From Fibrobacter sp. UWB10 (GTDB lineage Bacteria > Fibrobacterota > Fibrobacteria > Fibrobacterales > Fibrobacteraceae): DNA of 64,000 nucleotides. The position numbers and the translations under genes are program-made. The notes below the pieces were generated by a model, which ran no database searches, was not told the DNA's origin, and saw only the letters and a list, made by a program, of their open reading frames with translations. The stretch lies in contig NZ_FXUE01000002.1 of the NCBI RefSeq assembly GCF_900182935.1, positions 434,001-498,000 on the forward strand, read 5' to 3'. Shown here one piece after another: positions 1 to 64,000 of the stretch. Every line of letters starts with the position of its first letter. Position 1 is the first letter of the stretch.

Positions 1-699
1 GATTGGTATGGGTGGAGTTGGGATGTTCCGAAGGAGAGTCGCTTGAATCCGGACATTTCCTACGACTCCATAATAGACTCTCGCGACAATAAAGTCTACA
101 AGACGGTGAAAATTGGTGATCAAGTGTGGATGGCAGAGAACTTGAACTACTTCGATGAAACTCTCGATGGTATCAGTTGGTGCTATGACAATGACCCGAA
201 AAAATGCGAGGTTACGGGTCGCCTTTATACTTGGGCTGCAGCGATTGATTCGGTCGGGTTATATGACGATGGCAATGGCGTGGAATGTGGTTATGGTATA
301 GATTGTTCCCTGCCCGACACGGTGTATGGAATTTGCCCATCGGGTTGGCACCTGCCTAATGATACAGAATGGAAAACTTTGATTGCCACAGTAGGCGGAG
401 ATTCAACGGCTGGCAAGATGTTGAAGTCGCAAACGGGATGGGTTCACGGTGGCAATGGTACGGATGATTTTGGCTTCTCTGCGTTGCCTGCTGGCGAATA
501 TGACCCGGATGACTCTTATTTCAAATTTACCTTAGGTGGCTACATGGGCTTATTTTGGAGCGCATCTCAAGCTAGGTATTATAAAATTCAAGAAGAAGCA
601 GACCGCTTGAGCATGAACTATAGTATCGAGAACGTGTATCTGGTTGGTTGGGAGAAAAGCCTCGGTTTTTCTGTTCGTTGCATCAAGAATGAACCATAG
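1..699 (+). CDS. FISUMP-domain protein, 5' end outside the window
   Basis: The frame is open from base 1, so the gene begins upstream of the window; the TTG at 43 is not a convincing start. The visible part is essentially one FISUMP module (Fibrobacter succinogenes major paralogous domain). It opens with DSRDNKVYKTVKIGDQVWMA and ENLNY, has the GICPSGWHLPNDTEW core and ends with the typical GFSVRCIKNEP. Such modules are common on secreted or lipid-anchored Fibrobacter surface proteins; their biochemical role is not established. The missing N-terminus would be expected to carry a signal peptide or lipobox and a serine-rich linker, as in the paralogue at 54537-55568. Domain call is firm; function unknown. 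Confidence 0.9.
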   Translation, partial: DWYGWSWDVPKESRLNPDISYDSIIDSRDNKVYKTVKIGDQVWMAENLNYFDETLDGISWCYDNDPKKCEVTGRLYTWAAAIDSVGLYDDGNGVECGYGIDCSLPDTVYGICPSGWHLPNDTEWKTLIATVGGDSTAGKMLKSQTGWVHGGNGTDDFGFSALPAGEYDPDDSYFKFTLGGYMGLFWSASQARYYKIQEEADRLSMNYSIENVYLVGWEKSLGFSVRCIKNEP

Positions 700-730
700 G
701 TCATCCATTGACAATCTGTCTATAAAATAA

Positions 731-753
731 GGGCGCCGGTGTCGCCTTTTTTG
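731..753 (+). terminator. Short rho-independent terminator
   Basis: A GC-rich inverted repeat (GGCG...CGCC) is followed by TTTTTT. It lies 32 bases after the FISUMP stop and before the esterase gene. The stem is short, so termination strength is uncertain. Confidence 0.5.
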
Positions 754-802
754 CTAATTTCAGGATAATTTTAAGATGGATGTTTGAAAAAGAAGGGTTG
801 TC

Positions 803-2383
803 ATGAGATTTTTTAACAAATTCTCTGGTTTCGTGCCTGCAGCATGCGTTGCTGCGGGCTTGATGTCGTTCGGTGCAATTCAGGCGAATGCCGCTCCGGA
901 TCCGAATTTCCACATTTACATCGCGTACGGGCAGTCCAATATGGGCGGCACTGCAGATGCTCAGAGTGCCGACAAGGCCGAAAATCCGCGTTTCAAGATT
1001 TTTGCGACGCAAAAGTGCTCGGGCAAGGGCCGCAACACGCTGGGCGAGGTATACCCGGCGGTGCCTTCGCTCTTTAACTGCGGCAACACGATTTCCATTG
1101 CCGACTGGTTCGGGCGTACGATGGCTGACAGCATGCCCGATGTAACAGTCGGGATTATTCCAGTTGCGGTGGGTGGCGCAAGCATCAAGCTCTTTGACCA
1201 GGACCAGTACGCAAGCTACCTTTCGACGGCAGAAAGCTGGCTCCAGAACTATGCGAAGGAATATGCGAGCGATGGTAACGTGACAAAGACGATTATCGAT
1301 ATCGCAAAGAAGGCGCAGGAAAAGGGCGTCATTAAGGGATTCATTTTCCATCAGGGTGAAACCGATGGCGGCTACCCGGACTGGCCGAAAATCGTGAAGA
1401 AGACTCGCGACGACATTCTCAAGGCGCTCGACATGAGTTCCGACACGGTGCCGTTCGTGGCGGGCGAGCTCCTGCGTTCGGGCTGCTGCTATTCCGACCG
1501 CGTGTCGAAACTCCCGAATTCGATGGACAATACCTATTACGCGTCGTCCGAAGGCCTTGACGGCAACGGCGTGGACCGCTACCACTTCGGTCACGATGCC
1601 TACGTGACGTTCGGCAAACGCTATGCCGAACAGATGCTGAAGGCAATCAACCGCGCTCCGGTAGTTCCCGAACCGCAGAAGCCGTTCAAGGACAAATCGT
1701 TTGAAATTCCCGGCAAGATCGAGGCCGAAGACTTCGACATTCCGGGTGTCGGCTCGGGCAACGACTCCTACAAGGAAAACGATTCCGAAGACCACGGCGG
1801 CAGCAATTACCGCGAAGGGACGGGCGTCGACATTTACAAGAAGGCGACGGGGTACATCGTGGGTTACAACCAGGAAGGCGAATGGCTCGAATACAGCGTG
1901 AATGTCAAGGAAGCGGGCGAGTACGCTTTCTTGGCGGCGGTTGCGTCCGCAAACGAGACTTCCGGTTTCCAGATGTCGCTTGACGGCAAGAACATCACGG
2001 AAGTAATCTCTGTCCCGAAAAACGAAGGCGAGGACAACTACGACGACTACAACAAGGTGCAGGCGGCAGTGAACCTCCCTGCGGGCGAACACATATTGCG
2101 CTTTACGGTGACCGGTTCCTGGATGGACGTGGATTACTTTGTGTTCGGAGAAGACGAAATCGTTTGCGTTGACAGATGCACAGACTTTGTAAGGCCTGCG
2201 CTATCGCATGCGACCGGAACCGAAAGTTACCGCATGTTCGACATGAATGGCAACTACCTTGGAACGGTGCGGGCCTCTGGAATGCAGGAACTCCGTGCCA
2301 GCGCGAAAACCCTCGTGAAAACCGGCGGCTCGTATTACGTGAAGTCAAAGAAAGGCTCCGCAACAATCCGCGTGACGAAGTAA
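803..2383 (+). CDS. Secreted carbohydrate esterase (SASA/CE6-like acetyl xylan esterase) with CBM6
   Basis: A 526-residue exported esterase, probably removing acetyl groups from xylan. Residues 1-30 form a signal peptide ending AIQANA. The SGNH-type catalytic domain (about 31-280) shows GQSNMGG with the nucleophile serine, FHQGETDGG, and a late DRYHFGHDAY block holding the likely catalytic histidine. A CBM6-type module follows (about 298-450), beginning FEIPGKIEAEDFDIPG and carrying the aromatic WLEYSVNV and WMDVDYFVFG strands. The last 55 residues (YRMFDMNGNYLG ... GGSYYVKSKKG) form a basic tail resembling secretion-sorting tails of this bacterial group. ATG at 803 is preceded by AGAAGGG. 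Family placement is confident; substrate is inferred from Fibrobacter CE6 enzymes. Confidence 0.85.
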   Translation: MRFFNKFSGFVPAACVAAGLMSFGAIQANAAPDPNFHIYIAYGQSNMGGTADAQSADKAENPRFKIFATQKCSGKGRNTLGEVYPAVPSLFNCGNTISIADWFGRTMADSMPDVTVGIIPVAVGGASIKLFDQDQYASYLSTAESWLQNYAKEYASDGNVTKTIIDIAKKAQEKGVIKGFIFHQGETDGGYPDWPKIVKKTRDDILKALDMSSDTVPFVAGELLRSGCCYSDRVSKLPNSMDNTYYASSEGLDGNGVDRYHFGHDAYVTFGKRYAEQMLKAINRAPVVPEPQKPFKDKSFEIPGKIEAEDFDIPGVGSGNDSYKENDSEDHGGSNYREGTGVDIYKKATGYIVGYNQEGEWLEYSVNVKEAGEYAFLAAVASANETSGFQMSLDGKNITEVISVPKNEGEDNYDDYNKVQAAVNLPAGEHILRFTVTGSWMDVDYFVFGEDEIVCVDRCTDFVRPALSHATGTESYRMFDMNGNYLGTVRASGMQELRASAKTLVKTGGSYYVKSKKGSATIRVTK

Positions 2384-2390
2384 TCGTTTG

Positions 2391-3125
2391 CTAGTGAGAT
2401 ATCCTTATCATCAGTCCGATAGAGTAGCTTGAGTTGGATTCGTGTTCTATTTCGTTTAGATATTCAACTCCAGTTTCTTCTTCTAGGCCGCCGATGGTGT
2501 AGTTTAAAGCGAAACCTAAGCTCCAACGTCTGCTAATCCAAAAGTCCTTGCCAATTTCAAATCGACAAAAGATGTTGGCAAACGAGACTGTTATGGTATT
2601 ATCGTAAATACTGTTGTAATAGTGGTCTGTGATGGTGACGATGTCTATTATTAGACCAGGACAGATTCCAAGGAACAGGCCGTAGAAAGGACTTTCTTTG
2701 TCTTGGAAGGGGTAGAATTCTCCGCCAATACCGAGAAGAAATCTGAAGTCATCGTCCCCATCTTCTTCAAAAGAGCCTTCTCTGTGCAGTTGAGTTCCGG
2801 TGCGTTCGATTTCGTCTTCGTAGCGGCCGGAACCGTAGCCCCATCCGAGCGCGCCATAAATGGAGGCTACATTGGCGATTGAACCTCCGAGACGAAATTC
2901 GTCGTATCCAAGATAGCCGGAATAATTCTCCTTTTCTTTTTCAACGTTTTTGTCTGGGAAAGAAGTTGTTTTCTGACTCAAATTAGCAAGGACGATTCCC
3001 GTGTTTACGGAAAAGTAAAATCCTTTGTGGGCGTGGTAGTATTCGTCATTCTCATTTGAATTAGAGCTTGATTGCGCAAAAACATAAAACGCAGATAGCA
3101 ATAATGCCGAAATAATTTTCTTCAT
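2391..3125 (-). CDS. Hypothetical exported protein, outer-membrane beta-barrel-like
   Basis: A 244-residue protein starting at ATG 3125 (MKKIISALLLSAFYVFAQ), a clean signal peptide with an AAAGG ribosome site about 10 nt upstream; a TTG one codon earlier is less likely. The mature part alternates hydrophobic and polar residues with many Gly, Tyr and Phe (GFYFSVNTGIVL, GALGWGYGSG, GGEFYPF, WSLGFALNYTIGG) and ends in aromatic/His residues, as small outer-membrane barrels do. I recognise no named family. It is tail-to-tail with the esterase, 7 bases apart, and shares no operon with it. Confidence 0.7.
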   Translation of the reverse strand: MKKIISALLLSAFYVFAQSSSNSNENDEYYHAHKGFYFSVNTGIVLANLSQKTTSFPDKNVEKEKENYSGYLGYDEFRLGGSIANVASIYGALGWGYGSGRYEDEIERTGTQLHREGSFEEDGDDDFRFLLGIGGEFYPFQDKESPFYGLFLGICPGLIIDIVTITDHYYNSIYDNTITVSFANIFCRFEIGKDFWISRRWSLGFALNYTIGGLEEETGVEYLNEIEHESNSSYSIGLMIRISH

Positions 3126-3146
3126 CAAGGATTTACCTTTTTTGAC

Positions 3147-4121
3147 TTATTTTATGGCAGCCCTAAATACTTTTGCGACTTCGTCCGGGTTGTCGCTTTT
3201 GAGCCAGCTGAGCGTCTCGGTGCCGCGGTAGCTCCATGCGAAGATGTTGTCGATGCCTGCTTTGCGGCTTTCCTCGACGGCGATGGCTAGGTCGTTCTCG
3301 CGGCCCGCCTCTATCTGGTACGCCTTGATCCACATCTGCACGGCCTTTCCGTATTGGCTGGCGACATCCACAAGTTTCTTAGCGGTCTCGGCGTATTTTT
3401 CGCGGACCCATTCTTCGGTGGCGCCCTTTTCCCAGTACGGGTCAGATGCGACTTCATCGACGCTTTCGAGGCTTGCCACGCGGCCCCAGTCATCGAGGCC
3501 TGCGGGGAACCAAGGCGGGAGCATGCACACGCAGTTGCGCTTGCCGCGGGCGTGCACGTCCTCGGTCATTTCTTTCAGGAAGTCGATAAGCGAGTCCTCG
3601 CGGAATTTTTTCACGTCGTTGGTGAGCTCGGCGGGCATGTTGTACCCGAATTGCTTACGGAACTTGGCTTGGCATTTTTCGCAACGACAGCTCCAATTGC
3701 TAAGACCGCCCTTTTCGAAATAGAAATGCGGCTCGTCCCAAAAAATCGTGCTCACCTTCGTGGCGCAAACAGATTCAATCCACTTGTGCATGTAGGCGCG
3801 GAATTCCGGATGGTTCGGACAGGCGGCCACCTTGGGCTTGCCGTCCAGCGCTACCTGGCATAAGTCATGGTTCCTTGCGGTGAGTTCCGAATAAGCCTCG
3901 CCGCCAAACACGCGGCCGACACCCCACGGGTTCACGTAGACTGTCAGACCGAGCTCTGCAGACTGGTCCACGATGTCTTTCATGGTGCCGTAGTAATATT
4001 GTTGGTCTTCTTCGCTCCAGGTGTGGAGCACCGCATTAAAACCCGCTGCCTTGATGTCTTGCATATCGGCAAGAACATGCTTAGGCGAACGCACGCCAAA
4101 ATAACTTACGCCTTTAATCAT
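3147..4121 (-). CDS. TIM-barrel protein resembling glycoside-hydrolase-like families
   Basis: A 324-residue cytoplasmic protein (no signal peptide). It reads as an alternating alpha/beta barrel: MIKGVSYFGVRSP, GFNAVLHTWSEED, GLTVYVNPWGVGRVFGG, STIFWDEPHFYF, QMWIKAYQI and IFAWSYRGTETLSW. Two acidic residues at strand ends (WDEPHF; EVASDPYWEKG) fit a hydrolase-type pocket. A CRCEKC cysteine cluster near residue 150 may bind metal. It resembles uncharacterised glycoside-hydrolase-like proteins, but I cannot name the substrate. No clear Shine-Dalgarno sequence precedes the ATG. Confidence 0.55.
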   Translation of the reverse strand: MIKGVSYFGVRSPKHVLADMQDIKAAGFNAVLHTWSEEDQQYYYGTMKDIVDQSAELGLTVYVNPWGVGRVFGGEAYSELTARNHDLCQVALDGKPKVAACPNHPEFRAYMHKWIESVCATKVSTIFWDEPHFYFEKGGLSNWSCRCEKCQAKFRKQFGYNMPAELTNDVKKFREDSLIDFLKEMTEDVHARGKRNCVCMLPPWFPAGLDDWGRVASLESVDEVASDPYWEKGATEEWVREKYAETAKKLVDVASQYGKAVQMWIKAYQIEAGRENDLAIAVEESRKAGIDNIFAWSYRGTETLSWLKSDNPDEVAKVFRAAIK

Positions 4122-4205
4122 AGTGAGTAATGTAGTATTTAGAATTTAGAGCTTAGAGCTTAGAACTTTGAAAATGTCTAAGTTCTACCAACTGTGCCGC
4201 AGGCA

Positions 4206-4628
4206 CTAGTTATTTGCCCATTGGGGCGATCCGCTCTTGAGCAACACCTGTTCCAGGGTGCTATACCATTCGTCTTCGCTCACGGGTTTGCGGACCCAGT
4301 AATAATTTTCGTCGCACTGGGGGAGCGGCATATTGTCGGGCACCAGTTCCACAATCCACGATTCAGGAATTCCGTCGTGCAAGAGCTTGCTGAACTTGAG
4401 GTTCTGTTCGTGCGGGCGGTCTGCGTGGTCGAGAATGATAAGTGCGGGGGACTGTCCGATAATCAAGGCCGATTCCAGAAGGTTCGTTGCGTCTTCGATC
4501 GAATTGCAAGTGTACATGGTGGAATCTTCTGCCAAATCGCCGTGCTCCAAAAGCCAACGGAATGTCCATTGACTGAGGCGGTCTAAGCTACCGGGGGAGG
4601 ACGGAGCGATGAAGAAAATGTGTCCCAT
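4206..4628 (-). CDS. Receiver-like (pseudo-receiver) protein
   Basis: A 140-residue stand-alone protein whose layout suggests a divergent response-regulator receiver fold. It has a hydrophobic strand 1 (HIFFIAPSS), a strand 3 ending in an aspartate at the phospho-acceptor position (PALIILDHADRP), strand 4 (SWIVELVPDN), and an invariant-type lysine-proline (VRKPVSEDEW) before the last helix. The acidic pair normally found after strand 1 is missing, so metal-dependent phosphorylation is doubtful. No output domain or partner kinase is adjacent. A TATCTTTT box lies 5 nt before the ATG. The fold assignment is inference from motifs. Confidence 0.5.
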   Translation of the reverse strand: MGHIFFIAPSSPGSLDRLSQWTFRWLLEHGDLAEDSTMYTCNSIEDATNLLESALIIGQSPALIILDHADRPHEQNLKFSKLLHDGIPESWIVELVPDNMPLPQCDENYYWVRKPVSEDEWYSTLEQVLLKSGSPQWANN

Positions 4629-4633
4629 GGCCT

Positions 4634-4641
4634 AAAAGATA
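4634..4641 (-). promoter_or_regulatory. Weak -7-like box (TATCTTTT), 5 nt before start
   Basis: TATCTTTT on the minus strand is followed by AGGCC and then the ATG at 4628. It is a looser match to the TAnnTTTG pattern seen before several other genes here. No ribosome-binding site is visible. Confidence 0.35.
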
Positions 4642-4816
4642 GGTAATTCTCCCAAATTGTGGATAGATTTTTTCGCCTTTTTCAAAAAATATTTTTTGTC
4701 CAATAGTTGTGTTCATTTTATCAACAACTTACCGCCAAATTGTTTTGTTTGAAATTTTTAGAATGGTTGAAGCGGGCGCGCGGTGTTGATAATAAATGAG
4801 TTTTTTTGAAGATTTA

Positions 4817-4824
4817 TAAATTTG
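4817..4824 (+). promoter_or_regulatory. -7-type promoter box TAAATTTG for thiL
   Basis: TAAATTTG matches TAnnTTTG exactly and is separated from the thiL ATG (4829) by only GAAT. No Shine-Dalgarno sequence lies between, so a leaderless or near-leaderless transcript is likely. Confidence 0.55.
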
Positions 4825-4828
4825 GAAT

Positions 4829-5824
4829 ATGTTTCCTAACCTAGGCGAATTCAATTTTATTCAGGCCCTTTTGAAGGGTTCCGCCGACTTTAAAAAAGAA
4901 CCCCCTGCATCTAGGGGCTGGCTCGGCGTGGGCGACGATTGCGCCCAATTCGACGGCTGGCTCGTGACCAAGGATTTGTCGGTCGAAAATACGCATTTTA
5001 GGCTGGATTGGTCGACGCCGGAACAGGCGGTCGAAAAGCATATCGTTTCGAATGTGTCGGACATTTCTGCCATGGGCGGTGTCCCGCGTTTTGCGGTTCT
5101 CGGGCTATGCATAAACAAGAATTGGTCTGTAGAAACCCGCAACCGCGTGCAGGCGGCTCTTTCGCAAGGCTTTGCTAGGCGCGGAATTGCCTTGATTGGC
5201 GGCGATACCGTGGTGGGCGATGTAGGCATGTTTTCGACAACGCTCTTGGGGGCGCTCGAAGGTGAAAATTCGAAACCGCTTTTGCGCTCGGCTGTAAAAC
5301 CGGGTGATACATTGTATGTGAACGGGACGCTCGGTAAGTCAGATGCGGGCCTTTGGCTGTTGATGAACCACCCCGAAGCCAAAGACGAATTCCCGACGCT
5401 GGTGGAATACCACCTGTCGCCCAAGATTTGCGAACGGGCGGGGGCGGAACTTTTGCGTTTGGGGGCCTTTGGGGCGTGTATGGACATTAGCGATGGGCTT
5501 TCGTCGGAACTGAACCATTTGGCGCTATCTTCGAACGTGAGCTTGCAAATTGACGAGCAAAAGCTCCCCATAGATCCCGAAGTTTTGCGAATGTGCGCAA
5601 AATTTGGTCAAAATCCCCTAAATTTTGCATTAAATGGGGGTGAGGAATATCACTTGCTATTTGCAAATTCGTGCCTAGAAAGTATATTTATTGAAAATAC
5701 CCAATTAGGTGAGGTGTGTAAAATTGGAAATGCGACGGAAAAGTCCGTTGGTGATCCTGTAAGCATGCTTTGCAAAAATGGAGAAATTTTGCCCGTTCAA
5801 CCGCGGGCATGGTCGCATTTATGA
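4829..5824 (+). CDS. thiL: Thiamine-monophosphate kinase
   Basis: A 331-residue ATP-dependent kinase converting thiamine monophosphate to thiamine diphosphate in the cytoplasm. The ThiL/PurM-type N-terminal fold is visible: GVGDDCAQF (metal/ATP binding), TKDLSVENTHFRLDW, SDISAMGGVPRFAVLGL and the glycine-rich GGDTVVGDVGMFSTTLLG. The C-terminal half carries GACMDISDGLSSELNHLA and NGGEEYHLLF, both typical of ThiL. The length fits the family (about 320-350). Its TGA overlaps the ATG of the pilB-like gene in ATGA, so the two are probably translationally coupled although functionally unrelated. Confidence 0.93.
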   Translation: MFPNLGEFNFIQALLKGSADFKKEPPASRGWLGVGDDCAQFDGWLVTKDLSVENTHFRLDWSTPEQAVEKHIVSNVSDISAMGGVPRFAVLGLCINKNWSVETRNRVQAALSQGFARRGIALIGGDTVVGDVGMFSTTLLGALEGENSKPLLRSAVKPGDTLYVNGTLGKSDAGLWLLMNHPEAKDEFPTLVEYHLSPKICERAGAELLRLGAFGACMDISDGLSSELNHLALSSNVSLQIDEQKLPIDPEVLRMCAKFGQNPLNFALNGGEEYHLLFANSCLESIFIENTQLGEVCKIGNATEKSVGDPVSMLCKNGEILPVQPRAWSHL

Positions 5825-7755
5825 TAAACAACAATAAGATGAACTTGGGCCAGTTGCTGCTTCGCCAAGGTGTATTGGACGAAGACCAGTTAGCCCATGC
5901 CATGGCCGAACACAAGCGTACCGGTCTTATGCTCAGTAAGATCTTGGTTCGCTTGGGAATGGTGAGCGAAGAAACTTTGACGAACATTCTTGGTTCGCAA
6001 ATGCAATCTTCGACCAAGATGCGTATCGGTGAAATGCTCCTTGCTCAGGGCTATATTACCCAAGAGCAGTTGGACAAGGCTCTTGAGACGCAAAAGACCT
6101 CGGGCAAGCGCCTGGGTCGTACCTTGGTGGACTTGGGCTACATGCCCGAAGAACGCCTTATTGAAATTCTTTCGAGGCAGTTCGAAGTTCCGTACGTGAA
6201 GCTCGATAACTTCAATATCGACCCGAACGCCTATACCTATTTGCCCGAAGACATGTGTAAGCAGTACAGGGTGGTTCCCCTGTTCGTGCAGAAGGGCGAA
6301 GACGAACGCCGTCAGGTGCGTTCTGTGATGACCATTGCAATGACCGACCCGACCAACATGCGCACGATCAGCATCGTGAAGTTCAAGGTGCGTATGGATG
6401 TGGACGTGGTCATGGCCTCTGACGCCGATGTGGCGAAGGCTATTGAACGCGTGTTTGCGGGTCACGGTCCTACCGAAGAATCCTTGGCCGAACTTATCAG
6501 TGAATCTAAGGACGGTGAAGAACTTGAAACCGTGGAACGCGGTCAGGGCGGTAACGATGAACCTGAACTTTCTGACGAAGAAGGTCGCCAGGTGGTGAAA
6601 ATCGTGACCACGCTGATTCACGAAGCCATAGCCCGTAAGGCATCTGATATTCACCTTGAACCGCAGGAAACCTTCCTGAAGCTGCGTTACCGTATTGACG
6701 GTGACCTGCAGGTGATGTCCCCGATTCCGGCACGTTTGATGCCGCAGATTCTTTCGCGTATTAAGCTCCTTTCTAAGATGGATATTGCCGAAAAACGTAA
6801 ACCGTTGGACGGCCGCTTTACCGTGCGTTACAAGGGCTCCGAAGTTGACCTTCGTGTGAGCTCGTTCCCGATTTCGCTCCGTAAGCGTGGTGTTTGCGAA
6901 AAGATCGTTATGCGTATTTTGAACCCGAACTCCGGTCAGTTCCCGCTGAAGGATATGGGGTTCGACCCGCGCGTGCTCAAGCAGTTTATTGATGCGATTA
7001 ATGCTCCTAACGGTATTGTGCTGGTGACCGGTCCTACCGGTTCCGGTAAGTCTACCACGCTTTATGCTTCTATTCGAGAAATTTTGGATTCCACGATCAA
7101 CATCTCTACGATGGAAGACCCGGTGGAATTGAATATTGATGGTGTGAACCAAGGACAAATTAACAACGCCGCAGGCTTTACCTTTGCGGCGGGCATTCGC
7201 GCCCTGTTGCGTCAGGACCCGGATGTGATTATGATCGGTGAAATGCGTGACCAAGAAACTTCGTCCATGGCTATCGAAGCTGCTTTGACGGGTCACTTGG
7301 TCTTCAGTACGCTCCATACCAACGATGCTGCCGGTGCATTCCCGCGTTTGCTCGAAATGGGTCTGGAACCGTTCCTTGTGTCTACCGCTATCAAGGGCGT
7401 GCTGGCACAACGTCTTGTACGCCGCATTTGTAAGTATTGTAAGGAACCTGTCGAAATTTCGCAGGCCATGCGCGACGAATTCCACTTGAGCCCCGACATG
7501 CAGTTCTACCATGGTAAGGGTTGCGAAAAGTGCGATGGTTCGGGCTACAAGGGCCGTTGCGGTATTTACGAATTCTTGGTGCCGAACGAAACCGTGCGTA
7601 ACCTGATTATCAAGCGTTCTTCGGGCGACGTGATTAAGCGCGCTGCCATGCAGGAATGCGGCATGATTACGCTGCGTATGGATGGTATCCAGAAGGCTCT
7701 CGACGGACACACGACTCTCGAACAGGCCATCGGCGCATCTACGTCGGATGACTAG
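5821..7755 (+). CDS. pilB: PilB/GspE-family assembly ATPase with two N-terminal MshEN domains
   Basis: A hexameric ATPase powering type IV pilus extension (or type II secretion). ATG 5821 overlaps the thiL stop; ATG 5839 is an alternative start. Two MshEN-type repeats (about residues 7-60 and 64-120: MNLGQLLLRQGVL; IGEMLLAQGYITQEQLDKAL) precede the catalytic core. The core has Walker A VTGPTGSGKST, an aspartate box, Walker B MIGEMRDQET, the His box STLHTNDAAG and a CKYC...CEKC zinc tetracysteine. MshEN domains in this family can bind c-di-GMP, so pilus motility may answer to that signal. pilM- and pilN-like genes lie 4-6 kb downstream. PilB is preferred over GspE because of those neighbours, but the two are hard to separate. 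Confidence 0.88.
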   Translation: MINNNKMNLGQLLLRQGVLDEDQLAHAMAEHKRTGLMLSKILVRLGMVSEETLTNILGSQMQSSTKMRIGEMLLAQGYITQEQLDKALETQKTSGKRLGRTLVDLGYMPEERLIEILSRQFEVPYVKLDNFNIDPNAYTYLPEDMCKQYRVVPLFVQKGEDERRQVRSVMTIAMTDPTNMRTISIVKFKVRMDVDVVMASDADVAKAIERVFAGHGPTEESLAELISESKDGEELETVERGQGGNDEPELSDEEGRQVVKIVTTLIHEAIARKASDIHLEPQETFLKLRYRIDGDLQVMSPIPARLMPQILSRIKLLSKMDIAEKRKPLDGRFTVRYKGSEVDLRVSSFPISLRKRGVCEKIVMRILNPNSGQFPLKDMGFDPRVLKQFIDAINAPNGIVLVTGPTGSGKSTTLYASIREILDSTINISTMEDPVELNIDGVNQGQINNAAGFTFAAGIRALLRQDPDVIMIGEMRDQETSSMAIEAALTGHLVFSTLHTNDAAGAFPRLLEMGLEPFLVSTAIKGVLAQRLVRRICKYCKEPVEISQAMRDEFHLSPDMQFYHGKGCEKCDGSGYKGRCGIYEFLVPNETVRNLIIKRSSGDVIKRAAMQECGMITLRMDGIQKALDGHTTLEQAIGASTSDD

Positions 7756-7776
7756 TTTGAATCGCTTTTAAATAAA

Positions 7777-7816
7777 AAAGAAAGATGCTCGGTAAGGGCG
7801 TCTTTCTTTTTTTACT
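7777..7816 (+). terminator. Rho-independent terminator after pilB
   Basis: AAAGAAAGATGC pairs with GCGTCTTTCTTT (12 bp with one G-U pair) around a 9-nt loop, and a T-rich run follows. It separates pilB from the helicase gene. Confidence 0.8.
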
Positions 7817-7850
7817 ACATTGCACATTTGTGTAGAATTTGGAGTATTTG

Positions 7851-10358
7851 ATGGCCAACATTGTTGATGGAAGTGTTTTAGATAAAGAACTGAACCCGGA
7901 ACAGGCCGCTGCGGCTAAAAAGATTGATGGACCGATGCTGATTTTGGCAGGTGCTGGCTCGGGAAAGACGCGTTGCATTACCTATAAGATTGCTCACCTT
8001 GTTTCGCAGTATAATGTGGAGCCTGACCGCATTCTGGCGGTGACTTTTACGAACAAGGCTGCTCGCGAAATGAAGTCGCGTATCCAGAAGTTGCTCGATT
8101 GCAACATGAATTTTGCCTGGATGGGAACGTTCCATTCCGTGTGCTTGCGCCTTTTGAAGCTTTGTCTTTCAAAGCAGTCTGTGCTTGACGCTTTGGGCGG
8201 CAAGTGGTACGACGGCAACTTCTCGATTTACGATGATGACGACCAGAAAAGGCTCCTGAAAGAAATCATGAAGGAGCAATTGGGCGATAATTTTGAACCG
8301 TCAGAAGTCAAGAAATTGCATGGTGCCATTTCAAAATACAAGAACACGATTCTGTATCGCGGTAAGGTTGCTCAGTTGCAGACACCCGATGTGGTGCAGG
8401 AATTGGCGAATTTCCCGGATGAAGTTCTTCGCGCAAAGATGTATGCCGAATACCAGAAGCGCCTCAAGGAATCCAACGCGATGGACTTTGATGACCTGTT
8501 GTTCAACACGGTCTATATGCTGCAGAAGTTGCCGACGCTTGTGGAACAACTGAAAGCGCGTTTCCGCTATGTGGTGGTGGACGAATACCAAGATACGAAC
8601 GATGTTCAGTATGAACTCTTGAAGTTGCTCATTAACGACAATAAGAACGTGACGGTGGTGGGTGATGACGACCAGAGTATTTACGGCTGGCGTGGTGCAA
8701 ACATCAAGATTATCCGCAACTTCCACCGCGACTTTGCTCCGGTGACGATTGTCAAACTCGAACGTAACTACCGCTCGACCGCAAATATTGTGAAGGGTGC
8801 GGGTTCCGTGATTGCGCACAACATTCGTCCGCAAGAAATGCAAAAGAACGTATTCTCTAAAGAAGATGCTGGCGAACTCATTCACGTGCGTCACTTTATG
8901 GATGACCGTTCCGAAGCCTCGGCGATTGCCGATGTGATTGCAAAGGCGGGCGAAGATTTTTATGCCAAGACGGCTGTGTTCTACCGCACCAACGCGCAGT
9001 CCCGTGCCTTGGAAAAGGCGCTGAATGACCGCCGTATACCGTCGGTCATTTTTGGCGGCATGCGATTCTGGGACCGCAAAGAAATCAAGGATGTGCTCGC
9101 ATACTTGCGCCTGCTGGCTAACGAAAAAGACGATGCCGCCTACCTGCGCGTGATTAATACTCCGCCTCGCGCCATCGGTAAGACAACCGTCGAAAACATT
9201 CTTGAACGTGAACGCAACGGCGAAGGCTCCTTCTGGGATAACTTGCTCGCCGAAGTCAACAGCGGAAGCCGCTCAGCCATCAAGCTTAAGGGCTTTACGG
9301 ACTTGGTGCAGAGCTGGAAGGCTTTGCTTGCCGCAGGCGAAACTCCGCTTCCGATTTTGGCAGAAAAGATTATTACCGATGTGGGCTACAAGGAATTCTT
9401 GCGCAAAGAAGACGAACTCACTGCAGACGAACGCATCGGTAACTTGGACGAAATGGTGAATGCCATCCGCGAATTCGACGAAGAACATCCGGGCGCAACG
9501 CTCGATGCGTTCTTGCAGGATATTTCGCTTTTGACCGATGCTGACAAGAAGGTGGATAATTCCAAGGGCCAGGTGACGCTCATGACGATTCACATGGCGA
9601 AGGGCTTGGAATTCAATACCGTACACATCGCGGGCTGTGACGAAGAAATCTTCCCGCTGATTCGTGCATCGGCTGCTATGTCTGGCGCCGAGATGAACGA
9701 ACAGATGGAAGAAGAACGCCGCTTGTTCTATGTGGGCTGTACCCGCGCAGAAAAGAAACTGTACTTGTACCACGCGGAACGCCGCTTCTTCCAAGGAAAC
9801 ATTCGCCCGTTTGCGCCGTCCCGCTTCCTGAAGGAATTGGACCCGTCGGTTGTTGACTTTACGCCTTGCACCGATTCTGGTTTCGGCGGCTCGGGATTCG
9901 ATTTTAATCAGGATTTTGCCGGCGGCTCGTCGGGATTTTCGCGTCCGCCGCGCCCGAACATACCGTCTTATCCGCGTAGACCGTCCGGAAGCTTTGGCGG
10001 CGGCTATGGCGGAGGTTCGTCTCGCCCGAGCAACTTTGGCTCTTATGGTTACAACCGTCCCTCGGCGATTCCGAATTCCGTCAAGAAAAATGACAAGCAC
10101 ATCGTTTACCGCAATCCGGTTAAGGTTGCTGCCCCTGTAAAGCCGGTGGAACCTTCGGGCCCGCGTGTGGTTTACGATGAATACAGCGAGAATCCGTACC
10201 ATCCGGGCGTACGCGTGCGCCATATGAAATATGGTGTGGGCACGATTGTCAAGTGCTACGGTTCTGGCGACAATGCCCGTGTGGACGTGCGTTTCGGTAG
10301 CGATCCGACGGTTCGTACCATTATCTTGAAGTATGCCGCGCTACAAATCGTGGGCTAA
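7851..10358 (+). CDS. pcrA: UvrD/PcrA-type ATP-dependent DNA helicase
   Basis: An 835-residue superfamily 1A 3'-5' helicase for nucleotide-excision repair and replication-fork maintenance. ATG 7851 is chosen because GGAG lies 6 nt upstream. Motifs in order: Q-motif ELNPEQAAAA, Walker A AGAGSGKTRCI, VTFTNKAAREM, DEYQDTN (motif II), GDDDQSIYGWRGA (motif III), LERNYRST (IV), VTLMTIHMAKGLEF (V) and EERRLFYVGCTRAEK (VI). The C-terminal tail ends with a Tudor-like PcrA domain (VRHMKYGVGTIVKCYG). Between them, residues about 675-750 form an unusually Gly/Ser/Pro/Arg-rich linker (SGSFGGGYGGGSS). Name uvrD is equally defensible. Confidence 0.93.
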   Translation: MANIVDGSVLDKELNPEQAAAAKKIDGPMLILAGAGSGKTRCITYKIAHLVSQYNVEPDRILAVTFTNKAAREMKSRIQKLLDCNMNFAWMGTFHSVCLRLLKLCLSKQSVLDALGGKWYDGNFSIYDDDDQKRLLKEIMKEQLGDNFEPSEVKKLHGAISKYKNTILYRGKVAQLQTPDVVQELANFPDEVLRAKMYAEYQKRLKESNAMDFDDLLFNTVYMLQKLPTLVEQLKARFRYVVVDEYQDTNDVQYELLKLLINDNKNVTVVGDDDQSIYGWRGANIKIIRNFHRDFAPVTIVKLERNYRSTANIVKGAGSVIAHNIRPQEMQKNVFSKEDAGELIHVRHFMDDRSEASAIADVIAKAGEDFYAKTAVFYRTNAQSRALEKALNDRRIPSVIFGGMRFWDRKEIKDVLAYLRLLANEKDDAAYLRVINTPPRAIGKTTVENILERERNGEGSFWDNLLAEVNSGSRSAIKLKGFTDLVQSWKALLAAGETPLPILAEKIITDVGYKEFLRKEDELTADERIGNLDEMVNAIREFDEEHPGATLDAFLQDISLLTDADKKVDNSKGQVTLMTIHMAKGLEFNTVHIAGCDEEIFPLIRASAAMSGAEMNEQMEEERRLFYVGCTRAEKKLYLYHAERRFFQGNIRPFAPSRFLKELDPSVVDFTPCTDSGFGGSGFDFNQDFAGGSSGFSRPPRPNIPSYPRRPSGSFGGGYGGGSSRPSNFGSYGYNRPSAIPNSVKKNDKHIVYRNPVKVAAPVKPVEPSGPRVVYDEYSENPYHPGVRVRHMKYGVGTIVKCYGSGDNARVDVRFGSDPTVRTIILKYAALQIVG

Positions 10359-10363
10359 TTTGC

Positions 10364-10370
10364 TATATTG
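10364..10370 (+). promoter_or_regulatory. TATATTG -7-like box upstream of gatC
   Basis: TATATTG occurs 23 nt before the gatC ATG. An AAGAGG ribosome site lies between, so this gene would have a short leader. Confidence 0.4.
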
Positions 10371-10393
10371 CGTTCTGTAAGAAAAGAGGTTTT

Positions 10394-10681
10394 ATGCTCG
10401 AACGTGAAGAAGTTTTGAAACTCGCGAAGCTTTCTAGGCTCGAAGTTGCCGAAGAAGATATCGAATCTGTGAAGGGTCACTTGGACAAGATGTTGAACCA
10501 TCTCGAAGCCCTCAAGGCCCTGAACCTTTCCGATGTGGAACCGATGACCGCTGTCGAAAACGGCGCTACGATTCTCCGCGAAGATGTGCCCGTGCAGGGT
10601 TTCTCGCTCGAAAAGGCCTTCATGAATGCTCCGGCAGTGGAAAACGACCACTTCGCCATTCCGAAGGTGATCGGCGGTTAA
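10394..10681 (+). CDS. gatC: Asp-tRNA(Asn)/Glu-tRNA(Gln) amidotransferase subunit C
   Basis: A 95-residue subunit of the GatCAB transamidosome, which converts mischarged Glu-tRNA(Gln) or Asp-tRNA(Asn) to the amide form. The whole length fits GatC: it begins REEVLKLAKLSRLEVAEEDI, has the central HLDKMLNHLEALKALNLSDV helix, then the VEPMTAV and LREDVPVQGFS segments that wrap around GatA. It is preceded by AAGAGG 6 nt before the ATG. gatA and gatB are not in this window, so the three subunits are split in the genome. An aspS gene is present at 52408-54198. Confidence 0.92.
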   Translation: MLEREEVLKLAKLSRLEVAEEDIESVKGHLDKMLNHLEALKALNLSDVEPMTAVENGATILREDVPVQGFSLEKAFMNAPAVENDHFAIPKVIGG

Positions 10682-10711
10682 TTCGTAAACTGCTTTGGGG
10701 TGTGGAATTTT

Positions 10712-11425
10712 ATGGCTGTGCATTGCATAGTTCCTGCCCGCATGGGCTCAAGCCGCTTTCCGGGGAAGCCCCTGGTAAAAATTTTTGGTAAAGACAACAT
10801 TGGCAAGCCGATGATTGTGCGTACCCTGGAAAGGGCGCAACTTGCCGAATGTTTTGACCGCATTGTGTGTGCGACCGATTCCGAAGAAATTGCAGATGTC
10901 GTATCGCGTGCGGGATTTGAATTTATCTTGACAGGCCCTGCTGCCACAGGTTCTGACCGCGTTGCCTTTGCGGCTCGCGCTCTCGATTTGGACTTGGTGG
11001 TGAACTTGCAGGGCGACGAACCGCTGGTAGAGCCTTCTGTGCTGTGCGATGTGGCGGCAACGCTTGAAAAACACCCGGACGAATGGGTGACGGTAGCGTG
11101 CCCTTTGAATCCGGCTGAGGCGGGTCTTAAGACGGTGGTCAAGGTATTGGTGAAAGACGATTACGCGGTGGACTTTAGCCGGTCGGTAGCGAATGAGGAC
11201 GCTGCCCGCTGGTTCCAGCACCAGGGAATCTACGCTTATTCCAGGGTGTGCCGCGACGAATTTTCGTCTTTGCCACAGACAGAAGCGGAGCGAGAACGCT
11301 CGCTGGAACAGTTGCGCATTTTGGGCAAGCGCCCGATTCGCATTGTCCAGAGCAAGTATCCTTCGATTTCGGTCGATGTCCCTTCAGACGTGAATGCGGT
11401 GGAGGACACTCTTAAAAATCACTAA
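10712..11425 (+). CDS. kdsB: 3-deoxy-manno-octulosonate cytidylyltransferase
   Basis: A 237-residue enzyme activating KDO with CTP for lipopolysaccharide inner core synthesis, which marks a Gram-negative envelope. Motifs: CIVPARMGSSRFPGKPL (nucleotide-binding N-terminus), CATDSEEIADVV, TGPAATGSDRVAFAA, VVNLQGDEPLVEP (metal/substrate loop), and FQHQGIYAYSR. ATG 10712 is preferred to the upstream GTG at 10700; GGGGTGTGGA precedes it. It follows gatC by 30 bases. Family length is usually about 240-260, so this is complete. Confidence 0.93.
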   Translation: MAVHCIVPARMGSSRFPGKPLVKIFGKDNIGKPMIVRTLERAQLAECFDRIVCATDSEEIADVVSRAGFEFILTGPAATGSDRVAFAARALDLDLVVNLQGDEPLVEPSVLCDVAATLEKHPDEWVTVACPLNPAEAGLKTVVKVLVKDDYAVDFSRSVANEDAARWFQHQGIYAYSRVCRDEFSSLPQTEAERERSLEQLRILGKRPIRIVQSKYPSISVDVPSDVNAVEDTLKNH

Positions 11426-11430
11426 GGTCG

Positions 11431-11454
11431 AGGGTAACCAACGGAGGTTATCCT
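11431..11454 (+). promoter_or_regulatory. RBS-sequestering hairpin before comEA-like gene
   Basis: AGGGTAACC (11431-11439) pairs with GGTTATCCT (11446-11454), with a single G-U pair and a 6-nt loop. The GGAGG ribosome site (11443-11447) straddles loop and stem, and the ATG begins two bases after the stem. Folding would limit ribosome access. Confidence 0.5.
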
Positions 11455-11455
11455 T

Positions 11456-11905
11456 ATGAATGCACCAGAAAAAAACGTAGTCCGATTGGCGCTCTGCCTT
11501 TTGGTCATTGGAATCATTGTCCGAGTTCTCCCGTGGGGACTTCCATCTATCGAAACATTCGAGGTGGGCGAGTCGTTCATTGTAGGGAACGATACTCCCT
11601 TAACTGTTGCTCGGGACTCCATTGCCACGAATGATAGTTTGGTGTCGAAATTTGACAATAATTTTGAAAGCAAACCGAAAAAGGAGCGAAAATCGGTCAA
11701 AAAAGTGACCCTTCCGGTACACATTAATTCGGCATCGATCGATGAACTTTGTGCCCTAAATGGGGTCGGTCCGAAGCTCGCTGAGAAGATTTTGGAGGCA
11801 AAAAACGCCTTTGGACCCTTCAAAACGGGCGAAGATTTACAAAAAGTGCCCGGAATCGGCAAGAAAAAATTGGAAAAGCTACTTCCTGGGGTAATTTTTG
11901 ATTAG
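11456..11905 (+). CDS. comEA: ComEA-like helix-hairpin-helix DNA-binding protein
   Basis: A 149-residue protein with one N-terminal membrane segment (about 9-28, LALCLLVIGIIVRVLPWGL), a polar lysine-rich spacer, and a C-terminal ComEA-type tandem helix-hairpin-helix (about 85-149). This domain contains VHINSASIDELCALNGVGPK, LAEKILEAK and VPGIGKKKLEKLLPG. ComEA proteins bind double-stranded DNA in the periplasm during natural transformation; some homologues are only general HhH proteins. It sits between kdsB and the pilM/pilN-like pair, which favours a DNA-uptake link. Translation may be modulated by the hairpin over its ribosome site. Confidence 0.8.
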   Translation: MNAPEKNVVRLALCLLVIGIIVRVLPWGLPSIETFEVGESFIVGNDTPLTVARDSIATNDSLVSKFDNNFESKPKKERKSVKKVTLPVHINSASIDELCALNGVGPKLAEKILEAKNAFGPFKTGEDLQKVPGIGKKKLEKLLPGVIFD

Positions 11906-11942
11906 TTTTAGAGTGTAGTTTTTTTCATAAGTCGTTGATAAT

Positions 11943-12857
11943 ATGAGTGATACGAAGATTTACATGGGTATAGAAGCGGGGGACGCTTCTCTGAAAGTCG
12001 CCCTTTTGGACGCGACTGAACGCCGTGTTTTGAAGACGGCTGTCCTCGAAACAGAAACCGCCCCTCTAGACGATGTCTATGCTTTTGAAACAGCCCTCCA
12101 GGGTTGGATGGATTTCAACCAGATTGAATCCGTCGAGGCCATTTCGGTGGCTATTCCGGCATTCAGGTCGATTATTCGCCAGATCTTTGTTCCGGCAGAA
12201 GCGGCCAAGAACATCGATGATTATGTCAAGTGGTATGTATCGCTGATTACCAACGCCGACGCCAGTGCGTATATAATTGATTACAAAATCATGAGCGGTG
12301 ACCCGGACCTCGGCTACACGATTATGCTGATTGCCGTGCGTGAACAGTGGGTCGATAATTTACGTAAAGGCTTCCGTAGCAAGGCTTTAGCACCTAAGGC
12401 CATGGATGTGGATGTGCTTTCGCTCATGAACTTGATGGACTATGCCGAAAAGGTGTCCGAACTGACATGCATAGTCAAGGCTGACTATGCCGGTGTGACG
12501 CTCCTTTGGCTCACCAAGGATAACCTGCATGCGCTCCGCTGCGTGTCGACTCTTCCGCTGGTTAACAAGACCAAGGAAGAAGCTTACCAGATTTTGGCAG
12601 ACGGCATTGCCGAACAGATCAAGGTTGCCCACGATGAAAACGCATCGGTCGTGACCAAGACGATTCGCCTGTGCGGTGAAATGGCTGCCGATATGCCTTT
12701 TGTGGAAGGCCTTCGTGCCAAGTTGCCCGATTGCCAGCTGCAATTGATGGATTCTTTCTCTAACTTGAGGCTCCCGACCGAAGAAGCTGATGCTGAGGCT
12801 GTGCTTTCTTGCGCAGGTGCTATCGGCGCTGCCTTGAATGTGATGGAGGGTGTATGA
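11943..12857 (+). CDS. pilM: PilM-like actin-fold pilus assembly protein
   Basis: A 304-residue cytoplasmic protein with an actin/FtsA-like ATPase layout: YMGIEAGDASLKVALLD (phosphate-1 loop), AISVAIPAFRSIIRQIFVP, an internal KAMDVDVLSLMNLMDYA stretch typical of PilM, and LRLPTEEADAEAVLSCAGAI near the end. In type IV pili, PilM links the cytoplasmic motor to the inner-membrane PilN/PilO platform. It overlaps the next gene by ATGA, as pilM and pilN usually do. Sequence divergence is considerable, so the call leans on gene order as well as motifs. Confidence 0.7.
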   Translation: MSDTKIYMGIEAGDASLKVALLDATERRVLKTAVLETETAPLDDVYAFETALQGWMDFNQIESVEAISVAIPAFRSIIRQIFVPAEAAKNIDDYVKWYVSLITNADASAYIIDYKIMSGDPDLGYTIMLIAVREQWVDNLRKGFRSKALAPKAMDVDVLSLMNLMDYAEKVSELTCIVKADYAGVTLLWLTKDNLHALRCVSTLPLVNKTKEEAYQILADGIAEQIKVAHDENASVVTKTIRLCGEMAADMPFVEGLRAKLPDCQLQLMDSFSNLRLPTEEADAEAVLSCAGAIGAALNVMEGV

Positions 12858-13867
12858 TTCACTTGAACTTGATTGACGCGGCTGAACGCCTGGTCGAGTC
12901 CGAAACTGTGGCTCCGGTGCATGTCACCAACGTTAAGGATCTGCAGAATAAGTCTCGCAAGAAGGTCTTGACGGTTCTGGTTGCCGCTCTGTTTGTGTTT
13001 GCTGCCTTTAGCTGCTTCTTGAGCGTCGCTGGCGTTCCCAAGCAGTTGCATGGCTTGCTGCCGACACCGTATTTGGATTTGATTGGTGCCGAAGACCCGA
13101 CTCGTTCGGCTCTTGCAATCGGTATTGGACAAAAGACCTCCGCCGGTGGTTCGCTCGAAGCGGAAGCCGCTGCAGCTAGTGCAATGATTCGTAAACGTGA
13201 AAACGTGACGGTCAAGCAGGTCGTTGGCGAAATCAACCCGCAGGCCTTGTTCAACAACAAGCGCAACGATTACAACAGCTACTTGCCGCTCGAAAAGCTT
13301 TCTTACCAGAAGGCTTCTGTCGGCCAGTTCCTTGCCTTCTTGAATACGGCAACGCCCGACGACGTTGGCTTCTCTGACTGTATTTATCAGGCTCCGAACT
13401 TCTTCTACGTTCGCGGTGTCGCTGCCAATCCGGCTTCTCAGAAGGCTTTCCTCGATCGTATTCGCGCGGTCAGCTCTGACTTCAGAACTCCGCCGCTGCC
13501 CGAAAACGCTCCGGCCACCGACATTACCGCCTTCGGTATGTACAACGTGAGCAACGTGAACTTGGGTTCCGTTTCTTCGTTTGTTCCTACTGCCGAAGCC
13601 AACAACGAAATCAAGTCTATGAAGGCTCTGGCCACGAACCAGAAGGTTCAGCTTGCTGGGCTGGATAAGCCGCTGATTGAAGAATTCGGTGTGTACAAGC
13701 GTTACACGATCAAGGCTACGACAACGGCTGACTTTGCCGAATTGAACGGCTTTATCACCGCGTTTGTGAACTCGCCGTCTCGTATCGGTATTCGCAATAT
13801 CGAAATGAAACTCGCCAAGAAGGATATGTTCACGACAATCCTTTTTGAAATGTTTGTGATAAAGTAA
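12854..13867 (+). CDS. pilN: PilN/PilO-like inner-membrane pilus platform protein
   Basis: A 337-residue protein with a short cytoplasmic start (MIHLNLIDAAERL, recalling the INLLP-type PilN motif that docks on PilM). One membrane segment follows at about 37-58 (KKVLTVLVAALFVFAAFSCF), then a large periplasmic domain of ferredoxin-like alternation. ATG 12854 is preceded by GGAGGG and overlaps the pilM stop. The single protein may combine PilN and PilO roles, since no separate pilO follows; rsmD starts 6 bases later. Function is inferred from topology and coupling to pilM. Confidence 0.62.
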   Translation: MIHLNLIDAAERLVESETVAPVHVTNVKDLQNKSRKKVLTVLVAALFVFAAFSCFLSVAGVPKQLHGLLPTPYLDLIGAEDPTRSALAIGIGQKTSAGGSLEAEAAAASAMIRKRENVTVKQVVGEINPQALFNNKRNDYNSYLPLEKLSYQKASVGQFLAFLNTATPDDVGFSDCIYQAPNFFYVRGVAANPASQKAFLDRIRAVSSDFRTPPLPENAPATDITAFGMYNVSNVNLGSVSSFVPTAEANNEIKSMKALATNQKVQLAGLDKPLIEEFGVYKRYTIKATTTADFAELNGFITAFVNSPSRIGIRNIEMKLAKKDMFTTILFEMFVIK

Positions 13868-13873
13868 TCATCA

Positions 13874-14422
13874 ATGCCCATTCGCATTACTGGTGGACTT
13901 ATGCGGGGAAGGAATGTTCCTTCTCCGGATACCATGAAGACTAGGCCAACGGCTTCCCGTACAAGGGAGGCCTTGTTCAACATTTTACAAGGTGTCGAAA
14001 ACTTCCGCATGCTCGACTTGTTCGCAGGTTCGGGCATTATGGGTATCGAGGCTTTGAGCCGAGGCGCTGCAAGCGTCGTGGCGGTCGAAATGGCGCATGC
14101 CCAGGCGCGACTTGTGTTGCAAGCGTACAAAGCCTTGTCGCTGGAATCGAAACTTACTTTGTTAGAAAAGAATGCCTTGACGTTAGACAAGGAATCCTTG
14201 TGTGCAAGTGAAGGCTTTGACCTGATTTACGCGGACCCTCCGTTCAAGGATATGGATTACCCGGACTTGCGCCCGTATTGGGAGTGGTTGAATCCGGGTG
14301 GCGTTGCCGTGTTCGAAGCACCGAGCCGCAATCTGCCAGCATGGGTCAAGGAAGCCGACGAGGCGGAAACTGTGCAAGTCCGCCGCTACGGCGAATCTTC
14401 ATTAGTGATTTACAGACTATAA
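13874..14422 (+). CDS. rsmD: 16S rRNA (guanine(966)-N(2))-methyltransferase
   Basis: A 182-residue SAM-dependent methyltransferase of the RsmD family, modifying G966 of 16S rRNA during 30S assembly. It starts MPIRITGGLMRGRNVPSP, then RPTASRTREALFNIL, the SAM loop MLDLFAGSGIMGIEALSRGA, and the catalytic DLIYADPPF motif of N2-guanine methylases. Its usual partner coaD follows after a 64-bp gap, although a palindromic repeat separates the two here. Complete and typical in length. Confidence 0.93.
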   Translation: MPIRITGGLMRGRNVPSPDTMKTRPTASRTREALFNILQGVENFRMLDLFAGSGIMGIEALSRGAASVVAVEMAHAQARLVLQAYKALSLESKLTLLEKNALTLDKESLCASEGFDLIYADPPFKDMDYPDLRPYWEWLNPGGVAVFEAPSRNLPAWVKEADEAETVQVRRYGESSLVIYRL

Positions 14423-14427
14423 CGCTT

Positions 14428-14450
14428 GATGTCATGCCGGGCATGGCATC
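14428..14450. repeat. Palindromic repeat (GTCAT...ATC family), possible terminator
   Basis: GATGTCATGCC pairs with GGCATGGCATC (11 bp with one wobble). GGCTTTTT follows, so it could terminate rsmD. The outer GTCAT/ATC frame is shared with repeats at 14986, 21043, 21455 and 54485. Confidence 0.6.
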
Positions 14451-14474
14451 GGCTTTTTATGAATGCGAATTTTC

Positions 14475-14482
14475 TATATTTG
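14475..14482 (+). promoter_or_regulatory. -7-type box TATATTTG, 4 nt before coaD
   Basis: TATATTTG is followed by TCGC and the coaD ATG (14487). No Shine-Dalgarno sequence is present. It is one of the clearest candidates for leaderless initiation in the window. Confidence 0.6.
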
Positions 14483-14486
14483 TCGC

Positions 14487-14984
14487 ATGAAGAAAATTGC
14501 CGTATTCGCAGGATCTTTCGATCCGTTTACCTTAGGGCACCTTGATATCGTGAAACGCGCCGCAGCGTTGTTTGACGAATTGTACGTGCTGTTGGCGGTG
14601 AACGCATCTAAGAAGTATTCGCTTTCGGAATCGGCAAGAATCGAAATCGTGAAAAAGTCAGTTGAAAATATTCCGAATGTCATGGTGGAATCTTTTGACG
14701 GACTCACGGTGGAATTTATGAAGCGTGTCGGGGCGAAGTTCCTGGTGCGCGGAATCCGTGGCAGCGCCGATGTGGAATACGAACAGACGGTGGCCTGGAA
14801 TAACAAGAATCTTTACCCGGAATGCGAAACGATATTCCTGTCGAGCGTACCGGAACATTTGATGGTGTCTAGTACCGTCGTTCGCGAACTCTTGAAGGTT
14901 GGCATCGCAAAGAAATCCGACGGAAACGAAATTCTCGCTAAATACGTCCCCGCTGAAGTAATCCCTTTATTAACCTTCAACTAG
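14487..14984 (+). CDS. coaD: Phosphopantetheine adenylyltransferase
   Basis: A 165-residue enzyme transferring AMP to 4'-phosphopantetheine, the penultimate step of coenzyme A synthesis. The nucleotidyltransferase signature GSFDPFTLGHLDIVKRA is at the N-terminus, VNASKKYSLS follows, and the C-terminal SSTVVRELLK supplies the second ATP motif. RGIRGSADVEYE is a typical CoaD loop. ATG 14487 is used although an open frame extends upstream. The N-terminus MKKIAVFAGSFDP matches the family, and the promoter-like box would exclude earlier starts. Confidence 0.95.
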   Translation: MKKIAVFAGSFDPFTLGHLDIVKRAAALFDELYVLLAVNASKKYSLSESARIEIVKKSVENIPNVMVESFDGLTVEFMKRVGAKFLVRGIRGSADVEYEQTVAWNNKNLYPECETIFLSSVPEHLMVSSTVVRELLKVGIAKKSDGNEILAKYVPAEVIPLLTFN

Positions 14985-14985
14985 A

Positions 14986-15021
14986 GATCCTTCGACTTCA
15001 CTTCGTTTCGCTCAGGATGAC
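14986..15021. repeat. Dispersed GTCATCCTGAGCG...GTCGAAGGATC repeat, intergenic copy
   Basis: On the minus strand it reads GTCATCCTGAGCG, a 12-nt variable centre, then GTCGAAGGATC. The same flanks frame a different 18-nt centre at 21043-21084 inside hrpB. It lies in the gap between coaD and the rhomboid gene. Confidence 0.75.
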
Positions 15022-15053
15022 ATTTTCTAACCACTAATCACTGTCTACTACCT

Positions 15054-15944
15054 ATGAGACCTTTCAGATTTTTACCTAAAGTTTTGCGAGTGTTGCTGAT
15101 TAGCAATGCCGTTGTTTTTGGATTGGCCTTTATCGGAGGCTTGCTTGGTTTGCAATTGAACTTGCCCGGTGTTGGTGCTGGTAGCATTCGTGAATACGTG
15201 GCCTACTTTGGCGCCTTCTGGCCGTTTGCGCCGGAACAGGCTTGGCGTTTTGTGACCTACATGTTCGTGCATGTGGACTTTATGCATTTCTTGTTCAACA
15301 TGCTCATGCTCTGGATGTTCGGTAGCGAAGTTGCCGACATGATGGGCACCAAGCATTTTACCGGAATGTATTTCTTCTGCGGAATTTTTGCTGCGGTGTT
15401 TAGCCTGGCTATGTATTGGCTCGGTATGACGAACGCCCCGATTATCGGAGCGTCGGGTGCCTTGATGGGAATCTTTGTGGCGTACTACAAGTTCTTCCCG
15501 AATCGTATGCTCTTGATGTTCTTCTTTTTCCCGATGCGAATCAAGTATGCCATGTGGTTCATGGTCGCGGTCGATGTGTTTATGGCGCATTCGAGTGATG
15601 GCATTGCGCACTTTGCCCACTTGGGTGGTGTCGTAGGCGGATTCCTTTACATGTACTTTTATGAACGCGGCTTCGGTAACCTCGGCAAGGCGTTCGCAAA
15701 AATGCATGGCCCGAAGTTTACGGTGCATCCGGGTGGCCGCGCCGAAAGCGAATCTCGTAAGGAATCGAGTAGAGAACCGGACGATGCTATTGAAGGCGAA
15801 GTTTTTTATGTAGACGAAAACAAGCGAATGGATGAAATCCTTGCTAAAGTCAACCGCGAGGGAATCAATTCGCTGAACGAAACCGAACGTCAATTTTTAC
15901 TTAAGGCGAGCGAAAAGTTGCGCCGCCGCAGAGGAGGCTTCTAA
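15054..15944 (+). CDS. Rhomboid-family intramembrane serine protease
   Basis: A 296-residue polytopic protease with six predicted membrane segments (residues about 8-190). Rhomboid hallmarks are present: HVDFMHFLFNMLMLWMFG after the first segments, the catalytic serine in IIGASGALMGIF, and the catalytic histidine in IAHFAHLGGVVGG. The C-terminal 90 residues are a polar cytoplasmic tail with a small domain (RMDEILAKVNREGINSLNE) often found in Bacteroidota/Fibrobacterota rhomboids. Substrates are unknown. Its TAA overlaps the next ATG by one base (TAATG), indicating coupling to the kinase gene. Confidence 0.92.
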   Translation: MRPFRFLPKVLRVLLISNAVVFGLAFIGGLLGLQLNLPGVGAGSIREYVAYFGAFWPFAPEQAWRFVTYMFVHVDFMHFLFNMLMLWMFGSEVADMMGTKHFTGMYFFCGIFAAVFSLAMYWLGMTNAPIIGASGALMGIFVAYYKFFPNRMLLMFFFFPMRIKYAMWFMVAVDVFMAHSSDGIAHFAHLGGVVGGFLYMYFYERGFGNLGKAFAKMHGPKFTVHPGGRAESESRKESSREPDDAIEGEVFYVDENKRMDEILAKVNREGINSLNETERQFLLKASEKLRRRRGGF

Positions 15945-16906
15945 TGAAGAAAGTTTTAGGTATGGGCGCTGCCCTTGTTGATATTTTGGCCAACGTAGAT
16001 GACGCTTGGATTGCAGCACAGGGTGTGCAGAAGGGCGGCATGAACATGGTCGACTGGCCGCAGATGGAAAAGTTCCTGGGCTCGCTCAAGAACCCGCTTC
16101 GCGTGCCGGGTGGTTCTACCTGCAATACCATGGTCGGACTTTCTCGCCTGGGTGGCAAGGCTGCCTTTATTTCGAAGGTCGGAAACGATGAACTGGGCAA
16201 CATTTTCAAGAAGCACTTGCAGGACAACGGTGTTGAATCCAAGGTCGGTCTTTCGGATGCTGCTACCGGTTGCGTTTTCTCTGCGGTGACGCCCGATGCC
16301 CAGCGTTCTATGTGGACTTACCTCGGCGCTTCTGATTTTCTTGCTAGCGAAGACTTTGAACCCGCCCTTTACGATGGCGTGGGCCTGTTGTATGCCGAAG
16401 GCTATCGTGCATTCAATGCGGATTGCTTTAAAAAGTCGTTCACCTTGGCCCGCAGCCTGGGTGTAGAAACCGCTCTCGATTTTAGCAGCTTTGGCGTGGT
16501 TGACGCTTGCCGCAAACTGTTTGACGAACTCTTTGCCGAAAAAATGATTGACATCATTATCGCAAACGAAGACGAAGCTTTCGCCTATGCTGGCGTTAAG
16601 GAAGAAGCCGCCCTCGAAGTTCTTGCTAAGAAGGCGAAGGTCGCTGTCGTGAAAATCGGCAAGCGTGGTGCCCTGATTGCCAAGGACGGCAAGGTGACTC
16701 GCGTTCAGGCAGGTGCTGCCAAGGCTATCGATACAACCGGTGCAGGCGACTTGTGGGCATCGGGATTCCTTTTCGGCTATATGAACGGCTGGGATATGGA
16801 AAAATCGGGCAATTTGGGCAGTGTTGTCTCGAATGAAGTGGTCCAGGTGATGGGCGCCCAGATTCCGGAAGACGGCTGGAAGCGAATTTTAGCCACGCTT
16901 TCGTAA
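15944..16906 (+). CDS. PfkB-family sugar/nucleoside kinase (adenosine-kinase-like)
   Basis: A 320-residue ribokinase-fold kinase. The PfkB N-terminal signature is GGSTCNTMVGLSRLGGKAAF with GNDELGNIF. The C-terminal signature AIDTTGAGDLWASGFLFGY holds the anion hole and catalytic aspartate. The start MKKVLGMGAALVDILANVDD is typical of the adenosine kinase branch, but substrate cannot be settled by eye; fructose or ribose kinases share these motifs. It is translationally coupled to the rhomboid gene. Confidence 0.88.
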   Translation: MKKVLGMGAALVDILANVDDAWIAAQGVQKGGMNMVDWPQMEKFLGSLKNPLRVPGGSTCNTMVGLSRLGGKAAFISKVGNDELGNIFKKHLQDNGVESKVGLSDAATGCVFSAVTPDAQRSMWTYLGASDFLASEDFEPALYDGVGLLYAEGYRAFNADCFKKSFTLARSLGVETALDFSSFGVVDACRKLFDELFAEKMIDIIIANEDEAFAYAGVKEEAALEVLAKKAKVAVVKIGKRGALIAKDGKVTRVQAGAAKAIDTTGAGDLWASGFLFGYMNGWDMEKSGNLGSVVSNEVVQVMGAQIPEDGWKRILATLS

Positions 16907-16915
16907 ATTTTTATA

Positions 16916-16923
16916 TATATTTA
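16916..16923 (+). promoter_or_regulatory. TATATTTA -7-like box upstream of the 16942 gene
   Basis: TATATTTA occurs 18 nt before the ATG at 16942, with an AAGGAG ribosome site between. This is a promoter-like box with a short leader rather than a leaderless arrangement. Confidence 0.4.
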
Positions 16924-16941
16924 AGGGGTAAGGAGAATAGT

Positions 16942-18012
16942 ATGTTTAAAAAAATCTGCTTGATCGGCTTTATTGCCGCTGCACTCTCTTTTGCCCAAGA
17001 AGAGACCGAAACCTACATTCGCAATATCTGCGATACGTTGCCCAATTCTGCAACACCGTTGGTTGAACTCAAAATGGCCTATGTGGATGTAGGCCAGTGG
17101 TATGGTTCGAAGGATCTTTCCAAGAAGGATTCTTCGTCCGTTAAGCGTTATAAGAGTTACGAATCAATCAAACCATTCCGAGACAAAAAAATCTCGCTTT
17201 CTTTGCCTTATTCAATAACGGCATCTTGTGCAGAAACACAGTATAATCTGTACAAGATTGCACAGTGGAATGAGTCGAGTTTGTCTTGGGACTTGAATGC
17301 GGATAACGATGACTATGCGACCTATATCATGGATGTGAACATGGTTGAATTCCCTGGTTACAATGCATCGAATTCGTACAATATCTTGGCTTTCAGAAAG
17401 GGCTCGCTCCCTCAAGATGGGTCTTATAAGGCAGAAGATCTGATGGTGTCAAGGACTTTCGAGTTCCAATTTGACTGGTGGTATACGTATACAGCTTATA
17501 CGGTTGTATCTACTACGTCTATAAAATGGAAAATGACTGCATCTTATGGGCTGGATTCTCTCTCGTCTTTGACTAACGCGCTCAAAAGTCTAGATATTCC
17601 GGATTCTATTTCAAAAATCCAGATTCATCAATTCCATGTGGTCTTGACGGATCCGAATAAGAAAGAGGTTGCCTCGTCTTCTTCTGTGGCGTCGTCTTCG
17701 AGCGAAGCCGCATCGTCTAGCAGCGTGGCATCTTCGTCGAGTGAAACAGCTTCCTCTAGTAGCGTAGCATCGTCTTCGTCGGTAGAACAGTCCTCTAGCA
17801 GCGAAGCTTCTAGTTCGTCTGTGGAAGAATCGAGTTCTTCTCAGGGAACGACTGCGATTGGCCGCTTGGTGAGCTCGCCGCGTGCATTCAAGGCTCGCGA
17901 AATTCGCAGACTTGACGGTTCCAAAATCAAGGCTGGCGAAGCTCTTGTGCCAGGCGTGTATTACGTGAAGGGTGTGGACGGTCGTTGGAAAAAGCAAGTC
18001 GAATTGCCGTAA
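16942..18012 (+). CDS. Secreted protein with poly-serine linker and basic C-terminal tail
   Basis: A 356-residue exported protein of unknown function. Signal peptide residues 1-18 (KICLIGFIAAALSFA). The N-terminal domain (about 20-235) is not recognised; it contains LSLPYSITASCAETQYN and several Trp/Tyr-rich strands. Residues about 240-295 are a low-complexity linker of alternating SSSS and VA/EA/ET units, a Fibrobacter trademark on surface proteins. The last 45 residues (REIRRLDGSKI ... GVYYVKGVDGRWKKQVELP) resemble the tail of the esterase at 803-2383 and may serve export or anchoring. A good AAGGAG site precedes ATG 16942. Confidence 0.75.
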   Translation: MFKKICLIGFIAAALSFAQEETETYIRNICDTLPNSATPLVELKMAYVDVGQWYGSKDLSKKDSSSVKRYKSYESIKPFRDKKISLSLPYSITASCAETQYNLYKIAQWNESSLSWDLNADNDDYATYIMDVNMVEFPGYNASNSYNILAFRKGSLPQDGSYKAEDLMVSRTFEFQFDWWYTYTAYTVVSTTSIKWKMTASYGLDSLSSLTNALKSLDIPDSISKIQIHQFHVVLTDPNKKEVASSSSVASSSSEAASSSSVASSSSETASSSSVASSSSVEQSSSSEASSSSVEESSSSQGTTAIGRLVSSPRAFKAREIRRLDGSKIKAGEALVPGVYYVKGVDGRWKKQVELP

Positions 18013-18040
18013 GATTTTAATCACCTAAAATTCTTTTACA

Positions 18041-18081
18041 GCGAGTCCCCGGCTATTTTAACCGGGGATTCGCCTTTTTTT
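18041..18081 (+). terminator. Strong rho-independent terminator
   Basis: A 12-bp stem (GCGAGTCCCCGG with CCGGGGATTCGC, one G-U pair) and CTTTTTTT follow the secreted-protein gene. The next promoter box begins two bases after it. Confidence 0.9.
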
Positions 18082-18082
18082 G

Positions 18083-18090
18083 TATATTTG
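18083..18090 (+). promoter_or_regulatory. -7-type box TATATTTG, 4 nt before the 18095 gene
   Basis: TATATTTG is followed by AACC and ATG 18095. The upstream bases are a terminator T-tract, so there is no room for a longer leader or a Shine-Dalgarno sequence. Confidence 0.6.
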
Positions 18091-18094
18091 AACC

Positions 18095-18493
18095 ATGATG
18101 TGTTTGATTAGAATTCTCGCGATATCTCTTGCGCTTTGCAGTTCCATTGCCTTGGCTCAAGAATCGTCTGCAGAAGCGGAACTCAAACAGGAACTTGCCG
18201 TACGCGATAGCGTGATGCAGGTGCAGGGTGACGCTTGTACGCTCGAAAAAGATTCCCTGCGCTCCGTGATTGAAACGGAAAAAGCGAAAAGTGAAAATTG
18301 GGAAAAGAGTTACAATACCGTTAAAAAGGATAATGAAACTTGCGCCCAAATGTTAAGCACATCTATCGGAGTGAACGAAAAAAAGAAAGAAAAAGAAGAC
18401 AATGACCGCAGGGCTGCAGCCATGGCTACGTCGTCTTCGTTCTTGGGTGGTGTGGGTATCGGCCTATTGATTATGTGGCTGATCATGAAGTAA
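18095..18493 (+). CDS. Small hypothetical membrane protein with coiled coil
   Basis: A 132-residue protein of unknown function. Residues 1-22 form a signal peptide or first membrane segment ending SSIALA. A charged helical stretch follows (about 25-100, rich in Glu/Lys, with paired cysteines at DACTLEK and ETCAQML) that should form a coiled coil. A C-terminal glycine-rich membrane segment (FLGGVGIGLLIMWLIM) ends the protein. The gene is expressed from its own promoter-like box after a strong terminator and is followed 22 bases later by the beta-propeller gene. Confidence 0.7.
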   Translation: MMCLIRILAISLALCSSIALAQESSAEAELKQELAVRDSVMQVQGDACTLEKDSLRSVIETEKAKSENWEKSYNTVKKDNETCAQMLSTSIGVNEKKKEKEDNDRRAAAMATSSSFLGGVGIGLLIMWLIMK

Positions 18494-18515
18494 TTGGACT
18501 CGTATCGAGGAGTAA

Positions 18516-20066
18516 ATGAATAAAGTTCTTTTGAGTGCAAGCCTGCTTTTGTGCGCAGGCTTTTGTTTTGCAAAAAATGCGGTGCCTGCAGGGCCTTTCC
18601 AGTGGGGGCATACACTTGCTCCGCTTACGACAATTAAAATGGCTACGGCCGAAATTTCGGCGTATATGCCTGCCAAGAAAAAACTGTTTGTTGTGGGCGA
18701 TGCTAATATTGTCGAAGTAGTAGACTTGAGCAATCCAAGCGAAGCTAAAAAGATTTCTGAAGTAGAGATTCCGGGAAATGCTTCTAGCGTGACAGTCCAT
18801 GGTGACTTGGTCGCGGTGAGCATGCTTGAAATAGAGGAATGGCGCGACGGACAGGTGCAGGTGATGCGCTATGCCGACAGCTTGGAAGTGCTTGGTGTAT
18901 ACAAGGTTTGTAGCCAGCCAGATATGATTAAGTTTACGCCCGATGGCAAGAACTTGCTGGTGGCTTGCGAAGGTTCGCCTAGTCAGGATTTTGCGGTAGA
19001 CCCCGAAGGTGGTATTGCGTTCTTGTCGGTTGCTAAGGCAAATGCTGAATCGTGGAAAAATGCAGAATTGTCGATTTTGGGCTTTGATAAGCTCGATACG
19101 AATGCGCTTAAGAAGTCGGGTGTTCGCGCTCCCGGAAATCAGGGCTTTTTAAAGTCGTTGGAACCGGAATACATTACCGTGTCCGATGATTCCAAATTGG
19201 CATGGGTGAGCCTGCAAGAAAATAACGCCATGGCAATCATTGATGTGCCGGCAAAGAAAATCAAGAAGGTGTTTTCGCTGGGCTTTGTGGACCATTCCAG
19301 AAATGGTTTTGCAATTGATGCCGTGAGCGATGGAAAGATTGATATCAAGAATTACTACCCGCTGCGTGGCTTGCGCCAGCCCGATGGCATTGCCGCTTTT
19401 ATGGCGGGGGATAGGCACTTTGTGATGACCGCGAACGAAGGCGCTCCTGTAAACGATTACAAGGTTTGGACCGATGTAACGACGGTGCCGGAACTTGTGG
19501 CGCAAGGCCGTTTGGATGAAAGCGTGTTTACGGAAAAGATGACTACGGATTTGAAAGATCTTTCGGTCAGTTCGCTGGAACGCTGCGATGAGGGCAAGTA
19601 CCGTACCCACAACGGCAAGTGTCCTTACGCTTATACATTCGGTTCTCGCTCCGTGAGCATTTTTGATGGCGAAACGGGTAAATTGCTCTGGGATTCTGGC
19701 GAAATGTTCGAACGTGTTTTGGCTAAGATTGCGCCGGAATACTTCAACTGGAATTCCAAGAAAGGCAAGGCGAAAATGGACAAGCGCAGCAGCGATAAAG
19801 GCTGCGAACCCGAAAACGTGACCGTGGGCGAGGTCGGTAGACGTCGCTATGCTTTTGCGGGCTTGGAACGTACGAGCGGTGTTGCGGTGTTCGATATTAC
19901 GGACCCGGAAGCCCCGAAACTGGTGGATTACTACTTGGATCCGCTAGACCGCGGCCCCGAGGGAATCCTTTTCATTCCGGCTGACAAGAGCCCGATTGCA
20001 GGCCAGGCATTACTCGTTGTCGGCTATGAATACAGCAAGACCCTGACGATTTATACGATTAAATAA
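18516..20066 (+). CDS. Secreted beta-propeller protein of the choice-of-anchor-I type
   Basis: A 516-residue exported protein, signal peptide 1-19 (LLSASLLLCAGFCFA). The body reads as a YVTN-like propeller: ANIVEVVDLSNPSEAKKIS, HGDLVAVSM, DMIKFTPDGKNLLVACEG, NNAMAIIDVPAKKI, HFVMTANEGAP and AFAGLERTSGVAVFDITDP. This order, including the conserved PDGIAAF and SRSVSIFDGETG motifs, matches the choice-of-anchor-I family, whose catalytic role is not settled. GAGGAG precedes the ATG. Its last 8 bases overlap the end of hrpB, which runs the opposite way. Confidence 0.82.
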   Translation: MNKVLLSASLLLCAGFCFAKNAVPAGPFQWGHTLAPLTTIKMATAEISAYMPAKKKLFVVGDANIVEVVDLSNPSEAKKISEVEIPGNASSVTVHGDLVAVSMLEIEEWRDGQVQVMRYADSLEVLGVYKVCSQPDMIKFTPDGKNLLVACEGSPSQDFAVDPEGGIAFLSVAKANAESWKNAELSILGFDKLDTNALKKSGVRAPGNQGFLKSLEPEYITVSDDSKLAWVSLQENNAMAIIDVPAKKIKKVFSLGFVDHSRNGFAIDAVSDGKIDIKNYYPLRGLRQPDGIAAFMAGDRHFVMTANEGAPVNDYKVWTDVTTVPELVAQGRLDESVFTEKMTTDLKDLSVSSLERCDEGKYRTHNGKCPYAYTFGSRSVSIFDGETGKLLWDSGEMFERVLAKIAPEYFNWNSKKGKAKMDKRSSDKGCEPENVTVGEVGRRRYAFAGLERTSGVAVFDITDPEAPKLVDYYLDPLDRGPEGILFIPADKSPIAGQALLVVGYEYSKTLTIYTIK

Positions 20067-22617
20067 CGGATTCGGGCCAGGGGTGCTTGGGATAGCGGCC
20101 GCGCAATTCCTTGCGCACCTCGGCGTAGGTGTTCTGCCAGAATCCGGTTAAGTCCCAAGTTTTTTGAATTGTGCGGAAGTTCGGTGCGAGAATGTCGTAC
20201 CGGACTTTTAATTTGCCGTCGGCAATCTTGTGCTCGCCGCGGAGTTGCATCAAGTCTTCAATTCGGGCCGAGATTTCGACGAGAACGCCTTCGATGCTTT
20301 GCACGGATTTTCCGTCATCGCTGACGGCGACTTCTTGGTAGCTGTAGCGAGCGCGCTTGCCGTTCGGGAGCATGTAATGGTCGGGGAATGTCTTGCCCAG
20401 CCACTGCAACATGGACTTGCCGAAATAATCTTCGACGATACTGCGGTAACGGTCTTCGTTAATGTCACGGAGCAGGAACTTGCCGTTTGCGAATTCATCG
20501 AAGATAAGTTCCATGTCTTCTTCGTTGAATTCGGGGAGGCCGTATTCGGGGTAGAGTTTGGCGGCAAGGCGCATTTTGATGAGTTGCGTCTGAACGGCTT
20601 CGGTCAGAAATTTGCCGCTCCAGTTTTCTTTCTCGATTTTTTCGCGCCAGGCGTCGACGGTGAGCTTCTTGAGTTCTTCGAGAACCTTGGGTGATGCATC
20701 TTGCGTGAGAATTTCTTTGCGGGAAAGTTCGGTGGTGGAACCGTCGGCGTTTTCAGATTCGCTGATTTCGACTCCGATGAATCTTTCTTGTCCGCTGCGC
20801 CACAAGAGCTCGTAGCGGGTCTTGGCGTTGCTGCCGCCGAGCATGTCTTGCGAAATGGGCGCGTAAAGGTTGACCTTGAGTTCGGACTTGGTGGTGCCGG
20901 TACGGAGCATGCTGAGTGCGAGAATCGCGTAAGGCGGTTCTGTAACTTGCAGGCGAATCACATTCTGGTTGGCGAGTTTGTAGGCGTTTCCGCTTGGAGT
21001 CGCGAGCCTGTCCGGGAAAGCTTTTAAGAGGCTGCGAACAGTGTCATCCTGAGCGGAGCAACGTTGTTGCGCAGTCGAAGGATCTTGCTTTAATCCGTCG
21101 CGGTAGTCGCGCAACTGCCGGAGTGTGAACGAAACTTCTCGCGGAACATCCCTGTTCTTGGACAAAGTATCGCTTGCGAGAGTCAGAATGTCGTAGGCGA
21201 CTTTTGCTTTCTGTAAGAACTCTGTGCCGGAGTGAATCCAGGCGAGCGCGGCGAGGAGCAAGTCGGGTAGGTCCGCTTTGCTTTGGGCCGACGCGAGGAG
21301 CAGCGCGAGCGGAATACTAGAAACGGGCGTGCGGATTGCTTTGAGCCCGAGTGCGGTGATGGCTCCGTCTTGGAGCATCCCGAATTTTTCGAGGAGTGCC
21401 GTCGCCGTCTTTTCGCGTGCTTCCGGAATCGCAGTCGGAAGTACTATTCCTTCTGTCATCCCGGACTCGTTCCGGGATCTCCTTTCCCCGCCGAGAGTCT
21501 CTAATGCCGCCTTCTGCAATAGCAATTCCGAGGGCTCGATTTGCAGGACTTCGGGCACGATTCCTTGGGGCATGCGCTTTTCGGATTCTTCGCTCCACAG
21601 GCGAATGGCGCATCCGTTCTGCGTACGACCGCTACGGCCCGAACGCTGAATTGCGTTCTGCATCGAAATCGGAAGTGTGCGCAGAACATTCACCTTTTCG
21701 CTGTCATCATACAAACTCACGCGTTCAATGCCGCTGTCGACAACGCCTGTTACATTCGGAACAGTGATAGATGTTTCTGCAATGTTTGTGGTGAAAATGA
21801 CGCGCGGGCGTTCAGTGACTTCAAAAATGCGGTCTTGCGTTTCGCGGTCCTGTCCGCCGTAGAGCTCCAGAAATTCGGCGCAGTTCTGCCCGAGGGCTTC
21901 GGCGGCGGCGGTGTGGCAGCGGGCGATTTCGGCTTTGCCCGGTAAGAATACCAGCGTGGTCTGCCAGATGTTGTTGCGGTAGAGTGTGCGGAGCGCCCGC
22001 ACCACTTCGGCGTCAAGTCCAACGCCCGAAACAAGCGATGTCCCCGTGGCCGGAGTCTGGTTGATAATCTGGACGGGGTAGAGCGGGTGGCCGAGGCTCA
22101 GGCACTTGACGCCGAGAACCGTTTCGAGTTCGGAACGGTTCAACGCCGCCGACATCACTGCTATACGTGGCCACTCTCGTCCCTCGTCTTTTGTCTCTCG
22201 TCTAAGAAAATACGCGAACAGCAAGTCCATGTCAGCCTTGCGTTCGTGGTATTCGTCAAAGACAATCCATTCGGCGTCCAGCTTGCCGTGTAGCAACTCT
22301 TGCAGAAAGTTACCGTAGGTCTGAAAGAGTATGCGCGTGTCTGCGCTCTTGCAACTGTCTTGCCTGAACTGGTAGCCGACGGTCTTGCCGCAGCTTTCTC
22401 CGTGGAGTTTTGCCGAGAACTGCGCCAGCGCGAGTGCTGCAATACGGCGTGGCTGCAATACGACCACGCGGCCTTTGCAATGCTTGCTTAAAAAGTAGGG
22501 GATAAATAGCGACTTGCCCGAGCCGGTCGGCGCTTCAATCAATAAATTGCGAGAAGCCGCTATCGCGGCTTCCAGTTTGCCTTCTTCTTCGGCGAGTGCT
22601 AAATCTTTGTAATTCAC
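20059..22617 (-). CDS. hrpB: HrpB-type DEAH-box ATP-dependent helicase
   Basis: An 852-residue superfamily 2 helicase starting at GTG 22617. Motifs: Walker A IEAPTGSGKSLFIPYFL, VVLQPRRIAALALA (Ia), FDEYHERKADMD (motif II, DEYH), AVMSAALN (III), IFTTNIAETSITVP (V), QRSGRSGRTQNG (VI). The long C-terminal half is HrpB-like and ends with MLPNGKRARYSYQE. Three stretches look like intergenic repeat sequence read in frame (encoded by 21043-21084, 21455-21482 and 22174-22213). They give odd low-similarity segments such as QDPSTAQQRCSAQDDT and RRSRNESGMTEG. The reading frame stays open, so the gene is probably functional. The in vivo role of HrpB is poorly known. Confidence 0.9.
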   Translation of the reverse strand: MNYKDLALAEEEGKLEAAIAASRNLLIEAPTGSGKSLFIPYFLSKHCKGRVVVLQPRRIAALALAQFSAKLHGESCGKTVGYQFRQDSCKSADTRILFQTYGNFLQELLHGKLDAEWIVFDEYHERKADMDLLFAYFLRRETKDEGREWPRIAVMSAALNRSELETVLGVKCLSLGHPLYPVQIINQTPATGTSLVSGVGLDAEVVRALRTLYRNNIWQTTLVFLPGKAEIARCHTAAAEALGQNCAEFLELYGGQDRETQDRIFEVTERPRVIFTTNIAETSITVPNVTGVVDSGIERVSLYDDSEKVNVLRTLPISMQNAIQRSGRSGRTQNGCAIRLWSEESEKRMPQGIVPEVLQIEPSELLLQKAALETLGGERRSRNESGMTEGIVLPTAIPEAREKTATALLEKFGMLQDGAITALGLKAIRTPVSSIPLALLLASAQSKADLPDLLLAALAWIHSGTEFLQKAKVAYDILTLASDTLSKNRDVPREVSFTLRQLRDYRDGLKQDPSTAQQRCSAQDDTVRSLLKAFPDRLATPSGNAYKLANQNVIRLQVTEPPYAILALSMLRTGTTKSELKVNLYAPISQDMLGGSNAKTRYELLWRSGQERFIGVEISESENADGSTTELSRKEILTQDASPKVLEELKKLTVDAWREKIEKENWSGKFLTEAVQTQLIKMRLAAKLYPEYGLPEFNEEDMELIFDEFANGKFLLRDINEDRYRSIVEDYFGKSMLQWLGKTFPDHYMLPNGKRARYSYQEVAVSDDGKSVQSIEGVLVEISARIEDLMQLRGEHKIADGKLKVRYDILAPNFRTIQKTWDLTGFWQNTYAEVRKELRGRYPKHPWPESVI
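21043..21084. repeat. Dispersed repeat copy inside hrpB
   Basis: GTCATCCTGAGCG, an 18-nt centre holding a GCAACGTTGTTGC palindrome, then GTCGAAGGATC. The flanks are identical to the intergenic copy at 14986-15021. It is 42 nt, a multiple of three, and translates without a stop on the minus strand. Confidence 0.75.
21455..21482. repeat. GTCATCCCGGA palindrome inside hrpB
   Basis: ATCCCGGA pairs perfectly with TCCGGGAT around CTCGT, framed by GTC and CTCC. It looks like a dispersed intergenic palindrome but is read through as part of the helicase. Confidence 0.7.
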
Positions 22618-22644
22618 TAAAGTCTATTGATTAAAGATCAATAA

Positions 22645-23109
22645 CTAGCGCGGGAACTTCAGCTTTTCGCCGGTGGCAACGTCGTTGTAAGGCTTCTTGC
22701 CTTCGTGGAACTTCTGGTTGATTACCAGGTTGTCGATACGGCGACGCAGGCCCTGTTCGGTCTTGCAGAAGAAGTAGGCGACCTTGTTGGTGCCGGGCAC
22801 CAGGAACATGGCGAGCTTGTACTTCTGAGACACAGCGCGGCGGAAGAACTTGAGGTCTTCTTTCTTGGGCACCACGAGGTGAGAACCTTCCTTGACTTCG
22901 CAAATCATATCGGCATCGGCCAGCAGGGCGCGAGACTTCTGCTTGAGAGCGGCAAAGTTGGGTTCGGTGTTCTTCTTGATTGTTTCAAGACTGAATGCAC
23001 CACCGCCTTCTTTGAGGGCTTTGCGGACACCGCGGAATGCGAAAACACCCAATACGATGACAAATAAGGCAATAAGGAATGGCCAGTAGTTGGCGAGAAA
23101 ATCTAACAT
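22645..23109 (-). CDS. Hypothetical membrane-anchored protein
   Basis: A 154-residue protein with one N-terminal membrane segment (about 8-26, YWPFLIALFVIVLGVFAFRG) and a basic cytoplasmic domain. Notable stretches are GSHLVVPKKEDLKFFRRAVS, KLAMFLVPGTNKVAYFFCKT and GLRRRIDNLVINQKFHEGKK. ATG 23109 is chosen because GAGG lies 5 nt upstream; ten codons upstream are probably leader. I do not recognise the family. It lies 27 bases from the hrpB start on the same strand and could be cotranscribed with it. Confidence 0.7.
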   Translation of the reverse strand: MLDFLANYWPFLIALFVIVLGVFAFRGVRKALKEGGGAFSLETIKKNTEPNFAALKQKSRALLADADMICEVKEGSHLVVPKKEDLKFFRRAVSQKYKLAMFLVPGTNKVAYFFCKTEQGLRRRIDNLVINQKFHEGKKPYNDVATGEKLKFPR

Positions 23110-23140
23110 AAAAACCTCAGGGGGATCTGTTTTACGCACG

Positions 23141-23148
23141 CAAATATA
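23141..23148 (-). promoter_or_regulatory. -7-type box TATATTTG for the 23109 gene
   Basis: A minus-strand TATATTTG lies 31 nt before ATG 23109, with the GAGG ribosome site in between. This is a conventional leadered arrangement using the same box. Confidence 0.45.
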
Positions 23149-23232
23149 GAAAAAAGCTGAGTGGACTGTAGGAAGTAGACAGTAAACAGTAGGACGAAGT
23201 CCGTTGGTGATTAGGAAATATCAAGCTTTTTC

Positions 23233-23240
23233 TATATTCA
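23233..23240 (+). promoter_or_regulatory. TATATTCA -7-like box, 5 nt before GTG 23246
   Basis: TATATTCA is followed by TAATT and a GTG that begins a perfect signal peptide. This decides the start of the barrel gene against an upstream in-frame GTG at 23204. Confidence 0.45.
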
Positions 23241-23245
23241 TAATT

Positions 23246-24553
23246 GTGTTAGATTTTCTGAAAAGAATTGTTTTTACATGTGTTGTAACTGCGGGTTTTT
23301 CTGAATTCGCTTTTGCTGAAACGAGTGCTTGCCCCGAAGAAACGGTTATTTCCTCGATCCAGTTCGAGGGCCTAGAGCATACCAAGTCTCGCGTGGTGGA
23401 ACGCGAACTCTTGAATAAGGCGGGCTCGCCGTTCTCTGCAGAAAAGTTCGAACTAGAAAAACGCCGTCTGCAAGACTTGGACTTGTTTACCGAGATCTCG
23501 GCGGGGTGTGAAGGCGGAAATCTCACGTATCATTTCAAGGAAATCTTCCGCTGGATTCCGGCTCCTGCTGGCAAAACGACCGAGCGCGACGGGCTTATGC
23601 TTGGCCTTGCTCTTGCGAACTTGAATGTGCTTGGCGAAGATATTCGTGCCGAAGTCCAGTTCCGTACATCGACTAGGCATTTCCTCGACAACAACGAGTA
23701 TGCTTTCTACGCAAGTTCTCCTTATCTGTTCGGGACTCCGCTGGGTTGGAATTTTGAATTTTCGCACACCGATAGTTACGATGACATTCGCGGCTATTAT
23801 GACAACAGCTGGCTTTGGGATTTGGACTTGGACTACAAATTCATGCCTCACCTGTACATTCTGGGAACGCTTGTGGGTAGGAACCTGAAGAATGCGGCCT
23901 TCTTGCCTGAATTTGGTGCGGGCTTTGCCTTTGATTACCGCGACAGCAAGATTGATACTCGCAAGGGCATTTATTACGAATACATGATGACTCATGTGGG
24001 CGCCGGAGACAATCAAGATTCCGATTGCGATGTGTCTGACGGCGAAAGTTGCGAAGGAATGGGTGGCGAAAACTATTGGGAACTTTTGACCGATGCTCGT
24101 GCCTACTATTCCGTAAGTCGTTTTGTGACCGGTGCGACGGCGCTAGTTCGCTACCGCCCGGGCGATGTCAAATTCTACGATTACTTTTCGCATGGGGGCG
24201 TGAATTCCTACCGAGGCCGTTATGGCGATTCGAAACGCTTGGGAGCGCACGAAGCCTTGCTCAATTTGGAAGAACGCTTTATCCTGCTCGACCGTCAGCC
24301 GGCAAGCATCTTGGGCGTGAATTTCTTCTATGGCGTGCAACTGGTGGCAGGTCTCGACGGCAGCTTGCTTTGGAGCTCGGGTCGCCCCGGTTGGGATGAC
24401 TACGAAGGTGCCATCTATGGCGGCGTCCATCTAGTGGTGCCCGCGGTTGACCGCTTGCGCTTTGAAGTGGGATATAGCCCCGATAGGGGTGAACCCAAGT
24501 TCTTCTTTGGCATGATTGAAAAGGTGTCGACGTCTCGTTGGCGCAGCAGATAG
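23246..24553 (+). CDS. BamA/TamA-family outer-membrane protein with a single POTRA domain
   Basis: About 435 residues starting at GTG 23246, giving signal peptide MLDFLKRIVFTCVVTAGF ending EFAFA. One POTRA repeat (about residues 30-105: ISSIQFEGLEHTKSRVVERE, LQDLDLFTEISAGCEG) precedes a beta-barrel (about 125-435). The barrel holds the surface-antigen-type GGVNSYRGRYGDS loop, equivalent to the VRGF region of Omp85 proteins. A single POTRA and short barrel make it unlike canonical BamA. It could be a two-partner-type or accessory Omp85 protein. Its last strands, RLRFEVGYSPDR and FFFGMIEK, look like barrel closure. Confidence 0.72.
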   Translation: MLDFLKRIVFTCVVTAGFSEFAFAETSACPEETVISSIQFEGLEHTKSRVVERELLNKAGSPFSAEKFELEKRRLQDLDLFTEISAGCEGGNLTYHFKEIFRWIPAPAGKTTERDGLMLGLALANLNVLGEDIRAEVQFRTSTRHFLDNNEYAFYASSPYLFGTPLGWNFEFSHTDSYDDIRGYYDNSWLWDLDLDYKFMPHLYILGTLVGRNLKNAAFLPEFGAGFAFDYRDSKIDTRKGIYYEYMMTHVGAGDNQDSDCDVSDGESCEGMGGENYWELLTDARAYYSVSRFVTGATALVRYRPGDVKFYDYFSHGGVNSYRGRYGDSKRLGAHEALLNLEERFILLDRQPASILGVNFFYGVQLVAGLDGSLLWSSGRPGWDDYEGAIYGGVHLVVPAVDRLRFEVGYSPDRGEPKFFFGMIEKVSTSRWRSR

Positions 24554-24618
24554 CCAATAGAGAACCAAATAAAGTAAACAGCCCTTTACAAATTTTGGAT
24601 AAATACTAAATTAGGACT

Positions 24619-24626
24619 TATATTTA
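24619..24626 (+). promoter_or_regulatory. TATATTTA -7-like box upstream of ppa
   Basis: TATATTTA lies 45 nt before the ppa ATG. A GGAG ribosome site occurs at its normal position. Confidence 0.35.
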
Positions 24627-24671
24627 TAACAAAAAGATAATATGGCTCAAAGTGGGCCTTTTGGAGTATAA

Positions 24672-25262
24672 ATGGCAATTAACTATCTGGATCTTCCGAT
24701 TGGTCGCAAGTACCCGTTCGAAGTGGACTGCGTCGTGGAAATCGGTAAAGACACCAACCTCAAGTACGAATATGACGAACGCCTGCACGTGTTCCGCCTG
24801 GACCGCTGCCTGCTGAGCTCCATGAGCTACCCCTGTACTTACGGCTTTATCCCGAGCACCAAGGCTGACGATGGTGACGCTATCGATATGCTGATTTACA
24901 GCCCCGCCTCGATGCAGACGGGTACGGTTTGCACCTGCCGCGTGATTGGTGCACTCGACATGACTGACGGTGGCCGCAAGGACTATAAGGTTCTGGGCGT
25001 TCCCGTTTTTAATCCGCGCCCCATCAAGGACATTTCTGATGTGGACCAGATGTTCTTGCGCATTACGCGTAACTTCTTCCAGAACTACAAGGAACTGGAA
25101 GGCAAGGACGTTCAGATTGGTGAATGGCAGAATGCTGCCTTTGCTCGCGAAAAGGTGATTGCGGCACACAAGGCTTACTTCCAGATGCAGGTTCAGGTGC
25201 CTGAAACTTGCTACCAGGAACCGGAAAGCGTTGACCACTTACCGCCTGAAGAGCTGATTTAA
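24672..25262 (+). CDS. ppa: Soluble family I inorganic pyrophosphatase
   Basis: A 196-residue cytoplasmic enzyme splitting pyrophosphate to drive biosynthesis. The active-site layout is visible: LKYEYDERLHVFRLDR, SSMSYPCTYGFIPSTKADDG, the metal-binding DDGDAIDMLI, DGGRKDYKVLGVP and KDISDVDQMF. GGAG precedes the ATG by 6 nt. The genome also has a membrane pyrophosphatase (41484-43847) and a PPi-using phosphofructokinase (47084-48748), so this soluble enzyme would compete with them for PPi and may be tightly controlled. Confidence 0.93.
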   Translation: MAINYLDLPIGRKYPFEVDCVVEIGKDTNLKYEYDERLHVFRLDRCLLSSMSYPCTYGFIPSTKADDGDAIDMLIYSPASMQTGTVCTCRVIGALDMTDGGRKDYKVLGVPVFNPRPIKDISDVDQMFLRITRNFFQNYKELEGKDVQIGEWQNAAFAREKVIAAHKAYFQMQVQVPETCYQEPESVDHLPPEELI

Positions 25263-25292
25263 AAAAAACGCCGCTTTTTAGCGGCGATTTTC
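25261..25292. terminator. Bidirectional terminator between ppa and the radical SAM gene
   Basis: CGCCGCT/AGCGGCG stem is flanked by eight A on the left and a T-rich run on the right, serving both converging genes. Confidence 0.85.
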
Positions 25293-25294
25293 GT

Positions 25295-26170
25295 TTAAAA
25301 GCATCTTACTTTCACCGGCAGAGCGTCGGTGATTTTTGTTTTTACGCTTTCCAGGAACTCTTTGGGGAGAGCTTCTACGCCCTTAAGCAATGGGTCACGG
25401 ATGACCGTGTACAGCTGGACTTCGACAAGGTGGTTCGGACTTGCAGAATGGATGGCTGCCAAGTTTTCGATATAGCGTTCAATTTCCTGGTCGCTCGGGA
25501 TTTCGCCTTGCAAGTTGCAGAGCATGGTCTGAATGCAAATCGGATAAATCTTGATCGCTTTAGTTAGGTTGTCTAGAATCTTGGCGAGATGCAGGGGAGA
25601 GCGGTTCATTTTTTTGAACCAATCTTCGGTGCCGGAGTCAAGCTTTGCCCAGATTTCGCCGTCACTTTCCAGCAGTCGAGAAAGCCCAAGTTCTACCGCA
25701 GGGCTTTCGAGGTGGCTAGCGTTTGTGATGAGGCGCAACTTAAAATCACCAAGTTTCGGCGTGAATTCCTTTTGAATTTCACGCATGCGCTGGCAGATTT
25801 CCGGGAATTCCTTGACAATAGTGGATTCGCCGTCGCCCGAAAGGCAAATGTCTTTCAAGAGCTTGTTTTGGGCAGGAACATTTTCGAATGCTTTGCACTT
25901 GGCAAATTCGCCGGATTCATAAAAAACGAGAAATTCGCGCAGTTCGCGTTCAACCGCATCGATGTCGACGGGAATGCGTTTGTGACCTTCTTGCGGACCG
26001 CTTTGGCAGTATGCGCACGAAAAAGAACAGTGGTGGTCGGGGTTTAAATTTACACCAAGCGAAAGACCGCCTGCACGCCGGCTAATGACCGGGTATACCC
26101 AGGTGTTTTTTTCCCATTCACGCGGGTGGCTGCTCCACGCAGCTATTAAAGCTTTTTCCTGTTCATTCAT
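25295..26170 (-). CDS. Radical SAM protein
   Basis: A 291-residue enzyme with the radical SAM 4Fe-4S motif C-x3-C-x2-C in HHCSFSCAYCQSGP at about residue 47. DICLSGDGEST (SAM-binding glycine motif), KLRLITNASHLES, DGEIWAKLDSGTEDWFKKM and IQTMLCNLQGEIP complete a partial TIM barrel. It resembles the COG0731-type oxidoreductases and tRNA wyosine-type enzymes, but no substrate can be named. A TATATTTG box lies 5 nt before the ATG with no ribosome site. Confidence 0.82.
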   Translation of the reverse strand: MNEQEKALIAAWSSHPREWEKNTWVYPVISRRAGGLSLGVNLNPDHHCSFSCAYCQSGPQEGHKRIPVDIDAVERELREFLVFYESGEFAKCKAFENVPAQNKLLKDICLSGDGESTIVKEFPEICQRMREIQKEFTPKLGDFKLRLITNASHLESPAVELGLSRLLESDGEIWAKLDSGTEDWFKKMNRSPLHLAKILDNLTKAIKIYPICIQTMLCNLQGEIPSDQEIERYIENLAAIHSASPNHLVEVQLYTVIRDPLLKGVEALPKEFLESVKTKITDALPVKVRCF

Positions 26171-26175
26171 GCCGC

Positions 26176-26183
26176 CAAATATA
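26176..26183 (-). promoter_or_regulatory. -7-type box TATATTTG, 5 nt before the radical SAM gene
   Basis: The minus strand reads TATATTTG, GCGGC, ATG. This is an exact TAnnTTTG match without a Shine-Dalgarno sequence. Confidence 0.6.
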
Positions 26184-26258
26184 GTAATCCTCGTTATAGT
26201 CTAGAACTATAGCTGGTTGCAGGTTCAAAATGGCGAATTATTTATAAGTTCTCTCGTC

Positions 26259-26303
26259 TCCTCATAGAGGATAACTCAACTAAGGAGCTATAAAGCTCCA
26301 AGT
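26259..26303 (-). repeat. Two-hairpin dispersed element, copy 1
   Basis: Read on the minus strand it has an ACTT-GGAGCT-TTAT-AGCTCC-TTAGT hairpin, then GAGTTATCC, then a TCCTC-TAT-GAGGA hairpin. Nearly every base matches the copy at 57820-57862, except the first stem, where one pair is changed on both sides, plus a longer loop. Confidence 0.7.
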
Positions 26304-26340
26304 TTCGTTTATTTCGTCTCTCGCCTCTCGTCTAAAAAAC

Positions 26341-26348
26341 TACATTTC
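26341..26348 (+). promoter_or_regulatory. TACATTTC -7-like box, 4 nt before the 26353 gene
   Basis: TACATTTC is followed by CAGC and ATG 26353. No ribosome site is visible upstream. Confidence 0.45.
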
Positions 26349-26352
26349 CAGC

Positions 26353-27585
26353 ATGCAGTTTGTATTGAAGTCTGTCTTGATTTCGCTTGCGCTTGTCGGA
26401 TATGCTTTGGCCGACGGCATTAAGCCCGAAGCCCTTGCAAAAGACGGTGCGGTGACTCGCGATCGCCACTTGACTGAAATCCGCGATATTATGCGTGGTG
26501 GGCGAGGTGGTTACATTGATTTCGGCTTTTATTACACGCCGACTTCTAGCCAGTTGCCGTTAGACAGCAAGTATGGCGAACATGACGGCTTTGCGTTCAA
26601 TCATCATTTTGCTGGCTTTGGTGCCGGCGAAGTGGGCAAGAACCGCCATATGGGCGCTCTCCTTTGGTATGACCGCTCCGGTTGGGATGGCGAAGACTTT
26701 TTATTCTTCCCGCAGTACAATGAATTTTCTCTCCAGCGTTCTGTTGTCACTTGGGGCTTGACCTTTACCGATGCCAATTTGGATTGGACGATTGCGGCTG
26801 GTATGCAGCACCAGAATCTGGAACACCGCGGCAAGATTTACCCGCACGAAGACGATTCTTTGGCGTACAGCTGGGCTCATTTGCGCTGGAGCAAGTTCAG
26901 CGCTCAGGCGAATTTCTATCGCACCGATTGGCGCTTGTTCCGCTTTTCGCTTGACTTAGAAAGTCGTGCCGTTTATGGCGGTAAAAAATCGGGCCTGCTG
27001 ACTTATTTGCCGAATGTGTCGCTTGCCTTGTACAATGCCGACGACGAAGGCGATATTGATTCTATGCGCGTCACTTGGGAACAGAATCTTTATAACCAGC
27101 AGCTTTATGCCGAAGTCGCAGTGGACTTGAGCGATAACTGGTTCCATAGCGCAGCCCTCAAGTTTTACCCAGATGCTTCGCGCATGATTGGTTTTGAGGC
27201 AACATGCTTGCGTCGTGACAAGAGGACGGTTGAAGGAGATGGAGTGTTTGTAGAAGATGACTGGTTGTGGGGTGGTGCAATCGATTTGCTGTTTGCCCGC
27301 ATTGCATACAATGCCGCCTACGATTACGACAACTTCTTTGGTGCCAAGGGAACCTTCCTTTTGGAATTCAAATTTAACCTTGCTTCTATCGATGGTTGGC
27401 TGTTTAATCGCGGCGCTGCCCGCAGTGCTCCGATGGAAACAGGTGTCGTGAAACCGTTCGACAAGAATAAGTATAGCGAAATAACTCCGTTGAATGCAAA
27501 CTCGGCTCCCAAGACAATAGAGGCCAAGGGTATCCGCTACGAAAAGGTGGGTGGCTCTACGGGTAGTACAGAAGGAGGCAACTGA
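26353..27585 (+). CDS. Putative outer-membrane protein, unknown family
   Basis: A 410-residue protein with a signal peptide (1-20, VLISLALVGYALA). The mature chain is rich in Trp, Tyr and Phe, in alternating strands such as YIDFGFYYTPTSSQL, MGALLWYDRSGW, LTFTDANLDWTIAAGMQ, KFSAQANFYRTDWRLFRFS and IAYNAAYDYDNFFGAKGTF. This suggests a beta-barrel or a periplasm-facing beta protein. The C-terminal 50 residues are polar. The stop codon shares its last base with the start of the lipoprotein gene, so the two form an operon and may act together. Family not recognised. Confidence 0.65.
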   Translation: MQFVLKSVLISLALVGYALADGIKPEALAKDGAVTRDRHLTEIRDIMRGGRGGYIDFGFYYTPTSSQLPLDSKYGEHDGFAFNHHFAGFGAGEVGKNRHMGALLWYDRSGWDGEDFLFFPQYNEFSLQRSVVTWGLTFTDANLDWTIAAGMQHQNLEHRGKIYPHEDDSLAYSWAHLRWSKFSAQANFYRTDWRLFRFSLDLESRAVYGGKKSGLLTYLPNVSLALYNADDEGDIDSMRVTWEQNLYNQQLYAEVAVDLSDNWFHSAALKFYPDASRMIGFEATCLRRDKRTVEGDGVFVEDDWLWGGAIDLLFARIAYNAAYDYDNFFGAKGTFLLEFKFNLASIDGWLFNRGAARSAPMETGVVKPFDKNKYSEITPLNANSAPKTIEAKGIRYEKVGGSTGSTEGGN

Positions 27586-27959
27586 TGAATGGTGCAATGA
27601 AAAAAGTTTCGATCTTTGCCGTATTGCTTGCTTGTTGCCTTACGCTTTCGGGCTGTTTAACGCATTGGTTTATTGATTCGTCGACAAGACTCCAGATTGA
27701 AAATAAATCGAGCAAGACCGTTGTCGAAGTTGGTATTCTTGCTGACGACGGTTCTGACTATAAAGTGTGGATTCAAGATACAATTCGCACGGGTGAAAAA
27801 AGCCGTGTCTACGAAGAAGACTGGGTCGGAACATTCCGCTTGAAAATCAAAACTCTCGATTCGGATTATGAAATCGAAGACCTGAAGTTCGAAGGCGGAA
27901 GCGAATACATGGTGCTTTCAGATAGTGCAAACGGTTCGCTGCACTACGAATTCAAATAG
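27585..27959 (+). CDS. Small lipoprotein
   Basis: A 124-residue lipoprotein: signal peptide with lipobox TLSGC at about residues 20-24. The mature part is a compact beta-rich domain (LQIENKSSKTVVEVGILADD, FRLKIKTLDSDYEIEDLKF). GGAGG lies 6 nt before ATG 27585, which overlaps the previous stop (TGATG). The partner is the outer-membrane-type protein upstream. No named family is recognised. Confidence 0.72.
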   Translation: MNGAMKKVSIFAVLLACCLTLSGCLTHWFIDSSTRLQIENKSSKTVVEVGILADDGSDYKVWIQDTIRTGEKSRVYEEDWVGTFRLKIKTLDSDYEIEDLKFEGGSEYMVLSDSANGSLHYEFK

Positions 27960-27972
27960 CTTTACGGCTTTT

Positions 27973-30252
27973 TTAAGCGACCTTAGTGTCGCATACTTTT
28001 TCGAATTCGCCCACGGTCATGGGCTTTGCGAAGTAGTAGCCTTGGAACAGGTTGCAACCCATTTTGTTCAGCATGTTGTACTGGGCTTCGGTTTCGACGC
28101 CTTCGGTGAGCGAAGAAAGTCCGAGATCTCCCGAAAGCTTGAGCACGTTGCGCAAAATGATTTCTGCTTTTCGGCTGTTCTTGGAACTGCTCAGGAACTT
28201 CATGTCGATTTTCAAAACGTCAAGCGGCATATCCTTGAGCTGGTTTAGCGACGAATAACCGCTGCCAAAGTCATCCATTTCGACAATGAATCCGCTTTCA
28301 CGGAATTTGTTCAAAATCGACATTCGGCTTTCAATATCGGTCATCATCGAGGTTTCCGTGATTTCGATACGCAAGCGAGACGGGTCGACCTTGAATTCTT
28401 CGATCAGGGAGCAAATTTCGGCGAAGACATCCATAAACAAAAAGTCTTTGGGCGAAATATTGATTGAAATGAACATGTGGGATTTTTCGCCTGTCCAAGT
28501 CGAAAGAATCTCGCATGCCGCACGCCAAACGTACTTGTCTATATCGGCAATCATGCCGTTCTTTTCGAAAGTCGGAATAAAGGTGTCTGGCTGAAGGAAC
28601 CCTTCTCTCGGGTGATCCCAGCGGATAAGCGCTTCGGCTCCGATAATGATTCCGTTGTTGTCGACAATGGGCTGCAAGTAAGGCTGTAATTGCTTTTCTT
28701 CGAGGGCCTTTTCAAGCTGGGCCGAAATCATTTGGTCCCAAAGAACCTGGTCGCGCATGTCGTCGTCGTAGAAGGCGATATGCTTGTTGTATTCGTTCTT
28801 GATTGAGGTCAGGGCGAGCTGTGCGCGGTCGAACATGATAGCGATATCGATGTCGCGCTCCGTAATCTTGTAGATTCCCATGTGCATTAAAATGCGGTGT
28901 TCAATAGATCCGTTCGAAATGACGTGGCGAGAGAACTTGCGTTCGAGCTGTTTCAGGTTTGCGTCTCCTGCGGGGAAACAGATTCCAAAGTCGTCTCCGC
29001 CTAAGCGCCCGTAAACCCATTCCTTGGTGGAATTTTCCCGGAGCCATTGTGCCACATTTCTTAATACGCTGTCGCCCATGGCGTTTCCAAAGATGTCGTT
29101 TACGATTTTGAAATCCTTGATGTCAAAATAGGCAATCCAATATTGGGTGTTTTTTCTCTCGTCAACCAAGTCCCTGATTTTCTTGAACAAGGTTTCCTTG
29201 GTGAAAAGGCCAGTCAATTTGTCGTGAGTGGCGTTATAGATTTCTTGCAAATGGTGCAATTCATCTTTGGTGATGTCTTTTACGCTAAAGAACGATCCGA
29301 CCTGGTTTCCTTTGAGGTCTTTTAAGATTCTCTTTTCGAGGGAATAGTATTTGGCGTCGATTCCGGTGCCGAGAACTTGCTTTGATTTCCATTCGGGTTC
29401 TGGATCAAGAAAGTCATCGAACAGGTTTGCGAGCATCAAGGGGGCCAAATCCATTCTTTTCGGGCTTAGCTGCAGGAATTTCATGCCGTAGCTGTTTGCC
29501 CAAATGCAGCGGTCGTTCATGTCAAAGAAGAACAGAGATTCGGACATGTTGGCGGCAATGTTTGCAAGCATTCTGTCCAAGAGCTGGAACGAACGGTAGA
29601 TAATCGAAAAATAGAACAGCAAGAATACGAATACGCTCAGTCCAATCATGGAATGGTTAATGGGCAATCTCGACGAAATAGCGTAAGTCTGCCATGCGCC
29701 CGCAAGCAACATGGTCAAGAAGATGACGTAATACTTTTCGGCATAAATTCTTGGAACGCGAATGCTTTTGACAAAGAAAATGGCGAGAGATATAAATAAA
29801 GCGGTGTATACGGCCATTCGGTGGTAAATTTGTCCGATATAGGGGACAAGTCTATAATAAATGGCGTTTTCGACGGTGATGGGTTCTACGCTAAAGGCTT
29901 GTCCGAATATCGGATTGAAGGCGAATTGAATGACATCGATAGCGAGGGCGGCGTAGATGATTCTTTGTACCCAGTGGTATTTCCAATCAATATCGCAGTA
30001 CGTAAACGAGAAATTGATTAGGGTGAGTGCCATCAGGGTCATGCCGACAAAATAAGTGTAGCACCCTATAATAGAAAGCGTTTCGCTTTCGGACACGAGA
30101 AGAATTAGGTTGCCGATAACCGGTAAAAATGTGGCAAAAGAGAGATTTGCGACTGATTTTCCGATAGATTTATTGGATCTGAGGGCTATTATTCCGCAAA
30201 TAGCTAGCAATACCGCTAAAAATATAAATATAATCGAAAAAATGTCTCTCAT
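27973..30252 (-). CDS. Membrane c-di-GMP phosphodiesterase with degenerate GGDEF and EAL domains (paralogue 1)
   Basis: A 759-residue protein: about seven or eight N-terminal membrane segments (1-225) resembling a 7TM sensor, a PAS-like region (about 230-330), GGDEF (about 340-500) and EAL (about 510-750). The GGDEF signature is GGDDF, so cyclase activity is doubtful. The EAL domain keeps the catalytic set: EALIRW, INISPKDF, IEITET, MDDFGSGYSSL, KIDMKF and EGVETEAQ. It should therefore hydrolyse c-di-GMP, with the GGDDF domain perhaps only binding nucleotide. A close paralogue lies just upstream on the same strand. Confidence 0.88.
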   Translation of the reverse strand: MRDIFSIIFIFLAVLLAICGIIALRSNKSIGKSVANLSFATFLPVIGNLILLVSESETLSIIGCYTYFVGMTLMALTLINFSFTYCDIDWKYHWVQRIIYAALAIDVIQFAFNPIFGQAFSVEPITVENAIYYRLVPYIGQIYHRMAVYTALFISLAIFFVKSIRVPRIYAEKYYVIFLTMLLAGAWQTYAISSRLPINHSMIGLSVFVFLLFYFSIIYRSFQLLDRMLANIAANMSESLFFFDMNDRCIWANSYGMKFLQLSPKRMDLAPLMLANLFDDFLDPEPEWKSKQVLGTGIDAKYYSLEKRILKDLKGNQVGSFFSVKDITKDELHHLQEIYNATHDKLTGLFTKETLFKKIRDLVDERKNTQYWIAYFDIKDFKIVNDIFGNAMGDSVLRNVAQWLRENSTKEWVYGRLGGDDFGICFPAGDANLKQLERKFSRHVISNGSIEHRILMHMGIYKITERDIDIAIMFDRAQLALTSIKNEYNKHIAFYDDDMRDQVLWDQMISAQLEKALEEKQLQPYLQPIVDNNGIIIGAEALIRWDHPREGFLQPDTFIPTFEKNGMIADIDKYVWRAACEILSTWTGEKSHMFISINISPKDFLFMDVFAEICSLIEEFKVDPSRLRIEITETSMMTDIESRMSILNKFRESGFIVEMDDFGSGYSSLNQLKDMPLDVLKIDMKFLSSSKNSRKAEIILRNVLKLSGDLGLSSLTEGVETEAQYNMLNKMGCNLFQGYYFAKPMTVGEFEKVCDTKVA

Positions 30253-30385
30253 TTGCCCACAATCCCATTGTATAAGTTTTATATACGTTCTATATGGTGA
30301 ATATAGGCAAATTAACGAAATTCGTTTGTTACAAATTTCTGTTCAAAAGATTACTTTATTTGTTTTTAGAGCAAAATGGGCGTTT

Positions 30386-32692
30386 TTAAGCCCAAGGAGA
30401 GTGCTTTTTGCTTTCGTTCTGCTCGGACCAAAGCTTTTCATAGTCGTTTACCGACATGGGCTTTGCAAAGTAGTAACCTTGGAACAAGTTACAACCCATT
30501 TGGCTCAACATGTTGTACTGGTCCTCGGTTTCGACTCCTTCGGTGAGCGAGAATAGTCCAAGATCGCTTGAAAGTCGGAGTACATTCCGGAGAATGGTTT
30601 CGGCTTTCATGTTGTCCTCGGCCTTGCTCAGGAACTTCATGTCTATTTTCAGAACGTCGAGAGGCATGTCCTTGAGTTGGTTCAACGAAGAATACCCGCT
30701 TCCGAAGTCGTCCATTTCGACAATGTATCCGTTCTCACGGAAGCGTTTCAACATGGCCATACGGCTTTCGGCGTCGGTCATCATGACGGTTTCCGTAATT
30801 TCAATACGCAAACGGTTCGGGTTAATCTTGAATTCATTGACCAGCTTATCGATTTCGGCAAAGACATCCATGAAGTAGAAGTCCTTGGGCGAAATGTTGA
30901 CCGAAATGAAGAGTTTTTCTTTTTCGCCGGTCCAAGAGGCGAGGATTTCGCAGGCGCAACGCCAAATGTACAGGTCCACATCGGCAATCATGCCGTTCTT
31001 TTCGAAAGTAGGAATAAAGGTGAAGGGCGGAAGGAACCCTTCTTTGGGGTGGAGCCAACGGACCAATGCTTCTGCCCCGATAATAGTGCCCTTGTTGTCT
31101 ACAATGGGTTGCAGGTAGGGAACGATTTGACGCTGGTCAATTGCGGCTTCGAGTTCTGCCGATATCTTTTGACCCCATAGCACCTGGTCGCGCATTTTGT
31201 CGTCGTATATGGCGATATGCATGTTGTATTCGTTCTTGATGCTTGTTTGGGCGAGGTGTGCTCGGTCGAACATGATCGATACGTCTATGCTCGTATCGGT
31301 TACATGATAGATGCCTACGTGCAATAGAATATGCTGGTCGATAGTGCCGTTGGAAATGACGAATTTTGAAAGCCTATCTTCGACAATGGCCAAGCGGACG
31401 GTATCTGTGGGAAAGCATACGCCGAACGCGTCGCCGCCAATGCGTCCGTAGCTCCAGTTGTCACGAGAGTTTTCCTTGATCCAGTTTGCGACTCTTACAA
31501 GGACATTGTCGCCAGCGGTGTTACCAAAGATATCGTTGACCATTTTGAAATCTTTGATGTCAAAGTAGGCGATGGAATATGACGTGTCCTTGTCAATGGC
31601 AATTCTATGCTTGATGACGTTGAATAGATGCTCTTTGGTAAACAACCCCGTGAGTTTATCATGGGTGGCTTCGTACATTTCGCGCTGGTGATTTAAAATG
31701 TCTTCGGTGTGGTCGTGTATGTTTAGGAACGAACCGATTTTCTTGCTTCTCGAATCGGTCACGAAGTGCCTTTCGAGCGAGTAGAACCGGGCGTTCTTGC
31801 CGGAACCGACTTGCTGCTTGGTAGACCAGTTGTCTTCGCCTTCGCCTAGGTCGTCGAACATGGCTTGCAGACGATGCTGGACGCGATCAAGATTGTCGGA
31901 TTGAAGCTCTACCAGTTTTTCTGCGTTCCGGTTAATCCAGATGCATCTGTCGTTGGCGTCGAAGAAAAAGACGGATTCAGGAATCTTTGACGCGATGTTT
32001 GCCAACATGCGGTCCAAAAGTCTGAACGGCCTGTAGAAAAGTGAAAAATAGAAGATGAGTAAGGCGCAAACGGCCAGCGCGACCATCGAACGGTCGATGG
32101 GGGTTCTGGAGAAAATGTAGTAGGACTGCCAAAAACCGGCAAAAATCATGGTAAAGAGGATGACGTAGTATTTTTCGGCATAAATACGGGGAACTCGTAT
32201 GGCCTTTAACAGGAAAATCCCCAAGGAGGTGAAGAATGCAAAATAGACGGCGATACGGTGGCAGGTCTGGCCGAAATAGGGAACGAGTCTGTAGTAGGGC
32301 GAACCGTCTACCGTTATGGCTTCCATGCCAAAGGCTTGCCCGAAGAACGGGTTGAAGAAGTACTGGATAATGTCCAGGGTGAGAATCGCGTATATGACAT
32401 AGCACTTCTTGCGGTGTGCTCGCCATGGAATGTTGCAGTAGGACAGCGTGAAGTCGAACAGGCTAAATGCCATCAGGTCCATGCCGATAAAGTAGGTGTA
32501 GCTACCGAGGGTGGACAGGAGTTCGTTTTGAGAAAGGACTAGAATCAGGTTTCCGACAATGGGAACGATAAATGAGAATTCGAGATATGAGACTGAAGTG
32601 GCGACGGTCCTTTTGGAACGTCGCGATATCATTCCGCATAGCACCAAAAGGATAATTAGCACGGAATAGATGATTGCAAAAATCAGTCTCAT
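30386..32692 (-). CDS. Membrane c-di-GMP phosphodiesterase with degenerate GGDEF and EAL domains (paralogue 2)
   Basis: A 768-residue paralogue of the preceding gene with the same architecture: N-terminal 7TM-like sensor, PAS-like linker, GGDEF-fold and EAL. Here the cyclase motif is GGDAF, which lacks the key glutamate, while the EAL side retains EALVRW, VNISPKDF, IEITETVMM, MDDFGSGYSSL and EGVETEDQ. The two proteins are nearly identical in the EAL core but differ in the sensor loops, so they probably read different signals. The 133-bp gap between them has no strong terminator. A tandem duplication is the simplest origin. Confidence 0.88.
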   Translation of the reverse strand: MRLIFAIIYSVLIILLVLCGMISRRSKRTVATSVSYLEFSFIVPIVGNLILVLSQNELLSTLGSYTYFIGMDLMAFSLFDFTLSYCNIPWRAHRKKCYVIYAILTLDIIQYFFNPFFGQAFGMEAITVDGSPYYRLVPYFGQTCHRIAVYFAFFTSLGIFLLKAIRVPRIYAEKYYVILFTMIFAGFWQSYYIFSRTPIDRSMVALAVCALLIFYFSLFYRPFRLLDRMLANIASKIPESVFFFDANDRCIWINRNAEKLVELQSDNLDRVQHRLQAMFDDLGEGEDNWSTKQQVGSGKNARFYSLERHFVTDSRSKKIGSFLNIHDHTEDILNHQREMYEATHDKLTGLFTKEHLFNVIKHRIAIDKDTSYSIAYFDIKDFKMVNDIFGNTAGDNVLVRVANWIKENSRDNWSYGRIGGDAFGVCFPTDTVRLAIVEDRLSKFVISNGTIDQHILLHVGIYHVTDTSIDVSIMFDRAHLAQTSIKNEYNMHIAIYDDKMRDQVLWGQKISAELEAAIDQRQIVPYLQPIVDNKGTIIGAEALVRWLHPKEGFLPPFTFIPTFEKNGMIADVDLYIWRCACEILASWTGEKEKLFISVNISPKDFYFMDVFAEIDKLVNEFKINPNRLRIEITETVMMTDAESRMAMLKRFRENGYIVEMDDFGSGYSSLNQLKDMPLDVLKIDMKFLSKAEDNMKAETILRNVLRLSSDLGLFSLTEGVETEDQYNMLSQMGCNLFQGYYFAKPMSVNDYEKLWSEQNESKKHSPWA

Positions 32693-32866
32693 GAATAAAA
32701 TGTCCTTCTCAATAACATAATATATCTATTACTGGGGTAAATTTTTCATTTTTTACAAAAAACTTACTCCAAATTGGAATAACTTTGACCCTGTAAGCGG
32801 TTTTTGGGCTTTTTTACTTGTTTTGGGCATTTTTGTAGAGAAATCATTTTTATCTTTCGCCTTGAA

Positions 32867-35800
32867 GTGCAGATTACAAAACTAAAGATTTTTGGCTTTA
32901 AGTCCTTTGCCCAGAGGACCGAAATCAACTTCCCGACGAAGGGTCTCACCGCCGTGGTGGGTCCGAACGGGTGCGGCAAGTCGAACATTACCGACGCTAT
33001 CCGCTGGGTTCTGGGTGAACAGAAGGCAGCATCCTTGCGTATGAGCAAGATGCAGGACGTGATTTTTAGCGGTACCGAAGAGCGTGCCGCCATGAGCCTT
33101 GCCGAAGTTTCCATTGTGATCGATAACAGCGATGGAACGCTGAATTCTGAATATTCCGAAGTGATTGTGACCCGCCGCGTGCACCGTGACGGGTCGGGCG
33201 AGTACCTGATCAACAACCAGGAATGCCGTCTGCGCGACGTGCATGCCCTGCTTTTTGACTCGGGCCTCGGTTCTAGCACTTATTCGCAGATGAACGCCGA
33301 CATGATCAAGGCGGTTTTGAGCGACAAGGCCGACGACCGCCGCGTGCTGTTCGAAGAAGCCGCCGGCGTGAGCAAGTACAAACAGCAGCGTAAGGAAACC
33401 CGCCGCCAGTTGGAACGCGTTCAGATGGACATGGAACGCGTGGAAGACAACCTGCGCAGCGTGCGCCGTTCCGTAAAGCTGTACGAAACCCAGGCCGAAA
33501 AGGTGAACGAGTTCAAGCGCTTGAGCAAGCGCCTGCGTGAACTGGACCTCTCGGTCAGTATCGACAAGTTTGAAGACATGAAAGAGGGGTTAACGACCCT
33601 CGATACTGCGACTCGCCGTCTGAATCACGATGTGGAAAATTCGAAGACGAATGCGACGGTGTTGCAGGCAAAGATTGACGAAAAGAAGTTGTTGATTTCC
33701 GAAGATGAAAATGCCTACCGCGACCTAGAACGCGAAGTGCAGAAGGCGACTATCGAACTCAACGACTTGAACAACAGCATGGGCCGTATTCGCGACGTGA
33801 TTTCCAACTTGGAAGCAGCGAACGAAAAGTCCCAAGAAGAAATTGACCGCAACACGGGCAAGGTCCAGGAACTCTTGGAAGAACGCGCCCGCCTCGAAGA
33901 AGAAAATGCGGTACTCAGTTCCGACAGCGACGTAGACGAAATGAACGCCCTGCTGGAGCGTGAACGTGAAATTTTGCAGGTCATGCGCGACAAGGTGGAC
34001 GACCTGCGTACCCAGTCAAGGGAACTTTCGAACGAACGCCTGCAGAAGACTAATCAGGTGAACGCCCTCAAGAGCCGTTTCGAGCGTATGGATGCCGAAT
34101 CGGGACTGTTGCAGGCGAACCTTGCCAAGTGGCGCGGCGAAATGGAACAGGTGCAGTCGCAGAAGGCGAGCGCCGAATCGGCCTTGGCTGACATTAACGC
34201 TGGCCTCGAAGCCGCCGATGCCGACCTGGAGCGCTTGACCGAGCAACGCTCGACGCGCGAAGAGCGACTCGATGCCGAACGCGCCGACTTGCTCGAAGCC
34301 CAGAAGAAACTGCAGGAACTGAAGAACGAGGTGGCAAGGCTCACCTCTCGAATTGACGTTTTACAGAGCGTTGCCAACGAGGGCACCGACGCTAGCCGCT
34401 GGCTCATGGAGCATAAGGCGGACCTGGTGGGCGGGCTCCTGTCGGAACGTATCGAAGCCGCTCCCGAATACGCCGCTCAAGTGGAGGCCGCCCTCGGTGA
34501 CTTGATGGATGCCGTGGTTGTAGCCTCGGACGATGCGGCGATTGCCGCGGTGGATGCCATGAAGGGCGAAAACGTAGGCAAGGCGGTGCTCGCGCTGGTG
34601 GGTGCCGGTGCTGAGCCCTATTCCGGCACGCTCCAGGGCGATGGCGTTGTAGGTTGCCTCAAGGATTATGTGACTGCCGACGAACAGATTGCAGGCTGGC
34701 TCAAGGCGCTGCTTTCTCGTTACTTTGTCGTAGATTCTCTCTCGACCGCGGTGCGCCTTGCGCGAGCCATGCGTGGTGAAGACCTTTGCTTTGTGGCTCC
34801 TGAAGGCATTGTGCGTACGAGCGGCCTCATGAGCAGCGGTACGGCAACGTCTGGAACGCTTAGCCGCAAGAACGAAATTGCCGAAGCGAACAGCCTGTTG
34901 GAAGGCGTGAACCTTGAAGTTTCTCAGGCCGAAGAAGAAATTGGTCGCTTGCAGGATTTGGTCGACGAAGACACACAAATGCTTGCCTCGTTGGTCGACG
35001 AAATCCGCGAAAAAGAAGATATGAAGCGCGGCGGAAACGCCGGCATTTCGATCCAGAATAACATTATCGCCGGTTGCGACCGCAGACTTGCTCAGTTGCA
35101 GGGCGAAATGCAAAACGCCGAATCCAAGATTCAGGCGGCAGAAGCCTCCAAGAACAGCGACCAGGAACTCATGGACGCTCAGGCTTCTCTTGAAAAGATC
35201 GAAGAAGAATATTCCCGCGTGAACGACGAGTTGAGCGAACAGGATACGCTCTTCCGCGAAAAAGAAGAAGACGTTCGCGAACTGGAACGCAGCGCTCAGG
35301 ACAAGACTGCAAAGCTCACGCAGAATACGAACCGCTTGAATTACATCGCCGAACAGGTGGATTTCTTGGAAAATGCGGTTCGCACGCGTAAAGAAGAAAT
35401 GGAAAAGAATCTGGCCGCCATCCAGAAGAACGAGGAAGACGGCAAGGGAGTCGCCGACCAGGTGCAGAGCAAGGATTCTGCTCTGCGCGAACTGGAAAAT
35501 CAGCGCGACTTGGCCCGCGAAAAGTACGAACTTGTTTCGGGCGACCTCGAAGAATGGCGCAGCGAAGTCAACCGCCTCCGCGACGACATGATCGAGAAAA
35601 TGAAGGAATTGAACGATGTGGGCCGCAGGCAGGAAGCCTTGCAGGCAAACCTCGACCGCCTTACCGAACGTATTACAAACGAATACAGTGTAGACCTTGC
35701 GAACCCCGACGACATCGAGCGTGTGGAATATAGCCAGCCCGAAGCCGACCGTGAAATCCGCGAACTCCGCGGTAAGATTAAGGAACTGGGCCCCATCAAC

Positions 35801-36421
35801 GTGAACGTGATGGAAGACTACGAAGACGAAAAGAAGCGTCTTCTGGAAGTCGAAGCGCAGTTCGACGACTTGGACCGTGCCCGCGCCTCGCTGGACCGCA
35901 CCATCACCAAGCTCGATGATATTGCCCGCAGCCGTTACCTCGATACGTTTGCCCGCATTCAGAAAAACTTCCAGTTCGTGTTCAGCAAGCTGTTCCTGAA
36001 CGGCGAAACCAAGATGAGCCTTGTCGAGAAGGTAGACGAAATGGGCAAGCCCATGGATATCCTCGATGCCGACATCGAAATCAACGTGCGCCCCACGGGT
36101 AAGAAAATGCGCGGTATCAAGGCGCTTTCCGGTGGTGAACACGCCCTGACCGCAACGGCCTTGCTGTTTGCCATCTACATGGAAAAACCGTCGCCGTACT
36201 GCGTGCTGGACGAAGTCGACGGTCCGTTGGATGACGCTAACGTGGGTCGTTTCATGGCGCTGCTCCGCGAATTCAGCAAGCAGACCTTGTTCATCGTGGT
36301 GACGCATAACAAGCGTACCATGGCCGAAGCCGACATGCTCTACGGTGTGACCCAGGAAATCAAGGGTATTTCTCGCATCGCCAGCGTGCAGTTGGCTGAT
36401 GCGACCAAGTTCGCGATTTAA
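32867..36421 (+). CDS. smc: Chromosome segregation ATPase SMC
   Basis: About 1184 residues from GTG 32867 (VQITKLKIFGFKSFAQRT), which matches the family N-terminus. The upstream open frame is discarded. Walker A is VVGPNGCGKSNITDAI, and long coiled coils (about 170-500 and 680-1000) flank a hinge (about 520-650, DLVGGLLSERIEAAPEYAAQ; GEDLCFVAPEGIVRTSGL). The C-terminal head has the signature ALSGGEHALTATALLFAIY and Walker B YCVLDEVDGPLDDANV. SMC dimers condense and segregate chromosomes with ScpA/ScpB, which are not here. No good ribosome site precedes the GTG; a TATCTTTC box lies 8 nt upstream. Confidence 0.95.
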   Translation: MQITKLKIFGFKSFAQRTEINFPTKGLTAVVGPNGCGKSNITDAIRWVLGEQKAASLRMSKMQDVIFSGTEERAAMSLAEVSIVIDNSDGTLNSEYSEVIVTRRVHRDGSGEYLINNQECRLRDVHALLFDSGLGSSTYSQMNADMIKAVLSDKADDRRVLFEEAAGVSKYKQQRKETRRQLERVQMDMERVEDNLRSVRRSVKLYETQAEKVNEFKRLSKRLRELDLSVSIDKFEDMKEGLTTLDTATRRLNHDVENSKTNATVLQAKIDEKKLLISEDENAYRDLEREVQKATIELNDLNNSMGRIRDVISNLEAANEKSQEEIDRNTGKVQELLEERARLEEENAVLSSDSDVDEMNALLEREREILQVMRDKVDDLRTQSRELSNERLQKTNQVNALKSRFERMDAESGLLQANLAKWRGEMEQVQSQKASAESALADINAGLEAADADLERLTEQRSTREERLDAERADLLEAQKKLQELKNEVARLTSRIDVLQSVANEGTDASRWLMEHKADLVGGLLSERIEAAPEYAAQVEAALGDLMDAVVVASDDAAIAAVDAMKGENVGKAVLALVGAGAEPYSGTLQGDGVVGCLKDYVTADEQIAGWLKALLSRYFVVDSLSTAVRLARAMRGEDLCFVAPEGIVRTSGLMSSGTATSGTLSRKNEIAEANSLLEGVNLEVSQAEEEIGRLQDLVDEDTQMLASLVDEIREKEDMKRGGNAGISIQNNIIAGCDRRLAQLQGEMQNAESKIQAAEASKNSDQELMDAQASLEKIEEEYSRVNDELSEQDTLFREKEEDVRELERSAQDKTAKLTQNTNRLNYIAEQVDFLENAVRTRKEEMEKNLAAIQKNEEDGKGVADQVQSKDSALRELENQRDLAREKYELVSGDLEEWRSEVNRLRDDMIEKMKELNDVGRRQEALQANLDRLTERITNEYSVDLANPDDIERVEYSQPEADREIRELRGKIKELGPINVNVMEDYEDEKKRLLEVEAQFDDLDRARASLDRTITKLDDIARSRYLDTFARIQKNFQFVFSKLFLNGETKMSLVEKVDEMGKPMDILDADIEINVRPTGKKMRGIKALSGGEHALTATALLFAIYMEKPSPYCVLDEVDGPLDDANVGRFMALLREFSKQTLFIVVTHNKRTMAEADMLYGVTQEIKGISRIASVQLADATKFAI

Positions 36422-36427
36422 TCTTTT

Positions 36428-36448
36428 GCTCGGTTCGTCCGAGCTTTT
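36428..36448 (+). terminator. Terminator 1 after smc
   Basis: GCTCGG-TTCGT-CCGAGC hairpin followed by TTTT, six bases after the smc stop. Confidence 0.75.
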
Positions 36449-36460
36449 CTCTAAAAAAAA

Positions 36461-36488
36461 ACATCCCCGCATTTGCGGGGATGTTTTC
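36461..36488. terminator. Terminator 2, bidirectional, between smc and the lipoprotein
   Basis: ACATCCCCGC and GCGGGGATGT form a perfect 10-bp stem, flanked by eight A and TTTT. It serves both convergent genes. Confidence 0.9.
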
Positions 36489-36505
36489 ATGTTCTAGTAC
36501 AAATT

Positions 36506-39500
36506 CTATCCACGGGTCGGGCACCACCCAGCGTACCATTCACCGAAACTTTCGCAATAAGAATAAACGTCAAATTCAAATACGCAGAGCCCTTTATGCT
36601 CCGGATCAAACGCTTCGCAATATTCTTCTGCAGTTTCTGCTTTCTTATAACCTTGTTCTGTATTTACGTAGTATTCCGTTTGTTCGTAATACTTAAGAGA
36701 AGGCTCGTCTATATTACCATCATGATTGACAAATTCACAGGCGGAACCTGTAGAATGGTCTTCGCAATATACTGCCACAGATTGCCACACGCTATCCAAT
36801 TTGACGAAAGACTCGGTACCGACATGGCAGATTTTCTTGTTGGTATCCTTTTGGCATTCATGACTTTCGCCACAGTGAGACATATTAGAAGAACTAGACG
36901 GATTGTCAAGATACCCACCGTAAGTCAAATTTTTACCATTAGTTTCGCAGTACTCATCAAAAGTAATCCACTGATACATGGATGATTCATCCTTGTACGC
37001 ACAGACATAGATTACGCTTTCTTTGGTAACAGTTGCATCTTCGTTATCTCTGTTGCAAATCTGGTCGAGAGCAATGTCTGTGGAGGCGTCAACCCACTTA
37101 CCATTGTCATTTTCGACTTCTTTAGCTATAGAGCACTTGAAACTGTGGCTTTTACCATCCTTGAGGGTTTCGCTCTTAATGTCTGCAATATTTTTAGTAT
37201 TACCTCTATCGGTATCGCAATTACCAAGCTTGGCGTTAAGGTACTCATTTTCATCAATTTTTAGCCAATCTGTGGAGGAAGAACTTACGGGGATTCCTTC
37301 TACGTTATCATTATTAAGACATTCATAGTATGCGTCACCGACTATAGCGACATCTTTTTCTTTTATTCGATTTCTCGTGCAAATTCCAAGCGTTGCGTTT
37401 TCATCCAAATCGCTTGCTTTAACCCAAGAGTATCCGCTGGAAGAACCTCCAGAAATGTAGTTACACTTGTATTTTTCCCCTCCGTAAACAGCTACTTTGG
37501 TTTGATTCTTCATCTTATCTTCGTCGCATTTGCCATAGATATCCTCAAAGCTAAGTTCACGCCATTCATGGATATGGTTATCGTCGTTGTCTGTATATTC
37601 AGAATTTTCTTCACAAACATATTCATAACCGGATTCAGTAACCACTTTTTCATTGACATAGCCATAATGGCAAGCCTTTTCTAAATACACTTCTTGCCAA
37701 TCAGCAGGGATCCATTCGTATTTTTCCTGTTTATCAAGGTAATCGCACTTATAATGTTCGGAACCATTTTCTTCCTTGACGACTCCCTTTTCCATCACGG
37801 TTTTTGTACATATTCCATATTCCTCGTCATGATAATCTTTCTTTCTCCATTTGGAGCCATCACATACAAGGGTTATTTTGCTCGTTGTCGTGGCAAGTTC
37901 CGCATTCTTGGTGTCGAACAGCTTTTCTTTGCCTTCGTTTACGGTAGCGCTGCATTCACCGAGGTAAAGCTTGGATTCCGGATTGTTGGCCTGTTCTTCT
38001 GGAGTCTTGCCACTTGCAGCGCTAGAAGAGGATGCAACAGAGTTCGAAGAGTTCGGACTGACAGGACCAAGTTCAAAACCAACGCAAGAAGAAGCGGATG
38101 GATTACATTCTACTTCTGCGCACTCATACTCTTGAATTTCCCCGTCAAAGAACGCCGATCCCTTATCGCCTTCATTACGGCCCAAGCATACATTTTCAGT
38201 ATCTTGCCAGTAGCATTCTCCATTGTTGCATACACAAACGGCATTGTCATCAAGACCTTCAAAGCTATAGAAGAAGGTCGAATTAACAGCGTCAGCATCG
38301 CAACCTTTTTCCACCGTTGCAACACCTACAGCCCAAAGTGTTATAGGATACCAAACTTGTTCGTTTTCGATATATTCAAAGTAATGGAAATATCCCCCTT
38401 TGACATCAGACTTATACACCTTGCTGCTATAGCCAGACGGATCATTGAAAACCTTTGCGTCTTCGACTTTAAGCTTATAGGCTTCCACAAATCCATTCTG
38501 CAAAATCTTGTAATAGACGGCATCCGTACCACTCCAGACATTCGTTTCAGCAGTAGAGTCGCCATGCTGCATTTGGTTCCACTTGAAGAAGTTCGCGTCG
38601 ATAAGCAAAGCGAGGTAATCAACAAAGAACATGCTGTGTTCCTTGCCTGCGTAAGTCGTATTGACGGCGGTGTTAAAGTCGCCGTTTTCGGCAAAGACAT
38701 TGCGGAAAGCGTTATAGACCGAGTTAAAACCCGGAGTCTTGTCCTTTTGGTCAATGAGGGCCATTACCCACACGATGCTGTTGAAGTTTTCGGCCAGGCC
38801 AATCTGATCGGGGGCATAATGTTCAAAAGACGGATATTCTTCGCTGTTTTCCAAATAAAGGGCACCGGCAAGGTCCTTGTTTGCCTGCTCGTTTGCAACA
38901 CCAAAACCGTTACCATCGTCAACCAACTTCTTTACGCGGGCAGCCTTGTAGTCGGTCAAGAAGTCGATGACAACCGTATCGGACGCATCGGACAAGTCTG
39001 CATAGGCGTTGTAAATGACATCCGTTGCGTTCGAGCCAAATCCGCCAAAGGTGCCGAAAGCGTTGTTACTCAAGTTCAGCTTGACGCGGAGCTTCACAAC
39101 CGGGGTCGTAAGGTTCGTGATGTCGAGATCCCCTTCGAGGCGGGCAACCTTGTATTCCACCGTCTTTTCGTTAGTTTCTTCGATTGTCACAAAGGATTTA
39201 TTGGCAGAGGCGAACAAGTCCTGCATAAACACCTTGCCGCTCGGGGCGAACTTTTCGTCAAGGTCCGTCACGGTAAGTTCTGCATTGTCGCCACCCTTGA
39301 GGTTCTTCCAGATTTCTTCATAGATGTCGTCAGTTTTTGTTTCCTTATTGGCCTGCACCGGGAAACGCACGATAACATGCTTCTTGTACACCTTGGCGAG
39401 GTTCTCGTTCACGGGCGTGAACGGGATTTCCATCTTGGTTTCGGCTTCGCCGCACTTGATGAACACGGTGATGATTGCCTTTTCGTTGTTACGAACAATT

Positions 39501-40120
39501 GAATCGATGGCGCAAGACTTGTTTTCAAGTTCTGCATTCCAGCTGCTGTAGGCGTCGTTGAACCTGTTGTCGATATCTTCGCCGAACTTGTCCGTTGCAG
39601 AGCTCAAGTTCTTGAGGGCGTCTTCGATGTCCTTCAGACTTTGTGTAGAGGCGCTGCTGATCATGGCGTCAATATCCTTCTGGATCTTGTTCATGTCGGC
39701 GTCCTTACCGTCAGTGCCGTTCGTACCATTGGTGCCGTTTGTTCCGTTCTTGCCGTCGGCGCCTTTTTTGCCGTCTGCACCGTCTTCGCCGTCTTTGCCG
39801 TTTTTCACGGTGCCAATTGTATCGCCGTCGCAAACAATGGCAAAACCGGACTTGTCTTTCAGTTCCTTGGATTCGCAACGATATTGGATGGCTTCGTGAT
39901 CGCTCATGGCGACCCATTCGCCTTCGGAACAGATGTACATCGTGGCTTTGGGCTTCACGAAGTTCATGGTTCCTTCGGTTTTATCGTTACAGTCTTCTGG
40001 ATCTAGGGAACTGACGATACTGAGATTGTCGTTAGTGATAGTTTCTTCGTTGCTACAAGATGTAACGAAGATTGTGAATGCTGCACACATTGCAGCTGTT
40101 GAAAGGCGTTTGATAAACAC
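36506..40120 (-). CDS. Large lipoprotein with collagen-like repeats and cysteine modules
   Basis: A 1204-residue surface lipoprotein starting at GTG 40120 (AAGGAG upstream). The lipobox FVTSC sits at about residue 22. Residues about 107-140 are eleven Gly-X-Y triplets (DGEDGADGKKGADGKNG, then repeated GTN). An unrecognised domain spans about 145-650. A short serine linker (VASSSSAASG) leads to about seven degenerate 55-65-residue modules, each with a pattern C...YxC...W (for example YKCDYLDKQEKYEWIPADW and YKCNYISGGSSSGYSWVKA), probably disulfide-bonded. Such long, repetitive, anchored proteins suggest adhesion or substrate contact, but no function is shown. Confidence 0.75.
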   Translation of the reverse strand: MFIKRLSTAAMCAAFTIFVTSCSNEETITNDNLSIVSSLDPEDCNDKTEGTMNFVKPKATMYICSEGEWVAMSDHEAIQYRCESKELKDKSGFAIVCDGDTIGTVKNGKDGEDGADGKKGADGKNGTNGTNGTNGTDGKDADMNKIQKDIDAMISSASTQSLKDIEDALKNLSSATDKFGEDIDNRFNDAYSSWNAELENKSCAIDSIVRNNEKAIITVFIKCGEAETKMEIPFTPVNENLAKVYKKHVIVRFPVQANKETKTDDIYEEIWKNLKGGDNAELTVTDLDEKFAPSGKVFMQDLFASANKSFVTIEETNEKTVEYKVARLEGDLDITNLTTPVVKLRVKLNLSNNAFGTFGGFGSNATDVIYNAYADLSDASDTVVIDFLTDYKAARVKKLVDDGNGFGVANEQANKDLAGALYLENSEEYPSFEHYAPDQIGLAENFNSIVWVMALIDQKDKTPGFNSVYNAFRNVFAENGDFNTAVNTTYAGKEHSMFFVDYLALLIDANFFKWNQMQHGDSTAETNVWSGTDAVYYKILQNGFVEAYKLKVEDAKVFNDPSGYSSKVYKSDVKGGYFHYFEYIENEQVWYPITLWAVGVATVEKGCDADAVNSTFFYSFEGLDDNAVCVCNNGECYWQDTENVCLGRNEGDKGSAFFDGEIQEYECAEVECNPSASSCVGFELGPVSPNSSNSVASSSSAASGKTPEEQANNPESKLYLGECSATVNEGKEKLFDTKNAELATTTSKITLVCDGSKWRKKDYHDEEYGICTKTVMEKGVVKEENGSEHYKCDYLDKQEKYEWIPADWQEVYLEKACHYGYVNEKVVTESGYEYVCEENSEYTDNDDNHIHEWRELSFEDIYGKCDEDKMKNQTKVAVYGGEKYKCNYISGGSSSGYSWVKASDLDENATLGICTRNRIKEKDVAIVGDAYYECLNNDNVEGIPVSSSSTDWLKIDENEYLNAKLGNCDTDRGNTKNIADIKSETLKDGKSHSFKCSIAKEVENDNGKWVDASTDIALDQICNRDNEDATVTKESVIYVCAYKDESSMYQWITFDEYCETNGKNLTYGGYLDNPSSSSNMSHCGESHECQKDTNKKICHVGTESFVKLDSVWQSVAVYCEDHSTGSACEFVNHDGNIDEPSLKYYEQTEYYVNTEQGYKKAETAEEYCEAFDPEHKGLCVFEFDVYSYCESFGEWYAGWCPTRG

Positions 40121-40255
40121 CGTATTCTCCTTATTTTTTTTGGCGCCAATAATAGAAATTTTTGTTTACAATTGTGCTTTTTTTGCATTTTGTATGAAAA
40201 AAACAATTTTACCCCTTACAACTGGAGTCGGATTAGTCTAATTTATGCATCGAAA

Positions 40256-41167
40256 ATGATTATTCGGGAATCCATAGGTAAAAAACAGCATGCTCTAGTG
40301 AAGTCTGCACTCAAGGGTTTTGTTTTTGCAGCCCTTTCGGCTATCTGCTACGGCACGAATCCGCTGGGTGCGCTCCACTTGTATGCACAGAACTATTCGC
40401 CCGAGACGGTGCTTTTTTACCGATTCTTTACGGCGGCATTGTTGCTGATGATCGTCATGCTATCCAAGGGCTCGCACTTTAAAATTTCGTTTCGCGAGTT
40501 CCGTGCGCTAGTCGCGTTCGGCTTCTTGTTTGCCGCGAGTTCACTCACGTATTACGCCTCGTTCAAGTACATGGATGCGGGGCTAGCCTCTACGCTTCTG
40601 TTCCTTTATCCGCTCGAAGTCTCGGTGCTCATGGCGATTTTCTTCAAGGAAAGAATCAAAATTTGGACAGTCCTTTCGATTGTGATTTCGATGGCGGGCA
40701 TTGCGCTTTTGTATCGTGGGGGAGACGGCGCAACGCTCAGTTCGGTGGGTTGCCTGCTCGTGTTCTTGTCGTCCATAAGTTACGCCATTTATATGGTGAT
40801 GGCGAACCGCATCAACTTGCAGATGGGCTCGGTCAAGATGACTTTTTATGCCATCTGTTTTTGCATGTTCTTCTTGTTGCTTTATTCGGTGACGCTCGGT
40901 TCAGGGCTCCCGCCGCTCTTTACGCAGGCGAGTTCCTGGGGCTGGGGCTTTATGCTGGGCCTTGTGCCGACGGTGCTTTCGCTCATTTTCATGGTGAAGG
41001 CGGTGCGTATTGTGGGTTCTACACCGACGGCGATATTGGGCGCTCTGGAGCCTGTGACTGCAGTGACGATAGGCGTGACTGTCTTTGCCGAAACGCTGAC
41101 GACGCGCATTATGGCGGGCATCATCTTGATCCTTTGTTCCACCATTTTGATTGCCGTAAAGAAATAA
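40256..41167 (+). CDS. EamA/DMT-family transporter
   Basis: A 303-residue inner-membrane protein with ten predicted helices in two EamA repeats. It begins LKGFVFAALSAICYGTNPLG and includes ETVLFYRFFTAALLL, SLTYYASFKYMDAGLASTLL, the second-repeat VGCLLVFLSSISYAIYMVMA and PTAILGALEPVTAVTIGVTV. These are standard drug/metabolite transporter features. ATG 40256 is preferred because the upstream part is a short polar extension over the promoter region. Substrate is unknown; metabolite export is the usual role. Confidence 0.88.
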   Translation: MIIRESIGKKQHALVKSALKGFVFAALSAICYGTNPLGALHLYAQNYSPETVLFYRFFTAALLLMIVMLSKGSHFKISFREFRALVAFGFLFAASSLTYYASFKYMDAGLASTLLFLYPLEVSVLMAIFFKERIKIWTVLSIVISMAGIALLYRGGDGATLSSVGCLLVFLSSISYAIYMVMANRINLQMGSVKMTFYAICFCMFFLLLYSVTLGSGLPPLFTQASSWGWGFMLGLVPTVLSLIFMVKAVRIVGSTPTAILGALEPVTAVTIGVTVFAETLTTRIMAGIILILCSTILIAVKK

Positions 41168-41186
41168 CCCACTGCCAACTATTTAC

Positions 41187-41194
41187 TATAATTG
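41187..41194 (+). promoter_or_regulatory. TATAATTG -7-like box, 5 nt before the 41200 gene
   Basis: TATAATTG is followed by CCGAT and ATG 41200, without a ribosome site. Confidence 0.45.
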
Positions 41195-41199
41195 CCGAT

Positions 41200-41466
41200 A
41201 TGCAGTGCACATGTTCTGTTTGCAACAAGGAATTTAACGATAAGGTGGGGATGTCCCCGCTGGAAAGCAACCTTGCAATCCGTGTTCGGAACAAGGTCGG
41301 GAACATTTGTCCGGATTGCCGCGCAGAAACATGCAAAACCAAGCGCGGTCGCTGGCGCATGTTCTTTTACGACCTGAAAATCGGTCTGCTTTGCCTTTTG
41401 CTGCTGTTGCCCGTATTCCTGCTCTTTGCGGGAATTATTGTTGTGCTCGCGCTTTATGTGCTGTAA
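41200..41466 (+). CDS. Small zinc-ribbon membrane protein
   Basis: An 88-residue protein. The N-terminal half has two CxxC knuckles (CSVC and CPDC, plus CTC and ETC nearby) that should form a zinc ribbon. A basic stretch (KTKRGRWRMFFYDLK) is followed by one C-terminal membrane segment (LLCLLLLLPVFLLFAGIIVV). No named family is recognised. It lies 33 bases after the transporter gene and converges with the pyrophosphatase gene. The reading frame also runs open upstream, through the transporter gene in another frame; that extension is spurious. Confidence 0.6.
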   Translation: MQCTCSVCNKEFNDKVGMSPLESNLAIRVRNKVGNICPDCRAETCKTKRGRWRMFFYDLKIGLLCLLLLLPVFLLFAGIIVVLALYVL

Positions 41467-41483
41467 AGCTTGAGCTCGTTTGG

Positions 41484-43847
41484 CTAGAGTCCGCCGACCG
41501 CGACGATGACGCCTGCGAACACGAGACTCACCATCGTCATCAATTTAATCAAGATGTTCAGCGAGGGGCCCGCGGTGTCCTTGAACGGATCGCCTACGGT
41601 ATCGCCGACAACGCCTGCCTTGTGACATTCGGAGCCTTTCCCGCCGAAGTTTCCTTTTTCGATATATTTCTTGGCGTTGTCCCAAGCACCGCCTGCGTTG
41701 TTGAGCATGCAGGCGAGCGAGAATCCGCAAGCGAGCCCACCGGCGAGCAGGCCGAATACGCCTGCGATTCCCATGAACAAGCCTACAACCACCGGAACAA
41801 TGACGGCGAGAAGCGAAGGCAGAAGCATTTCGCGCTGGGCTCCGTGAGTCGAAATTTCGACGCATTTGGCGTAGTCCGGCTTGCCTGTTCCTTCCATAAT
41901 GCCGGGAATTTCCTTGAACTGGCGGCGGACTTCCTTGACCATGGATGATGCTGCACGGCCGACCGCCTTGATGGTCATGGCGCAGAAGACGAAGGTCATC
42001 ATGCAGCCGATAAAGAGACCGCCAAGAAGCATGGGGTTCATCAGGTTCAGGTTGAAAGCGTTCATGAAATCGCCGAACGAAGCGTCTGCAATAGAGAGCG
42101 CTGCGAGCGAACCGTCGTTTGCGATGGCCTTGATGCCGCCTTCTAGAATTTGCCAATGCGAATTGTTTGTAGCTGCTCCAGAGGTGAGCGCGGTAGAACT
42201 GCTGAAGAAGGTGACGTTGCCGAATTCGAATGCGCCGTCGTGGGCGAATTTGCCGAGCCAGAGCTTGATTTCTTCGACATAGGAGGCGAGGAGTGCCATG
42301 GCGGTAAGGGCTGCAGACCCGATGGCAAAACCCTTGCCTGTCGCTGCGGTCGTATTGCCGAGCATGTCGAGTTCATCAGTGCGTTCGCGGACTTTCTTGG
42401 GGAGTTCTGCCATTTCGGCGTTACCGCCCGCATTGTCGGCAATGGGCCCGAAGGCGTCTGTTGAAAGCGTGATGCCGAGGGTCGATAGCATACCGACGGC
42501 CGCGAAACCGACTCCGTAAAGCCCCTGCGAAATGTTACTGAAACCGCCTGCAAAACCGAAGGAGGCGAGAATGCCGAGAACGATGGTAATCACCGGGAGG
42601 GCGGTGGAGTACATGCCGACCGAAATGCCTTCGATGATTGTCGTGGCGGGGCCCATCTGCGTGCGCGAAGCGATAGCGCGGGTGGGCTTGTAGGCGTCGG
42701 AGGTATAGAACTCGGTAAACTGTCCTATGATGACGCCAGCGGCAAGGCCTGCGACGACAGATCCGAAAATGCCCCACGAAATGAGTCCCAACTTGACAAA
42801 GACAAGGAGCGCCAAAAGAATAAGGATCGAAGATCCGAGCGTTCCGACGAGAAGGGAATGCAAGAGCGACTTGGTGTTGGCGTCATCTTTGGTGCGCACC
42901 ATGAAAATGCCGACAATCGAAAGAATGATGCCTATTGCCGCGACAAGCATCGGGGCGATGACATGGTGCATGCTCATGCCAGGAAGGGCCGCGCCGAGCG
43001 CCGCTGTCGCCAAGATGGATCCGCAGTAAGATTCGTAGAGGTCTGCACCCATGCCCGCAACGTCTCCGACGTTATCGCCGACGTTGTCGGCGATGGTGGC
43101 GGGGTTTCGCGGATCGTCTTCGGGAATTCCCGCTTCGACTTTACCGACCAAGTCTGCACCGACATCGGCCGCCTTCGTGTAGATACCCCCGCCAACGCGG
43201 GCAAAGAGCGCTTGCAGCGAGGCTCCCATGCCAAAGGTCAGCATGGTGGTTGTCACTTCGGCCATCTTGGCGTGACCGAAAGCCGGATTCGTAATCAAAC
43301 CGTCCGAAAAGTCCATCGAAATTTTGCTTGCAAGGGTAGCGCCCATGCCGAAAATATTATGGTCGTAAATGAAGTTCAGAAGGTAGAACCAGATGGAAAT
43401 ATCGAGCAGGCCAAAGCCGACGACAATCAGTCCCATGACCGCGCCAGAACGGAATGCCGTGACGAGGCCTTGGTTCAGGCTCTTGCTTGCGCCCGCGGCA
43501 GTTCTTGAACTTGCCTGCGTTGCCGTTTTCATGCCTAAGAATCCGCAGAGCCCGCTAAAGAAACCGCCGGTGAGGAATGCGACCGGAACAAAGGGATTCT
43601 GGATTCCGAGGAATGCGAGAATCACGAAAATGAGGAACAGAATGGCGAATACGACCGAGACGGTCCTGTATTGGCGCTTGAGGTAGGCGAGTGCCCCTTC
43701 GCGGACATAACCCGCAATCTCTATCATGCGCGGCGTTCCTTCATCCATTTTCATCATGGATTTGAAGAATAGGAATGCCGCTACGAGGGCGAGAATTGAC
43801 GCTGCCGGAACAGTGTACCAAAAAACAGGAATGCTGAATGTTTCCAT
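41484..43847 (-). CDS. hppA: Membrane-bound ion-translocating pyrophosphatase, K+-dependent type
   Basis: A 787-residue, about 16-helix membrane enzyme that couples PPi hydrolysis to H+ or Na+ pumping. The catalytic loop motifs are [20 protein letters not shown] and [20 protein letters not shown]; the C-terminal [18 protein letters not shown] is also canonical. The potassium determinant region reads [16 protein letters not shown], with Ala instead of Lys after NTT, which points to the K+-dependent class; H+ versus Na+ cannot be decided here. AGGAG precedes the ATG by 7 nt. Together with ppa and pfp it indicates PPi-linked energy conservation. Confidence 0.93.
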
Positions 43848-43943
43848 AAAAGACTCCTTTGATACCGTTTTTGGGGCGGATTTCTATATAAATCTATACT
43901 GAAAATGGCGGAATAGGAAAAAATAAAATGCTAAAATTATGCT

Positions 43944-44465
43944 ATGGAATTCATTAAACTCGCTCAAAATCGTTACAGCTGCCGCAAATTCAGCGACAAG
44001 GCTGTGGAACCCGAAAAACTCTCCCTCGTGCTCGAAGCAGGACGCCTTTCTCCGACGGCCGTGAATGGCCAGCCGGTGACGGTGAAAGTGCTCAAGTCGG
44101 AGGCCGCTCTTGCCAAGCTCCGCGGCATTACCCGCATGGCCTACAACGCCCCCGTGGTGCTCATGGTCTGCTACGACAAGGACAAGTGCTATTCTCCCGT
44201 GACCTACCACGACGATTTTGTGAGTGGCGATATGGATTCGAGCATCGTGACGACTTCGATGATGATGCAGGCGACCGACCTCGGCCTTGCCACCTTGTGG
44301 GCTCGTGGCTTCAACGCTTCTGAAATCGAAAAGGCCTTCGACTTCCCGGCAAACCTGAAACTCGCGTGTTTCTTGGATGTAGGCTACGCTGATCCTGCCG
44401 AAGGCGGCCCCTCGCCGAGACACCCCGTGCGTAAGCCCATGAGCGAATTCGCAGAAGAAATATAA
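43944..44465 (+). CDS. Nitroreductase-family flavoprotein
   Basis: A 173-residue FMN-dependent oxidoreductase of the short nitroreductase type. It begins IKLAQNRYSCRKFSDKAVEP (FMN phosphate-binding RxSxRxF pattern) and has RLSPTAVNGQPVTVKVLK, APVVLMVCYD, DSSIVTTSMMMQATDLGLAT and FLDVGYADPAEGGPSPRHP. Electron donor is likely NAD(P)H; substrate unknown. A TAAAATTA box is 4 nt before the ATG, a poorer version of the box used elsewhere in this window. Confidence 0.9.
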   Translation: MEFIKLAQNRYSCRKFSDKAVEPEKLSLVLEAGRLSPTAVNGQPVTVKVLKSEAALAKLRGITRMAYNAPVVLMVCYDKDKCYSPVTYHDDFVSGDMDSSIVTTSMMMQATDLGLATLWARGFNASEIEKAFDFPANLKLACFLDVGYADPAEGGPSPRHPVRKPMSEFAEEI

Positions 44466-44523
44466 TTGGCAATTTTGATGCCTTCATTGAATGCTAGATA
44501 ACGGGTCTTAAAAAGGCTATTTT

Positions 44524-44589
44524 ACTATATGGCACTCCTTCGGAGTGCATATAGTATGGCTCGGCCATGCCAAAAACATAATGTTTTTG
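44524..44589. repeat. Three consecutive palindromes
   Basis: First hairpin 44524-44555: ACTATATGGCACTCC with GGAGTGCATATAGT around TTC, one bulged base. Second 44556-44568: ATGGC-TCG-GCCAT. Third 44571-44589: CAAAAACAT-A-ATGTTTTTG. The array lies between the nitroreductase stop and the PPIase promoter box. Confidence 0.7.
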
Positions 44590-44609
44590 TCGCGGCTCTC
44601 GCCTTTTTC

Positions 44610-44617
44610 TATATTTA
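44610..44617 (+). promoter_or_regulatory. TATATTTA -7-like box upstream of the PPIase gene
   Basis: TATATTTA lies 28 nt before ATG 44646, and AAGGAA stands at a normal ribosome-site distance. Confidence 0.45.
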
Positions 44618-44645
44618 CACCGGAAAATTTTAAAAAGGAATAAAA

Positions 44646-45656
44646 ATGCGTTCTTTTAAATTTGTTTCTCGCGGTATTTTGACGGTCGCTTTGGCTGCCG
44701 GTATCGCCTCTGCTCAGTTGTTGAATTCCAAGAGCCTGGACGTGATTCGCGTCGAAAAGGTCGGTATTTCTGCCGGTAAGATTGATAGCCTTGCTAAAAT
44801 GCTCGGCGAACAGCAGTTCCGTGGCAAGAAGATTGATGATAAGACCATGACTCAGCTCCGTTATGCCGTTATCGATAACTTGGTGGGTCAGGAACTCATT
44901 AAGCTCGAAGCCAAGAAGTTGGGTATCAAGGTTTCTCAGGGTAAGGTCGATAGTTTGACCAAGCTCTTCAAGGCTCAGTTCCCGAGCGAAGACGCCTTCC
45001 AGAAGGAACTCAAGAAGTCTAACACCACCATGGCTCAGTTCAAGGAAAAGATTGAAGACCAGCTGAAGAGCGAAGCAATCCTTGAAAAGAAGGTGCCGTA
45101 TCCGAAGGATCCGACCGAAAAGCAGAAGGAAGCTTTCTGGGAACTCAACAAGACTAAGGTGCAAGTTAACGACTCCATTAGCGGTGCCCGCATCGTGATT
45201 TACACCAAGGGCAAGTCCAAACAGGAAATCGAAGACGCTAAGGACATGCTGAAGGGCCTCGCCGCTCAGGTGCGCAGCAAGAAGGCTACGTTTGCTCAGC
45301 TCGCTGCCATGTACAGCGACGACCAGACCGCCAAGAAGACTGGCGGCGTGATGGCTAAGTTCGTTGCCAAGTCTAAGGGTGATGCTTTTGTGAAGGCCGT
45401 GAACAAGATTAAGGTGGGCGAAATCACCGAAGTTTATACCGATAAGGACGGCGTTGCCATCTTTATGTTGACTGAACGTAACGATGGTAAGTACGAAAGC
45501 TACAAGCACCAGATCGACTACATTCTGCGTATGCAGGCCGAACAGGAACGTCAGGCTCAGCTGAAGGCTTACCTCGATGGTCTTGGAAAGGCTTACAAGG
45601 TTCAGTACCTCGACGCTAAGTACACTCCGCCGCAGGCTATCGGAGCTTCTAAGTAA
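44646..45656 (+). CDS. Periplasmic peptidyl-prolyl isomerase, PpiC/SurA-like
   Basis: A 336-residue exported chaperone/isomerase: signal peptide 1-23 (VALAAGIASA), a SurA-type N-terminal helical region (about 30-155, MTQLRYAVIDNLVGQELIKL, KELKKSNTTMAQFKEKIEDQ), and one parvulin-type domain (about 175-280) with FAQLAAMYSDDQTAKKTGG and FVKAVNKIKVGEITEVYTDK. Such proteins escort outer-membrane proteins. The TAA overlaps the prfB ATG (TAATG), so expression of release factor 2 is coupled to it. Confidence 0.88.
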   Translation: MRSFKFVSRGILTVALAAGIASAQLLNSKSLDVIRVEKVGISAGKIDSLAKMLGEQQFRGKKIDDKTMTQLRYAVIDNLVGQELIKLEAKKLGIKVSQGKVDSLTKLFKAQFPSEDAFQKELKKSNTTMAQFKEKIEDQLKSEAILEKKVPYPKDPTEKQKEAFWELNKTKVQVNDSISGARIVIYTKGKSKQEIEDAKDMLKGLAAQVRSKKATFAQLAAMYSDDQTAKKTGGVMAKFVAKSKGDAFVKAVNKIKVGEITEVYTDKDGVAIFMLTERNDGKYESYKHQIDYILRMQAEQERQAQLKAYLDGLGKAYKVQYLDAKYTPPQAIGASK

Positions 45657-46763
45657 TGGCTTTTCAGACAACTCACACCGGGCTAATCGATTTGCGTACG
45701 CGCATCGATAAGCTCTGGGGGTATCTTTGACTTAGAGGCCAAGACCGAAGAACTTTACGTTTTGGAAAAGGACTCCGCCGACCCGAACCTGTGGAATGAC
45801 CAGGAAAAGGCGCAGTCCATGATGAAAAAAATCGGCAATCTGCGAGCCCTGCTGGACTCGTGGAAAGAAGTTTCGCAGAGTTGCGATGACTTGGCCGAAC
45901 TTTATGAAATGAGCAAGGCGGAAGAATCCGCTGACCTGACTGCATCGATTGATTCCGATATCGCTGAACTCAAGTCGAAGATTGAGGCGATGGAATTCAA
46001 GAAGATGCTGAATGGTCCGGATGATGCTTGCGCATGCCTGCTTTCCATTCACCCGGGCGCAGGCGGCACCGAGTCGCAGGACTGGGCTTTGATGCTCTTC
46101 CGCATGTATACGCACTTCTTCGAACGCGAAAACATGGACTTCAAGGTGGTCGACTTCCAGGAAGCGGAAGACGCCGGCCTCAAGAGCGCGACCATCGAAG
46201 TCACTTGTGAAAACGCTTACGGCTTGCTCCGTTCGGAAATCGGCGTGCACCGCCTGGTGCGCATCAGCCCGTTCGATGCAAACGCCCGCCGCCACACGAG
46301 CTTTACCGCCGTGTACCTGTACCCCGAACACGAAGACATCGAATTCGATTTGGATATGGCTGACGTGCGCGTGGATACTTACCGCAGTAGCGGTGCCGGT
46401 GGCCAGTACATTAACAAGACGGACTCCGCCGTGCGTATGACCCACTTGCCGACAGGAATTATGGCAAGCTGCCAGACCGAACGTAGCCAAATCCAAAACC
46501 GCGAAACCTGCTACAAGATGCTCAAGACCATGGTCGCTGAACATTACCGCTTGGAAGAAGAAGCCAAGCGCGATGCTCGCATGGCCGAAAAGAAAAAGGT
46601 CGAATGGGGTAGCCAGATTCGTAGCTACGTGTTGCAGCCTTACCAGTTGGTGAAGGACCTGCGCACTGGCGTCGAAACCTCGGATACCGCAGGCGTGCTC
46701 GACGGCAAAATCAAGCCGTTCATCAACGCGTACCTGCTGAGTACAAGCGAAGGGCAGAAGTAG
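45656..46763 (+). CDS. prfB: Peptide chain release factor 2 with programmed +1 frameshift
   Basis: Translation starts at ATG 45656 and reads 24 codons to CTT TGA (TGA at 45728-45730). The canonical slippery context GGGGGTATCTTTGAC is present, and decoding resumes in the +1 frame at GAC 45729. The full protein is about 368 residues, the normal RF2 length. It has the RF2 anticodon-mimic SPF (RISPFDANARRHTSF) and the catalytic GGQ (SSGAGGQYINKTDSAVR). RF2 terminates at UGA and UAA. The in-frame UGA lets RF2 level control its own synthesis. The early part is a typical RF2 N-terminus. Confidence 0.96.
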
Positions 46764-46805
46764 TAGACAGATTGCAGTTGGCCGTTAGCAGTAGGATGTT
46801 GAAAG

Positions 46806-46832
46806 TGGCGGGCTATTGCCCGCCATTTTTCT
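46806..46832 (+). terminator. Terminator after prfB
   Basis: TGGCGGGC-TATT-GCCCGCCA perfect 8-bp stem followed by TTTTT. It also borders the end of the small minus-strand gene. Confidence 0.85.
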
Positions 46833-46833
46833 T

Positions 46834-47004
46834 TTACTTCAAGTTGTACTTTTCCTTGAGGGCGATGCGCTCTTCGTCGGAAAGGCTCTTCAAGTACGAG
46901 CGCCAGCCGGGGCAGAAGTTGATGTGGAACCGCCAGAAGCGCCCGATAAGCGATTTGGGATTCTTGTCATACTGAGCGCGGAATTTGCAATTTGCACAGG
47001 CCAT
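46834..47004 (-). CDS. Small hypothetical protein (56 residues)
   Basis: A short gene on the minus strand, supported by AAGGAG 7-8 nt before ATG 47004, a full stop at TAA 46834, and a compact composition. It begins MACANCKFRAQYDKNPKSL and continues IGRFWRFHINFCPGWRSYLK, then LSDEERIALKEKYNLK. The CxxC near the N-terminus and the third Cys with Trp-rich basic core suggest a small zinc- or RNA-binding protein, though this is inference. It is downstream of pfp but separated from it by a terminator, and it ends against the prfB terminator. Confidence 0.65.
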   Translation of the reverse strand: MACANCKFRAQYDKNPKSLIGRFWRFHINFCPGWRSYLKSLSDEERIALKEKYNLK

Positions 47005-47030
47005 AGTGTAGCTCCTTTTCAGTAAACATA

Positions 47031-47058
47031 AAAAATCCCTGCAGAGAACTGCAGGGAT
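47031..47058 (-). terminator. Terminator after pfp
   Basis: ATCCCTGCAG-AGAA-CTGCAGGGAT, a perfect 10-bp stem. On the minus strand it is followed by a run of T (AAAAA on the plus strand). Confidence 0.9.
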
Positions 47059-47083
47059 CGAAATTCAAGACGATGTTTATCGC

Positions 47084-48748
47084 TTACTTGACTTTAATGG
47101 CGCCGCGTTCCAACTTAATCGTAAAGTTGGTCACGTCGCAAACTTCGCTCGGACCCCAGTACTGGATCGGACCCGGATAGGTGTAGGATTCAGTCTTGGC
47201 CCAAACTTCGCGGTTCTTGGCGAAGAACTTGAACGGAGCGCCGTCGAGTTCAACGAGAGCCTTCTGGATCACCGGCTTGTCGGCACCGTGACGACGTTCG
47301 ATGTTCATCATCATGGTGATAGGAATGCCACCGGCAGTCCACTTTTCGATACCCTTGGTCAGGTCACGCACAGAGCTCATGTAGCCGTTCATCTTGTTGA
47401 AGGCGAGCACAGAAGCGGTGTAACCGAGGCTGTAGCAGTAGTCGGCGTCGAAGTTCGACGGAGCGGCGCAGCGGCCTTCGTAACCGAAGAAGTGGTTGAG
47501 GGCAGAGAACTTGCCCTTGAAGTTCTTGCGGCTCTTGAGTTCCTTCTTCACCATTTCGATGACGAGCTTTTCGGTTTCGATGAGGGAAACCTGCACGTTG
47601 CCGTGGCTGTCGCGGTCGAGCATCAGCTGGCCCTGAGTGGTGGAGGGGAGGCTCTTGAGGACTTCGGCGGAAGCCTTAGAGATCCAGTTGCAGAGCTTTT
47701 CAACCTTGGCGGCGGTGTCGAGGCCTTCGACTTCCTTTTCGTGGTGGGCGAGGGCTTCAGAGAGTTCGGAAATGAGCACGCCGACATCCGGGATGAATTC
47801 GAGGAGGCCTTCCGGAATCAGGCAGACGCCGAAGTTCTTGCCGTCAGCAGCACGGGCAGCGACGATGTCTGCAACGTACTTGATGACCTGCTTGAGCTTC
47901 ATCTTCTTGGCCTTGACTTCTTCAGAGATCAAGCAGATGTTCGGATGGGTCTGGAGAGCGGCTTCGAGAGCAATGTGGGAAGCGCTACGGCCCATGAGCT
48001 TGATGAAGTGCCAGTACTTCTGAGCGGAGTTGGCATCGCGCATGATGTTGCCGATGAGTTCGGAGTAGGTCTTCACGGCGGTGTCGAAACCGAAGGAGGT
48101 TTCGATGTATTCGTTCTTGAGGTCGCCGTCGATGGTCTTCGGGCAGCCGCAAACCACGCAGCTTGCGCCGTTGGCCTGGAAGTATTCACCGAGAACAGCA
48201 GCGTTCGTGTTGGAGTCGTCACCACCGATGATCACGATAGCGTCAAGCTTCTGGGCCTTGGCAACAGCCATGCACTTCTTGAACTGTTCTTCAGTTTCGA
48301 GCTTGGTACGGCCGGACTGGATGATGTCGAATCCACCGGTGTTGCGGTAGGAGTCCATGATCTTTTCGTTGATCACGATGAACTTGCCGTTTTCGAGGCC
48401 GGACGGACCGCCGAGGAAGCCGAGGAGCTTGGAATTCTTGCTGATGCTCTTGATACCGTCGAAGATACCTGCAATCACGTTGTGTCCACCAGGAGCCTGG
48501 CCACCGGAGAGCACCACGCCCACGTTGAGGGCCTTACCGGCTTGAGCCTTGGTAGCCTTCTTCATGGAAATGTAGGGAGCACCGTAGGTGTTCGGGAACA
48601 GAGCCTTGATCTTGGCCTGGTCGCGCACAGATTCGGTAGCCTTACCCTTGTTGAGAGAGACCTTGAGAGCGCCGTCGCGGAGAGCGGCGGGGAGTTTCGG
48701 CTGGTAGGCCTTGCGGGCCTTGCCGAGGACGGACAGATTGTCAGCCAT
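47084..48748 (-). CDS. pfp: Pyrophosphate-dependent fructose-6-phosphate 1-phosphotransferase
   Basis: A 554-residue long-type PFP, a reversible glycolytic enzyme using PPi in place of ATP. ATG 48748 has AGGAAG upstream; the earlier frame is leader. Motifs: VGVVLSGGQAPGGHNVIAG (PPi binding), GFLGGPSGLENGKF, and VIIGGDDSNTNAAVL, where the Asp-Asp pair marks PPi rather than ATP use. TIDGDLKNEYIETSFGFDTA and LMGRSASHIALEAAL are also typical. The gene stands alone with a distant -7-type promoter box and its own terminator. Confidence 0.95.
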   Translation of the reverse strand: MADNLSVLGKARKAYQPKLPAALRDGALKVSLNKGKATESVRDQAKIKALFPNTYGAPYISMKKATKAQAGKALNVGVVLSGGQAPGGHNVIAGIFDGIKSISKNSKLLGFLGGPSGLENGKFIVINEKIMDSYRNTGGFDIIQSGRTKLETEEQFKKCMAVAKAQKLDAIVIIGGDDSNTNAAVLGEYFQANGASCVVCGCPKTIDGDLKNEYIETSFGFDTAVKTYSELIGNIMRDANSAQKYWHFIKLMGRSASHIALEAALQTHPNICLISEEVKAKKMKLKQVIKYVADIVAARAADGKNFGVCLIPEGLLEFIPDVGVLISELSEALAHHEKEVEGLDTAAKVEKLCNWISKASAEVLKSLPSTTQGQLMLDRDSHGNVQVSLIETEKLVIEMVKKELKSRKNFKGKFSALNHFFGYEGRCAAPSNFDADYCYSLGYTASVLAFNKMNGYMSSVRDLTKGIEKWTAGGIPITMMMNIERRHGADKPVIQKALVELDGAPFKFFAKNREVWAKTESYTYPGPIQYWGPSEVCDVTNFTIKLERGAIKVK

Positions 48749-48823
48749 TGTTTCTTCCTTTTGATTTTTCGACGGCTCGCATGTTGCGACGCACATCGGT
48801 TTTCGGGTTAAAAATTACGTATG

Positions 48824-48831
48824 CAAATATA
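48824..48831 (-). promoter_or_regulatory. -7-type box TATATTTG upstream of pfp
   Basis: Minus-strand TATATTTG lies about 75 nt before ATG 48748. The leader is longer than for other genes here and would contain the AGGAAG site. Confidence 0.4.
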
Positions 48832-48864
48832 GAAAACTAGTTTTTGCATTTCAAACTTATTGCA

Positions 48865-48897
48865 CAAAAAAAGTGGAAACGTTGAGTTTCCACTTTT
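48865..48897 (-). terminator. Terminator after the CotH-domain gene
   Basis: AAAAGTGGAAAC pairs with GTTTCCACTTTT (12 bp, loop GTTGA). Extra A residues on the left give the U-tract for minus-strand transcripts. Confidence 0.9.
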
Positions 48898-48925
48898 GGG
48901 TATTTTATGGGAGAGTTAGCTTTAA

Positions 48926-51319
48926 TTATTTGAACACAGCAGTAAAGTTTGCGCCGTTTGTCAATTGAACTTTTCTCGGATTTTCGGTAGAACCGTCAGA
49001 CCAACCAGAGAATACACGGCCCGGTTCAGGAACGGCTGTAAGCACCATGTCTACGCCAGTAAAGAACTTGCCCTGATAATTGCTGCTCGGGAGTCTCATG
49101 CCGTCAGCAAGAATCGTGCCGTTTCCGTTTGCGGTGATGCTGACGGTGGTTTCGCCTTGGAGACCAAAGTAGTTCGCCAATTCCTGTCTGAAAGTCTGCG
49201 TGCGGTTTTGTGCGAATTTTAAGAGATCGCTACCGCTGGGAGACCAGTTGAATGCCGACTGATTGCGCGGCCAGCGCTGTTGGTCGCGAGACTGTTCGGA
49301 AGAGGGAATCATCGCACTCATTTTCTGCACGGCCTTCTGGACTTTTTCATAGGTCAGGTAGTCGTTCAGGAGAATGCAACCCTGGTTGATGAACAAGTGC
49401 TTGAATTCGGGGTTTGCAAGGAGCTTTTTCAGCATGTTACCGATGGTGGTATTTGCGCCGCCACCGAAGCCCCAGCCGCCGCCGATGCCGCCACCAATGC
49501 CGCCGCCCATGCCAGGCCATTGTCCTTGTCCGGGGTCTTGTCCGCCAGGCTGTTGACCATTTCCTTGGCCGTTATCCATGGTGGCGCTACCTAGCACCCA
49601 TTGGAACATATTCTGGCTTTCGGTATCGAATCCTGAAATGCCCGGAGAGAATCCGTAGCCGTGGTCCACGTCGAAAATCATGAACTTGAACGGGATTCCG
49701 TTCTGAGGGCTGCCCCAAGCACGAATGTTGTTATTTGGCCAGTCGCCGTTATGGATATACATTTCGGCAATCATGTACTGGGCGAAACTGTTGACGTTCA
49801 TTTTTTCTTTGAGTTGCGCGTATTGTTGGTTGTTTTCGCCTTCGAAGTTTCCGCTGGTAATCGAGTTGGTCAGCTGGCCAAATTCTGCGCTAGAGGCTCC
49901 GTTGGTGCCGCTGGGCGCCCATCCGTTCATGCAGCCGTTGTCTCCGTTGCTGCAGTTCTTGACGACGTTAATGGATTTAGAATCAATGCCATAATTTGTT
50001 TCTACAAAACTTCTGTTCAGGCGTTCGCGCAAGTCGTGAATGCCGAAGTATTCGCCGTTGTAGAATACGACTACTTGCAGGCTGCGCTGGTAGTCCACAT
50101 CGGTACCTTCCATAAGGCTTACAAGCATCGGGTCGCCGAAATAGTCGGTCCAGAATCGGTTACCGTTGTTGCGGAGGTTGAAGCTCTTCATTTTCTTGGC
50201 TTCGGGGCGGGTCGAGAAGAATGAATACTTGAGAACCTTGTCGCCGTAGTTGTCGTTGTCCATCTTGATGGCGACACTCTTTTTGGGTTTGTAGCGACTC
50301 CAGTTTCCGATAATCGAAATGCCTGCGTCAATTTCCCACGTTTTTTCAGTCGTAGCACTTCCTTTTTCGAAGTATTCCACGTGCACGGGGAGTTCGTCAT
50401 CGCGCCAGAAGTTTGCCTGTTGGCAGGGCTCGGTGCATTTCGGGTTGCTGTTGTCCGAGACGTTGCCTCCGCCAAAGTTCATGCCGCCGGGCATACCGCC
50501 CATGCCGCCACCGTTCAAATCACCAGTTGCGTAAAGGCCTGCACTGGAGTCGAACATGTCGTGATGATTCACGGTAAGGGCAACCACCGGCATCGAGACG
50601 TTTTCGTTGATGAAGTAGGTCTGAGTCGTGGTATCGGCGGGCTGACCGTTTACGAATTCAGAGCAGCGGATAACGGTATTTTGGGTAATCTGCTTTGACT
50701 GCGTGATCGATTCGGAATTCTGGGTGGGGAAGGAGCCGTCAAAAGTACACTTGATCTGGCCACCTTTTTTCGGGGTCGGAGGGTCAATGGTCAGGCTCTT
50801 GTAGAAACCGGCCTTCGGCAAGAAACTTTCTTTGGGTTTGTGGTTATCGTCGTATTCCTTGAGTCCACTCGAAGAAGAGGCTACCGGAATGTAGATGTCT
50901 CCGGTAGAAGAGCTAGAAACGCCTGGTTGAGGGGGGACAACTGAGCTGTTGGGGTCAGAGGAACTGTAAACGGTTGCTACAGAACTTGAACTTACAGGAA
51001 TTGTGGCGCTGCTTTCGGGAACAGGATCGGTAACGACCACGGGAACCGTGACAGTTTCACCCGTGCTCGGGTCTACCACTTCAATGGCGGGAACAGTATC
51101 GCCCGTACTGGGGTCTACATACGGAACAGTGGGGGTGATTACACCTGTATTGGGGTCGACATAATCGCCTGTGACGGGGTCAATATACGGGGCGTTGGGA
51201 TCGTTGCCAAGTTCGCCGGATGGTGTTTCAGTAATCGGGTTTGTGTCTTTAGGATCGTCTGAACAACCAATCAGCAACGCGCCTGCGACAACCGATAGTA
51301 ATAGTGCTTTTTTTTGCAT
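48926..51319 (-). CDS. CotH-domain lipoprotein (kinase-like fold) with C-terminal bacterial repeat
   Basis: A 797-residue lipoprotein: lipobox LLIGC at about residue 19, then four DPxTG-type motifs (DPVTG, DPNTG, DPSTG) and serine-rich linkers (about 40-165). A beta domain (about 180-240, PPTPKKGGQIKCTFDGSFPT) resembles a chitobiase C-terminal fold. CotH spans about 245-700 with FGIHDLRERLNRSFVETNYG, GDWPNNNIRAWGS and FMIFDVDHGYGF as the likely metal/ATP site. Gly/Met-rich inserts (NGGGMGGMPGGMNFGGG and GGGIGGGIGGGWGFGGG) interrupt it. The end (FSGWSDGSTENPRKVQLTNG) is a divergent InlB-type repeat. CotH proteins can be secreted protein kinases. A role in phosphorylating surface proteins is inference. 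Confidence 0.82.
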   Translation of the reverse strand: MQKKALLLSVVAGALLIGCSDDPKDTNPITETPSGELGNDPNAPYIDPVTGDYVDPNTGVITPTVPYVDPSTGDTVPAIEVVDPSTGETVTVPVVVTDPVPESSATIPVSSSSVATVYSSSDPNSSVVPPQPGVSSSSTGDIYIPVASSSSGLKEYDDNHKPKESFLPKAGFYKSLTIDPPTPKKGGQIKCTFDGSFPTQNSESITQSKQITQNTVIRCSEFVNGQPADTTTQTYFINENVSMPVVALTVNHHDMFDSSAGLYATGDLNGGGMGGMPGGMNFGGGNVSDNSNPKCTEPCQQANFWRDDELPVHVEYFEKGSATTEKTWEIDAGISIIGNWSRYKPKKSVAIKMDNDNYGDKVLKYSFFSTRPEAKKMKSFNLRNNGNRFWTDYFGDPMLVSLMEGTDVDYQRSLQVVVFYNGEYFGIHDLRERLNRSFVETNYGIDSKSINVVKNCSNGDNGCMNGWAPSGTNGASSAEFGQLTNSITSGNFEGENNQQYAQLKEKMNVNSFAQYMIAEMYIHNGDWPNNNIRAWGSPQNGIPFKFMIFDVDHGYGFSPGISGFDTESQNMFQWVLGSATMDNGQGNGQQPGGQDPGQGQWPGMGGGIGGGIGGGWGFGGGANTTIGNMLKKLLANPEFKHLFINQGCILLNDYLTYEKVQKAVQKMSAMIPSSEQSRDQQRWPRNQSAFNWSPSGSDLLKFAQNRTQTFRQELANYFGLQGETTVSITANGNGTILADGMRLPSSNYQGKFFTGVDMVLTAVPEPGRVFSGWSDGSTENPRKVQLTNGANFTAVFK

Positions 51320-51515
51320 AATTTGCCCCTTGTATTACAACCCTTATACACCAAGCTATAAACTATAATGTTTTAAGGTGAAAAAGCCCTTTGTTAAGGT
51401 ATTATTTACAGCTATTTTGGGTGGGTTTGGCACGTTTTGCGGGTGTTTAAGTTTTACATGGGGTGAAATGTCCCGAATTTTTGTTTTTGTAAAAATTTCG
51501 CAGGTTTTTGTGTAA

Positions 51516-51548
51516 AAATAAATGCCCGAACGCGGGGGTTCGGGCATT
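51516..51548 (-). terminator. Terminator after aqpZ
   Basis: AATGCCCGAAC pairs perfectly with GTTCGGGCATT (11 bp). On the minus strand TTTATTTTT follows. A 63-codon open frame crossing it is spurious. Confidence 0.85.
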
Positions 51549-51578
51549 CAAAGTGAGTATGAAAATTGAGCTGTCTGA

Positions 51579-52310
51579 TTACTTTTTTGCGCACTTGCAT
51601 TCGGCGATGCACTTGTAAGCGATGCCGCCGATTACGCCACCGAGAATCGGGGCTACCCAGAAGAGCCAGAGCTGCTTGATGGCAGCGCCGCCAACGAATA
51701 CAGCCATAGCGGTAGAGCGGGCCGGGTTCACAGACGTGTTGGTCACCGGGATAGAGATAAGGTGGATAAGTGTGAGGCAGAGGCCGATGGCGATCGGGGC
51801 GAAGCCTGCCGGAGCGCGACCGTCGGTAGCGCCCATGATCACGAACAGGAAGATGGCCGTGAGCACAGTTTCAATCAGGAATGCAGAAAGCATGCCAGAG
51901 GTCTTGCCGCCAAAGGCGTTCAGGCCGTCCTTGAGGGAATCGGACCAGCCGTTAGTAGCGAATGCGCCGATGCCTGCGTTAGTGAGGTCGGGGTATGCAA
52001 TCACGTAAAGGAGCGCTGCTGCGATGATACCGCCAATAACCTGGGCGACGATGTAGGCTGGGGCATCCTTAGCGGGGAAGCGACCGCCGGCAACCTGACC
52101 GAGTGTGACAGCCGGGTTCAGGTGGCAGCCCGAAATGTGACCGATGGCGTATGCCATGGTGAGCACCGTAAGGCCGAATGCCAGCGATACGCCCACGTAA
52201 CCGATACCGGTGGTGGGAACGCCGCAAGCGAGCACGGCTGCACCGCAGCCGCCAAACACAAGCCAGAAGGTGCCGATAGCTTCGGCAATAGCGCGAGTAG
52301 AAAGTTTCAT
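51579..52310 (-). CDS. aqpZ: Aquaporin Z-type water channel
   Basis: A 243-residue channel with six membrane helices and both pore loops: [12 protein letters not shown] and [13 protein letters not shown]. The AqpZ-like N-terminus is [20 protein letters not shown]. The second half-helix region lacks the extra Asp typical of glycerol facilitators, so water is the likely substrate. ATG 52310 is supported by GGAG nine nt upstream; earlier ATGs lie in the leader. The C-terminus ends in a Cys/Lys tail (ECKCAKK). Confidence 0.93.
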
Positions 52311-52346
52311 TTGAATTTTCTCCATATTGGGGTTAAGAGTCTTTGT

Positions 52347-52354
52347 TGAATATA
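52347..52354 (-). promoter_or_regulatory. TATATTCA -7-like box upstream of aqpZ
   Basis: Minus-strand TATATTCA follows directly on the T-tract of the aspS terminator, 36 nt before the aqpZ ATG. Confidence 0.35.
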
Positions 52355-52355
52355 A

Positions 52356-52384
52356 CAAAAAGACCCCGCGAAAAACCGCGGGGC
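52356..52384 (-). terminator. Terminator after aspS
   Basis: CCCCGCG/CGCGGGG stem with an A-rich loop; on the minus strand the stem is followed by TTTTTG. It lies 24 bases after the aspS stop. Confidence 0.8.
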
Positions 52385-52407
52385 TCTGTAAAGTTTTTTA
52401 GCCTTTA

Positions 52408-54198
52408 TTACTTGGCAGCAGCCTTCGGCATCTGCACGGAGATGTGAATGTCCTGCAGCTGCTGCAGATCCACTTCGCTCGGGCACTGGTCCATCGGGCT
52501 AGAAGCACTCGTGTTCTTCGGGAATGCGATGTAGTCACGGATAGATTCTTCACCTTCCATGGTAGCGACAACGCGGTCGAGACCGAAGGCGAGACCACCG
52601 TGCGGAGGAGCGCCGTACTTGAAGGCGTCAACGAAGAAGCCGAACTTGGTGCGAACCTGTTCTTCGGTAAGGCCGAGCAGGCGGAACACCTTTTCCTGGA
52701 CTTCAGGGTTGTGAATACGGATAGAACCACCGCCGATTTCCACGCCGTTAAGAACAAGGTCATAAGCTTCGGCGTTGCAATCCTTGAGGTTGCCACCGAG
52801 CATCATATCCAGGTGTTCCGGAAGCGGGTTGGTGAACGGGTGGTGCATAGCCATGTAGCGGCCTTCGGTGTCGCTGTATTCGAACATCGGGAATTCGGTA
52901 ATCCACACAAATTCACGCTTCTTCGGATCGCGGAGACCCTTGATACGGGCGACTTCCAAGCGGAGCTGACCCATAGCGGTTGCAGCAACCTTTTCGGGGC
53001 CTGCGATGAAGAACATCATGTCGCCGCACTTAGCGCCAACAGCGTCGCGGAGTTCGTTAAGTTGTTCGGTAGTAAAGAACTTGCCGACCTGAGTTTCGAC
53101 TTCGTCATTTTCCTTGACGCGCATCCACACGAGGCCCTTAGAACCGTACTTGGCAACGTAAGCGGTGAGTTCGTCGATCTGCTTACGAGTAAAGTCAACG
53201 CAACCCTTGGCTGCGATACCGCGGATCTTGCCACCAGCGGCAACGCAGTTCTTGAACACGCCGAATTCGGACTTTGCACCGATTTCAGACACGTCGTGGA
53301 TTTCGAGGTCGAAGCGGAGGTCCGGCTTGTCGGAACCGTACTTGAGCATGGCTTCTGCCCACTTCATACGGCGAATCTTCTTGGGCGGTTCGAAGTCCCA
53401 AACCTTACCGAGAACTTCGGTCACGAACTTGTCGAACATTTCCATGACTTCGTCCTGGTTGACGAAAGACATTTCGACGTCGATCTGCGTGAATTCCGGC
53501 TGACGGTCAGCGCGGAGGTCTTCGTCGCGGAAGCACTTGGCAATCTGGAAGTAGCGGTCCATACCGGCAATCATCAAGAGCTGCTTGTACTGCTGCGGAG
53601 ACTGCGGGAGGGCGTAGAACTTGCCCGGGTTCACGCGGGACGGCACGAGGTAGTCACGTGCGCCTTCCGGAGTGGACTTGCAAAGGCACGGAGTTTCAAT
53701 GTTTTCAAAACCGTTGGCATAGAAGAAGTCGTACACGGCCTTGAGGAAGCGGCTCTTGAGGAGAAGCTTCTTCTGGATCCACGGACGGCGGAGGTCCAGG
53801 TAGCGGTACTGCAAGCGGAGGTCGTCGTTTTCCTTGCATTCTTCGTTCGGGTCGTTAATGGCGAGCGGAGAGGTGAGGGCGGCGTTCAGGATTTCGAGCT
53901 TGTCGGCCTTGACTTCGATTTCACCCGTGGCGAGCTTTTCGTTGGTGTTGCCTTCTTCGCGGGCGTAGACCTTACCAGTCACGTAAATAACGTATTCGTT
54001 ACGGAGCTGTTCGGCGGTCTTCAACACGTCGGCGTTGTAGTCCGGGTTGAAAACGATCTGGGTCTTGCCATACTTGTCGCGGAGGTCAACGAAAATCACA
54101 CCACCATGGTCACGGCGGCGATCCACCCAACCGGCGAGTGTTACGGTCTGGCCAACATCTTCCTTGCGAAGCTGGCCGCAGTTATGTGTACGTTTCAT
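52408..54198 (-). CDS. aspS: Aspartate--tRNA ligase
   Basis: A 596-residue class II synthetase. The OB-fold anticodon-binding domain is at the N-terminus (VTLAGWVDRRRDHGGVIFVD). Motif 2 region is FRDEDLRADRQPEFTQIDVE. The bacterial GAD-like insertion lies at about 290-420, and motif 3 is GLAFGLDRVVATM. The tail has the bacterial FPKNTSASSPMDQCPSEV. ATG 54198 is used, with AAGGA upstream. Because gatC is present, the enzyme may also charge tRNA(Asn) for transamidation, but that cannot be read here. The promoter region contains both a sigma-54 signature and a TATATTTC box. Confidence 0.95.
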   Translation of the reverse strand: MKRTHNCGQLRKEDVGQTVTLAGWVDRRRDHGGVIFVDLRDKYGKTQIVFNPDYNADVLKTAEQLRNEYVIYVTGKVYAREEGNTNEKLATGEIEVKADKLEILNAALTSPLAINDPNEECKENDDLRLQYRYLDLRRPWIQKKLLLKSRFLKAVYDFFYANGFENIETPCLCKSTPEGARDYLVPSRVNPGKFYALPQSPQQYKQLLMIAGMDRYFQIAKCFRDEDLRADRQPEFTQIDVEMSFVNQDEVMEMFDKFVTEVLGKVWDFEPPKKIRRMKWAEAMLKYGSDKPDLRFDLEIHDVSEIGAKSEFGVFKNCVAAGGKIRGIAAKGCVDFTRKQIDELTAYVAKYGSKGLVWMRVKENDEVETQVGKFFTTEQLNELRDAVGAKCGDMMFFIAGPEKVAATAMGQLRLEVARIKGLRDPKKREFVWITEFPMFEYSDTEGRYMAMHHPFTNPLPEHLDMMLGGNLKDCNAEAYDLVLNGVEIGGGSIRIHNPEVQEKVFRLLGLTEEQVRTKFGFFVDAFKYGAPPHGGLAFGLDRVVATMEGEESIRDYIAFPKNTSASSPMDQCPSEVDLQQLQDIHISVQMPKAAAK

Positions 54199-54229
54199 GG
54201 TTGTATCCTTGAAGATAATTTTTCGCGGG

Positions 54230-54237
54230 GAAATATA
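54230..54237 (-). promoter_or_regulatory. TATATTTC -7-like box upstream of aspS
   Basis: Minus-strand TATATTTC lies 31 nt before the aspS ATG and directly adjoins the -12 end of the sigma-54-like site. Confidence 0.4.
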
Positions 54238-54254
54238 GCAATATTTGTGCCAAA
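54238..54254 (-). promoter_or_regulatory. Sigma-54-type -24/-12 signature upstream of aspS
   Basis: The minus strand reads TTTGGCACAAATATTGC: TGGCAC, five bases, TTGC, with exactly 10 bases between GG and GC. Its -12 element is about 40 nt before the aspS start. It overlaps a TATATTTC box, so it may be coincidental. Confidence 0.4.
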
Positions 54255-54484
54255 GGGGGAGGCTTCCCCCTCGCAAAAGCCCCGTCTTTTGCTACCCTCT
54301 CGCCTAGGGGCTTAGCCCCTAAAACCCCAAAACATTTATCTGCCAAAAAAAAGAACGCTCCGTCTCGGCCTGCACCGCACGCTCACATGGCCGTTCCGGA
54401 ATGTTCGCTTTGCGGTCAGGCACTCGCCTCCGCTTTCCTTAGTAATTTCTCTTCTGCTGTCGCGTTGCCCCTATTCCGCCAGTT

Positions 54485-54513
54485 GTCATGCTGACGAAGG
54501 TCAGCATCAGCAT
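54485..54513. repeat. GTCATGCTGAC palindromic repeat
   Basis: ATGCTGAC-GAAG-GTCAGCAT perfect 8-bp stem within a GTC...CAT frame, 23 bases downstream of the FISUMP lipoprotein stop. It might also help terminate that gene. Confidence 0.6.
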
Positions 54514-54536
54514 TCCCCGTCCGAGCCAAAAGATGG

Positions 54537-55568
54537 TTATTCAACCATTACACAACGGACAGAAAAACCATGGATTTTGTATACTTCTTCATCAGGATTT
54601 CCTTTTGCCGTAGAATACTGAAATGAAGCATGAACAAATTGATCACCACCAACAGAAGACTCCACTGGATAAAACCAATAAGTATTGTCATTTAAGCCAC
54701 TAAAACTATGATTCCAACTACTTCCTGCACCAATAAGGCTAAAACCGCTATCATTACTGCCTCCAAAACCGTACGCAGAACGAGTTCCCTTCACGCCATC
54801 CTTATTGTTATTAGCATGCACGGCGATATAGTAGTCATTATATGTCAACAGTCTCCAGCCATCAGGGCAAATTCCCTGGTGATTGGGTTTGATTAAATCA
54901 GCGCAACTTTCAGTGTTGCATCGACTCGGCAACTGCATCATTTCGGCCCACTGGTATAAACCACCGTAGTTATTGCAATTAGCCGTGTCATTTTTGTAGC
55001 AATACTTTTCAATTTTAGAATCATCTTCTTGATCTTCAAAGCCCCAAACAAATTCACCTATATCTAAATTCTCAGCCATCACCTTGATAGAGGCAGCCTT
55101 ACCAGCAGTGTCCTTACCATCAATTTGGATGTAATAATATTCGCGACTGTTTCGCGGATCAACAAACTTGATATAATCACCAGCTCGCCAAAGGACCCCT
55201 TTAAAAGCAATGGTTCTATCATAAGAACTACTGCTCAATTCTTCCTCTTCACTACTGCTCGAAGCCACAACACTCGAAGAAGACTGTTTCACTTCTTCAC
55301 TGCTGCTCGACTTCGGCGTGGCACTGGAAGAAGACTCATTCACAACGCTGCTGCTAGAATCTTCTTTTTTGACAGAAGAACTGCTCTTATCGCCATCAAC
55401 GGAGCTAGAAGAATTCTTGGTTGCTGCCGAGGAACTAGATTCCTTCGCCATTTCGACTGTCGAAGACGATTCTCCACTCGGGTCCGGAGCGGGCGCAGAG
55501 CTACTCGATTCATCGCCGCAAGCAACGAACAAAACCGCAGAAAACAACAACACAGCAAAATATTTCAC
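54537..55568 (-). CDS. FISUMP-domain lipoprotein with poly-serine linker
   Basis: A 343-residue lipoprotein. GTG 55568 is chosen because AGGAGG lies 6 nt upstream and it gives VKYFAVLLFSAVLFVACGDE, a perfect lipoprotein signal with Cys about 17. Longer upstream frames are only the reverse of the nuclease gene's repeats. Residues about 20-120 are serine-rich (SSSSAPAP, SSSSVDGDKSSSS). The FISUMP domain (about 125-343) has SREYYYIQIDGK, VMAENLDIGEFVWG, GICPDGWRLLTYNDY and a GFSVRCVMVE end. It lacks the usual strict MAENLNY form (MAENLD). Function unknown, surface exposed. Confidence 0.85.
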   Translation of the reverse strand: MKYFAVLLFSAVLFVACGDESSSSAPAPDPSGESSSTVEMAKESSSSAATKNSSSSVDGDKSSSSVKKEDSSSSVVNESSSSATPKSSSSEEVKQSSSSVVASSSSEEEELSSSSYDRTIAFKGVLWRAGDYIKFVDPRNSREYYYIQIDGKDTAGKAASIKVMAENLDIGEFVWGFEDQEDDSKIEKYCYKNDTANCNNYGGLYQWAEMMQLPSRCNTESCADLIKPNHQGICPDGWRLLTYNDYYIAVHANNNKDGVKGTRSAYGFGGSNDSGFSLIGAGSSWNHSFSGLNDNTYWFYPVESSVGGDQFVHASFQYSTAKGNPDEEVYKIHGFSVRCVMVE

Positions 55569-55659
55569 AGAAGACCTCCTAGAACCTAAAAATAGTAAAA
55601 AGTTCCCAAAATAGGGAACTTTGGGGCGTTTTGCAAGAAACGAGTGCTTAAAAAAATAA

Positions 55660-56601
55660 CTACAACTTGCCGAGTTCGCGAAGCATTTTTTCGTACTTGT
55701 TGGCACGAGATTCCGCTTCGTCAGCGCGAGCCTTTTCTTCGTTTGCACGGGCTTCCGCTGCATCAGCCTGCTTCTGGATTTCATCAGCACGGTCCTTCGC
55801 CTCGAAAAAATGCTTTTCAGCATCATCAGCACGGTCCTTCGCCTCGAAAAAACGCTTTTCAGCATCATCAGCACGGTCCTTCGCCTCGAAATAGCGCCGT
55901 TCAGCATCATTTGCACGCTGTCGTTCAAGGTCTACGGCGATGTCGATTTCCTGTTGCCAAGTCATATAGCGTTTCCTCGTTTCGTTGTCCGTCTGATACC
56001 ACTTCACCAAGCGATCGATGTTTTCTGTTTCTGGAGAACTCGGCTTCCTTGTTGCAAAGTATTCCATATATTCTCTAATCGATTTTTCAGCGATGTCTCG
56101 GTACTTGTTAAATATATAAAAGTTCTTGAAACAAAGGTCCCCCAATTCAATTTTCGGGTTGTCGACTTCGAGATTCTTGAACATGTACACGGCGCGTCCC
56201 TGCCCGAATATATCTTCGGGACACAGGAACACGATGTAGAGTTCTTTCAAATTGTAATATACTTCACCCTTGTTCAGTGCCTCGCTATCGCACATCGCCT
56301 GGTAATAACGGGTTCGCTTGGGGATTTCCTTGGTGTCTTCCATTTGCATCTCGATATCGAAACTGCGGAGAGTCTCTCCGTCCGGACCAGTTTCCTTCAC
56401 AAAGACGTCGTAGCGGATTCCCTTGTAGAAAGGGCTTACCTCAACAGTCTTTTCTGGCTCGGGATCCCTAAGTTCGTGAATCTTGATGCCGAGAACCGCT
56501 TCGAGGAAGGGTTTGGCTATCTCCTTATGACTAAACACCATAGCAAACATGAATCGGTCTGTAATGGGGAGTTGTTCAAAAGGCGTGCGTTTATTTTCCA
56601 T
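55660..56601 (-). CDS. Rpn-family PD-(D/E)XK nuclease-like protein with coiled-coil tail
   Basis: A 313-residue protein of the Rpn/PD-(D/E)XK transposase-like family. It begins PFEQLPITDRFMFAMVFSHK, then EAVLGIKIHELRDPEPEKTV and the nuclease core YDVFVKE...FDIEMQM (D...ExQ), plus RTRYYQAMCDSEALNKGEVY. Rpn proteins promote RecA-independent recombination and some act in phage defence; many are paralogous. Residues about 225-313 are heptad-rich and include near-identical FEAKDRADDAEK units encoded by a 42-bp tandem repeat, so tail length may vary between strains. Confidence 0.82.
   Translation of the reverse strand: MENKRTPFEQLPITDRFMFAMVFSHKEIAKPFLEAVLGIKIHELRDPEPEKTVEVSPFYKGIRYDVFVKETGPDGETLRSFDIEMQMEDTKEIPKRTRYYQAMCDSEALNKGEVYYNLKELYIVFLCPEDIFGQGRAVYMFKNLEVDNPKIELGDLCFKNFYIFNKYRDIAEKSIREYMEYFATRKPSSPETENIDRLVKWYQTDNETRKRYMTWQQEIDIAVDLERQRANDAERRYFEAKDRADDAEKRFFEAKDRADDAEKHFFEAKDRADEIQKQADAAEARANEEKARADEAESRANKYEKMLRELGKL
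55792..55917. repeat. Three 42-bp tandem repeats in the nuclease gene
   Basis: Units 55792-55833, 55834-55875 and 55876-55917 share GTCCTTCGCCTCGAAA and TTCAGCATCAT. The first two differ by one base; the third is more diverged. Each encodes 14 residues (two heptads), preserving the coiled coil. Confidence 0.85.
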
Positions 56602-56762
56602 TTTTTCTCACAACCGGAACGCGCCGGTTTTCGCGAATAGAGAACCGCCCCTATCTTTATATTAATACGCCACTTTTGAAAATAGTGTCTGATTTTGCCC
56701 CTTTTTGATGAATAAGATTTTTTTTGCTGTACGTATTTCGATTCTGCAATCGACTGAAATTA

Positions 56763-56779
56763 TTTACATAAAATGTAAA
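56763..56779. promoter_or_regulatory. Upstream activator palindrome 1
   Basis: TTTACA-TAAAA-TGTAAA, a perfect palindrome centred at 56771, about 116 bp upstream of the -24 GG of the dapF sigma-54 promoter. Confidence 0.55.
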
Positions 56780-56793
56780 GTTTGTTTATTAGA

Positions 56794-56810
56794 TTTACAG
56801 AATTTGTAAT
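56794..56810. promoter_or_regulatory. Upstream activator palindrome 2
   Basis: TTTACA-GAATT-TGTAAT, one base off perfect. Its centre (56802) is 31 bp from site 1, close to three helical turns. Confidence 0.55.
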
Positions 56811-56866
56811 ATTTCAAAATTTTGTTTTCCGTGAAATTTGGATAAAATTGGCGTTTTTAGCGTGAT

Positions 56867-56883
56867 TTAACAATTTTTGTAAA
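56867..56883. promoter_or_regulatory. Activator-type palindrome 3, abutting the sigma-54 promoter
   Basis: TTAACA-ATTTT-TGTAAA, one mismatch. Its centre (56875) is 73 bp from site 2, close to seven turns. Binding here could touch the polymerase and repress or tune the promoter. Confidence 0.45.
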
Positions 56884-56884
56884 G

Positions 56885-56901
56885 TTGGCACATTTTTTGC
56901 A
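56885..56901 (+). promoter_or_regulatory. Sigma-54 promoter for dapF-dapL-activator cluster
   Basis: TTGGCACATTTTTTGCA contains TGGCAC, five bases, TTGC, with exactly 10 bases between GG and GC. The -12 GC is 38 nt before the dapF ATG, leaving a leader of about 25 nt that contains AAAGAGA. The cluster itself encodes a sigma-54 activator. Confidence 0.7.
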
Positions 56902-56937
56902 AATGGGGGCGTGGAAAATTATAAAGAGAACTGAATT

Positions 56938-57798
56938 ATGCCAATTAATTTTTCAAAATGGACCGGGTTGGGCAACGATTTCGTGTTGCTGGAACCGGGC
57001 GTGACGCTAGATTATAGCGATAATTTCGAACAACGTGTCATTCAGCTTTGCGACCGCCGTTTCGGTATCGGTGCCGATGGCGTGGTGATTGTGACGCCGT
57101 TGGATAACGATGGTTGCCTGGTAATCGACAAGATTAGCGAAGGCCCTCTGGCAAAGCCTGTTGCAAATGGTGTTGATTTCGAAATGCGCATTTTTAATGC
57201 CGATGGTTCTGAAGCGGCCATGTGCGGTAATGCGACTCGCTGCGTGGCAAAGTACATCCGCAGTCGCGGTCTTGCAAAAGACGCCAATACTAAAGTGTTT
57301 AATCTGCACACCAAGAGCGGCTTGGTGAAGCCCACCCTTTTGGATGACGGTCGCGTGTGCGTGGACATGGGACTCCCGAGGAATTTCTTGGGCTCCATCA
57401 AGCTCACGGCCGACAGCTTCGACTTTACTGCCGAGACGGTTTCCATGGGAAATCCGCACGCGGTGATTTTCGTGGATGACATCGAAAAGATTCAGCTGGA
57501 AAAGTGGGGAAGCATCTTGGAAGTCGACAAGCAGTTCCCCGATCGCTGCAACATTGAATTTGCACAGGTGGTGACACCCACCCAAATCCGCATGCGGGTT
57601 TGGGAACGTGGTTGCGGTGTTACGATGGCTTGTGGTACGGGCAGTTGCGCAACCCTCGTTGCGGCCCAGCGCACTGGCCGCGTGGGCGTAGAAGCCGACA
57701 TCATCTTGGATGGCGGCGTTCTCCACATCAAGCACGAAGAAGGTGGCCCCGTCCTCATGACCGGCCCTGCTGAAGAAGTATTTAGAGGAGTAATTTAA
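56938..57798 (+). CDS. dapF: Diaminopimelate epimerase
   Basis: A 286-residue PLP-independent epimerase converting LL- to meso-diaminopimelate for lysine and peptidoglycan. The first half has KWTGLGNDFVLLE, DRRFGIGADGVVIV and the catalytic cysteine in AAMCGNATRCVA. The second has VSMGNPHAVIFVDD, RVWERGCGVTMACGTGSCAT (second catalytic Cys) and GGPVLMTGPAEEVFRG. It is first in a cluster with dapL, its direct pathway partner, and appears driven by a sigma-54 promoter, which would be unusual for this gene. Confidence 0.96.
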   Translation: MPINFSKWTGLGNDFVLLEPGVTLDYSDNFEQRVIQLCDRRFGIGADGVVIVTPLDNDGCLVIDKISEGPLAKPVANGVDFEMRIFNADGSEAAMCGNATRCVAKYIRSRGLAKDANTKVFNLHTKSGLVKPTLLDDGRVCVDMGLPRNFLGSIKLTADSFDFTAETVSMGNPHAVIFVDDIEKIQLEKWGSILEVDKQFPDRCNIEFAQVVTPTQIRMRVWERGCGVTMACGTGSCATLVAAQRTGRVGVEADIILDGGVLHIKHEEGGPVLMTGPAEEVFRGVI

Positions 57799-57819
57799 AT
57801 GTGTAATGTGATAAACGAT

Positions 57820-57862
57820 ACTTGGTGCTTTAGCACCTTAGTAGAGTTATCCTCTATGAGGA
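57820..57862 (+). repeat. Two-hairpin dispersed element, copy 2
   Basis: ACTT-GGTGCT-TT-AGCACC-TTAGT hairpin, GAGTTATCC, and a TCCTC-TAT-GAGGA hairpin, in the dapF-dapL gap. Compared with copy 1 (26259-26303, minus strand), the first stem shows a compensatory pair change. Confidence 0.7.
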
Positions 57863-57921
57863 AATGACAAATGAATAATCCCACATCCCACATTCCACAT
57901 CACACATCTAAAAACCAAATT

Positions 57922-59130
57922 ATGAATTCATCTATCATCAATACAAACTACGACTTGCTGCCTGGCAGCTACCTTTTCTCGACTATCGCCCAGAAAATTA
58001 AGGAATATCAGGCGAAGAAACCCGATGCTGACATTATCCGCCTGGGTATTGGCGACGTGACCACGCCCTTGATTCCGGAAGTCATCAAGGCCATGCACAA
58101 GGCCGTAGACGAAATGTCCGAAAAGGGGACCTTTCGCGGTTACGGCCCCGAACAGGGCTACGATTTCGTGCGCGAAGCAATCGTTCGTGGCGAATACACC
58201 GCCCGCGGCATCGAAATGGATCCGGACGATATCTTCGTGAGCGATGGTTCCAAATGCGATGTGGCGAATATTCAGGAGCTTTTTACAGAAAATGTAAAGA
58301 TTGCAATTCCGGACCCGGTTTACCCGGTCTATTTGGACTCCAATGTGATGGCTGGTCGTGCAGGCGTGTTGCAAAGTGACGGACATTTTTCTAAGGTGAC
58401 CTACCTTGCTTCGACCGCCGAAAACAATTTCCAGCCGGATTTGCCCAAGGAAGCGGTGCAGCTGATCTACCTTTGTAGCCCGAACAACCCGACCGGTACG
58501 GTACTCAGCCGCGAAACCTTGCAGAAGTTCGTCAACTACGCCAACGAAAATGGTGCATTGATCCTGTTCGATGGCGCCTACAACTGCTACATTCAGGATG
58601 AATCGCTGCCGCATTCCATCTTCGAAATTCCGGGTGCACGCACTTGCGCCATTGAATTCCGCAGCTTCAGTAAGACTGCCGGCTTTACGGGCGTGCGTTG
58701 TGCCTACACGGTGATCCCGCACGAACTTTCGAAACTCCGTGCTATGTGGAACCGCAGACAGTGCACCAAGTTCAACGGTGTAAGCTACGTGACGCAGCGT
58801 GCCGCCGAGGCGATTTACAGCCCGATTGGTTGGCAGCAGACCAAGGATGTCATTGCCGGTTACATGCGCACGGCGGGCGTTATCCGCAAGGAACTGACTG
58901 CCGCGGGTTACACGGTGTTCGGTGGCGAACATGCCCCGTACATCTGGTGGAAAATCGCGGATGGTGAAAAATCATTCGACTTCTTTGACCGCCTGCTTGC
59001 TACCTGCGAAGTCGTGGGTACTCCGGGTAGCGGCTTTGGCCCTTGCGGCGAAGGATACTTCCGCCTGACCGCCTTCGGTGACTACGAACGCACCTGTGAA
59101 GCCCTTAGGAGAATCAGGGAAAAACTCTAA
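57922..59130 (+). CDS. dapL: LL-diaminopimelate aminotransferase
   Basis: A 402-residue PLP enzyme converting tetrahydrodipicolinate to LL-DAP in one step, with glutamate as amino donor. ATG 57922 is chosen because it gives NTNYDLLPGSYLFSTIAQK, the family N-terminus. The earlier frame lies in low-complexity sequence. Motifs: IRLGIGDVTTPLIPEVIKAM, GTFRGYGPEQGYDFVREAI, SDGSKCDVANIQELF, DPVYPVYLDSNVM, YLCSPNNPTGTVLS, and the PLP lysine in FRSFSKTAGFTGVRCAY. With dapF it specifies the aminotransferase variant of lysine synthesis. The gap to dapF carries a two-hairpin element. Confidence 0.95.
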   Translation: MNSSIINTNYDLLPGSYLFSTIAQKIKEYQAKKPDADIIRLGIGDVTTPLIPEVIKAMHKAVDEMSEKGTFRGYGPEQGYDFVREAIVRGEYTARGIEMDPDDIFVSDGSKCDVANIQELFTENVKIAIPDPVYPVYLDSNVMAGRAGVLQSDGHFSKVTYLASTAENNFQPDLPKEAVQLIYLCSPNNPTGTVLSRETLQKFVNYANENGALILFDGAYNCYIQDESLPHSIFEIPGARTCAIEFRSFSKTAGFTGVRCAYTVIPHELSKLRAMWNRRQCTKFNGVSYVTQRAAEAIYSPIGWQQTKDVIAGYMRTAGVIRKELTAAGYTVFGGEHAPYIWWKIADGEKSFDFFDRLLATCEVVGTPGSGFGPCGEGYFRLTAFGDYERTCEALRRIREKL

Positions 59131-59153
59131 CCTCAAACCTCTTTTACTATCTT

Positions 59154-60680
59154 ATGTCCATGCCCTCTCCAATAGGTTCAGAAATCTCGGTCGTCCAGAA
59201 GATCAGTGTTGCGATCATTCACGAACGCAACGTTGAAAAGTTGCTCGAGAATGTGCTCGACATTCTGGAATCCGAACTCGGCATGCTTCGCGGAACTTTC
59301 GCGTTGCTTTTTGGCGATACGCTTAAGATTGAAGCGTCTCGCGGACTGGATGAATCCGAAAAACAGCGCGGTTTGTACCGCATGGGTGAAGGTATTACGG
59401 GCCATGTCGCTGAACGCGGCGTGAGCCATGTGATTCCTGACCTGCGCAAAGACTCCCGCTTCTTGAACCGTACGGGTAGCCGCCATTATGACTCCCAGGT
59501 GGCTTTTATTTGTGTGCCTTTGATTCACGACGGTCAGGTGATCGGAACGCTTTCGATTGACCGCCCGGTGGATGGCGCTACTGATTTAGACCGCGATGTG
59601 GCTTTGCTTGAAATCATTGCAAACATCACGGGTGATGCCGCTAACGAATGCATTGAACTGCATAACGAACACGAAGCAATGCTCGAAGAAAACCGCAAGC
59701 TTCGCGACATGCTTTCGAGCAACCCCGGCGAACTGGTGGGTAACTGCCGCGAAATGCAGCAGATTTACGAACAGGTGCGTCAGGTGGCTCCGAGCGATGC
59801 GACGGTTCTGATTCGTGGCGGTAGCGGTACGGGTAAGGAAATGATTGCCCGTGCAATTGTGAATTTGTCTGAAAGAAAGGACAAGCCTTTCATTACGCTG
59901 AACTGCGCGGCTCTGCCCGAGAACCTGGTGGAAAGCGAATTGTTCGGTCACGAAAAGGGTGCGTTTACGGGTGCGGTGAATCGCCGTATTGGTCGTGCCG
60001 AAGCTGCCGACGGGGGTACACTCTTCCTCGACGAAATTGGCGACCTTACCATGCAGACTCAAGTGAAGCTCCTGCGATTCTTGCAGGAACGTACCTTTAG
60101 CCGCGTGGGCAGTAACGAAGAACTCCATTCCGATGTGAGATTCTTGGCTGCTACGAGCCGTAACTTGGAAGAGCTGATTGCGCAGGGCAAGTTCCGCGAA
60201 GACTTGTTCTACCGCTTGAACATTTTCCCGATTACCATGCCCGATTTGGCAAAGCGCAAGTCCGACATTATCTTGCTGGCGGAGCACTTCATTGAAAAGA
60301 TGAATCTGCGCTACAACAAGAAGGTGGCCCGCCTTTCGACGACGGCGATCAACTTGCTCATGAGCTACCACTGGCCGGGTAACGTGCGTGAATTGGAAAA
60401 CTGCATGGAACGCGCGGTGCTTACCGCAAGCGACGACTGCATTCACAGCTACAACTTGCCGCCTTCGCTGCAGACAAGCCTGAGCGTCGGACCTTCTGGT
60501 GCCGTGACAACCAAGACCGCTCCGCTCGAAGTGATGATGAACAATTACGAACGTGAAATCATTACCGAGGCAATCAAGCGCAATAACGGTAACCTTTCTG
60601 CCGCAGGCCGCGATTTGGGTGTGTCTCCGCGCATGATGAATTACCGTATGAATAAACTCGGCATCAAGTCCGGGCGTTGA
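59154..60680 (+). CDS. Sigma-54-dependent activator (GAF-AAA+-Fis), NifA-like
   Basis: A 508-residue enhancer-binding protein. GAF sensor (about 15-175: LLENVLDILESELGMLRG; FICVPLIHDGQVIGTLSIDR), AAA+ domain (about 190-425) with Walker A RGGSGTGKEMIARA, the sigma-54 contact loop ELFGHEKGAFTGAV, Walker B GGTLFLDEIGDL and the arginine-finger region FREDLFYRLN, then a Fis-type helix-turn-helix (about 465-505, NLSAAGRDLGVSPRMMNYRM). The usual GESGTGKE reads GGSGTGKE here. ATG 59154 or 59160 is the start. It follows dapL by 23 bases, so it may activate its own operon. The GAF ligand is unknown. Confidence 0.92.
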   Translation: MSMPSPIGSEISVVQKISVAIIHERNVEKLLENVLDILESELGMLRGTFALLFGDTLKIEASRGLDESEKQRGLYRMGEGITGHVAERGVSHVIPDLRKDSRFLNRTGSRHYDSQVAFICVPLIHDGQVIGTLSIDRPVDGATDLDRDVALLEIIANITGDAANECIELHNEHEAMLEENRKLRDMLSSNPGELVGNCREMQQIYEQVRQVAPSDATVLIRGGSGTGKEMIARAIVNLSERKDKPFITLNCAALPENLVESELFGHEKGAFTGAVNRRIGRAEAADGGTLFLDEIGDLTMQTQVKLLRFLQERTFSRVGSNEELHSDVRFLAATSRNLEELIAQGKFREDLFYRLNIFPITMPDLAKRKSDIILLAEHFIEKMNLRYNKKVARLSTTAINLLMSYHWPGNVRELENCMERAVLTASDDCIHSYNLPPSLQTSLSVGPSGAVTTKTAPLEVMMNNYEREIITEAIKRNNGNLSAAGRDLGVSPRMMNYRMNKLGIKSGR

Positions 60681-60697
60681 CAAGGGCCAAACTAATC

Positions 60698-60705
60698 TAT
60701 ATTTA
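60698..60705 (+). promoter_or_regulatory. TATATTTA -7-type box, 4 nt before nadE
   Basis: TATATTTA is followed by GGTT and ATG 60710. TTGACA occurs at 60677-60682, 15 bases upstream of the box. No Shine-Dalgarno sequence is present, so a leaderless transcript is likely. Confidence 0.6.
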
Positions 60706-60709
60706 GGTT

Positions 60710-62653
60710 ATGTTTGGATTTTACCGATTCGCATCTGTTTGCCCGACGCTGAAAGTCGCCGATACCGCCTACAATACAGCTGAGATTATCCGCTGTGCAA
60801 CCGAGGCTATCCAAAATGACGCTGCCTTCGTGGTGTTCCCGGAGCTTTGCATTGCGGGGTATACCTGTAGTGATCTGTTCCATCAGGAACTGTTGCTTAA
60901 GAAGAGCGTAGAATCGCTTTCGAAGATTGCAGAAGCGTTTGCAACGAGCGATACGGTGATTGCGGTGGGACTCCCGCTGCGAATCTTCGGTTGCCTTTAC
61001 AACTGCGCTGCCTTTGTGCAGAAGGGTAAACTTGTGGCGGTGACGCCCAAGATTCATTTGCCGAACCAGCGTGAATTTTATGAAAAACGTCACTTTTCGA
61101 GCGGTCGCGACTTGCTTCGCGCTCCGACGACTTGCCCAGTCGAGGGCTTTGGCGATGTGCCGGTGACGAACTTCTTTACGGTTGCCGGAAAGTCTGGTGC
61201 TGAAGTTCGCGTGGGCGTGGAACTTTGCGAAGACTTGTGGACGGCGGTGCCGCCGAGCGGCGAACTTGCCCTGGCTGGCGCGAATGTGATTGTGAACCTG
61301 TCGGCAAGCGATGCCTTGGTCGGCAAGCGTGATTATCGCCGTAATCTGGTGATGAACCAGTCTGCTCGCTGCATGGCTGCCTATGTTTATTCGTCGGCGG
61401 GCGTGCATGAATCTACGACGGACATGGTCTTTAGCGGTCACTTGATGATTGCCGAGAACGGCAGCATGATTGCCGAAAGCAAGCCGTTTAGCCGCGAATC
61501 TGAAATTATTTATGCTGACATCGATGTTGAACGCCTGAACATGCAACGCTTGAGCGAAGGCTCGTTCCAGGATTTCGACAGCCGGAGCTTCTATGCGCGC
61601 GCGGCGAGTTTCGATGGCCTGCGTTCGATTGATAGCCTTAAGTACCGCTTTGTGGCGCCGATGCCGTTTGTGCCGGGCAACATCGAAACTCGCGACAAGT
61701 CCTGCACCGAGATCTTCAATATCCAATGCGCAGGACTTGCGAAGCGACTCGAAGCGTCGCATTCGAAGCGCGCGGTGATTGGCCTTTCGGGCGGCTTGGA
61801 TTCTACGCTTGCCTTGCTTGTGGTCGCAGAAACATTCAAACTCTTGAAACGCCCTGCTTCTGAAATCCTCGTGCTCACGATGCCTGGATTCGGAACGACC
61901 AAGCGCACCAAGAATAACGCTGTCACGATGGCGGAACTCTTGGGCGTGGAACTGCGCACGGTCGACATCCAAAAGGCTTGCCTGCAGCATTTTGCCGACA
62001 TCGGTCACGACCCGAAAACGCTCAATGTGACTTACGAGAATGTTCAGGCCCGCGAACGCACGCAGATTCTGATGGACATTGCCAACAGTGTAGGCGGAAT
62101 CGTTATCGGTACGGGTGACCTTTCTGAAATCGCTCTCGGCTGGAGCACTTATAATGCCGACCACATGTCCATGTATGCAGTGAACTGCGATATTCCGAAA
62201 ACGCTGGTGCGCCATGTGGTGGGCTGGTATGCCGACCATGCCGAAAGCTTTACCGCCGACAAGAAGACGGCGAAAGAACTTGCCGACGTGCTTCGCGATA
62301 TCTTGGACACGCCGGTGTCGCCGGAACTTTTGCCCGCCGATGCGAACGGCCAGATTGCACAGAAGACCGAAAGTATCTTGGGCGCTTACGAAATCCACGA
62401 CTTCTATCTGTACCACTTTGCAAAGTATGGTGCCGCTCCGCAAAAGCTCCTGTTCCTTGCGAAGTACGCCTTTGCCGGCAAGTTCAGCGACGAAGAATTG
62501 GAAAAGGCTTTAGCCGTATTCGTGCGCAGATTCTTTACGCAGCAGTTCAAACGCAGCTGCATTCCTGACGGCCCGAAGGTCGGTACGATTTCCCTGTCGC
62601 CCCGCGCCGACTGGCGCATGCCCAGTGATTCAAGCTTCAGCGATTGGATGTAG
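60710..62653 (+). CDS. nadE: Glutamine-dependent NAD+ synthetase
   Basis: A 647-residue two-domain enzyme making NAD from deamido-NAD, glutamine and ATP. The N-terminal nitrilase-type glutaminase has its catalytic triad in FPELCIAGY (Glu), TPKIHLPNQREFYEKR (Lys) and GVELCEDLW (Cys). The C-terminal synthetase domain has the ATP loop VIGLSGGLDSTLALLVV, GFGTTKRTKNNA and GTGDLSEIALGW. Length fits the long glutamine-dependent class. It lies 29 bases after the sigma-54 activator but has its own promoter box. Its end overlaps the convergent small membrane gene by 17 bases. Confidence 0.95.
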   Translation: MFGFYRFASVCPTLKVADTAYNTAEIIRCATEAIQNDAAFVVFPELCIAGYTCSDLFHQELLLKKSVESLSKIAEAFATSDTVIAVGLPLRIFGCLYNCAAFVQKGKLVAVTPKIHLPNQREFYEKRHFSSGRDLLRAPTTCPVEGFGDVPVTNFFTVAGKSGAEVRVGVELCEDLWTAVPPSGELALAGANVIVNLSASDALVGKRDYRRNLVMNQSARCMAAYVYSSAGVHESTTDMVFSGHLMIAENGSMIAESKPFSRESEIIYADIDVERLNMQRLSEGSFQDFDSRSFYARAASFDGLRSIDSLKYRFVAPMPFVPGNIETRDKSCTEIFNIQCAGLAKRLEASHSKRAVIGLSGGLDSTLALLVVAETFKLLKRPASEILVLTMPGFGTTKRTKNNAVTMAELLGVELRTVDIQKACLQHFADIGHDPKTLNVTYENVQARERTQILMDIANSVGGIVIGTGDLSEIALGWSTYNADHMSMYAVNCDIPKTLVRHVVGWYADHAESFTADKKTAKELADVLRDILDTPVSPELLPADANGQIAQKTESILGAYEIHDFYLYHFAKYGAAPQKLLFLAKYAFAGKFSDEELEKALAVFVRRFFTQQFKRSCIPDGPKVGTISLSPRADWRMPSDSSFSDWM

Positions 62654-62972
62654 GCTTCTTAGCAATAAGCTCGTCAAACGTTTTTTCGCGTTCTTCAGGC
62701 TTCTTTAGACCTAAAGCTTCGTCAAAGATATCGGATGAATCACGATAATCTACGGGTTCATCGTTAAAATATTCATCTATATAAAATGAATTGCCCCTAC
62801 CGGGGATGAATCCGAAAACTAAGCTAGTTATTGCGGAGATTGCGGTCATAATGATAAATAGAATGAACGCAAAATAATCGGCACTTATAAGAAAAAGAAA
62901 TAGCGCGAGTACAAGGTAAAGTCCTGTAAAGACTAACCACGTATATAGCCTATTTTTCATCTTATCGGTCAT
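62637..62972 (-). CDS. Small hypothetical membrane protein
   Basis: A 111-residue protein with two membrane segments near the N-terminus (about 10-25, TWLVFTGLYLVLALFLFLIS, and 32-52, FILFIIMTAISAITSLVFGF). A cytoplasmic tail rich in Asp, Glu and Arg follows (FNDEPVDYRDSSDIFDEALG; PEEREKTFDELIAKK). No family recognised. Its TATATTTA box is 4 nt before the ATG and lies beside the topoisomerase terminator. The 3' end overlaps nadE. Confidence 0.65.
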   Translation of the reverse strand: MTDKMKNRLYTWLVFTGLYLVLALFLFLISADYFAFILFIIMTAISAITSLVFGFIPGRGNSFYIDEYFNDEPVDYRDSSDIFDEALGLKKPEEREKTFDELIAKKPTSNR

Positions 62973-62976
62973 GCCT

Positions 62977-62984
62977 TAAATATA
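62977..62984 (-). promoter_or_regulatory. TATATTTA -7-type box, 4 nt before the 62972 gene
   Basis: The minus strand reads TATATTTA, AGGC, ATG. The upstream bases are the T-tract of the neighbouring terminator, so no leader with a ribosome site is possible. Confidence 0.55.
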
Positions 62985-62991
62985 AACAAAA

Positions 62992-63016
62992 AAGAAAAGC
63001 CCGCTTTCGCGGGCTT
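62992..63016 (-). terminator. Terminator after the topoisomerase gene
   Basis: AAGCCCGC-TTTC-GCGGGCTT perfect 8-bp stem; on the minus strand it is followed by TTCTTTTTTG. Confidence 0.9.
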
Positions 63017-63026
63017 GATTAAAGGC

Positions 63027-64000
63027 TTAGTCGAAGAGTTCCGGGTCGGATTCGTCGGAGCCTTCGTCTTCGCTAGAGCCGTCGTCGAAACTGTCGGGCG
63101 GAGTGATTCGGGTAGCGCGCTTCACCTTCTTGGCGGTGAACTTGCTACCCAGGGCCTTGTAGCCCTTGACTTCGGCGACTTCGGTCAGATCAAGTTCTTC
63201 CTTCTGGACTTCGCGGCCTACCTGGTATTCCATGAGTTCGCGGGCGTCTTCGGTCGCGAAGAATTCAATCATCTGCGTGTTCTTGTGGTCAGACACGAGG
63301 CTGAATTCGGTCGTCATGGGGCAGCCTTCCAAGTTGAAACGCTTGACCATGTAGTTGAAGTTGCCGCCTTCGAAGTAGAGAATCGTAAAGACTTGTTCCG
63401 GATCGAACTTGTGGACATACTTGATGCCAGTACCCACGAGAATCGGGTCGGCCATGTCGTGGACGCGGGCCGTGCCGTTTTCCTTGACAATGAGAATCTT
63501 GTCCTTTTCGCCGAATTCGCCGATGCGGTCGCCCTTCTTCTGGGTGCTGATGATGCCGGCGAGGGCGTCAAAGTAGAGTACGCGGGCGCCCAAGGTGCTC
63601 ACGCCCTTACGGACGCGCTTGATGCTCTTGACCGGGTACTTGGTCACAATGTTACCCATGGCGCCACGGCCCTTCACGTCGATAGAGCTGAAATCTACCT
63701 CGAAGTTGAGCTTGGTACGCGGACGCGGCTTCAGCGTGACTTCCACGACTTCGGCTTCACCATTCAGGTTGCTCGACATATAAAGAATCTTGCTGCCGGG
63801 CTTGCCCTTACCCATAAAGTAATCCTTGTCGCGGGTAACGCCACCCACGTTGAATCGCTTGATGTAGTAAGCGCCGTCCTTGCCGTCCTGGTGAATCACG
63901 TTGTAAATGTGGCGGTCGTCGTCCTTCTTGAACTTTTCCACGAGCAAGATGTTCTTGCCCACGAAGTCCTTGTCGCTGACTTTAACGACCTTGAAACTGC
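63027..64000 (-). CDS. DNA gyrase / topoisomerase IV subunit A, C-terminal part (5' end outside the window)
   Basis: The frame is open to the window edge, and the GTG at 63962 is internal: upstream codons continue SFKVVKVSDKDF. The visible 320 or so residues are the beta-pinwheel C-terminal domain with GKNILLVEKFKKDDDRHIYN, GAYYIKRFNVGGVTRDKDYF, VVEVTLKPRPR, GAMGNIVTKYPVKSIKR, GDRIGEFGEKDKILIV and NYMVKRFNLEGCP. This fits the topoisomerase IV/gyrase A form seen in Bacteroidota relatives. The tail is acidic (FDDGSSEDEGSDESDPELFD). The catalytic tyrosine domain lies beyond the window, so parC versus gyrA cannot be decided. Confidence 0.78.
   Translation of the reverse strand, partial: SFKVVKVSDKDFVGKNILLVEKFKKDDDRHIYNVIHQDGKDGAYYIKRFNVGGVTRDKDYFMGKGKPGSKILYMSSNLNGEAEVVEVTLKPRPRTKLNFEVDFSSIDVKGRGAMGNIVTKYPVKSIKRVRKGVSTLGARVLYFDALAGIISTQKKGDRIGEFGEKDKILIVKENGTARVHDMADPILVGTGIKYVHKFDPEQVFTILYFEGGNFNYMVKRFNLEGCPMTTEFSLVSDHKNTQMIEFFATEDARELMEYQVGREVQKEELDLTEVAEVKGYKALGSKFTAKKVKRATRITPPDSFDDGSSEDEGSDESDPELFD

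Follow-up and report, generated by a model that had tools for sequence, protein, structure and literature searches.

The genes dapF, dapL, P0001 and nadE very probably form the autoregulated home operon of a sigma-54-dependent nitrogen-assimilation regulon, in which the activator P0001 would bind paired operator sites upstream of the promoters that it controls. What was read directly from the genomes is a promoter, its operator sites with their spacing and conservation, the set of genes that carry them, and the occurrence of the activator gene in clusters with this set. Throughout, 'window' refers to the whole 64,000-nucleotide stretch that was analysed.

A sigma-54 promoter and three operator sites upstream of dapF

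The intergenic region upstream of dapF is 336 bp long, with a G+C content of 32%. It contains on the forward strand (56886-56900) a perfect match to the sigma-54 promoter TGGCAC-N5-TTGC, TGGCACATTTTTTGC, in which the GG and GC of the -24/-12 element are ten bases apart, as in a sigma-54 promoter. With position -12 assigned to the C of the downstream GC, which also sets the site positions given below, transcription is predicted by simple arithmetic to start at 56912. Upstream of the promoter lie three palindromes of the form TTTACA-N5-TGTAAA. Site 1 (TTTACATAAAATGTAAA, 56763-56779, centre at about -141) has no mismatch and is a putative distal enhancer site; site 2 (TTTACAGAATTTGTAAT, 56794-56810, one mismatch, centre at about -110) pairs with it at 31 bp; and site 3 (TTAACAATTTTTGTAAA, 56867-56883, one mismatch, centre at about -37) abuts the -24 element. 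The centres are thus 31 and 73 bp apart. The initial annotation had described the promoter element, the three palindromes with these spacings and the contact of the third with the promoter, and each was found where it had been placed. The rpoN gene, on whose presence that annotation depended, was also found in the genome (PF04552, 169.3 bits, in an open frame of 547 aa).

The same annotation held that the fixed N5 spacing speaks against chance, and the shuffling analysis agrees. When the 336-bp region was shuffled 20,000 times with its dinucleotides preserved, no version had three sites with at most one mismatch, and a single one had two. Over the whole window, 8 palindromes with at most two mismatches were counted, compared to 2.45 expected, and none of 100 shuffles reached this number.

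The promoter is followed by dapF (diaminopimelate epimerase, 56938-57798, forward strand; TIGR00652, 268 bits for a cut-off of 114.65; PF01678) and dapL (LL-diaminopimelate aminotransferase, 57871-59130, forward strand; TIGR03542, 651 bits for a cut-off of 364.7). The TIGR03542 match begins at residue 22 of the long dapL frame, and the true start is probably a downstream ATG rather than that of the long frame. Next come, on the same strand, the gene for P0001, a NifA-like one-component sigma-54 activator of GAF-AAA+-Fis layout (59154-60680; PF13185/PF01590, PF00158, PF02954), and nadE, encoding a glutamine-dependent NAD+ synthetase (60710-62653; NF002730, 832 bits for a cut-off of 473). No sigma-54 site was found in the 29-bp gap between the activator gene and nadE, which is the probable last gene of the operon.

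A further perfect palindrome lies inside dapL (58282-58298). Of 30 orthologues, 12 have it in perfect form and 11, the distant ones, have lost it, which does not support a fourth conserved operator; it may be a coincidence of the coding sequence. On the reverse strand, a gene that immediately precedes the dapF promoter and points away from it (55660-56601) encodes an Rpn-family PD-(D/E)XK transposase/nuclease with alanine-zipper repeats. A second perfect TGGCAC-N5-TTGC, without palindromes, is located upstream of the aspS start (54238-54252, reverse strand).

Conservation among dapF orthologues

Thirty dapF orthologues, from the genome of the window and from related genomes, were compared in their upstream intergenic regions; owing to this kinship, the counts that follow are not independent. 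The promoter, in the form TGGCA(C/T)-N5-(T/C)TGC, was kept in 29 of the 30, and all three operator sites were kept in each of these 29. Conservation of the element and of the palindromes in related genomes, the alignment check proposed for the initial annotation, was therefore borne out. Most copies of sites 1 and 2 match perfectly or differ at one position. The two sites are spaced by 31 bp in 26 of the 29 orthologues and by 30 bp in 2; the last one was counted as 49 through an extra weak match, its true pair being at 31. The distance from the start of site 2 to the -24 element varies from 91 to 104 bp while the spacing of the pair stays nearly fixed, which is as expected of enhancers.

Site 3 follows another pattern. 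Its start is 19 bp from the -24 element in 28 orthologues and 20 bp in one, and it is never perfect in any of the 29. The half near the promoter, TGTAAA, is invariant (29/29); the far half is TTAACA, ATAACA, TTTACT or TTTACC. The other promoters of the regulon described below showed no proximal site at this position. A weak site that is kept weak, touches the promoter and is absent from that place elsewhere suggests a self-limiting, or governor, site at the activator's own operon. Overlapping the upstream edge of the promoter, it would be filled only at high levels of activator, and would then limit expression.

A shared operator at nitrogen-assimilation genes

A scan of the window's own genome (3.48 Mb) was conducted blind to gene function, gene names being read afterwards from the translated sequences. 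It yielded 22 perfect TGGCAC-N5-TTGC sites, compared to 8 in a reversed control, and 27 palindromes that were perfect or had a single mismatch. Such a palindrome stands upstream of a perfect -24/-12 element at dapF, purF, glnN (type III glutamine synthetase) and gltB (glutamate synthase, GOGAT), where about 0.02 coincidences would be expected for 22 promoters. In the relatives, a site no more than one mismatch from the consensus was present at the promoters of dapF (13/13), gltB (16/21), glnN (11/16), purF (8/8) and pyrG (5/6), for at most 0.2 expected per gene set. Pairs of sites at 28-33 bp, of which none were expected, numbered 13, 17, 7, 4 and 6 for dapF, gltB, glnN, purF and pyrG, respectively. 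At these promoters enrichment was specific to the N5 spacer: none was seen with spacers of 3, 4, 6 or 7.

The doublet pattern was then sought in 61 genomes of the family, giving 24 places compared to 0 with the reversed control. Those inspected precede dapF, purF, gltB/glnN and pyrG; unusual positions were found between gltB and glnN and in front of pyrG. In general, the paired sites are 29-31 bp apart, at a varying distance of about 70-190 bp upstream of sigma-54 elements. Two further loci would be expected members of a nitrogen regulon: glnK-amtB has a conserved sigma-54 promoter but merely weak or half sites, and urtA in the own genome likewise has weak or half sites. No palindromes were found at eight other sigma-54-type promoters (those of dnaK, groES, a clpB-like gene, hsp20 and others).

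The operator is thus shared by glutamine synthetase, GOGAT and related genes, which defines a putative nitrogen-assimilation regulon. GlnN, GOGAT, PurF, PyrG and the glutamine-dependent NadE all make or spend glutamine or glutamate, and DapL is an aminotransferase. Since the same sites precede glnN, gltB, purF and pyrG, the diaminopimelate (DAP) genes appear to be one branch of this regulon.

The candidate activator and its relatives

P0001 has the hallmarks of an enhancer-binding protein, namely an AAA+ domain with a GAFTGA motif (residue 269), Walker A (222) and Walker B (287), and a Fis-type helix-turn-helix. The domain matches and this motif support the GAF-AAA+-Fis activator that had been predicted in the cluster. 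Its best NCBIfam match is the NifA profile TIGR01817, at 462.5 bits, below the cut-off of 528.85; its best match among solved structures is a Nif-specific regulatory protein (9qq6), and its GAF domain matches the NifA-like Nlh1/Nlh2 of Aquifex. With a score under the cut-off and TTTACA-N5-TGTAAA sites at assimilation genes, it was filed as NifA-like rather than as a NifA equivalog. Assignment to NtrC was rejected, as the N-terminal domain is a GAF domain and there is no receiver domain.

An orthologue of P0001 (81-100% identity) is present in the genomes that have these dapF sites. In five of the relatives, the activator gene belongs to a single cluster of 20-30 kb with dapF, glnN, gltB and glnK, which in several of the five also includes purF or pyrG. 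Homologues in Treponema, other Spirochaetaceae, Verrucomicrobia and Desulfovibrionaceae metagenome-assembled genomes (MAGs) adjoin amtB, glnK, glnN or gltB. No palindromes were seen at the corresponding genes in genera of the family that have no P0001 orthologue. Relatives of the activator in the PVC group have no such palindromes nearby either, and this speaks against the assignment. Based on linkage, distribution and autoregulation, P0001 is the most likely activator of these promoters, that of its own operon included. One genome lacks the activator, dapF, glnN1, gltB, glnK and pyrG together, as well as a regulon-type purF; because the absent genes cluster, a gap in the assembly explains this more simply, and this genome was not used as a natural knockout.

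In a Victivallis MAG the genes are arranged as dapF-dapL-activator. Its activator is 71% identical to P0001, a higher value than the 46-47% of homologues from other genera of the family to which the window belongs. This relation makes horizontal transfer likely.

The genome also encodes a paralogue, ACT2 (C1:672165), which lacks the GAF domain and has GAFIGA in place of GAFTGA and DD instead of DE in Walker B. Its gene and a second glnN, likewise encoding a type III glutamine synthetase, are transcribed divergently. In this region (C1:671800-673181), TTTACA-N4-TGTAAA palindromes with at most one mismatch were found in all 11 genomes compared, and no -24/-12 element was found in any of them. 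The recognition helix of ACT2 is similar to that of P0001. As related proteins stand beside related half-sites, these sequences suggest that the P0001/ACT2 subfamily recognizes the TTTACA half-site. ACT2 itself is disfavoured as the binder of the N5 palindromes, given the N4 palindromes and the lack of a -24/-12 element in its region.

Proposed mechanism and alternative explanations

In the mechanism that we infer, dapF-dapL-P0001-nadE would be transcribed from the sigma-54 promoter. P0001 would bind the paired TTTACA-N5-TGTAAA enhancers, whose spacing of 29-31 bp is about three helical turns, upstream of glnN, gltB, purF and dapF, and of pyrG in relatives. It would then oligomerize and, through DNA looping and ATP hydrolysis, open sigma-54 polymerase complexes under nitrogen scarcity, with site 3 as a possible brake on its own operon. 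Nitrogen status, as the presumed signal, might be perceived through the GAF domain (2-oxoglutarate or glutamine), through the PII protein GlnK, or both, a guess taken from NifA biology. We propose more tentatively, as a quite possible extension that we would stop short of calling probable, that one GAF-domain activator replaces NtrB/NtrC as the master nitrogen regulator of the lineage. It would tie DAP, lysine and cell-wall synthesis, NAD+, and purine and pyrimidine amination to nitrogen status; its weak own operator would be a limiter; and the degenerate ACT2 would read N4 versions of the half-site beside the second glutamine synthetase.

The regulon could be real and its palindromes be bound by another activator, P0001 having other targets. 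The genome has six other proteins with the sigma-54-type AAA+ domain (PF00158), among them a response-regulator type at C2:157017 and a NifA-like protein at C4:291790-293271, which has the same GAF-AAA+-Fis layout and 42% identity. We consider this explanation unlikely: only the P0001 gene is located downstream of these sites and, in relatives, in a cluster with its presumed targets, and it is the paralogue with a similar recognition helix, ACT2, that adjoins the same half-sites at N4 spacing. The initial annotation proposed an activator that drives the lysine and peptidoglycan diaminopimelate genes and itself. The sigma-54 promoter, the enhancer-type sites and the linked protein as likeliest activator stand; a dedicated switch, sensing a DAP or lysine signal and serving mainly dapF-dapL, is not supported. 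Although dapF and dapL come first in the operon, an order kept in the Victivallis MAG, it is highly improbable that they are the main targets when the same sites precede glnN, gltB, purF and pyrG, and when homologues elsewhere adjoin amtB, glnK, glnN or gltB without dap genes.

An unrelated repressor whose sites happen to lie upstream of these promoters would account for the overlap of site 3 with the edge of the promoter, a place suited to repression, and for the palindromes of the ACT2 region that have no -24/-12 element. It is nevertheless very unlikely, as pairs 29-31 bp apart and some 70-190 bp upstream of sigma-54 elements are typical of enhancers, and sigma-54 transcription requires an activator anyway. 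Finally, AT-rich DNA such as this region may produce palindromes by chance; against the shuffles, the 29 orthologues that keep all sites and the 24 doublets with none in the control, this explanation is refuted and its likelihood negligible. We therefore retain the nitrogen-assimilation regulon with P0001 as its probable activator.

Comparison with known systems

Sigma-54 control of nitrogen assimilation is classical, with NtrC as the standard activator. The classical glnAp2 enhancers are at -140 and -108, and NtrC sites have the 6-N5-6 shape TGCACC-N5-GGTGCA; the dapF sites at -141 and -110 are close to these positions, and TTTACA-N5-TGTAAA has the same shape. Like glnALG of E. coli, the dapF operon appears to be a sigma-54 nitrogen operon encoding its own activator, with two strong enhancers and a weaker promoter-proximal site; at glnAp2, two strong enhancer sites are combined with weaker promoter-proximal governor sites (PMC3870243). 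The two systems differ in that P0001 is a one-component GAF activator and not a phosphorylated response regulator, that the half-site TTTACA is another one, that the home operon holds dapF-dapL-nadE and not glnA, and that a single proximal site immediately adjoins the -24 element. We would thus have a natural glnAp2-like layout, two enhancers and a weak proximal site, built from a half-site of unrelated sequence and an activator of the one-component type.

NifA has the same domain order as P0001, whose best NCBIfam profile and best PDB match are of the Nif type. P0001 falls below the nifA cut-off, and its sites, found at assimilation genes, differ from the NifA-type TGT-N10..12-ACA (PMC6615313). 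Another system comparable by description is DVU1949 of Desulfovibrio vulgaris, a one-component sigma-54 activator with a computed regulon of nitrogen metabolism and transport and a proposed autoregulation (Kazakov et al. 2015, PMC4641369). It differs in the genes transcribed together with it: these are DVU1952 and, in four genomes, iorAB (PMC4641369), and neither dap genes nor nadE. Prediction of a one-component activator for a comparable nitrogen regulon thus has a precedent; we found no earlier description of the network in these bacteria.

Searches combining Fibrobacter with sigma-54, RpoN or NifA gave no paper on this system, and in the literature searched we found neither a nitrogen regulator nor a sigma-54 regulon described for this group; the present analysis offers a candidate regulator, operator and gene set. 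Ammonia is a main nitrogen source for rumen fibre degraders, and the nitrogen network would here gain genes for DAP, NAD+ and nucleotide amination. The initial annotation knew of no described link between sigma-54 and dapF-dapL. This holds in so far as a search for dapL with sigma-54 gave incidental co-mentions only; the broad link to diaminopimelate is not wholly new, as sigma-54 in general has been linked to cell-envelope precursors that include it (Francke et al. 2011, PMC3162934).

Other sigma-54 elements in the genome

Perfect -24/-12 elements without palindromes precede a clpB-like gene, groES, dnaK, hsp20 and the gene of an RpoD-like sigma factor. Judging from these sequences, heat-shock genes and a further sigma factor may be under sigma-54 control in this genome. 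A sigma-54 site is also located at C1:238946, between the gene of another sigma-54 activator and that of a small CpxP-like, secreted-looking protein.
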